Positions 1 through 26,385 of a stretch of 26,385 bases of DNA are shown in pieces; positions within the stretch are counted from its first letter, which is position 1, and every line of letters starts with the position of its first letter. Made by a program: the position numbers and the translations under genes. A model generated the notes under the pieces. It searched no databases and had not been told where the DNA came from. It saw only the letters and a program-made list of their open reading frames with translations. Source of the DNA: a virus; the IMG/VR virus record IMGVR_UViG_3300008113_001181, positions 1 to 26,385 of that record; one strand, 5' to 3'.

Positions 1-271
1 TACCTTCTTTTTGTAATCTATCCATCTCTGGCTTTACATAAACTACACTACCAACATACATAGCATCTGCATCAGACCATGCCCATATATCATCAATAGT
101 AATTGGTTTAGTACCTTTATCAGTTTCAATAAGGAACTGCACTTTGTACTTAGTACCAGTTTCTTTCCTCATTATAAACTTTTCTTCTTCTACTCTATCC
201 TGCATTTCTTTAGGTAGTGAATTGAGAAGCGCCATTAAGCGCCTCTCAACTGATAACAATCTTTCTTCCAT
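1..271 (-). CDS. Hypothetical protein, 3' end outside window
   Basis: An open leftward frame starts with ATG at 271 and runs without a stop to the window edge, giving 90 codons. The protein begins MEERLLSVERRLMALL and continues with a charged, helix-rich stretch, then a hydrophilic part containing IWAWSDADAMYVGSVVYV. I do not recognise a family. It lies 6 bases beyond the stop of the next leftward gene, so it is probably the third gene of one leftward operon read from the control region at 1293-1765. Its function is unknown and its length cannot be judged. Confidence 0.6.
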   Translation of the reverse strand, partial: MEERLLSVERRLMALLNSLPKEMQDRVEEEKFIMRKETGTKYKVQFLIETDKGTKPITIDDIWAWSDADAMYVGSVVYVKPEMDRLQKEG

Positions 272-277
272 AACTTA

Positions 278-1033
278 TTATAAATTATCTATTTCAATTT
301 GTAATTGAGCAATCTCACTTTGTAGTTCATTGTATGAATTAAGTTTAGCCTGAAAATCTTTACCATAGTGTTTATCTATGCTATCCATTTTATCGGATAA
401 CATATCCCCTAATAAAATTTGTGTTGCATTTGCTTTCTTAATGTTCTCAAACTTTTCAGTTATGAATTCACACATTTCTTCTACAAAAAGTTTGTAGTAA
501 TTACTTTGTTGGAAACCTTCGGTAATCTTATCTCTAATATCCCAATTAGTTTCTAATGCATCATCTGAACAATATAAATCCCACAATTCAGAAACTAATC
601 TAATTGATTTGTTTATATCACCACTATTACCATTGTAAACCATATCAAGTGCATCAACTAGCTTTTGATACTCCTCAATGCCTGTATCAGAAAGTGTATT
701 TGATAGGTACTGATTGAATGCGTTCATTAAACGATTGTAGATGAACTTTGCTAAGTAAGGTTTCTTACATTCAACCATATTGTAAAACTCTTTGTAACCA
801 ACGATGTAATATGTTTCTACCTCACCATTTTCTCTAAAATCACTTCTATCATAGAAGTACTCAAATACTTGAGCAGGTACACCTTCAAACTCTGCTTGTT
901 TTATGTTCTTCTTAATCATATCCTCAATCATACGATATAGGGGATAGTTTGAATAAGAAGAAGTGTATTCGTTCAAATTAAATGTTGCTTTTTTGATAGT
1001 GAAAGCAGAAACACTCTTTGTTAAATTTGCCAT
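278..1033 (-). CDS. Hypothetical protein with C-terminal coiled coil
   Basis: This 251-residue protein has no signal peptide or membrane segment and is probably cytoplasmic. Residues about 1-110 are mixed and rich in Tyr and Phe. The middle is helical with acidic stretches. The last 30 or so residues (LNSYNELQSEIAQLQIEIDN) show heptad spacing typical of a coiled coil, suggesting oligomerisation. I recognise no catalytic motif. The gene follows the 84-residue gene with only 4 bases between, so the two are probably co-transcribed. Its leader and first codons (AAACAAATAAAA, then ATGGCAAATT) nearly match those of that upstream gene. Position beside the candidate origin suggests an early gene, by inference only. 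Confidence 0.75.
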   Translation of the reverse strand: MANLTKSVSAFTIKKATFNLNEYTSSYSNYPLYRMIEDMIKKNIKQAEFEGVPAQVFEYFYDRSDFRENGEVETYYIVGYKEFYNMVECKKPYLAKFIYNRLMNAFNQYLSNTLSDTGIEEYQKLVDALDMVYNGNSGDINKSIRLVSELWDLYCSDDALETNWDIRDKITEGFQQSNYYKLFVEEMCEFITEKFENIKKANATQILLGDMLSDKMDSIDKHYGKDFQAKLNSYNELQSEIAQLQIEIDNL

Positions 1034-1037
1034 TGTT

Positions 1038-1292
1038 TTATTTGTTTAATACGTTTTTAATAAAAGTTTCATCGTTGTACTGTCCTCTACAAATGTTATC
1101 TAAAAGGGTTTGTATTGTATCAACTTTACCCTGATACAACCACATATAATTGTGTGCCTCTTTACGAATGTACGCTGATGTTCTTTTGTTTTGTGAGGTG
1201 GTATAACATTCCTCTACTCTTTCTTTGTACTTCTCTAACATTTGAGTTAGGTGTACAGTAATGTTTGTTACTGTCTTTTGTGAATTTGCCAT
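1038..1292 (-). CDS. Small hypothetical protein, first gene of leftward operon
   Basis: This 84-residue, basic, mostly helical protein contains MLEKYKERVEECYTT and IRKEAHNYMWLYQGKVD. No known motif is seen. It is the first gene left of the control region. A promoter matching the Bacteroidota consensus lies at 1365-1396 on the same strand, giving an untranslated leader of about 65 bases. The ATG at 1292 is preceded by AAACAAATAAAA, which fits Bacteroidota initiation without a Shine-Dalgarno sequence. An overlapping alternative frame on the same strand (1162-1353) is less protein-like and was not adopted. Function unknown; an early phage protein is inferred from position. Confidence 0.7.
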   Translation of the reverse strand: MANSQKTVTNITVHLTQMLEKYKERVEECYTTSQNKRTSAYIRKEAHNYMWLYQGKVDTIQTLLDNICRGQYNDETFIKNVLNK

Positions 1293-1364
1293 TTTTATTT
1301 GTTTGGTTACCTATACACCATAAGGTTTTAGTTAAATTGAGGAATACCCTCAACGATTATAAGA

Positions 1365-1396
1365 CAAAGGTACGAAGAATATTCCACATTTCCAAA
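1365..1396 (-). promoter_or_regulatory. Bacteroidota-type promoter for the leftward genes
   Basis: Read on the minus strand, TTTG (1396-1393) is followed by exactly 20 bases and then TACCTTTG (1372-1365). This matches the published primary promoter of Bacteroidota, TTTG near -33 and TAnnTTTG near -7, with normal spacing. Transcription would start near 1358, about 65 bases before the ATG at 1292. The match is complete at all eight fixed bases, so a host-sigma-driven early promoter is likely. Confidence 0.65.
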
Positions 1397-1432
1397 TATT
1401 TTTTGATATATTTATAACTAATTATGTAACTA

Positions 1433-1623
1433 ATTGATTTCCAATGAGTTATGCTTAACCCGTTGATTATCAATGAGTTATGTGAAAATACCCTATTTTT
1501 TACCATTTTTATCATTACAGGGACAAAATTACGAAAATTCTGTTACAATTCCTAATGCTTTTGAAGGAATTATCCACAAGTTATCCACATTTTAGCTAAC
1601 GTGTTGATTATCAATAACTTACA
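1433..1623. repeat. Three dispersed 21-base repeats in the control region
   Basis: Copies lie at 1433-1453, 1462-1482 and 1603-1623. The first two share CAATGAGTTATG exactly and start 29 bases apart. The second and third share GTTGATTATCAAT exactly. The TTGATTATCAA core is almost palindromic, which suits binding of a dimeric protein. They may be initiator-binding iterons or repressor operators. Confidence 0.6.
1570..1589 (+). promoter_or_regulatory. Two perfect DnaA boxes
   Basis: TTATCCACA occurs at 1570-1578 and again at 1581-1589, separated by AG. Both match the classic DnaA box exactly, and their starts are 11 bases apart, so both lie on nearly the same DNA face. This points to use of host DnaA at a phage origin or to DnaA-linked control of nearby transcription. 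Confidence 0.65.
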
Positions 1624-1650
1624 GTTTAGCAAAAAATATCATATTTTCAC

Positions 1651-1684
1651 TTACCGCTTATCAAGTTATATTACCGCTCATCAC
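1651..1684 (+). repeat. Direct repeat TTACCGCTyATCA, two copies
   Basis: TTACCGCTTATCA (from 1651) and TTACCGCTCATCA (from 1671) differ at one base and start exactly 20 bases apart, about two helical turns. They lie about 90 bases before the initiator-like gene and could be iterons or operator half-sites. Confidence 0.5.
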
Positions 1685-1765
1685 ATAACGTGAAAAAATT
1701 TCAAATTTATTTATCGTTTACTTAAAAGTTCTATACTTATATATACAACAACTTAAAATAATTGT

Positions 1766-2470
1766 ATGGCAAAAAGATTTACTGACACTGATAAGTGGAA
1801 AGATGAATGGTACACAGACTTACCTAATGATTATAAAATCATTTGGCAGTACCTATTAGATACCTGTGATAATGCTGGTATCTATAAACGCAATATTAAA
1901 TTGCTTAATATAATGTGTAATACTAATGTATCTGATACTGATGTATTAAATGCATTCAAACTTAGAGTTACTCCAATCTCTGATGAAAAATGGATAATCA
2001 ATAAATTTTGTGTATTTCAGTACGGACCTGATTTCTTAGAGAGTAAGAATAAAGCTGTAATCTCTGTAGTGAATAAACTAATAGAGAACAACCTCTATCA
2101 ATCCTCTACCAATACCCTATTGATACCCTATCCATCCTCTATTAATACCCTATCAATACCCTATCAATACTCTATTGATACCCCCAAGGAACAAGAACAG
2201 GAACAAGAACAAGTTAAAGAACAAGAGAAAGAACAGGAACAATATGAATACAGTGATAGAGCTAAAGGTAATACAAAGAATATAGCAGAAAGATTACTGG
2301 ATGTATTAATGGATGCTGATTCAGATGATGTTAAATACAATAGAGCAGTAGAAGATTGGAGAGAGTTAGGTGGAATAGATGGAGTATCAGAATTATTAGA
2401 ATGGGATGAATCACAAAAGAATAATTGGAAGAATAAATTAGAAACAATATACAAAATTAAAACAGCGTAA
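1766..2470 (+). CDS. Phage replication initiator-like protein
   Basis: This 234-residue protein starts MAKRFTDTDKWKDEWYTDLP, a beginning typical of Bacteroidota phage replication proteins with an N-terminal winged-helix domain (about residues 1-110; IIWQYLLDTCDNAGIY is characteristic). Residues 112-140 contain an 11-residue repeat (SSTNTLLIPYP, SSINTLSIPYQ), encoded by iteron-like DNA. Residues 141-159 are a charged Glu/Gln/Lys linker. Residues 165-234 form a small, acidic, helical C-terminal domain with no ATPase motif, so it is not a helicase. By analogy with phage lambda O, it probably binds the repeats and recruits the replisome; this role is inferred. It is the first rightward gene after the candidate origin. 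It ends one base before the next ATG. Confidence 0.65.
   Translation: MAKRFTDTDKWKDEWYTDLPNDYKIIWQYLLDTCDNAGIYKRNIKLLNIMCNTNVSDTDVLNAFKLRVTPISDEKWIINKFCVFQYGPDFLESKNKAVISVVNKLIENNLYQSSTNTLLIPYPSSINTLSIPYQYSIDTPKEQEQEQEQVKEQEKEQEQYEYSDRAKGNTKNIAERLLDVLMDADSDDVKYNRAVEDWRELGGIDGVSELLEWDESQKNNWKNKLETIYKIKTA
2092..2181 (+). repeat. Iteron-like repeats inside the replication gene
   Basis: About eight near-copies of an 11-base unit, best form CCTATCAATAC, lie in tandem. The exact copies are 2149-2159 and 2160-2170; variants start at 2092, 2103, 2116, 2127, 2136 and 2171, some with two bases added or lost. The unit is close to one helical turn. Three units make 33 bases, hence the 11-residue protein repeat. 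A purine-rich GAACAA-type tract follows (2188-2250). The arrangement resembles the lambda origin, which lies within gene O. Confidence 0.65.
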
Positions 2471-2471
2471 A

Positions 2472-2690
2472 ATGAAAACACAAGCAGATTTAGCAAATGA
2501 AATCCAAAAGGATATGGAAGAAATGGGATACCTTGCAATCCCAGACTTTAGTAAGGTTGGTGACCTTATTGATACAACGGAATATGATTTAGAAAAGAAG
2601 AAAGCATATTACCAAAATCTCAGCAAGTTAGCACTATCACAGGCATTTGATGAGATGATGGACGAGTTTACAAAAAATAAAATTAACTAA
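2472..2690 (+). CDS. Small acidic hypothetical protein
   Basis: This 72-residue, mostly helical protein contains LANEIQKDMEEMGYLAIPDF and ends in a Lys-rich helix. I do not recognise a family. It starts one base after the initiator-like gene stops and ends two bases before the endonuclease gene, so it is translated as part of the same operon. In lambda the helicase loader follows the initiator, but this protein is far too short for a known loader and has no ATPase motif. Function unknown. Confidence 0.7.
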   Translation: MKTQADLANEIQKDMEEMGYLAIPDFSKVGDLIDTTEYDLEKKKAYYQNLSKLALSQAFDEMMDEFTKNKIN

Positions 2691-2692
2691 CT

Positions 2693-3265
2693 ATGGCAAT
2701 TAAAAAGATAGAGGGATACAATGATTACTTCATTTCAGATAGTGGAGTAGTATATTCAAACAAATTAAGTAACAAAGCATTTATGGCAGGTGGTATGTAT
2801 CCAATAGCACCAAAGGAACACAATAGAGGATATTGGGAAGTGGGCTTGTTTGCTCCACCAAATGCTAAAGGTGACAGAATCCGTAAATGGTTCAGAGTAC
2901 ATCAGTTAGTAGCTAATGCTTTCATTAAGAAACCTAAACCAACTTATGATGTTTATGGTAATCTAATTGAATTAGTACCTAACCATATCAATGGGGACAA
3001 AAAAGATAATAGAGTAGATAACTTAGAATGGTTGACACGTTCAGCAAATGCTACACATGCGTATGTAGTGTTAGGAAGGGAAAACGTTACACGCCCTATT
3101 TATTATGACGGTGTACTATATAAATCAATCAAAGAATGTGCTATGGTAAATGGTTTTAAGCACAACTCATTATGTTCTACACTATCACATCGTAAGCCGT
3201 TATACAAAAAGAAACCAATCAGTTACGCTACGGATGCATTAGTAAACAATAACATAAAATCGTAA
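2693..3265 (+). CDS. HNH homing-type endonuclease (NUMOD4-HNH)
   Basis: This 190-residue protein has an N-terminal NUMOD4 motif (residues about 5-24, IEGYNDYFISDSGVVYSNK), then an HNH nuclease. The nuclease core includes H70 in the VHQLVANAF segment, the PNHINGDKKDNRVDNLEW block (96-113) with H98, N100, D102, N106 and N110, and SANATHAY. Residues 132-180 look like a DNA-binding tail of the NUMOD1 kind, with IKECA and HNSLCSTL. Free-standing enzymes of this type cut specific DNA sites and spread as mobile genes in phages; some serve in packaging or genome processing. It sits tightly packed in the operon, and no interrupted gene or intron is evident around it. Confidence 0.88.
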   Translation: MAIKKIEGYNDYFISDSGVVYSNKLSNKAFMAGGMYPIAPKEHNRGYWEVGLFAPPNAKGDRIRKWFRVHQLVANAFIKKPKPTYDVYGNLIELVPNHINGDKKDNRVDNLEWLTRSANATHAYVVLGRENVTRPIYYDGVLYKSIKECAMVNGFKHNSLCSTLSHRKPLYKKKPISYATDALVNNNIKS

Positions 3266-3267
3266 CT

Positions 3268-3468
3268 ATGAAATGGATTAAATTAGGAACTTGGTTAGAA
3301 TTTCTAATAGATTTTTTAACAATGGGACAAGGTGAGAGAATTGCAATATGGATTGCAAGAAAGGTATTCGGACGCAATGAATGTGGATGTTGCCAAAGAA
3401 AAGAATGGTTAAATAGATTAACCAACCCAGAATATGATGGGGAATGTAACGGAATAAACTTATACTAA
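3268..3468 (+). CDS. Small protein with CGCC-x-RKEWLN motif
   Basis: This 66-residue protein has a hydrophobic, amphipathic first half (WLEFLIDFLTMG, then IAIWIARKVFG), then ECGCCQRKEWLNRL. Short phage proteins ending in CGC-x-x-R-x-x-LN are familiar to me from Bacteroidota phages, but I know no proven function. The clustered cysteines could bind metal. The first half might touch membrane, yet it contains charged residues and is not a clear transmembrane helix. It starts two bases after the endonuclease gene and ends one base before another small Cys protein. Confidence 0.7.
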   Translation: MKWIKLGTWLEFLIDFLTMGQGERIAIWIARKVFGRNECGCCQRKEWLNRLTNPEYDGECNGINLY

Positions 3469-3469
3469 T

Positions 3470-3697
3470 ATGGAAAACAAATACGCACCATTTGATGAGG
3501 CAGAGTTTAATTTAATGAAAGAAGAACTATCAACAATCAGAATGCATTTACCGGAACACTTAATGAGTAAGATGTGGAGTAGATGTACACAAATAAGAGG
3601 TAACAAAGAACCACAACCATGCAGTTGTAAATCATCAGGCGGCCTATGGGCAAGATGTATTGATGAGCTGAGAAAATTTGTAAGTGATAGAATCTAA
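3470..3697 (+). CDS. Small protein with C-x-C and GGLW motif
   Basis: This 75-residue protein contains QPCSCKSSGGLWARCIDELRKFV near the C-terminus, with a C-x-C pair followed by a helix. Comparable short proteins with PC-x-C-xxS-x-x-LW occur in Bacteroidota phages; their function is not known to me. The stop codon TAA shares one base with the ATG of the sigma-like gene, so the two are likely translationally coupled. Together with the preceding gene it makes a pair of small Cys-motif proteins between the endonuclease and the transcription factor. Confidence 0.7.
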   Translation: MENKYAPFDEAEFNLMKEELSTIRMHLPEHLMSKMWSRCTQIRGNKEPQPCSCKSSGGLWARCIDELRKFVSDRI

Positions 3698-4251
3698 TGA
3701 GTATAGAAGAAATACAAAAAGAAAACAATAGAAGGCTGGACATCCTTTATAGAATGAAGAATGATTGGTTGATGTCAGCAGCATACAATATAACAAAGAA
3801 TAGAGAACTGGCTAAGGAATTAGTTGCAGAACTCTATTCTTACATTGCGGAAAGAGGTAATCCTAATATATGGTATGGTGTAGATGATTTCAATATGATG
3901 TATCTTCATTCATTCCTTAGAACCCGTCACATCAATATGGTAAAGAGTAATGGTAAGATACAATCGCTGCCGGACTATTATGATGAAGTGGATGAGAGTT
4001 ATGATGAGGAGCTAGATAACAAAGTACAAAAGTGCTATGAAGATATAGTAGATGAGATACAACAACTGCAGAAAACAAAGATGTGGAGTTCAGCCCGTTT
4101 AGCTGAATTATATTTCTTTGGGGATGGCAAGATGACATTGGATAAGCTGAGTAAAGATATAGGGATTTCTAAAAGCACTTCATTCTTAAATGTCAAAAAG
4201 ATTAAACAACATATAAGACTAACAAAGGTTAATCCATTCAAACCATCATAG
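3697..4251 (+). CDS. Sigma-factor-like protein (sigma-70/ECF-like)
   Basis: The 184-residue protein has a helical N-terminal part (about residues 18-60, SAAYNITKNRELAKELVAELYSYI) resembling sigma region 2, where such factors bind core RNA polymerase. A Tyr/Asp/Glu-rich linker follows (92-122). The C-terminus (145-175) has a helix-turn-helix like sigma region 4: MTLDKLSKDIGISKSTSFLN. Phages of Bacteroidota and others carry similar small sigma-like proteins. It would redirect host RNA polymerase to phage promoters, and its place just before the terminase genes fits a switch to late transcription. The region 2 match is weak, so an anti-sigma or other DNA-binding role is possible. Confidence 0.6.
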   Translation: MSIEEIQKENNRRLDILYRMKNDWLMSAAYNITKNRELAKELVAELYSYIAERGNPNIWYGVDDFNMMYLHSFLRTRHINMVKSNGKIQSLPDYYDEVDESYDEELDNKVQKCYEDIVDEIQQLQKTKMWSSARLAELYFFGDGKMTLDKLSKDIGISKSTSFLNVKKIKQHIRLTKVNPFKPS

Positions 4252-4295
4252 AAACGATTTTAAGGTGGTCTCCTTCAACGATAACTACGGAGTTG

Positions 4296-4329
4296 GATAT
4301 AGTTGTTATATCTATATATATTGTTAAAT
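4296..4329 (+). promoter_or_regulatory. Putative control site before terminase genes
   Basis: The 91-base gap before the terminase small subunit contains the inverted repeat GATATA-GTTGT-TATATC (4296-4312), a TA-rich run, and TTGTTAAAT (4321-4329) 22 bases before the ATG. The same nine bases precede three other genes in this window (7616, 13805, 17439). A promoter or leader element is possible; no host-type TAnnTTTG is evident. Confidence 0.35.
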
Positions 4330-4342
4330 ACAACGAATTACA

Positions 4343-4663
4343 ATGGCATTTGAAAAGAACGATAAGCGAATCAATAGAGCAGGTAGACCGGCTGGTGCAT
4401 TGAACCGAAGCACGGAGATGATGAAACTATCATTAGCTCGTGCTACAAATAAAGTAATGGATAACCTACCATCACTAATGGAGGAGATGATGAAGAAAGA
4501 CCCGAAGGGAGCAGTAGACATCACACTTAAAATGTTAGAGTTCCATTTACCTAAACAAAGTAGAATGGAATTGAAAGCAGAAGTAGAACAAAGAATACAG
4601 CAAATATCGGTAAACATTAATCAAAAGGTAGTAGATGCATCTGGAAGTCAACACAACGATTAG
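4343..4663 (+). CDS. terS: Terminase small subunit-like protein
   Basis: This 106-residue protein starts with a basic segment, KRINRAGRPAGALNRST (residues 8-24), which resembles the GRP-type DNA-binding start of DUF5681-like phage proteins that lie just before terminase genes. The rest is helical and ends in a coiled-coil-like, Gln-rich stretch (ELKAEVEQRIQQISVNINQ) suited to forming a ring. A terminase small subunit recognises viral DNA and brings it to the large subunit. Its last 29 bases overlap the start of the large-subunit gene, strong support for the assignment, although sequence identity within this family is low. Confidence 0.7.
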   Translation: MAFEKNDKRINRAGRPAGALNRSTEMMKLSLARATNKVMDNLPSLMEEMMKKDPKGAVDITLKMLEFHLPKQSRMELKAEVEQRIQQISVNINQKVVDASGSQHND

Positions 4664-5798
4664 TTATAAGCACATAGAGGATTGCCCTACTAGAGTTTGC
4701 CATTTGGTTGGTGGTAGCCGTAGTGGTAAAACATACGCTGCACTTCAATGGCTTATCGTACAAGCGCTTCAAAAGAAAGAGTTGATAACTATTGTAAGGA
4801 AAACAATACCATCGCTTAAAAGGACTGTAATGAAGGATTTCAAAGACCTGATGCAGACGATGGGTATATGGAATGAGAATGAGTTTAACATATCGGACAG
4901 AACATATACATTCTATAATGATTCACAAATACAATTCATCAGTACGGATAACGCAGAGAAGCTGAGAGGTGTTAAATCAAACATACTATGGATAGAAGAA
5001 GCATCCGAAGTAGATTCAGAATCATACCTACAATTACAAATCCGTACAACAGGAAAAATCATTCTAAGTTATAACCCTACAGTATCTCCATGGCATTGGT
5101 TAAGAGAGATGCAGGATTGTACACGCTACTTCACATCATACAAAGATAATCCTTATTTGGAAAAGAGTGTGATTAGAGCATTGGAAGACCTGAAGAATAC
5201 AAACATTAAAGCATATCAGGTATACACAAAGGGTGAGTACACAACAAACGATAAAGCAATCTTTGAATTTGAATTAGTAGAGTGGTTACCGGATGAAGCA
5301 GAGTTTGTGGCATGGGGATTGGACTTTGGATATGCTAATGACCCGAACGCATTGGTGAGTGTATGGAAGCTAAATGGTAATGAGCTATACATCTTAGAAC
5401 ACTGCTATGAGAAGGGAATGGTGACAAACGAAATAACCGATATGTTGAAGAAAGCAGTGAGTGGTAATGAGGAGATATGGGCGGATAGTAGTGAACCAAG
5501 ACTAATAGAAGAAATTCGTAGAGCTGGATTTAATATAAAGCCGGTAACGAAAGGTAAGGATAGTATTAACTTTGGTATTGGTGTATTGCAGAACTATAAG
5601 ATAAAGATACCTAAGAGTTGTCAGAACCTAATCAATGAGTTCTATTCGTATGAGTGGGAGACAGATAGGTTTGGTAAGATATTAGATAGACCGGTGGATT
5701 TTAACAACCACCTTTTAGATGCTGCTCGTTATGTGGCAATGATGAAGTTATCACAAAAAGCAACGGCAGTTGGAAAATATGTAATTAGTATAAAATAA
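4635..5798 (+). CDS. terL: Terminase large subunit (packaging ATPase-nuclease)
   Basis: This 387-residue protein has all key parts of a phage packaging motor. The Walker A motif GGSRSGKT is at residues 26-33, Walker B ILWIEE at 117-122, and the coupling motif SYNP at 145-148. The RNase H-like nuclease shows acidic residues in WGLDFGYANDP (D230), IWADSSEP (D284) and HLLDAARY (D362). It resembles the PBSX/Terminase_3 group and is near the short end of the usual length, without evident truncation. It acts at the portal of the empty head, using ATP to pump DNA and cutting it. The chosen start overlaps the small-subunit gene by 29 bases. Confidence 0.95.
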   Translation: MHLEVNTTISYKHIEDCPTRVCHLVGGSRSGKTYAALQWLIVQALQKKELITIVRKTIPSLKRTVMKDFKDLMQTMGIWNENEFNISDRTYTFYNDSQIQFISTDNAEKLRGVKSNILWIEEASEVDSESYLQLQIRTTGKIILSYNPTVSPWHWLREMQDCTRYFTSYKDNPYLEKSVIRALEDLKNTNIKAYQVYTKGEYTTNDKAIFEFELVEWLPDEAEFVAWGLDFGYANDPNALVSVWKLNGNELYILEHCYEKGMVTNEITDMLKKAVSGNEEIWADSSEPRLIEEIRRAGFNIKPVTKGKDSINFGIGVLQNYKIKIPKSCQNLINEFYSYEWETDRFGKILDRPVDFNNHLLDAARYVAMMKLSQKATAVGKYVISIK

Positions 5799-5804
5799 AA
5801 TAAT

Positions 5805-6122
5805 ATGGAAAAAGAATTTGACATCAACAATCTAACACAAGACGATTTCATGGAGATGGCAGCGTATGTGGCAATGAGTGAAAAGAAGAACGTAGAACTT
5901 CTAAACGAACTAAGAGAAGTGAAAGCTTATCTATCTGCAACTCTACAACAAAGGAATTCAGCAGAGATGAAATACCAAAACCTTTTAGCTGATAAGGCCC
6001 TGAAGACTGTACCTATTACTGAAGCAACGGTGATTAACACATCATTAGATTTAATCAATCCAGAACAATGGGCTGTACCTGAAGGAAAGGTAAGTAAGGT
6101 AGAAAAATCAGATAAACAATAA
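5805..6122 (+). CDS. Hypothetical coiled-coil protein
   Basis: This 105-residue protein is acidic at the start (DINNLTQDDFMEMAAYVAM), then has a long helix with heptads (NVELLNELREVKAYLSATL and onward to about residue 65) and a loose C-terminus containing NPEQWAVPEGK. It probably oligomerises. No known motif is seen. It lies 6 bases after the terminase gene and 1 base before the methyltransferase gene, within the packaging operon. A role in packaging or head assembly is possible, but nothing in the sequence proves it. Confidence 0.7.
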   Translation: MEKEFDINNLTQDDFMEMAAYVAMSEKKNVELLNELREVKAYLSATLQQRNSAEMKYQNLLADKALKTVPITEATVINTSLDLINPEQWAVPEGKVSKVEKSDKQ

Positions 6123-6123
6123 T

Positions 6124-6795
6124 ATGGAAAATATAGAAGGTTACTTAAAAGATTATAAGGATAAGTTTGAATCTTATCATAGTGGGATGACGGTAGATAA
6201 TCATCACCAACACAATCCAGACCCAGAGTATTGGGATATTCTATTGGGTGATATAAAGTTTAATGCGGAAAGATGGAAAGGAAAGAGAGCATTAGATTTC
6301 GGATGTGGATGTGGTAGAAACCTAATCAATCTATCTACCTTAGCTGAATGGGAAACAATTGATGGATGTGATATATCAAAGAGCAATGCAGCTTATGCAC
6401 AACAATGGTATATTGATAATACACAATCAACTGCTGCCTGTAAGACATGGGAGAACAATGGTAAAGATATACAACCAACTGCGGAAGGCTATTACGATTT
6501 CATAATGTCACACATAGTATTTCAGCATATCTCAAACTATTCAGTAAGGTATTCAATCATAGAGGATATGTACAAATCGTTAAGGGATGGTGGATTATGT
6601 TCACTACACTTTATGGATTTAGGACAATCAGCACCCTATCACGATGAGTGCTTGGACTGGATGAATTGTAGAGTAGAGGATGAGCAATTCTTAATTGATG
6701 ATTTTAAGAAGATTGGATTTAAGGATGTGAGTGTGGAAACAGGTAAAGATTATTTGACATCAGTTAAATCTTATTATATAAAGGGAACTAAATAA
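6124..6795 (+). CDS. SAM-dependent methyltransferase (class I)
   Basis: The 223-residue protein shows the class I fold motifs: the SAM-binding loop ALDFGCGCGRNL (residues 56-67), the acidic residue after strand 2 in DGCDIS (D83), and the strand 4 region YDFIMSHIVFQHI (124-136), followed by LRDGGLCSLHF. This is closest to small-molecule or sugar methyltransferases of the Methyltransf_11/25 type. The DPPY or NPPY motif of DNA adenine methylases is absent, as is the PC motif of cytosine methylases, so DNA is an unlikely target. The substrate is unknown. It is an accessory gene between the terminase and tail-chaperone-like genes. Confidence 0.85.
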   Translation: MENIEGYLKDYKDKFESYHSGMTVDNHHQHNPDPEYWDILLGDIKFNAERWKGKRALDFGCGCGRNLINLSTLAEWETIDGCDISKSNAAYAQQWYIDNTQSTAACKTWENNGKDIQPTAEGYYDFIMSHIVFQHISNYSVRYSIIEDMYKSLRDGGLCSLHFMDLGQSAPYHDECLDWMNCRVEDEQFLIDDFKKIGFKDVSVETGKDYLTSVKSYYIKGTK

Positions 6796-6823
6796 CAAAT
6801 GTAAATTCACAATTGTAAACAAT

Positions 6824-7453
6824 ATGAAAAAAGAAATTAAAATCACAGTACCAACTAAATGGTCAGCAGTTACACTTAAACAATACCTAGCACTACAAAG
6901 AGATTTGAAAGTGTATGGTGATGATGAGAATGCTTATGTAGCATGTTTGTTACATCACCTATGTGGATTCTCAGCGGAGTATCTGCATGGATTGGATACT
7001 GAAACCTTTATTAAGATTAAGAAAGACCTTACAGGCTTTATGACTAATACTAATAGTGACTTACAAAGGTTTATTAAAATTGACGGGGTAGAGTATGGTT
7101 TTGAACCTAACCTATCAAAAATGGCGTATGGTGCATATTTGGATATTACAAAGCATGATACATTTACGATTGATGAGAATTGGGCAAAGATAATGAGTAT
7201 CCTTTATAGACCTGTAAAGAGAAAGGGAATGGGAACGTATGAGATAGAAGAATACACAGGCAAAGATAATGAAGCCCTATTCTTAGAAGTTCCTATGGAT
7301 GTACATTACGGAGCATTGTTTTTTTTTGTTCGTTTATTAACGGCCTTACCGAGCGTTATCCTGAAATCTATGATGGATTCGGAGAAGCTCCCTCCGAGCA
7401 TCAAATCCGTTTTGGAAAGAAGTGGAAAAATTACAGCTCAGTTATCCAGTTAG
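6824..7453 (+). CDS. Tail assembly chaperone-like protein, zero-frame product
   Basis: The 209-residue protein contains LKQYLALQRDLKVYGDDENA, a middle segment IDGVEYGFEPNLSKMAYGAY, and MSILYRPVKRKG followed by YEIEEYTGKD. I recognise this layout from Bacteroidota phage proteins near tail genes, usually left hypothetical but resembling tail assembly chaperones. The codons for residues 166-168 form a run of nine T (7319-7327), where a -1 shift opens a long extension. After the run, the zero frame continues 41 residues and ends LERSGKITAQLSS. In known systems the short and long chaperones bind the tape-measure protein during tail building. No tape-measure gene is visible here, so the role is moderately supported. 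Confidence 0.65.
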   Translation: MKKEIKITVPTKWSAVTLKQYLALQRDLKVYGDDENAYVACLLHHLCGFSAEYLHGLDTETFIKIKKDLTGFMTNTNSDLQRFIKIDGVEYGFEPNLSKMAYGAYLDITKHDTFTIDENWAKIMSILYRPVKRKGMGTYEIEEYTGKDNEALFLEVPMDVHYGALFFFVRLLTALPSVILKSMMDSEKLPPSIKSVLERSGKITAQLSS

Positions 7454-7590
7454 CTGGTGGAGATATAATGAAAATGGATGAAGTAACTACATTGCCATTA
7501 GAACAATGCTTATTATTCCTTGCGTATAACTCGGATTACAATTACTTACAAAACCTACTACACAAAGAAGTTTTGGCAAGAAACAAATAG
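6824..7590 (+). CDS. Frameshifted long product of the tail chaperone-like gene
   Basis: A -1 shift at the nine-T run (7319-7327) would join residues 1-168 to 87 codons of the -1 frame (7327-7587), ending at TAG 7588-7590, a 255-residue product. The -1 frame has no stop from the run onward and encodes convincing protein: FGKKWKNYSSVIQLAGGD, then MKMDEVTTLPLEQCLLFLAY. This resembles the companion protein that follows chaperone-like genes in related phages. The only ATG in the extension is at 7468, too late to make the whole domain. About 126 bases code in both frames. This copies the G/GT arrangement of lambda and many tailed phages. Confidence 0.65.
7319..7327 (+). promoter_or_regulatory. Slippery run of nine T for -1 frameshift
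   Basis: Zero-frame codons here are TTT TTT TTT after TTG and before GTT. The run contains the heptamer T-TTT-TTT, on which paired tRNAs can slip back one base and pair again fully. A 6-base stem, TCGGAG (7379-7384) with CTCCGA (7392-7397), lies about 50 bases downstream, farther than usual for a stimulator, so its role is doubtful. Confidence 0.6.
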
Positions 7591-7615
7591 TAATCCACTA
7601 CATTTAGGGAATCGG

Positions 7616-7624
7616 TTGTTAAAT
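7616..7624 (+). promoter_or_regulatory. TTGTTAAAT leader motif
   Basis: This exact nine-base motif starts 26 bases before the ATG at 7642 and recurs before the genes at 4343, 13828 and 17479. It sits in the short gap after the frameshifted chaperone-like gene. It may be a phage promoter element, or a chance effect of A/T-rich leaders. Confidence 0.3.
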
Positions 7625-7641
7625 AATAAAATCATTAGTAT

Positions 7642-7902
7642 ATGCCAACTCCAGCTTACTTAGCCAGATTCAAAGCAACATCTGGTATTTACTTAGGACC
7701 TACTAGGGGAAAGAGTTCACCAAAGAACAATAGACAAGCTTGTTTATGTGCGAATTCAAACACATACTCACGCAAATGTTGTAATGGTGCATTGATTCAG
7801 CAAGGGATAGGACAAACACAACAACCGGCACAATTTGCAACAAGAGGAGCATTTAGTGTTGGGTTCTCTAATGGTTTTGATATAGGAACACCCGTTTATT
7901 AA
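7642..7902 (+). CDS. Small Cys-motif structural-region protein
   Basis: This 86-residue protein contains CLC (residues 34-36), TYSRKCCNGALIQQGIG (41-57) with a CC pair, then a Gln-rich stretch and an aromatic C-terminus. A CLC...YS..CC.G.L..QGIG pattern is familiar to me from Bacteroidota phage proteins next to fiber genes; its function is unknown. The four cysteines could bind metal or form disulfides. It stands between the chaperone-like gene and the long repeat fiber, 15 bases before the latter, so a minor tail or fiber-base protein is plausible. Confidence 0.65.
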   Translation: MPTPAYLARFKATSGIYLGPTRGKSSPKNNRQACLCANSNTYSRKCCNGALIQQGIGQTQQPAQFATRGAFSVGFSNGFDIGTPVY

Positions 7903-7917
7903 AAATTATAGAAACTT

Positions 7918-9663
7918 ATGTCTCAATTAAATAAAACACAATTAGAGCAACAAAACCAAACCAGCTTTCCTAATAATAATGCTGGGTTTATTACTCCATC
8001 AATACTAAGAGGATTCAATACAGATATGATTGATAGCTTGGTTGATGAAGGTGAGTATAATATAAATTCAGCTTCATTCTCAGGAAGTATTGCAGCATTG
8101 CAGAATTTTAGTTCTTCATTGGATGGACCTTTTGCAACTCAAGCAGAATTAACTCAAACTGCATCAATACTACAAGCTGACATTAATACTAAAGCAACTG
8201 TAACTGGTAGTAATAAGTTCGCAGGTTCTCAAACTATTTCAGGTTCTATTTTCCTTTCATCATCCGTAGTAGGTGACCCACATCAGATTGGTAATACATC
8301 AGGTGGTGACTTGTTTATAGCAGGTGCAGCTGGAGCAGATGTTGTTTTAGAATCAAATAGTACATTTACTATTAATGCAAACAATGGTGTAACAATTAAC
8401 TCAACACTAAATGTGGATGATTTATTAATAGCAGAGCAAGGATTAATCGTAACAGGCTCTCCTTACAATGCAGTAGATGTTCAGGGTGGATTGCATTTAA
8501 TGGGTGGTAACGTAAAGGTGACAGGTTCGGCATTTATCTATGGTAATTTAGAAATGCAATACGATGCGGCTGGTAATGGTATCATCCGTTCAAATGAGAT
8601 TACATCATCTAATATGAGAACAAACAACTTAGAGGTGACAGCATCTTTAAGAGTATCAGGTTCAACTACAATAACAGGTAGTACAAACATATTAGGTAAC
8701 ACATCTATAACAGGTAACATAACTGGAAGTAGCAACTTAAAGGTAGGTGGACATGTATCAGCAAGTGGTGGAGTAAATGCACAGGGTGGTGGTACTTTTA
8801 CTGGAAATTTAGTTGTAGGTGATGTAGGTACATTTAGTGGATTAGGAACAAACGTAATGTCTGGTTCTCTAATCATTAATCAAAACTTAACTGTATTAGG
8901 TAGTTCATCGGTAAACTATATTACATCTTCTCAATTATCTATTGGAACAAATATTATATCAGTAAACACACAAACGCCAGGTGTAAGATTTGGTGGATTA
9001 GTTGTAAACGATAGTGGCTCATTACCACAAAACTCAGGTTCATTATTTTATGATTCGGTTGAAAATCGTTGGATTTCCATACACACATTAGGTGCAGGAA
9101 CTACATCTTCATTATTCATATTAGGACCTGAAACATATAACAATATAGGTAATGAAACAGGCATAGCAACAAACACAATACCAAAAGGAATTGATAACGG
9201 AGAGCGTATCGGTCCATCATCAATAGTAGATAACGGAACTGAAATACAATTAGGTAATGCAGTTAGATTCGGAAATGGTGTGACTGGTTCATTAAACGTA
9301 CAAGGTGCATTCACTGCTTCATTAAGAGATGGATATGCATGGGTAGGTGTTAATGGTACGGCAGCATTAGTTGCAACATCATCTATTCAGGGTGTACAAT
9401 TTCCTTACACTGGTTCGGCATCAATAACAGGTTCACTTAAAGTAGTTGGTAAAGTAGAGGTAACAAGCTCTTTCTTACCACAAATATTAAGCGGTAGCAC
9501 ATCAGGTTCTTTAATAGGTAATTTAGGTGTATCATCAACAATACCTAAAGTAAATAATATTGTATCTCTAACACAGTACAAATGGTTCAGGAGGTACTTC
9601 GGGTGTAAGTGGCACAAGCGGAGTAAATGGTACGAGTGGTGTGAATGGTACAAACGGAGTTAA
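7918..9663 (+). CDS. Repeat-rich tail fiber, 3' end out of frame
   Basis: The 581-residue protein is built of short Ser/Thr/Gly/Val repeats such as TITGSTNILGNTSITGN, which suggest a beta-helical or trimeric fiber. The first 50 residues are less repetitive and may attach to the tail. Residues 548-554 read NIVSLTQ, which matches HIVTLTE in the next reading frame. From about codon 555 the composition changes abruptly to Trp, Lys, Arg and Cys (YKWFRRYFGCKWHKR), plainly the wrong frame of collagen-like codons. So the true gene probably continues, by a +1 shift near 9574-9581, into the frame ending at 10963. Mutation, assembly error or real frameshift cannot be told apart here. Confidence 0.75.
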   Translation: MSQLNKTQLEQQNQTSFPNNNAGFITPSILRGFNTDMIDSLVDEGEYNINSASFSGSIAALQNFSSSLDGPFATQAELTQTASILQADINTKATVTGSNKFAGSQTISGSIFLSSSVVGDPHQIGNTSGGDLFIAGAAGADVVLESNSTFTINANNGVTINSTLNVDDLLIAEQGLIVTGSPYNAVDVQGGLHLMGGNVKVTGSAFIYGNLEMQYDAAGNGIIRSNEITSSNMRTNNLEVTASLRVSGSTTITGSTNILGNTSITGNITGSSNLKVGGHVSASGGVNAQGGGTFTGNLVVGDVGTFSGLGTNVMSGSLIINQNLTVLGSSSVNYITSSQLSIGTNIISVNTQTPGVRFGGLVVNDSGSLPQNSGSLFYDSVENRWISIHTLGAGTTSSLFILGPETYNNIGNETGIATNTIPKGIDNGERIGPSSIVDNGTEIQLGNAVRFGNGVTGSLNVQGAFTASLRDGYAWVGVNGTAALVATSSIQGVQFPYTGSASITGSLKVVGKVEVTSSFLPQILSGSTSGSLIGNLGVSSTIPKVNNIVSLTQYKWFRRYFGCKWHKRSKWYEWCEWYKRS

Positions 9664-9834
9664 TGGAACGAATGGTGCGAATGGCTCATCCGGTACTTCT
9701 GGATTCAATGGTGCACCTGGTAACCCTGGTTCATCAGGAACTTCTGGTACAAGCGGTGTGAGCGGAACTAGTGGAGTGAGTGGCACATCAGGCGTAAATG
9801 GAACATCAGGTTCATCAGGTACATCTGGAGAATC
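9584..9834 (+). repeat. Collagen-like GGnACnAGyGG-type DNA repeats
   Basis: Nine-base units encoding Gly-x-y triplets, mostly GTSG and NGTNG, run through this stretch. Such repeats gain or lose units readily and are difficult to assemble. The frame break of the fiber gene lies at the left edge of this block. Confidence 0.75.
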
Positions 9835-10963
9835 TCAACAATATACAACAACATCAACTACTTCTATTTCAATAGGAAGTGTTGGTAACAATAGAACAAT
9901 AACGGTATCAGCTGGATTAGATTATACGGTAGGACAACCTATGGTATGTGCTTACGATGTGAGCAACTATATGGAAGGTATCGTAGTATCTTACAATGAT
10001 ATTACGGGTTCAATGACATTCCAAATTACTTTAGCAGTTGGTAGTGGAACATACGCAAGCTGGACTGTAAACTTACAAGCAGCAACTGGACCAGCTGGTT
10101 CTTCTGGAACTTCAGGTACTTCATTCCTTCCAACTTATATTGGTAATGTATCAATTACAGGTTCAGTAAATGTATTAGGTTCAATAGGAGTACAAGTAGG
10201 AACTGAATCAGGTTCAGTTGTTGACAATAGAAACGATACATTCCCATCAGTACCTAGAATTGAACACATTGTAACTCTAACTGAAGCAGAATACGCAGGT
10301 ATAGCAGTACCGGATGTGAATACATTATACATCATATCAGGTTCAAACATAGTTGATACTACATTCCCTTATACAGGTAGTGCACAAATCACAGGTTCAT
10401 TAGGAGTAACTGGTTCAGTTAATTTCTTTGGTGGTGATTTCAAAGTTACTGACCAAAATAGAAATGGTGAATTTGATGTAGATTTCTTTAAGGTAAAGAC
10501 AGTTAGTGGAGCACAATTTACTGGAAGCTTAAAATCACAAGGTGGATTTACAGGTTCTCTATTAGGTAACGCAACAACAGCCACTAATGGATTCCCATTC
10601 ACTGGTTCAGCAGTTGTATCTGGTTCAGTAATCATAACTGGTTCAGCACAAGGTAATGTAGTTGCGGTGACAGTAGCAAGTAACACAGCATCAATTGATA
10701 TGAATGCTGGAAACTTCTTTACGGTAACATTAGCAAATAGTGCAACAACACACTTTAATGTGACAAACTTAAACCCTGGTGAGAACGCAAACATATTTGT
10801 AACAACTGGTACTATATCATCCGCATCATTCAGCAGTAATGTTAAACAGCCATCAGGTTCGTTTTACTTACCATCGTCTGGTAGTGGTGTAACCGATGTA
10901 TTATCATTAGTAGCATTGAATTCAACAAATGCATATATTGTAAACGCAAAAAGATTTATATAA
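9641..10963 (+). CDS. Collagen-like repeat tail fiber, continuation of the preceding gene
   Basis: The frame is open from 9572 with no ATG until about 9940; the GTG at 9641 is the only early start and lies inside the repeats, so independent initiation is doubtful. Residues about 1-65 are collagen-like G-x-y repeats (NGTNGVNGTNG, GVSGTSGVSGTSG). A compact domain follows (about 70-150), another GSSGTSGTS stretch, then PSVPRIEHIVTLTEAEYAGI and more ITGS-type repeats as in the upstream fiber, ending in a beta-rich tip. Together with 7918-9663 this would make a fiber of roughly 1,000 residues. Its stop TAA overlaps the next ATG by one base, so the downstream part is probably still translated. Confidence 0.65.
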   Translation: MNGTNGVNGTNGANGSSGTSGFNGAPGNPGSSGTSGTSGVSGTSGVSGTSGVNGTSGSSGTSGESQQYTTTSTTSISIGSVGNNRTITVSAGLDYTVGQPMVCAYDVSNYMEGIVVSYNDITGSMTFQITLAVGSGTYASWTVNLQAATGPAGSSGTSGTSFLPTYIGNVSITGSVNVLGSIGVQVGTESGSVVDNRNDTFPSVPRIEHIVTLTEAEYAGIAVPDVNTLYIISGSNIVDTTFPYTGSAQITGSLGVTGSVNFFGGDFKVTDQNRNGEFDVDFFKVKTVSGAQFTGSLKSQGGFTGSLLGNATTATNGFPFTGSAVVSGSVIITGSAQGNVVAVTVASNTASIDMNAGNFFTVTLANSATTHFNVTNLNPGENANIFVTTGTISSASFSSNVKQPSGSFYLPSSGSGVTDVLSLVALNSTNAYIVNAKRFI

Positions 10964-11871
10964 TGAGTATATTCGCATCTACCGCATTTTGGAATTTACA
11001 ACCTGTAGCAGCAGGACCTGTTGGTCCTGTAACATTGGATTACTTAATAGTAGCCGGTGGTGGTGCTGGAGGTGGTGAACGAAGTGGTGGTGGTGGAGCT
11101 GGAGGATTACTTTCAGGTTCTTTCTCACCTTCTATTCAAGCATACACAATTACAATTGGAGCTGGTGGTCCTAATCCTGGCGCTGTACAAGATGGTGCTA
11201 GTGGTAATAATACAACTGCCCTTGGATTTACTGCAATAGGTGGTGGAGGTGGTGGAGCTTCCGTACCTGGTTCTACTGGAGCTAAGAACGGAGGTTCTGG
11301 TGGTGGAGCTGGTGATTATGGTAACACTGCACCGAGAACACAACCTGGTAGTGGTTCATTCGGACCTCCAATACAGGGTTACCCTGGTGGTAACGGATTG
11401 TATTTAGGTTCACCTCAAACTCTATCAGCTGGTGGCGGTGGTGGTGCATCGGCAACAGGTTCAGCTGCAGTAGCTGCTGTAAACTCAGGTGGTGCTGGTG
11501 GTGATGGTAGACAATCTTCTATCAGAGGAACATTAGTTTACTACGCAGGTGGTGGAGGCGGAGGCCGTTCATACCCTGGTAGTAATGTGAGAGCACCTGG
11601 TGGACAAGGTGGTGGTGGAGCTAGTGGTGTGGATTCTGCATCAGCAAACGCAGCAACAGGTAATGGAGTAGCAGGAACTGCTAACACCGGAGGTGGTGGA
11701 GGTGGTGCTTCGTGGGGAGGCAGTAGAGTTGGAGCAGGTGGAGGTTCTGGTATAGTAGTAATAAGATACTTAGCATCTTCAATGACAGCAACAGGTGGAA
11801 CTGAAACTACCGATGGAGCATACAAAGTACACTCATTCACATCATCAGGAACATTTACTAGAACCGCATAA
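10963..11871 (+). CDS. Glycine-rich adhesin-like protein 1
   Basis: The 302-residue protein has a short start (MSIFASTAFWNLQPVAAGP), then LDYLIVAGGGAGGG and a long glycine-rich body with many GGGG runs, consistent with packed polyglycine II helices as in tip adhesins of some phages. It ends GSGIVVIRY, ATGGT, and YKVHSFTSSGTFT, a terminal pattern shared by glycine-rich domains of this class. It probably forms a receptor-binding tip on the fiber, exposed on the virion. Its ATG shares one base with the stop of the fiber gene. Two paralogues lie at 13013 and 14106. Function in host binding is inferred from family resemblance. Confidence 0.75.
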   Translation: MSIFASTAFWNLQPVAAGPVGPVTLDYLIVAGGGAGGGERSGGGGAGGLLSGSFSPSIQAYTITIGAGGPNPGAVQDGASGNNTTALGFTAIGGGGGGASVPGSTGAKNGGSGGGAGDYGNTAPRTQPGSGSFGPPIQGYPGGNGLYLGSPQTLSAGGGGGASATGSAAVAAVNSGGAGGDGRQSSIRGTLVYYAGGGGGGRSYPGSNVRAPGGQGGGGASGVDSASANAATGNGVAGTANTGGGGGGASWGGSRVGAGGGSGIVVIRYLASSMTATGGTETTDGAYKVHSFTSSGTFTRTA

Positions 11872-11881
11872 AATATAGAAT

Positions 11882-12214
11882 ATGGCACACTTTGCAAGAA
11901 TAGATGAAAGGGGTTATGTACAGGAAGTATTAGTAGTAGATAACTCACAGGAACATAGAGGACAAGAATTCCTAGCTAATGATTTAGGATTGGGAGGAAC
12001 GTGGATACAAACATCATATAATGGTAACTTCAGAAAGCAATTTGCTGGAATAGGTTATTGGTATGATGAAGCACTTGATATTTTTATTTCACCTAAACCA
12101 TGTCCTAGTTGGATATTAAACCCTATAACATGGGATTGGGAAGCACCAATACCAAGACCCGATGAGTTATCTTATTGGGATGAAGAAACATTAAGTTGGA
12201 AAGAAATAAAATAA
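11882..12214 (+). CDS. MAHFA-type phage protein, full length
   Basis: The 110-residue protein begins MAHFARIDERGYVQEVLVV and contains TWIQTSYNGNFRKQFAGIGYWYDE, then PKPCPSWILN and a Trp-rich end. The pattern MAHFA...W.QTSYNG.FR..FAGIGY...PP.P.PSW is familiar to me from many marine and cyanobacterial phages, usually in or near fiber genes, with no proven function. It lies 10 bases after glycine-rich protein 1. A shortened copy of the same domain opens the gene at 14930. It may be a virion or fiber accessory protein. Confidence 0.75.
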   Translation: MAHFARIDERGYVQEVLVVDNSQEHRGQEFLANDLGLGGTWIQTSYNGNFRKQFAGIGYWYDEALDIFISPKPCPSWILNPITWDWEAPIPRPDELSYWDEETLSWKEIK

Positions 12215-12220
12215 TAGATT

Positions 12221-12475
12221 ATGTTTAGAATTAAAGCAGGTGGTAGAAATATAAATGCATCCGTAGGTAGCGGTACGCAAGTTAATGCTTCAAAGAGTGC
12301 ACCTATATTTGTATCATTAAGTACAACTACTTCAACAACAACAATATTACCAACAACAACAACTACTTCAACTTCAACAACATCAACAACTACATTTCCA
12401 TATCCTTGGATTTTAGCATCTGCTAAATGGAATGATTATGGTGTGTGGAAAGATGATTCAATTTGGATAGATTAA
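12221..12475 (+). CDS. Short protein with Thr/Ser-rich linker
   Basis: This 84-residue protein has three parts: a basic N-terminus (MFRIKAGGRNINASVGSG), a Thr/Ser-rich linker at residues 34-59, and a Trp-rich C-terminus (YPWILASAKWNDYGVWKDD). No catalytic motif is seen. The linker resembles mucin-like or surface-protein stalks and recurs in three other genes of this window. The short N-terminus could anchor it to the virion while the aromatic end binds a partner or a host sugar. The role is inferred from structure and position only. Confidence 0.65.
   Translation: MFRIKAGGRNINASVGSGTQVNASKSAPIFVSLSTTTSTTTILPTTTTTSTSTTSTTTFPYPWILASAKWNDYGVWKDDSIWID
12320..12397 (+). repeat. Thr/Ser codon repeat (linker 1)
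   Basis: Nearly pure ACA/ACT/TCA codons encode a Thr/Ser linker. The low-complexity DNA is closely related to the other four linker blocks and is prone to slippage and recombination. Confidence 0.7.
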
Positions 12476-12487
12476 AATTAATATAAT

Positions 12488-13009
12488 ATGCCATTACAAA
12501 CAGTAAATAACGGAGATACAGGAGCAGTAGCAAGAGCAAAAATAAATGCTGCTATTGATGCAATTAACGCAATGACTAGTACAACAACGACTAGTACATC
12601 TACAACAACTGCACCAACTACAACGAGTAGCACAACTACATCTACATCTACTACTACTCAACCAACAACTACAACGAGTAGCACAACTACTTCATCAACA
12701 AGTACAACTACGATGCCAACATCATACAATTATCAAATAAGTAATTGTGCTGGAGGTTCATCATATACGATAACAACTTCTATGTTTTTAAGTTCAGCAC
12801 AGGTTTATAAGTTTTTTGCACCTGGTGCACCTTATGATACTAACGCATGTTGGACAGTAACTCCTTCTGGAATGGGTGGAACATTCTCAACTGTGATGAA
12901 CACATACGGAAGTTGTATTGAATGTACATCTGGAACTACAACAACAAGCAGTACAAGTACAACAACTTATACTCCTCCCCCAACAACTTCAACAACAACA
13001 ATGCCATAA
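12488..13009 (+). CDS. Modular adhesin-like protein with two Thr-rich linkers
   Basis: The 173-residue protein opens with MPLQTVNNGDTGAVARAKIN, like the attachment start of many phage tail proteins. A Thr/Ser-rich linker follows (residues 30-76), then a small domain (79-147) with C87, C121, C143 and C146, including CWTV and YGSCIEC. A second Thr-rich linker with a PPP step ends the protein. I have seen similar four-Cys, beta-rich modules in Bacteroidota phage tail proteins, without a known ligand. It is probably a virion-attached binding module on a flexible stalk. That it ends in a linker suggests a lost or exchanged C-terminal domain. Confidence 0.65.
   Translation: MPLQTVNNGDTGAVARAKINAAIDAINAMTSTTTTSTSTTTAPTTTSSTTTSTSTTTQPTTTTSSTTTSSTSTTTMPTSYNYQISNCAGGSSYTITTSMFLSSAQVYKFFAPGAPYDTNACWTVTPSGMGGTFSTVMNTYGSCIECTSGTTTTSSTSTTTYTPPPTTSTTTMP
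12575..12715 (+). repeat. Thr/Ser codon repeat (linker 2)
   Basis: This block has internal near-copies: ACTACAACGAGTAGCACAAC occurs from about 12617 and again from about 12667, about 50 bases apart, showing recent internal duplication. Confidence 0.65.
12929..13006 (+). repeat. Thr/Ser codon repeat (linker 3)
   Basis: A Thr/Ser stretch with a short Pro run sits at the very end of the gene, only a few bases before the next start. Its terminal position is unusual for a linker. Confidence 0.65.
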
Positions 13010-13012
13010 GAT

Positions 13013-13792
13013 ATGATAGCATATTTAGGAAATAATATAATTACACAAGTGTATAATGCAAATAATACAATATCATTTATTCCAAATGTATCAGGCTCTG
13101 AGCAATTGCTAGAAATTGATTATTTAATATTAGGTGCTGGTGGTGAAGCATTTAGTGGAGGTGGAGGTGCTGGTCAATATGTTACAGGAAGTGCATCTTT
13201 AATTGAAGGAGTATATCCTGTTACTGCTGGTAAAATAACAACTGGAACAGCGGTACAAGTTCAAGTAAGTGGCTCTCATTCTTCTTTCAATGGAATAGTA
13301 TCCAAAGGTGGTGGTAATGGTGGATATTTTAATGTAAATGCAGCATTAGCAAGAGGATGGAATGGAGCAAGTGGTGGTGGTGCTGCAAGAACACCTTTTG
13401 CTATTGGCGGAACCGGTAATCCACAATTTAATGGTGCTAGTGAGTCATCAGGTCAAAATAGAGCAGGTGGTGGTGGTGGTGTAGCTGGACCAGGTACAAA
13501 TAATTTCGGAGTTGCAGGTGGAGCTGGATTACCATGGTTAGATGGAAATTATTATGCTGGTGGTGGTGGTGCTGAAAATGCTGGAGGCGGTGCATTGGGA
13601 TGTTCACCCGCCGGCGGTGGTGGTGGTAATTGGGGTGAAGGACCTAGTGGACCTGGTATGGTTAAAATTAGATATGCCGGTGAACCAAAAGCAACAGGCG
13701 GAACAATAACACAAAGTGGAGGATATACATACCATACATATACAGGAACATCAACTGATACTGTTAGTACATTTGTTTATTATTCACTATAA
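13013..13792 (+). CDS. Glycine-rich adhesin-like protein 2
   Basis: The 259-residue protein starts MIAYLGNNIITQVYNANNTI, perhaps an attachment segment, then has LLEIDYLILGAGGEAFSGGG and a glycine-rich body. It closes with GMVKIRYAGEPKATGGTITQ and GGYTYHTYTGTST. This end matches proteins 1 and 3, with the ATGG-T/D-ITQSGGYTYHT form shared most closely with protein 3. It starts three bases after the Thr-linker gene. It probably forms a polyglycine-type receptor-binding tip. A final tail, VSTFVYYSL, is unlike its paralogues. Confidence 0.75.
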   Translation: MIAYLGNNIITQVYNANNTISFIPNVSGSEQLLEIDYLILGAGGEAFSGGGGAGQYVTGSASLIEGVYPVTAGKITTGTAVQVQVSGSHSSFNGIVSKGGGNGGYFNVNAALARGWNGASGGGAARTPFAIGGTGNPQFNGASESSGQNRAGGGGGVAGPGTNNFGVAGGAGLPWLDGNYYAGGGGAENAGGGALGCSPAGGGGGNWGEGPSGPGMVKIRYAGEPKATGGTITQSGGYTYHTYTGTSTDTVSTFVYYSL

Positions 13793-13800
13793 ATTAAAAC

Positions 13801-13816
13801 TTAATTGTTAAATTAA
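13801..13816 (+). promoter_or_regulatory. Inverted repeat with TTGTTAAAT motif
   Basis: TTAATT-GTTA-AATTAA is a perfect 6-base inverted repeat that contains TTGTTAAAT (13805-13813), 23 bases before the ATG at 13828. It may be a promoter element or protein-binding site. The A/T-rich composition makes chance possible. Confidence 0.3.
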
Positions 13817-13827
13817 AAAAGAATATT

Positions 13828-14100
13828 ATGAAATTAGAAACTCAAAGTTCATACATTGCTAACCCTCAATTCGTTGGTGGTTTGGCAGTAACTCCAACAA
13901 CAGGAGCAACTTTCAACTCACAAACAGGTTCATTCGGTTTTGTAGCTGGTGGATTATATGTTGGTGGACAAGGTAATTTAGTTGTAAGAACATACGATGC
14001 AAGTGTATTAACTTTTGTATCAGCTAGTGGATTTATCCCTGGTTTGATTTCAGCAGTATCTTCATCTTCAACTGCAACTAACATTATAGCATTAAAATAA
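13828..14100 (+). CDS. Spike-base-like structural protein
   Basis: The 90-residue beta-rich protein contains GLAVTPTTGATF, GGLYVGGQGNLVVRTYD, and a C-terminus SSSSTATNIIALK. The succession '..TP....(A/G)LYVG..G.(L/V).V......TF......G..P.....V..S.TTA..I.AL' resembles small spike base proteins of the RCAP_Rcc01079 type, known from phages and gene transfer agents. These form part of the adsorption apparatus of the virion. No signal peptide is present, as expected. It lies between two glycine-rich adhesin genes, consistent with a base or coat component for the adhesins. The match is by pattern only. Confidence 0.5.
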   Translation: MKLETQSSYIANPQFVGGLAVTPTTGATFNSQTGSFGFVAGGLYVGGQGNLVVRTYDASVLTFVSASGFIPGLISAVSSSSTATNIIALK

Positions 14101-14105
14101 AATAG

Positions 14106-14918
14106 ATGTTAAATCTAAACTTAAACATATTAGGTGCAGGACAAAGAAGTAGTATTGGAGCAGGGCCGGATATTCAGCCTACAACCACTACTACATCAAC
14201 TACGTCTACAACTACAACAAGTACAACAACTTCTACAACTACAACAACTTCAACTACAACAACTGTAGCACCAACTGCAGTAGAGTATCTATTAGTTGCC
14301 GGTGGTGGTGGTGGACGTAGAAAACAATCACTTGCAGACCCAACATCATCAGGTGGCGCTGGTGGATTGTTATCTGGTTCATTAAATGTATTCTCTGGAG
14401 CATACGATATTGTTATTGGAGCAGGTGGAGATGGTGGTAATGAATATAGTGACCAAGGTAAGCAAGGTAACAATTCAGTACTTCAAAGAGGTGGCACAGT
14501 AATAACATCATTTGGTGGTGGTGGAACTTGTCAAAGTGGTGGTTCTGGAGCAGGAGCACAAGTTGGACAATGTGGTGGAGCAGCTGGTACTCCGGGACAA
14601 GGTAATTCAGGTGGACCTAATAGTGGCACAGGTGGTGGAGCTGGTTCAACAGGTGATGCTGGTGGATTGGGAGCTGCATGGGTTGATGGAGTAACATACG
14701 CAAGAGGTGGAAGTCAAGGAGGTGGATATGGTGGAGCTAATACAGGTAATGGTGGTGGTGCAGGAGCAGCTGCTGGTAACTTTGGTGGCAGCGGTGGTTC
14801 TGGTATTTGTATTATAAGATACCCTGGTACACCTAACGCAACTGGTGGTGATATTACTCAATCAGGCGGATACACTTATCATACATTCTTAGCAGCAGGT
14901 ACATTTACTTGGAATTAA
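14106..14918 (+). CDS. Glycine-rich adhesin-like protein 3 with Thr-rich linker
   Basis: The 270-residue protein has a short N-terminus (MLNLNLNILGAGQRSSIGAG), a Thr/Ser-rich linker (residues 25-54), then VEYLLVAGGGGGRRKQ and a glycine-rich domain to the end. The end reads GSGICIIRYPG, NATGGDITQSGGYTYHTFLAAGTF. It thus combines two modules that are separate in the neighbours: the linker of 12221 and 12488 and the glycine-rich domain of 10963 and 13013. A short anchor, flexible stalk and binding tip is the likely design. It is followed 11 bases later by a MAHFA domain, as glycine-rich protein 1 is. Confidence 0.75.
   Translation: MLNLNLNILGAGQRSSIGAGPDIQPTTTTTSTTSTTTTSTTTSTTTTTSTTTTVAPTAVEYLLVAGGGGGRRKQSLADPTSSGGAGGLLSGSLNVFSGAYDIVIGAGGDGGNEYSDQGKQGNNSVLQRGGTVITSFGGGGTCQSGGSGAGAQVGQCGGAAGTPGQGNSGGPNSGTGGGAGSTGDAGGLGAAWVDGVTYARGGSQGGGYGGANTGNGGGAGAAAGNFGGSGGSGICIIRYPGTPNATGGDITQSGGYTYHTFLAAGTFTWN
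14178..14267 (+). repeat. Thr/Ser codon repeat (linker 4)
   Basis: This linker joins a short N-terminus directly to a glycine-rich domain, a junction that would be expected if linkers act as recombination points between modules. Confidence 0.65.
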
Positions 14919-14929
14919 AACAATAAATT

Positions 14930-15742
14930 ATGGCACATTTCGCAAAAATAGATGCATACAATACAGTAACTTGGGTGGTTGTAGTTTCTGATGAAGATGA
15001 ACATAGAGGAGAGGAATTACTTAATGGTATGGGATTCACTGGAAAGTGGGTTCAAACTTCTTATAATGGAAACTTTAGAGGTAAATTTGCAAATACAATT
15101 AATATGAACGCAAAACAAGTATTAAGTAAAATCATATCAGCACTTTCAGCAGAGAAAGAGGTTGTTAATTTTACATACGCTAAGACAGCAGATGGTACAA
15201 TATTAGAATCTCCTACCTTTGATTTAGGTGAAGATGTTGAAGTTGTAGCAGAGGATGGTAAAACTCCAGCACCAGATGGTGAGCATGAAATTGCTTTGAA
15301 AGATTCAGAAGGTAAGGAAGTTGTAATTCGCATTGAAACTAAAGACGGTAAGATTACTGAAAGAGAGAATGTTGAAGAAGCAAACCCTGAAGTACCTGAA
15401 GAAGAAGAAATGGCATCTATCGCAGGTGAAGACATTTCAGATGGTGAAGGAGATGCAGTAGATGCACCTGTTGAACCATTGACTGAAGATATGAGTAAGA
15501 TGGTTGAGAAACTACAATACCGTATTGAAGAAATGGAAAAGAAAATGGCATCTTTTGAAGAAGCTATGAAACCAGCTGAAGATAAGAAAGAAGCTGATAT
15601 TAAAATGGAAGAAGAAGACCTTCCTAAATTAGATGGTGCACCGGTAGATGAATCTATTGTAGCTAAATCTCAAAAACAAAATAACTTTGGTAGAAAGGTT
15701 GCTAATTCGCAATCACAATTTTTATCAAAACTATATAAATAA
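14930..15742 (+). CDS. MAHFA domain fused to candidate scaffold/prohead protein
   Basis: The first 54 residues (MAHFAKIDAYNTVTW, then WVQTSYNGNFRGKFA) match the MAHFA protein at 11882 but stop where that protein continues AGIGYWYDE. From M59 (ATG at 15104) a second protein begins: MNAKQVLSKIISALSAEKE, then LESPTFDLGEDVEVV, an acidic middle, and a coiled coil (MVEKLQYRIEEMEKKMASFEE). The acidic, coiled-coil layout directly before the capsid gene fits a scaffold or prohead core protein. DNA just before 15104 (AAATACAATTAATATG) looks like a normal leader, so a 212-residue product from 15104 may be the functional form. The fusion looks like the scar of a deletion. Confidence 0.65.
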   Translation: MAHFAKIDAYNTVTWVVVVSDEDEHRGEELLNGMGFTGKWVQTSYNGNFRGKFANTINMNAKQVLSKIISALSAEKEVVNFTYAKTADGTILESPTFDLGEDVEVVAEDGKTPAPDGEHEIALKDSEGKEVVIRIETKDGKITERENVEEANPEVPEEEEMASIAGEDISDGEGDAVDAPVEPLTEDMSKMVEKLQYRIEEMEKKMASFEEAMKPAEDKKEADIKMEEEDLPKLDGAPVDESIVAKSQKQNNFGRKVANSQSQFLSKLYK

Positions 15743-15764
15743 TTAAACAAAAAAAAAGATTGAC

Positions 15765-16718
15765 ATGAGAAAAAATCAAAACTTTGCTCAGCCAGTAATT
15801 ACTACAACTTACGCAGGTGAGTTCGCAGGTAAGTATATAGCTGCAGCTTTGTTATCAGCTAGAACGCTTGATAACAAATACATCACAATCATGCCAAACG
15901 TTAAATTCAAATCAGTAATCCAAAGAATTGCTGTTGATTCTATCGTTAATGATGCATCTTGTGATTTCACAACTTCTGGTACTGTAGCTCTTACTGAAAG
16001 AATCTTAGAACCAAAAGAATTGCAAGTAAACTTACAATTATGTAAGCAAGAATTCGTAGATAGCTGGGAAGCTTTACAATTGGGCTATAGCGCATTTGAT
16101 ACTATCCCTGCATCATTTACTGATTTCTTAATCTCTTATGTAGGTGGTAAAGTTGCTGAAGCAACTGAAATCTCTATCTGGCAAGGTAACAGCGCAACAA
16201 ACGGACAATTCTCTGGTTTGTATAACGCATTATCTTCATCAGTAGTAGCTGGTGGTGTAAACGCTCCTGTAACAGCTTCTGTTTCTGGTTCTATTACATC
16301 TGCAAACGTATTATCTGCATTAGACAGTTTATACAACGCAATCCCTCAGACTGTGTATGGTAAGGAAGATTTAACTATCTACATCCCTACTAACGTAGCT
16401 AAGGCTTACCAACAAGCATTATCTGGCGGAACAGCTGGAGCAAATGGTTGGAACAACCAAATGAATGTGGGTGAGAAGCCATTGAACTTCCAAGGAGTTG
16501 AATTGGCATTATGTCCTGGTCTTGCATCTTCAGCAATGGTAGCAGCACAAAAATCTAACTTATTCTTCGGAACTGGTTTGATGAGTGATTACAACCAAGT
16601 TAAAGTGTTAGACATGGAAGACTTAGATGGTTCTCAAAACTTTAGAATCATTATGAGATACACTGCTGATACTGAATATGGTATCGGTAATGACATCGCT
16701 ATTTACAAAAACTATTAA
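15765..16718 (+). CDS. Major capsid protein
   Basis: The 317-residue protein contains YAGEFAGKYIAAALLSARTL, TIMPNVKFKSVIQRI, the Cys-containing stretch NDASCDFTTSG, LEPKELQVNLQLCKQEFVDSW, and VGGKVAEATEISIWQG. This sequence of segments is typical of HK97-fold major capsid proteins of Bacteroidota phages, and the size is usual for the fold. It assembles the icosahedral head. It directly follows the candidate scaffold gene by 22 bases, with an A-run leader, and is followed by a strong hairpin. The assignment rests on pattern and context; the next candidate for capsid protein in the window is much less convincing. Confidence 0.75.
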   Translation: MRKNQNFAQPVITTTYAGEFAGKYIAAALLSARTLDNKYITIMPNVKFKSVIQRIAVDSIVNDASCDFTTSGTVALTERILEPKELQVNLQLCKQEFVDSWEALQLGYSAFDTIPASFTDFLISYVGGKVAEATEISIWQGNSATNGQFSGLYNALSSSVVAGGVNAPVTASVSGSITSANVLSALDSLYNAIPQTVYGKEDLTIYIPTNVAKAYQQALSGGTAGANGWNNQMNVGEKPLNFQGVELALCPGLASSAMVAAQKSNLFFGTGLMSDYNQVKVLDMEDLDGSQNFRIIMRYTADTEYGIGNDIAIYKNY

Positions 16719-16722
16719 TATT

Positions 16723-16764
16723 TGAGTAAGTAATAGGGAGATTAACCATATCTCCCTTTACTCA
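16723..16764 (+). terminator. Strong hairpin after capsid gene
   Basis: Two nested stems form one hairpin: TGAGTAA (16723-16729) with TTACTCA (16758-16764), and GGGAGAT (16736-16742) with ATCTCCC (16750-16756), loop of seven bases. There is no T-run after it, so it may attenuate transcription or protect the capsid mRNA 3' end instead of fully terminating. Confidence 0.6.
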
Positions 16765-16806
16765 TAATAGTTTCAGAACAAATTAAAAACTAAAAACTTA
16801 ATCAAC

Positions 16807-17358
16807 ATGCCTTGTAATTTAACATCAGGACGTAACGAAGTTTGTAAGGAATCAGTAGGTGGGATTGCTGGAGTTTATTTCGTAAACTTCACATCTTCTC
16901 TTGCTAACGCAACAAACGGTGTAAGTGATGATTTAATTGAATCATTACCTGCAGGCCTTACAGCATACTACTACGAACTTAAAGGAACGAGTGCATATAC
17001 TGAAACTGTAAACTCATCAAGAGAAAATGGTACTACATTCTTCAACCAAGAATTAGTATTAAACTTGAAGAAGTTGACAAATGAGATGACAACTCAATTA
17101 AAATTAATGGCTTATGGAAGACCTCAAATCTTTGTACACACTATGAATGGAGATACTCTATTGGTAGGACAAAGAGAGGGAGCAGATGTAACTGCAGGAA
17201 CTCTACAAACTGGAGCAGCATTAGGTGACCTTTATGGTTATTCTATTACTTTCACTGGTATGGAGCAGTACCCAGCATCATTTATTTCAGGTTCAACATT
17301 CGGTAACCCATTCGGTTCAGTTACTAATCCGCCTACAATTGTAAACGGAACTAACTAA
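16807..17358 (+). CDS. Major tail tube-like protein
   Basis: The 183-residue protein begins MPCNLTSGRNEVCKESVGGI and contains GVYFVNF, ETVNSSRENGTTFFNQEL, LKLMAYGRPQIFVHT, GDTLLVGQREGADVTAGTLQ and YSITFTGMEQYPASFI. I recognise this line-up from Bacteroidota phage proteins encoded near capsid genes and regarded as tail tube or other major structural proteins. The beta-rich pattern fits a tube subunit. It lies between two hairpins with similar GGGAG stems, suggesting a separate, abundant transcript, as expected for a major virion protein. The exact structural role is not proven. Confidence 0.6.
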   Translation: MPCNLTSGRNEVCKESVGGIAGVYFVNFTSSLANATNGVSDDLIESLPAGLTAYYYELKGTSAYTETVNSSRENGTTFFNQELVLNLKKLTNEMTTQLKLMAYGRPQIFVHTMNGDTLLVGQREGADVTAGTLQTGAALGDLYGYSITFTGMEQYPASFISGSTFGNPFGSVTNPPTIVNGTN

Positions 17359-17380
17359 TCAGTATATCACTAAAAATATT

Positions 17381-17409
17381 AAAGGGAGGACTCAGTTCTC
17401 CCTTTTTTT
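17381..17409 (+). terminator. Rho-independent terminator
   Basis: AAAGGGAG (17381-17388) pairs with CTCCCTTT (17398-17405) around a nine-base loop, and seven T (17403-17409) end the structure. It lies 22 bases after the tail-tube-like gene and should end the capsid/tube transcript. Confidence 0.85.
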
Positions 17410-17438
17410 ATGCTTTATCACTATTTTATTACCAATGA

Positions 17439-17447
17439 TTGTTAAAT
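17439..17447 (+). promoter_or_regulatory. TTGTTAAAT leader motif after terminator
   Basis: The nine-base motif starts 40 bases before the ATG at 17479 and about 30 bases after the terminator. A new transcript must begin near here if the terminator is efficient, so this is the best-placed of the four copies for a promoter role. Confidence 0.35.
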
Positions 17448-17478
17448 GTATAGATAAACACAACATAAAGACAAGATA

Positions 17479-17853
17479 ATGCTAGCTTATTACATTTCAG
17501 GAAGCAATAATTACACTTTTAGAACAGAACCAACAGGCTCATCAAACCTTGTATTACAATTGCAAGATATGTTGACATTAGCAAACACATCTGCATCAGT
17601 TAGTTCATCTACAAGACCCTACACATACGATGCTTATGAAAGTAAATTAAGTTGGACAGCATCTTTAGTATCAGCATCAGTTGGTGACCAATATAGAGCA
17701 TACATAACTGATGGAACATCTTCTATTTGGCATGGTTCTATTTCAGTATTTGCATCTCAATCGGTAGAAAAATCTGAATACGCAGCACAATTAGGAGTTG
17801 AAGAAAGATACATAAGTAACTTAACGGAGAACGAATACATAATAATGGAATAA
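17479..17853 (+). CDS. Hypothetical structural-region protein
   Basis: The 124-residue protein is beta-rich in its first two-thirds (MLAYYISGSNNYTFRTEP, SKLSWTASLVSASVG, YRAYITDGTSSIWHGSISVF), resembling an immunoglobulin-like or coat accessory fold. It ends with a helical, acidic tail (KSEYAAQLGVEERYISNLTENEYIIME). No family is recognised. It is the first gene after the terminator and precedes the portal gene by one base. A head-decoration or connector role is possible from position. Confidence 0.7.
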   Translation: MLAYYISGSNNYTFRTEPTGSSNLVLQLQDMLTLANTSASVSSSTRPYTYDAYESKLSWTASLVSASVGDQYRAYITDGTSSIWHGSISVFASQSVEKSEYAAQLGVEERYISNLTENEYIIME

Positions 17854-17854
17854 T

Positions 17855-19123
17855 ATGAAACAAAATACCAATTTTTCGGTTGTAAACCTATCATCGCAAG
17901 ACATACCTATCGTAATTGAAGATACAAAAACACGTTACCAATGGGTACCTGTTGGTATTATAGGCCCTGATGATTACTTCCAAAACGTAACGGACAGTTA
18001 TACAACATCAACAACTAACGCAGCTTGCGTTGAGGGAATAGCAGATTTAATATTCGGTAAAGGATTGTACTCTAAGAGTGAAGCATTCCAATCAGTATTA
18101 GATAAATTGATTCCGCAAGAAGAAATTAAAAGAGCTATCTTTGATTTGAAACTATATGGTAATGGTGCTTTCCAAGTTTATTGGAATGATGAGCATACTA
18201 AGATTGTTAAATTCTATCATATTCCAGTTCAAACAATTCGTGCTGAAAAGATATACGATAATCCTCAAATAGAAAACTATTTCTATTGTGTAGATTGGGC
18301 TGACCAAAAAGCACAAAAAGCTAAGAAAAAGATTCCTGCATTTGGTACATCAAATGAGAAGATGGAATTACTTTATATTAAAAATTACTCACCAGGTAAA
18401 TACTACTACTCACTTCCTGATTGGATGAGTGCATTACAATTTGCTTATGTAGAAGCTGAGTTATCAAACCTACATCTTAATAACATTGAGAATGGATTCA
18501 TGCCATTAGTAATGATTAATATGAACAATGGTATTCCAGCACCTGAAGAAAGACAAACAATAGAATCAATGATTGAATCTAAGTTTACAGGCACTAGAAA
18601 CGCTGGTAGATTTATGATTTCATTTAACGATGATGCGGAGAGAAGACCTACAATAGATACAATCAACATAGATAATTTGCATGACAAATACAAATACGTT
18701 GCTGAATATGCGCAAGATAGAATATTAGTTGGACATAGAATTACTTCTCCATTATTATTTGGTATTAGAACACAAGCAAATGGTTTCAGTTCTCAATCAG
18801 AGGAAATGAAAACAGCTTATTCTATTTTACAAACAATGACAATTAATCCGTTTCAAAATCTAATAATTAACTTCTTAACAACTGCACTAAGTGAAGGTGG
18901 ATGGGAAGATACTGAATTATACTTTGAACAATTAACTCCATTGGCAATCCTTTCTGAAACAGCTGAAGAAACAGGTCAGACTGTTGAAGAAGTACAAGAC
19001 GATATTAACGAAGAAGGTGAGAATCCAGCAGCAATAGAAGATAAAGGAGCAGTTGATTCAACAATAAATGATGAGAGAATTATGATGGGTACTCCACAAT
19101 TTGTTAAAACATATTCAAACTAA
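17855..19123 (+). CDS. Portal protein
   Basis: The 422-residue protein has the order expected of a Bacteroidota phage portal: an N-terminal beta region (IPIVIEDTKTRYQWVPVG), the helical CVEGIADLIFGKGLYS segment, LKLYGNGAFQVYW, a central YVEAELSNLHLNNIENGF helix, and VGHRITSPLLFGIRTQANGFSSQSEEM (about residues 292-318), a hallmark of this group. An acidic Glu-rich tail follows (365-400). The portal forms the dodecameric ring at one head vertex through which the terminase packages DNA. It lies far from the terminase genes and after the capsid gene, an unusual order. Confidence 0.75.
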   Translation: MKQNTNFSVVNLSSQDIPIVIEDTKTRYQWVPVGIIGPDDYFQNVTDSYTTSTTNAACVEGIADLIFGKGLYSKSEAFQSVLDKLIPQEEIKRAIFDLKLYGNGAFQVYWNDEHTKIVKFYHIPVQTIRAEKIYDNPQIENYFYCVDWADQKAQKAKKKIPAFGTSNEKMELLYIKNYSPGKYYYSLPDWMSALQFAYVEAELSNLHLNNIENGFMPLVMINMNNGIPAPEERQTIESMIESKFTGTRNAGRFMISFNDDAERRPTIDTINIDNLHDKYKYVAEYAQDRILVGHRITSPLLFGIRTQANGFSSQSEEMKTAYSILQTMTINPFQNLIINFLTTALSEGGWEDTELYFEQLTPLAILSETAEETGQTVEEVQDDINEEGENPAAIEDKGAVDSTINDERIMMGTPQFVKTYSN

Positions 19124-19135
19124 AAATTAAATACA

Positions 19136-19654
19136 ATGGCATACGCTTTATTTGTAAGTAGAAACGATATTATTAAGAACTCACCATTACAGGGTTCAAT
19201 TGATGCTGATAGATTATTACCTTTTGTAAGAACGGCACAAGACAAATACATGCTTAATTTATTAGGTACTGTGTTGTTTTATTACTTACAGGGACATATT
19301 GAGAACAATACTGTGAGTACATTATCTCCTTATTATCAGGATTTAATCAATGACCACATCAAACCTACTCTAATATGGTACTCATGCGTTGAATACATCC
19401 CCTTCTCTGGTATCCAATTCAAATCCGAAGGTGCTGTTAAGCATCAATCAGAAGTATCCGTAGCACCGGGTAAGAATGAGATTGATTACCTATTGCAGAA
19501 AGCACTGAATTCAGCAGATTTCTACGCAACTCGTTTACAAAACTATTTGATAGCTTATTCTAACCAAATACCACAATATCTTGAGAGTGTTGGTAACCTT
19601 ACACAGGTTTACCCTGATTTCACTAATCAATACTTTGGCGGTATCCAATTATAA
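19136..19654 (+). CDS. Head-tail connector-like protein (DUF6712-like)
   Basis: The 172-residue, mostly helical protein contains LFVSRNDIIKNSPLQGSIDAD, FVRTAQDKYMLNLLGTVLF, a middle LINDHIKPTLIWYSCVEYI, and a C-terminal helix with ATRLQNYLIAYS. This matches my memory of DUF6712-type proteins of Bacteroidota phages, thought to act as the adaptor below the portal. Location 12 bases after the portal gene and before two small tail-completion candidates supports a connector role. The family name is from pattern recognition only. Confidence 0.6.
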   Translation: MAYALFVSRNDIIKNSPLQGSIDADRLLPFVRTAQDKYMLNLLGTVLFYYLQGHIENNTVSTLSPYYQDLINDHIKPTLIWYSCVEYIPFSGIQFKSEGAVKHQSEVSVAPGKNEIDYLLQKALNSADFYATRLQNYLIAYSNQIPQYLESVGNLTQVYPDFTNQYFGGIQL

Positions 19655-19659
19655 ATTAT

Positions 19660-20181
19660 ATGGGAAATGTAGTTCAAAATACTGGCGTAAACTATTCGTT
19701 ATATTATAACGTATTAGATTATTTCAAAACAATAATGGATAACCATCCATCTATTGAAGCTGTAACGCAAGGTGATATATTTGAGATAGATATGGATGAA
19801 TTTCCTGCGTATCCAATTGGTAACATTTTAATTAGTAATGCAAGATTTGAAGATTCTCAAACAATCTATACTTGCCAACTTACAATTGCTGATAAAGTTA
19901 AATTAAAAAATAACGAATCAGTAGGTAGATTCAATAAAGAATTAATTCCATTCTTTGGTAAAGATGATGGAGTTGATGTTCATGCAAACACATTGGCAAT
20001 CCTTAATGATTTATTATCTTACACACAATACGCTGTGAATAACTTTGATATAGATGGTGCGATTGATTGTGAAGCATTTCAAGATAGATTTGATAATGGA
20101 TTAGCTGGATGGGTAGCTACATTTGATTTAACTACACACAATGCTAGACCAAGATGTATGTATGATTTATATCCATTCTAA
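19660..20181 (+). CDS. Tail-completion/terminator-like protein
   Basis: The 173-residue protein contains YNVLDYFKTIMDNHPSIEAV, the hydrophobic strands GNILISNARF and TYTCQLTIADKV-like segment, then AILNDLLSYTQYAV and WVATFDLTTHN near the end. The alternation of an N-terminal helix, central beta strands and a late strand pair fits tail terminator proteins, which cap the tail tube and join it to the head. I recognise similar proteins near portals in Bacteroidota phages, but without proven function. It shares one base with the next ATG. Confidence 0.5.
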   Translation: MGNVVQNTGVNYSLYYNVLDYFKTIMDNHPSIEAVTQGDIFEIDMDEFPAYPIGNILISNARFEDSQTIYTCQLTIADKVKLKNNESVGRFNKELIPFFGKDDGVDVHANTLAILNDLLSYTQYAVNNFDIDGAIDCEAFQDRFDNGLAGWVATFDLTTHNARPRCMYDLYPF

Positions 20182-20591
20182 TGAAAGAATTCAGACAAGT
20201 TGCCGATTCGTTTAGGACGTTAGCACAAACGTATATGATTAACAGGTCTAAACCTGCGTATAAAACAGGCAATTTGTTTAACACAGTTGGTTCGTTTAAC
20301 ACAACTGATAAGATGCTTAGGTCTACTAAAACTAAGAAAGGTAATAAGATTAAGATAGAAACCCCAAAAGTATTTATTACTTTAGATTATGCTCCTCCCG
20401 GTGCAGAATATGGTAAGTTTGTTCAAAATGGTACATATAAAATGAAGAAAAGACCATTTGCTGAAGAAGCTGCTAATGACCCTTTATTAAAGAGACAGAT
20501 AGATAACGCAATCAATGGTATAGTACAAACTACTATTATGAATGCGGTTGATATAGGATTAAAAAGAGCATTTAGAAGGTTACCATCCTAA
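20181..20591 (+). CDS. HK97 gp10-like head-tail joining protein
   Basis: The 136-residue basic protein contains YAPPGAEYGKFVQNGTYKMK followed by RPFAEEAAND. A YGKFV-x-NGT...K-RPF-x-x-A pattern is found in HK97 gp10-like tail-joining proteins. Helices flank it at both ends. Such proteins help fix the tail to the head. The ATG overlaps the stop of the preceding gene by one base, indicating coupled translation. Followed by a weak hairpin (20605-20621), it may close the connector gene set. The match is moderate. Confidence 0.55.
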   Translation: MKEFRQVADSFRTLAQTYMINRSKPAYKTGNLFNTVGSFNTTDKMLRSTKTKKGNKIKIETPKVFITLDYAPPGAEYGKFVQNGTYKMKKRPFAEEAANDPLLKRQIDNAINGIVQTTIMNAVDIGLKRAFRRLPS

Positions 20592-20604
20592 CCATCCAAT
20601 ACAA

Positions 20605-20621
20605 AACCAATTTTGTTGGTT
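20605..20621 (+). other. Weak stem-loop before tail genes
   Basis: AACCAA (20605-20610) pairs with TTGGTT (20616-20621) around a five-base TTTTG loop. There is no T-run after it. It may be a transcript-processing or weak termination signal, or chance. Confidence 0.3.
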
Positions 20622-20639
20622 AAAAGATAAAAGATTACT

Positions 20640-21806
20640 ATGGCTTTGAATATAACTCAATATCCAGCATCCGCATCTTTAGCACAATCGCCTATGGCGT
20701 TTACTGTGTTTGAAAATAGTGGAGTGGTATATAGTTCATCATTTCAGTATTACGCTGATTTATACTATTGGACTGGTTCAGCAAGTGGACAGCCTGCAGT
20801 AGCTGAATATACTTTAACAAAGTATCCAAATGAATCCCTACGCGGGATATTTGACGTAAGTAGAATAATGAATTCTACACTTACTGATTTAGCATTTGCT
20901 AATAGTTCAAATATTAAATACTATACCGTAGATTTCTATTGGCAGTACTTAGCTACAGGTGGTTATGTATCAGGTTCGCATGTAACAACCGGATTATATA
21001 AAGCATTAGATGGGTATGGTATATTTCAAGAACCTATTAATCAACAATTATATTCTAAAACACCTTACTGGCCATTAATGACTGATGGTCCTGTTACTCA
21101 ATCTTTCTTAGATGAGACTAGTGGATGGATGACATGCTATACAGGTAATGTTGGTACAACACAACCTACAAAGATTGTTTACAATTCTGATTTAGGTTCT
21201 GCTGATTACGCATTAACTACAACAACTGCTACAAACGGACAAACGGATATATTCCCTATTGGACCTTTATGTAGTGATTTTCCATTAAGCTCTGCGGTTA
21301 GCTGGTTTAGTGTACAAGCATATAATGGTTCAACTCCATTGGGCGCATCAATAAGATTTGATGATGTTTGTTTACAAAAATATCCTAATGTAAGAATCAA
21401 ATGGAAAAATAGATACGGACAATTTGATTACTATAATTTCTTATTAGTTAATAGACAAGGATTCCAATCTACTAAGAGAACTTACCAACCACAATTAGGT
21501 ACATTCCAAGGAACTTCGTTAAGTTATAATAGCTACGATAGTTCTAACTTAAATTATCTATCTGATAGTAAGCAAACACTAAGTGTGAATTCAGATTATG
21601 TAGATGATGATTATAATAACATAATAAAACAATTGTTAGTTTCTGATGAGATATATTGGGTATATGAGCAGAATTCTACAACGGAGACTGTTAGACCAAT
21701 TACAATTAGAACTGATAGTATAGTATTCAAAACAGGTGTGAACGATAAATTAGTTCAATACTCATTTGATTTTGATTGGGGACAATCTTATAAATTGATT
21801 ATATAA
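20640..21806 (+). CDS. Distal tail protein, unknown role
   Basis: The 388-residue, beta-rich and aromatic-rich protein starts MALNITQYPASASLAQSPMAF. It has many Tyr/Trp strands (YYADLYYWTG, FYWQYLATGG), a VRIKWKNRYGQFDYYNFLL segment, and ends VQYSFDFDWGQSYKLII. Similar proteins occur just before the long tail-tip gene in Bacteroidota phages and may be distal tail or baseplate proteins. No enzymatic motif is seen. Its stop shares one base with the ATG of the next gene, so both are probably made together and assemble in the same structure. Confidence 0.6.
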   Translation: MALNITQYPASASLAQSPMAFTVFENSGVVYSSSFQYYADLYYWTGSASGQPAVAEYTLTKYPNESLRGIFDVSRIMNSTLTDLAFANSSNIKYYTVDFYWQYLATGGYVSGSHVTTGLYKALDGYGIFQEPINQQLYSKTPYWPLMTDGPVTQSFLDETSGWMTCYTGNVGTTQPTKIVYNSDLGSADYALTTTTATNGQTDIFPIGPLCSDFPLSSAVSWFSVQAYNGSTPLGASIRFDDVCLQKYPNVRIKWKNRYGQFDYYNFLLVNRQGFQSTKRTYQPQLGTFQGTSLSYNSYDSSNLNYLSDSKQTLSVNSDYVDDDYNNIIKQLLVSDEIYWVYEQNSTTETVRPITIRTDSIVFKTGVNDKLVQYSFDFDWGQSYKLII

Positions 21807-23815
21807 TGGGAATAGTTACAACGCAAGGGTTTGTATTCAAACTAGTAGCAAATGGTGAGATATTAGATTTATTTGCCGATGAAGAAATAAAGTTATCGGA
21901 TAACGTTACAGGTCTTTTTGATTTGGGTGTTATTCCTGCTGATTTTACTCGTCAGATTTCTTTGCCTGGTACAAAAAAGAATAATGCATTCTTTGAGCAT
22001 GTGTATGATATTAGTGTTTTTAACCCTGATACATTTGCTACAAATATTAAAGTACCATGTTATTTAGATTTTGATGGTATCTACATTTCGCAAGGATACC
22101 TACAATTAAATAAAGTAAATGTAATAGCTAATAAATTTATTGATTCATACGAAGTAACTATCTTTGGAGCAATATCTTCTTTTGCTAAAACAATTACAAA
22201 TACATTCCTAACTCAATTAACAACATTAAATCAATACAACCACACAGCTTCATTTAATAATATAAGTGCAAGTTGGGCTGGGCAATTATATAATGGTGAT
22301 ATAGTTTATCCATTAGCTGAGTATGGACAAAAGATGAAGTACACATCAGGTGACCCATTTTTTGGTATAGATGATAATGAAGGTGGATTAACAGTTCAGG
22401 ATTTCAAACCAGCTATTCGTATGAAAGCAGTTTGGGATGCAATATTTGATTATTCTGGATACACATATACAGGCTCATTCTTTAATGAACCATTTTTAGA
22501 TGATGTTTATTTAGTTTGCAATAGAGCATTAAGATACCCTGTTTTTGATAATGTTGATTTAGAAAATTATGGTGTTGTTACAATTGCACCATTGTCTGGT
22601 AGTGGACAAACTGATTTGAATATACCACAAAGTACAGTAACTAATTTACCTTGGTATAGTGTAACAAAAGACCCTAGTGGTGTTGTTGGACAAAACTCAT
22701 CTTATAGATTAGATGTTACTTCATCATTAAAAGGTATATTAACATTAGAAGTAAAATTATCAGGTTCATTAGGTGGACCTGTTACTGAATTTATTGTTAG
22801 AGATACTGGTTCATTAACACAACAATCTCTAACTACATTAGTAAACTTTAATCAATATTTTAGTGATAACACATACGCAATGTTTGCTGAAGGTGCTAAT
22901 GGACAAAATAAAACATATACAGTTTCAACTGAATTTACAACTGCACTATTAAACCCTGGCACTTATTATTTTGGCATAGAATGGAGAGATATATTTTCAG
23001 CACCATACAATAACTTTACATTTGTATTAGACCCTAATGGTAAACCAAAATCATCATTACAAATTACAAAGGTTCAACAGGCAGCTGATGAAAGGATTAT
23101 GAATATTCCATTGAATATGCCATTTGGTACTAATGGAATTAAGTTAATTGATTTTATCAAAGGAGTTCAAAAGAAATATAACTTAGTAATATATCCATCT
23201 AAAACTAAAAGGAATGAATTCATAGTTGAAACATTTAACAATTGGTATCAGGCTGGAGAGATAAAAGATTTTAATAAATACATAAATTTAGATGAGAAAA
23301 TAGAAGTAATTCCTGCTAACAATCTTGCGGTTAATGAACTTAATTTTGGTGATACATTAGACCAGGATTATATCTCACAACAATTTAGTAAAGCAGCAAA
23401 TAGAGAATACGGAAAACAATACTATACGGATACTGAAAATTTCTTTTCACAAGGTAAGTTTGAAGTTAAAACAACATTGGCAAGTTCACCATTAATACAA
23501 ATACAAGGTACTGGAATTTCAGGTTCAGTAGCTGGAGTTAATCCACCACCAACTGCATATTATTGGAGTATTGGACCTTCTGGATTTGGAAGTTCTTATC
23601 AGGCATGTACTGATACCTACTACTATCCTGGTGTTGTATATAGTGCAGAACAATCTCCATTTACAGTTACTTATTTCTATTTAGACCAAGCATTAACATT
23701 ACCATTTAATGGTGGTGACAACTTTTGGAAGTTTTATAGACCTTCTGAAGGGTCTTCAACTTATGTAGCACAAATAGGAAGTTTAGGATACAACTATCAA
23801 ACATTATCTTGTTAA
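21806..23815 (+). CDS. Tail tip/baseplate protein, N-terminal part with inserted domain
   Basis: The 669-residue protein starts MGIVTTQGFVFKLVANGEIL and has IPADFTRQISLPGTKKNNAFF early, a phrase typical of tail proteins of Bacteroidota phages that insert a short host-side domain. The middle contains IRMKAVWDAIFDYSGYTYTG, and the region near residues 445-510 has FIKGVQKKYNLVIYPSKTKR and LDEKIEVIPANNL. From about residue 575 a Cys-Tyr-Trp domain appears (YYWSIGPSGFG, QACTDTYYYPG, VTYFYLDQALTLPFNGG), unlike the rest, and the protein then stops. The expected C-terminal part of this family is in the next gene, so the gene seems split by this domain. Confidence 0.65.
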   Translation: MGIVTTQGFVFKLVANGEILDLFADEEIKLSDNVTGLFDLGVIPADFTRQISLPGTKKNNAFFEHVYDISVFNPDTFATNIKVPCYLDFDGIYISQGYLQLNKVNVIANKFIDSYEVTIFGAISSFAKTITNTFLTQLTTLNQYNHTASFNNISASWAGQLYNGDIVYPLAEYGQKMKYTSGDPFFGIDDNEGGLTVQDFKPAIRMKAVWDAIFDYSGYTYTGSFFNEPFLDDVYLVCNRALRYPVFDNVDLENYGVVTIAPLSGSGQTDLNIPQSTVTNLPWYSVTKDPSGVVGQNSSYRLDVTSSLKGILTLEVKLSGSLGGPVTEFIVRDTGSLTQQSLTTLVNFNQYFSDNTYAMFAEGANGQNKTYTVSTEFTTALLNPGTYYFGIEWRDIFSAPYNNFTFVLDPNGKPKSSLQITKVQQAADERIMNIPLNMPFGTNGIKLIDFIKGVQKKYNLVIYPSKTKRNEFIVETFNNWYQAGEIKDFNKYINLDEKIEVIPANNLAVNELNFGDTLDQDYISQQFSKAANREYGKQYYTDTENFFSQGKFEVKTTLASSPLIQIQGTGISGSVAGVNPPPTAYYWSIGPSGFGSSYQACTDTYYYPGVVYSAEQSPFTVTYFYLDQALTLPFNGGDNFWKFYRPSEGSSTYVAQIGSLGYNYQTLSC

Positions 23816-23825
23816 AATAAATTAT

Positions 23826-24794
23826 ATGTCACAAATTATACCAATATACGTTCCAACTTACATTAGTTCCGTAGATTATCAACCGGCTAGGGTTTTACCA
23901 CGTTTACTATTCTATAATGGACAAGTAGATTGTGAAAGATTTTATGTGAAAGATGATAATAATGCAGCAAATGAAGTTAAGCAATTTCCTTATTTTGACA
24001 ATTACAATGTAGTATCAGGTTCTCAATTTCCTACAACAGGTTCTAACTCATTACTATTTTATAATGAATCAGCAGTTTATGGTGAAGTACCTTTTGAATC
24101 ATTATATTCTCAATATTGGCAAAACTATGTAGAATTGTTATATAACCCACGCACTAGATTGTTGAATGCTTCAGCAATTATTCCATTAGCAGATTATTTT
24201 AAGATGGAATTAAATGATGTAGTACAATTTAGAGGTAACTACTATCATCTTCGTGCGATTAACGATTATAATTTGAAGAATGGAGAATGCCAAATACAAT
24301 TGCTTGGCCCTATATTACCAGATGCGTTACCATTTGCTCAACCTGTTGTACCAACAACAACAACCACAAGTACAACTTCTACTACAACTACAAGTACCAC
24401 AACCAGTACTTCTACAACTTCTACTACAACTTCAACGACTACTACAACTAGTGGTGGTGCTACTTTAGCATGGAGTTTTAGTGAAACAGGTGGAGCTAGA
24501 GGACAAATGGATTTATATGTAAATGGTTCAATTGTTGAAAGTAGAAGTATTACATCATCAGGAACATATACTGTTTACGTTGGTGATACAATTAATGTTC
24601 AAGTAACTGCTGATGATTGTGGTTCACCTAACAACTATTCAAATGCATATTGTACAGGTATTATAACTGATGCAGATTGTAATCCAAGCGGTACGGCAAG
24701 TATCTTTACATCAGTTTATACTGTTGTAAGTGGTGATATTGGAGACACATTAAACTTAGATTGTTTTGCAGCATGTGATGGAGGCTGTTTATAA
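23826..24794 (+). CDS. Tail tip protein C-terminal part with Thr-rich linker and adhesin domain
   Basis: Residues 1-170 contain RVLPRLLFYNGQ, YGEVPFESLYSQYWQNYVEL, LYNPRTRLLNASAIIPLADY and LNDVVQFRGNYYHLRAINDY. This resembles the usual C-terminus of the long tail protein whose N-terminal part is encoded just upstream. A Thr/Ser linker (177-209) follows, then a small beta-rich domain (211-322) with cysteines near its end (DDCGSPNNY, ADCNPSG, CFAACDGGC). The last domain is probably a host-binding module. The start is 10 bases after the preceding stop, with an A/T-rich leader, so the two halves are likely made together and might reassemble. Confidence 0.65.
   Translation: MSQIIPIYVPTYISSVDYQPARVLPRLLFYNGQVDCERFYVKDDNNAANEVKQFPYFDNYNVVSGSQFPTTGSNSLLFYNESAVYGEVPFESLYSQYWQNYVELLYNPRTRLLNASAIIPLADYFKMELNDVVQFRGNYYHLRAINDYNLKNGECQIQLLGPILPDALPFAQPVVPTTTTTSTTSTTTTSTTTSTSTTSTTTSTTTTTSGGATLAWSFSETGGARGQMDLYVNGSIVESRSITSSGTYTVYVGDTINVQVTADDCGSPNNYSNAYCTGIITDADCNPSGTASIFTSVYTVVSGDIGDTLNLDCFAACDGGCL
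24354..24452 (+). repeat. Thr/Ser codon repeat (linker 5)
   Basis: This is about 10 kb from the other four linkers but has the same codon pattern (ACA/ACT/TCT, few other residues), including near-copies of ACAACTTCTACTACAACT. It joins a tail-tip domain to an adhesin-like domain. Confidence 0.65.
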
Positions 24795-24805
24795 AATAAA
24801 ATGTT

Positions 24806-25738
24806 ATGAATATTAGATTTGTATGTGCTCAACCAGCTAACGATTATTATAGATGGCAAGTTGAGGTTTTAATTAATAACTTTACTAAGCATGGAGTTAA
24901 TCCTAATCAGATTGATATTTTATGTGCGGTAAACAATGGACATATATCTGATGATTGGAAGAAACTTCAATCTCACTATAATACAGTACGTTTCTTTTTC
25001 TATGAGGATACTAGAGAGAATCATTCCTATATCCCATCAATTTATTTTAACCTAATGAAGCAACATCTTAAAGCATACCCTGCTTTGAAAGATGAGTGGT
25101 TATTTTTGCATGATTGTGATATTGTGTTTACTCGTCCGCCTGAATTAAATTGGGTTAGAAATAATAACACTTGGTATATGAGTGATACAAACTCATACAT
25201 AAATTACGATTACATACAACAAAAAGGAAACCACATATATGAGGATATGTGTGAGATAATTGGGTTAGATAAACAAATACCTAAGTTAATGAATAATCAT
25301 TCAGGAGGCGCTCAGTATTTGATTAAGGGAGAAGGATTTGAGTTTTGGGATAAAGTAGAAAAGGATGCAATTAAAATGTATGCTTACTTTAATTCAGTAG
25401 AACATTTACATATTGCAAAAGCTGATTGGGATTATCCAATACAAAAATGGACAGCAGGTATGTGGAGTTTATTATGGAACGCATGGTTATTCGGACATCC
25501 TACACAAGTTGATGAAAGAATGGCATTTGGATGGAGTACTGATAATGTAAGTTCAGTTGAAAAATATTGGATACTACATAACGCAGGTGTGATGGATAAT
25601 AATAGTGGTATGTTCCATAAAGCATCTTACATTAATAGATTACCTTATGGTGATGAATTAACATTAGATGAGAATAAAGCAAGTACATACTATTGGGAGC
25701 AAGTAAAAGAAACAGCTAAAAAAACAATATTGTTATGA
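24806..25738 (+). CDS. Glycosyltransferase-like protein (GT-A type)
   Basis: The 310-residue protein begins with a strand, MNIRFVCAQP, and has WLFLHDCDIVFTRPP (residues 98-112), with D103-C-D105 as a DxD motif that binds metal and nucleotide-sugar in GT-A enzymes. NNHSGGAQYLIKG (163-175) and the Trp-rich KWTAGMWSLLWNAW (214-227) are like acceptor-side motifs of related enzymes. ILHNAG (256-261) may supply a late His. Some features recall the plant hydroxyproline O-arabinosyltransferase group, but that link is tentative. No signal peptide or membrane segment is seen, so it works in the cytoplasm. It overlaps the methyltransferase gene by ATGA. The acceptor and donor sugar are unknown. Confidence 0.65.
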   Translation: MNIRFVCAQPANDYYRWQVEVLINNFTKHGVNPNQIDILCAVNNGHISDDWKKLQSHYNTVRFFFYEDTRENHSYIPSIYFNLMKQHLKAYPALKDEWLFLHDCDIVFTRPPELNWVRNNNTWYMSDTNSYINYDYIQQKGNHIYEDMCEIIGLDKQIPKLMNNHSGGAQYLIKGEGFEFWDKVEKDAIKMYAYFNSVEHLHIAKADWDYPIQKWTAGMWSLLWNAWLFGHPTQVDERMAFGWSTDNVSSVEKYWILHNAGVMDNNSGMFHKASYINRLPYGDELTLDENKASTYYWEQVKETAKKTILL

Positions 25739-26334
25739 GTGTAAGAGAAAAGTTTACAGAGATTTACGAAAAGAACCTATGGGCATCAGCTGAAAGTGTG
25801 AGCGGAGGTGGTTCTGAAATGCAAAATACAAAAGTGATTCGTAGAGAATTGCCTGTATTAATACAAAAGTTTGGTATTCAATCTATTTTAGATATTCCTT
25901 GCGGAGACTGGAATTGGATGAAAGATGTAGATTTATGTGGAGCATCTTACATAGGAGCAGATATAGTAGAACCATTAATCCAAAGAAATAAAGAAGCATA
26001 TCCATTAACCGATTTTAGGGTGTTAGATTTAATCAATGATACACTACCAAAAGTGGACTTAATCTTTACCAGAGATTGTTTAGGACACCTAAGTAATGGT
26101 AATGTATCAAAAGCATTGAGAAACTGTCAGGAAAGCGGCTCAAAATACCTCCTGGCTACATCATTTACTAAGTGGGATATGAACCCTGATATAGAAGATG
26201 GTGGTTGGAAATGCATAAATCTAATGATACCCCCATTTCAGCTAAATCCAATTTATTTAATAAACGAAGATTGTCAGGAAGGATACCCTCATTATAACGA
26301 TAAGTGTATGATTTTGTTTCAATTAAACCCTTAA
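25735..26334 (+). CDS. SAM-dependent methyltransferase, coupled to glycosyltransferase
   Basis: The 199-residue protein has SVSGGGSEMQNTKVIRREL near the start, the SAM-binding motif ILDIPCGDWNW (51-61), the second motif YIGADIVEPLI (72-82), VLDL with D98, and VDLIFTRDCLGHLS (107-120). The rest contains SFTKWDMNPDIEDGGW. This is a class I methyltransferase of a type often found beside glycosyltransferases in phage and bacterial gene clusters. No DNA-methylase catalytic motif is seen. The ATGA overlap with the glycosyltransferase gene implies coupled translation and suggests a joint task such as O-methylation of an added sugar. This is inference from context. Confidence 0.75.
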   Translation: MSVREKFTEIYEKNLWASAESVSGGGSEMQNTKVIRRELPVLIQKFGIQSILDIPCGDWNWMKDVDLCGASYIGADIVEPLIQRNKEAYPLTDFRVLDLINDTLPKVDLIFTRDCLGHLSNGNVSKALRNCQESGSKYLLATSFTKWDMNPDIEDGGWKCINLMIPPFQLNPIYLINEDCQEGYPHYNDKCMILFQLNP

Positions 26335-26359
26335 TCACAAAACCAAACAAAAGTGTTAA

Positions 26360-26385
26360 ATGGATATGATAAAGACTGTAATTGA
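26360..26385 (+). CDS. Possible start of next gene, cut by window end
   Basis: ATG at 26360 opens MDMIKTVI and the frame stays open to the window edge. It follows the methyltransferase gene by 25 bases. The leader GTGTTAAAT (26353-26361) resembles the TTGTTAAAT motif seen before other genes. Too little is visible to identify anything; the call is weak. Confidence 0.3.

Follow-up and report, generated by a model that had tools for sequence, protein, structure and literature searches.

A putative phage tail assembly chaperone made in two lengths by a conserved -1 frame switch on nine T, most likely through RNA polymerase slippage

Frame switching in tail chaperones is textbook ribosomal recoding. 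Expression of a gene of the tail module in two lengths by a -1 shift is a hallmark of the tail assembly chaperones (TACs), whose genes are usually, though not universally, found between those for the tail tube and the tape measure protein. The same two proteins can result from a ribosome that steps back one base or from an RNA polymerase that adds one U, and U-tracts are good slip sites for ribosomes too. A 3' stimulatory structure is common in programmed -1 ribosomal frameshifting but is not required for it. In phage P2 and its relatives the ribosomal sites are T6G, T7G or T7C (PMC3091744, PMC3931495); a check of the P2 sequence gave T TTT TTG, a T6G site. The ribosomal shift of P2 is established, yet it has no stimulatory structure (PMC3091744), and chaperone genes of the HK97 type gave 6–7% frameshifting in a reporter (PMC3711429). 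For transcription, nine A or T residues is the length for efficient slippage of bacterial RNA polymerase in vivo (PMC5009743), and 'Tn, n > 8' has been given for transcriptional realignment (PMC3711429).

The window, the whole stretch of 26,385 nt that was analyzed, contains on its + strand a zero-frame gene at 6824–7453 (ATG at 6824, stop at 7451–7453) for a TAC-like short product of 209 amino acids, with relatives in 355 loci. A run of nine T at 7319–7327 (+) is in phase with the zero-frame codons (TTG TTT TTT TTT GTT, with three Phe codons), and within it lies a single in-frame heptamer U UUU UUU, of the form X XXY YYZ, at 7321–7327 (+), which is present in every relative scored. In the -1 frame there is no stop between 7273 and the TAG at 7588–7590, and 87 codons lie 3' of the run. 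Read in this frame, the extension (7327–7590, +) forms the C-terminal domain of a fusion product of 255 amino acids, whose N-terminal 168 residues are common to the short and long forms, and 126 nt (7328–7453, +) are read in both the zero and the -1 frames, with the dual-coded stretch itself at 7328–7450 (+). The preliminary description had given the run, the 87 codons, the TAG, the 126-base overlap and the 255-residue product, and all of its coordinates are exact. By composition, a run of at least eight T is unremarkable in this AT-rich window (4 matches versus 5.8 expected), and the nine T at 7319–7327, the only intragenic A/T run of eight or more, stands out from chance by its conservation. 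An intergenic run of nine A was also observed at 15749–15757, in the short gap just 5' of an ORF at 15765 that probably encodes the major capsid protein, where it could affect initiation or reiterative transcription.

Relatives were gathered by IMG/VR scans using the N-terminal part (N-part) and the extension, and range from 100% down to about 25–30% identity. The set comprises 355 loci, from IMG/VR and from Nonlabens phage P12024. Profile HMMs for the two parts identified both halves in 349 of the 355; judging by their coordinates, the six loci with the N-part only appear to be truncated close to the run, where the contig stops. All 349 two-half loci have their extension in the -1 frame, and none of them has an in-frame fusion of the halves. 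At the junction there are nine T in 256 loci, ten in 90 and eleven in one, and no run shorter than nine was found among these 347 scored loci. The final table of runs excludes the other two loci, in which an upstream fragment scored better as the N-part match; in an earlier pass both were ordinary -1 cases with ten T. Some of the loci are overlapping stretches of one contig – 349 is therefore not the number of independent phages, and tests used distinct sequences or clusters. Most retrieval patterns do not touch the T run, although one of six in one scan (VFFCSFIN) is coded by it. The N-part scan patterns do not overlap the run, and its conservation is therefore not a selection effect.

The only cultured relatives found are the Nonlabens phages P12024S and P12024L, whose hosts are flavobacterial. 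Both have homologues of the two halves (28–31% identical) in the -1 relation, with nine T in the register CTT TTT TTT TAT. In P12024S the annotation treats the halves as separate hypothetical genes without relation to each other, gp38 and gp39 (L123:20001-20695), and the annotated start of gp39 falls within the extension, omitting its conserved first part. Because P12024S and P12024L infect a flavobacterium, the phage of the window probably infects Bacteroidota, in agreement with the earlier assignment. A first scan of GTDB genome contigs found no relatives; the alignment of the distant group was too variable to serve as a search query there.

The length of the run was compared with its register. 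For an in-frame heptamer, a run that starts at the first codon position must have nine T, one that starts at the second eight, and one that starts at the third seven. With L and R as the number of T's to the left and right of the in-frame U7, the (L,R) states seen were (2,0), (2,1), (1,1), (1,2), (0,2), (0,3) and (0,4), so that L+R is always at least 2, and the register has changed about 17 times on a tree made from the N-part only. In a permutation test each state was counted once per identity cluster, with L and R independent under the null. Runs shorter than nine were expected for 12.7 of 58 cluster-states at 60% identity (0/5000 permutations), 7.1 of 34 at 50% (0/5000 permutations) and 3.1 of 16 at 40% (P=0.001); at each level, none was seen. 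Independent pairs drawn from the tree were few, with L<2 going with R≥1 in 3 of 3 and L<1 with R≥2 in 4–6 of 6 (median p 0.03). Apart from the N-part tree, kinship was handled by clustering, with no model of sequence evolution.

Where L=2 and R=0, the amino acid column after the slip holds Cys, Ser or Tyr, and where L<2 it is always Leu or Phe; in register classes 1 and 2 the -1 frame always encodes Leu or Phe after the heptamer. As class 0 tolerates Cys, Ser or Tyr in this column, protein sequence does not obviously account for the extra T's. Substitution of TTC for TTT, silent in both frames and with a canonical heptamer kept, was found at none of 113 sites; the probability of such an absence by chance is 0.0002 with 90% clusters, 0.02 with 60%, 0.13 with 50% and 0.48 with 40%. 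In other genes of these loci there were three A/T runs of at least nine, versus 10.9 expected. There is no sign of a downstream RNA structure in 90 loci (mean z +0.26 over 60 nt and +0.33 over 100 nt), the z value downstream of the run in the window itself is -0.35, and no consensus fold 3' of the run was found across the relatives. This is weak evidence on mechanism, as P2, with an established ribosomal shift, lacks a structure too. The third frame is closed within 14 codons past the run in 347 of 347 loci, mostly within three. In the window the stop is at 7338–7340 (+). Such stops would quickly end the products of slips in the other direction.

The overlap bears marks of coding in two frames. 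Among 78 distinct sequences, the zero frame stays open for 38–58 codons past the slip, compared to a mean of 14.8 in sequences whose -1 frame had its synonymous codons shuffled, and the rate of third-position change is 0.233 in the overlap versus 0.368 and 0.398 in the single-coding parts. In six-codon bins, the observed/expected ratio of synonymous change is 0.24 at the slip, 0.50 just past it, and 0.11 in the most constrained block of the overlap, at 7399–7416 (+) in the window; elsewhere it is about 0.6–1.1, or roughly 0.8. The block reads HQIRFG in the -1 frame and SIKSVLE in the zero frame of the window. Across the relatives its -1 frame is HQ(I/V)(N/R)FG, and its zero frame starts SIKS(I/V)LE(K/R)SG, the stretch over which the tail that belongs to the short form alone is conserved best. 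Both halves of the gene are under purifying selection. Zero-frame amino acid identity over the whole overlap is 0.495, barely above the 0.48 of the third frame, and the claim of selection on the short tail is therefore a local one that rests on the synonymous block. The block is evidence that the C-terminus of the short form may itself be functional: it would be either a functional C-terminal peptide of that form or an RNA element.

The identity of the protein was approached through profiles and predicted structures. The short form matches phrog_32199 (E 4e-13), a family of no assigned function, and the extensions of most other members (59 of 74) match phrog_38404, also without function. Of 71 diverse short forms, 40 match phrog_166, 'tail protein' (best 3.5e-5), nine match phrog_3140, 'tail assembly chaperone' (best 6e-4), and 24 match PF10109 (TAC_7; best 3.9e-4), the chaperone family of P2 gpE and Mu gp41. 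For single proteins these TAC family matches fall below the threshold, PF10109 is matched by none of the 32 distant members, and a comparison with Mu gp41 by hhalign was not significant. AlphaFold, run separately on the short form and on the extension, gave a pLDDT of 82 for the short form and a mean pLDDT of 82 for an all-helical extension. Foldseek found no fold match in the PDB for either, and the structural matches in BFVD were unannotated phage proteins. Flavobacterium phage 6H gp10 has a T6 run and matched weakly in structure (TM about 0.34), but was left out because its -1 frame stops right after the slip and a homology in sequence was not found.

The window is from the genome of a long-tailed phage, with a terminase, a portal and a neck protein, and ORF 16807 is a candidate for the major tail protein. 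The large terminase (4635–5798, +) is a constant upstream neighbor in the relatives, and the TAC-like gene is placed after terL/methyltransferase. In distant relatives it is directly 5' of tail-completion and neck-type genes. A sister contig, G001, encodes a tape-measure-like protein of 601 amino acids, named by its sequence features, with relatives in 10 of the 12 contigs examined (open frames of 500–794 codons); its counterpart would lie just past the end of the window. The TAC-like gene does not lie between the genes for the tail tube and the tape measure protein, and, as is uncommon among chaperones, it does not adjoin the latter – the distance to the tape measure gene is about 20 kb in G001 and about 5 kb in a second contig, G007. 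A Bacteroidota promoter pattern was not found above chance, and all of its matches were on the minus strand.

Other features of the window were noted. Two collagen-like (GTSG/GTNG) tail-fibre ORFs, 7918–9663 and 9641–10963, overlap in the window and appear to be one continuous ORF in G001 (L132:3-1835, L131:16204-17499), with the frame break in the window near 9570–9600, beside a GTNG tandem repeat. Linkers rich in Thr and Ser (TTTSTTTTS...), with short tandem repeats, are found in four ORFs: 12221–12475, 12488–13009, 14106–14918 and 23826–24794.

We propose that the gene encodes a TAC-like protein in two lengths by -1 recoding on the nine T, most likely by RNA polymerase slippage, a reading to which we assign a probability of roughly 0.55. 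RNA polymerase would slip on the T9/A9 duplex and add one U in a fraction of transcripts. The added U would put the extension in frame and give the 255-amino-acid long form, with its extra helical C-terminal domain, and transcripts without it would give the 209-amino-acid short form. The ribosome may add to this by slipping on the in-frame U UUU UUU. By analogy with lambda gpG and gpGT, the short form would coat or protect the tape measure protein and the long form would recruit tail-tube subunits. Transcription is, by slightly better than even odds, the level at which the switch takes place, and polymerase slippage is favored over purely ribosomal shifting; this preference is drawn from nucleotide patterns that are partly tied to amino acid constraint in two frames. 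The wider statement has an even chance of being right: that in a large family of aquatic tailed phages, with hosts that are probably Bacteroidota, the ratio of the two chaperone isoforms is set by programmed polymerase slippage on a length-conserved run of at least nine T and not by ribosomal frameshifting, with the dual-coded C-terminal peptide of the short isoform also selected.

Several explanations would do away with the switch altogether, and the patterns in the relatives make them untenable. A sequencing or assembly error, or a decayed gene, in what is truly a continuous frame would suit the error-prone nature of homopolymers and the origin of the window in one record derived from a metagenome. 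The same -1 break nevertheless recurs in every one of the 349 loci, which come from many samples, and in the cultured P12024S and P12024L; runs of 9, 10 and 11 T all occur in the matching register; and both halves are under purifying selection, which makes error or decay exceedingly improbable. The annotation of P12024S agrees with two separate genes, the extension having its own start like gp39, but that start loses the conserved first part of the extension, and in 218 of the 347 loci there is no ATG, GTG or TTG in the -1 frame 5' of the extension's conserved block; we consider separate genes very improbable. Phase variation is equally so: nine T is prone to replication slippage, and slippage in the DNA could toggle a fused gene within the phage population, but no locus among the 349 is in the fused phase, with a run length giving one open frame. 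It is close to certain from the comparison of sequences that the frame switch is real and conserved. The claim of a programmed -1 switch with dual coding, made from the one sequence, has thus been borne out in related genomes, all 347 scored having runs of nine to eleven T. Relatives with one uninterrupted frame, or with separate genes and no slippery run, which would have spoken against that claim, were not found.

The agent of the switch and the nature of the protein are less settled. The shift could be purely ribosomal, a tandem slip of two tRNA-Phe on U UUU UUU like that of lambda gpGT and P2 E+E', with runs longer than seven kept only since both frames encode Phe or Leu there; this is a serious possibility, if one of somewhat under even odds. 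It accords with the in-frame heptamer in all relatives scored, with the ribosomal nature of the same architecture on T6G, T7G or T7C in P2-like phages, with the 6–7% reporter frameshifting of HK97-type TAC genes (PMC3711429), and with the constant Leu or Phe that in register classes 1 and 2 follows the heptamer. A purely ribosomal shift does not, however, lead one to expect a floor of nine T in total under a moving register; class 0 tolerates Cys, Ser or Tyr in the same column, TTC is missing from the A-site even at positions where both frames would read it silently, and neither the 90 loci nor the consensus fold gave a stimulator. The preliminary description had likened the shift to that of lambda. 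The -1 switch itself has held, but its agent need not be the ribosome, and the conservation of run length points at least as much to slippage of RNA polymerase. Under either mechanism, the recoding could also yield the two lengths of some tail or head-tail protein other than a chaperone. The lack of a significant PDB fold match for either part, the weakness of the family matches, and a position that does not adjoin the tape measure gene all favor this, but expression in two lengths by a -1 shift in the tail module is characteristic of TACs and the short forms match 'tail protein', 'tail assembly chaperone' and TAC_7 profiles. A protein other than a chaperone is therefore unlikely, and the gene probably works like a tail assembly chaperone. 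The earlier term 'tail chaperone-like' is supported by the architecture, the genome context and the weak TAC-family matches that profile searches gave for the short forms, as opposed to any proven homology with the lambda-type or P2-type chaperones.

The general kind of system is known. What is new is the length-conserved poly-T, the probable polymerase mechanism and the dual-coded tail of the short form; in the open-access literature searched, on chaperone frameshifts in Flavobacteri- or Cellulophaga-related papers and on slippage of polymerase in the tail genes of phages, we found no description of this family or of a T9 chaperone switch in such phages. With a family of several hundred environmental phages or more that keep nine or more T in any register, phage use of the transcription machinery becomes directly testable. 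The loci also define a family of tail-chaperone candidates that until now were 'hypothetical proteins', annotated as a pair of genes in the only cultured relatives found. A simple annotation rule can be given for it: an N domain, a run of 9–11 T, and a -1 extension.

The closest known systems include gp38 and gp39 of Nonlabens P12024S/L (Inhavirus), which are homologues of both halves with T9 and the -1 relation, and which differ in their annotation as two genes and in their register. P2 gpE and gpE+E' (PF10109) are likewise short and long products of a tail gene made by a -1 shift on a T run without a downstream RNA structure, and some members of the new family weakly match PF10109. However, P2 uses T TTT TTG (T6G; T7G or T7C in its relatives), where the new family always has at least nine T; the proteins of the new family are larger (209/255 versus 91/142 amino acids), with a longer overlap, and their gene is not beside the tape measure gene. 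Lambda gpG and gpGT are similarly a short chaperone and its -1 fusion to a C-terminal domain, in a phage with a long tail and a tape measure protein (PMC5009743); no sequence similarity to them was found, and the slippery sequence and the gene position are different. The dnaX of Thermus thermophilus, a case of transcriptional slippage, is a host replication gene, and its zero frame gives the long form, unlike that of the phage gene, but as in the new family a nine-base A/T run leads to products of two lengths, with stops close by in the other frames (PMC5009743).
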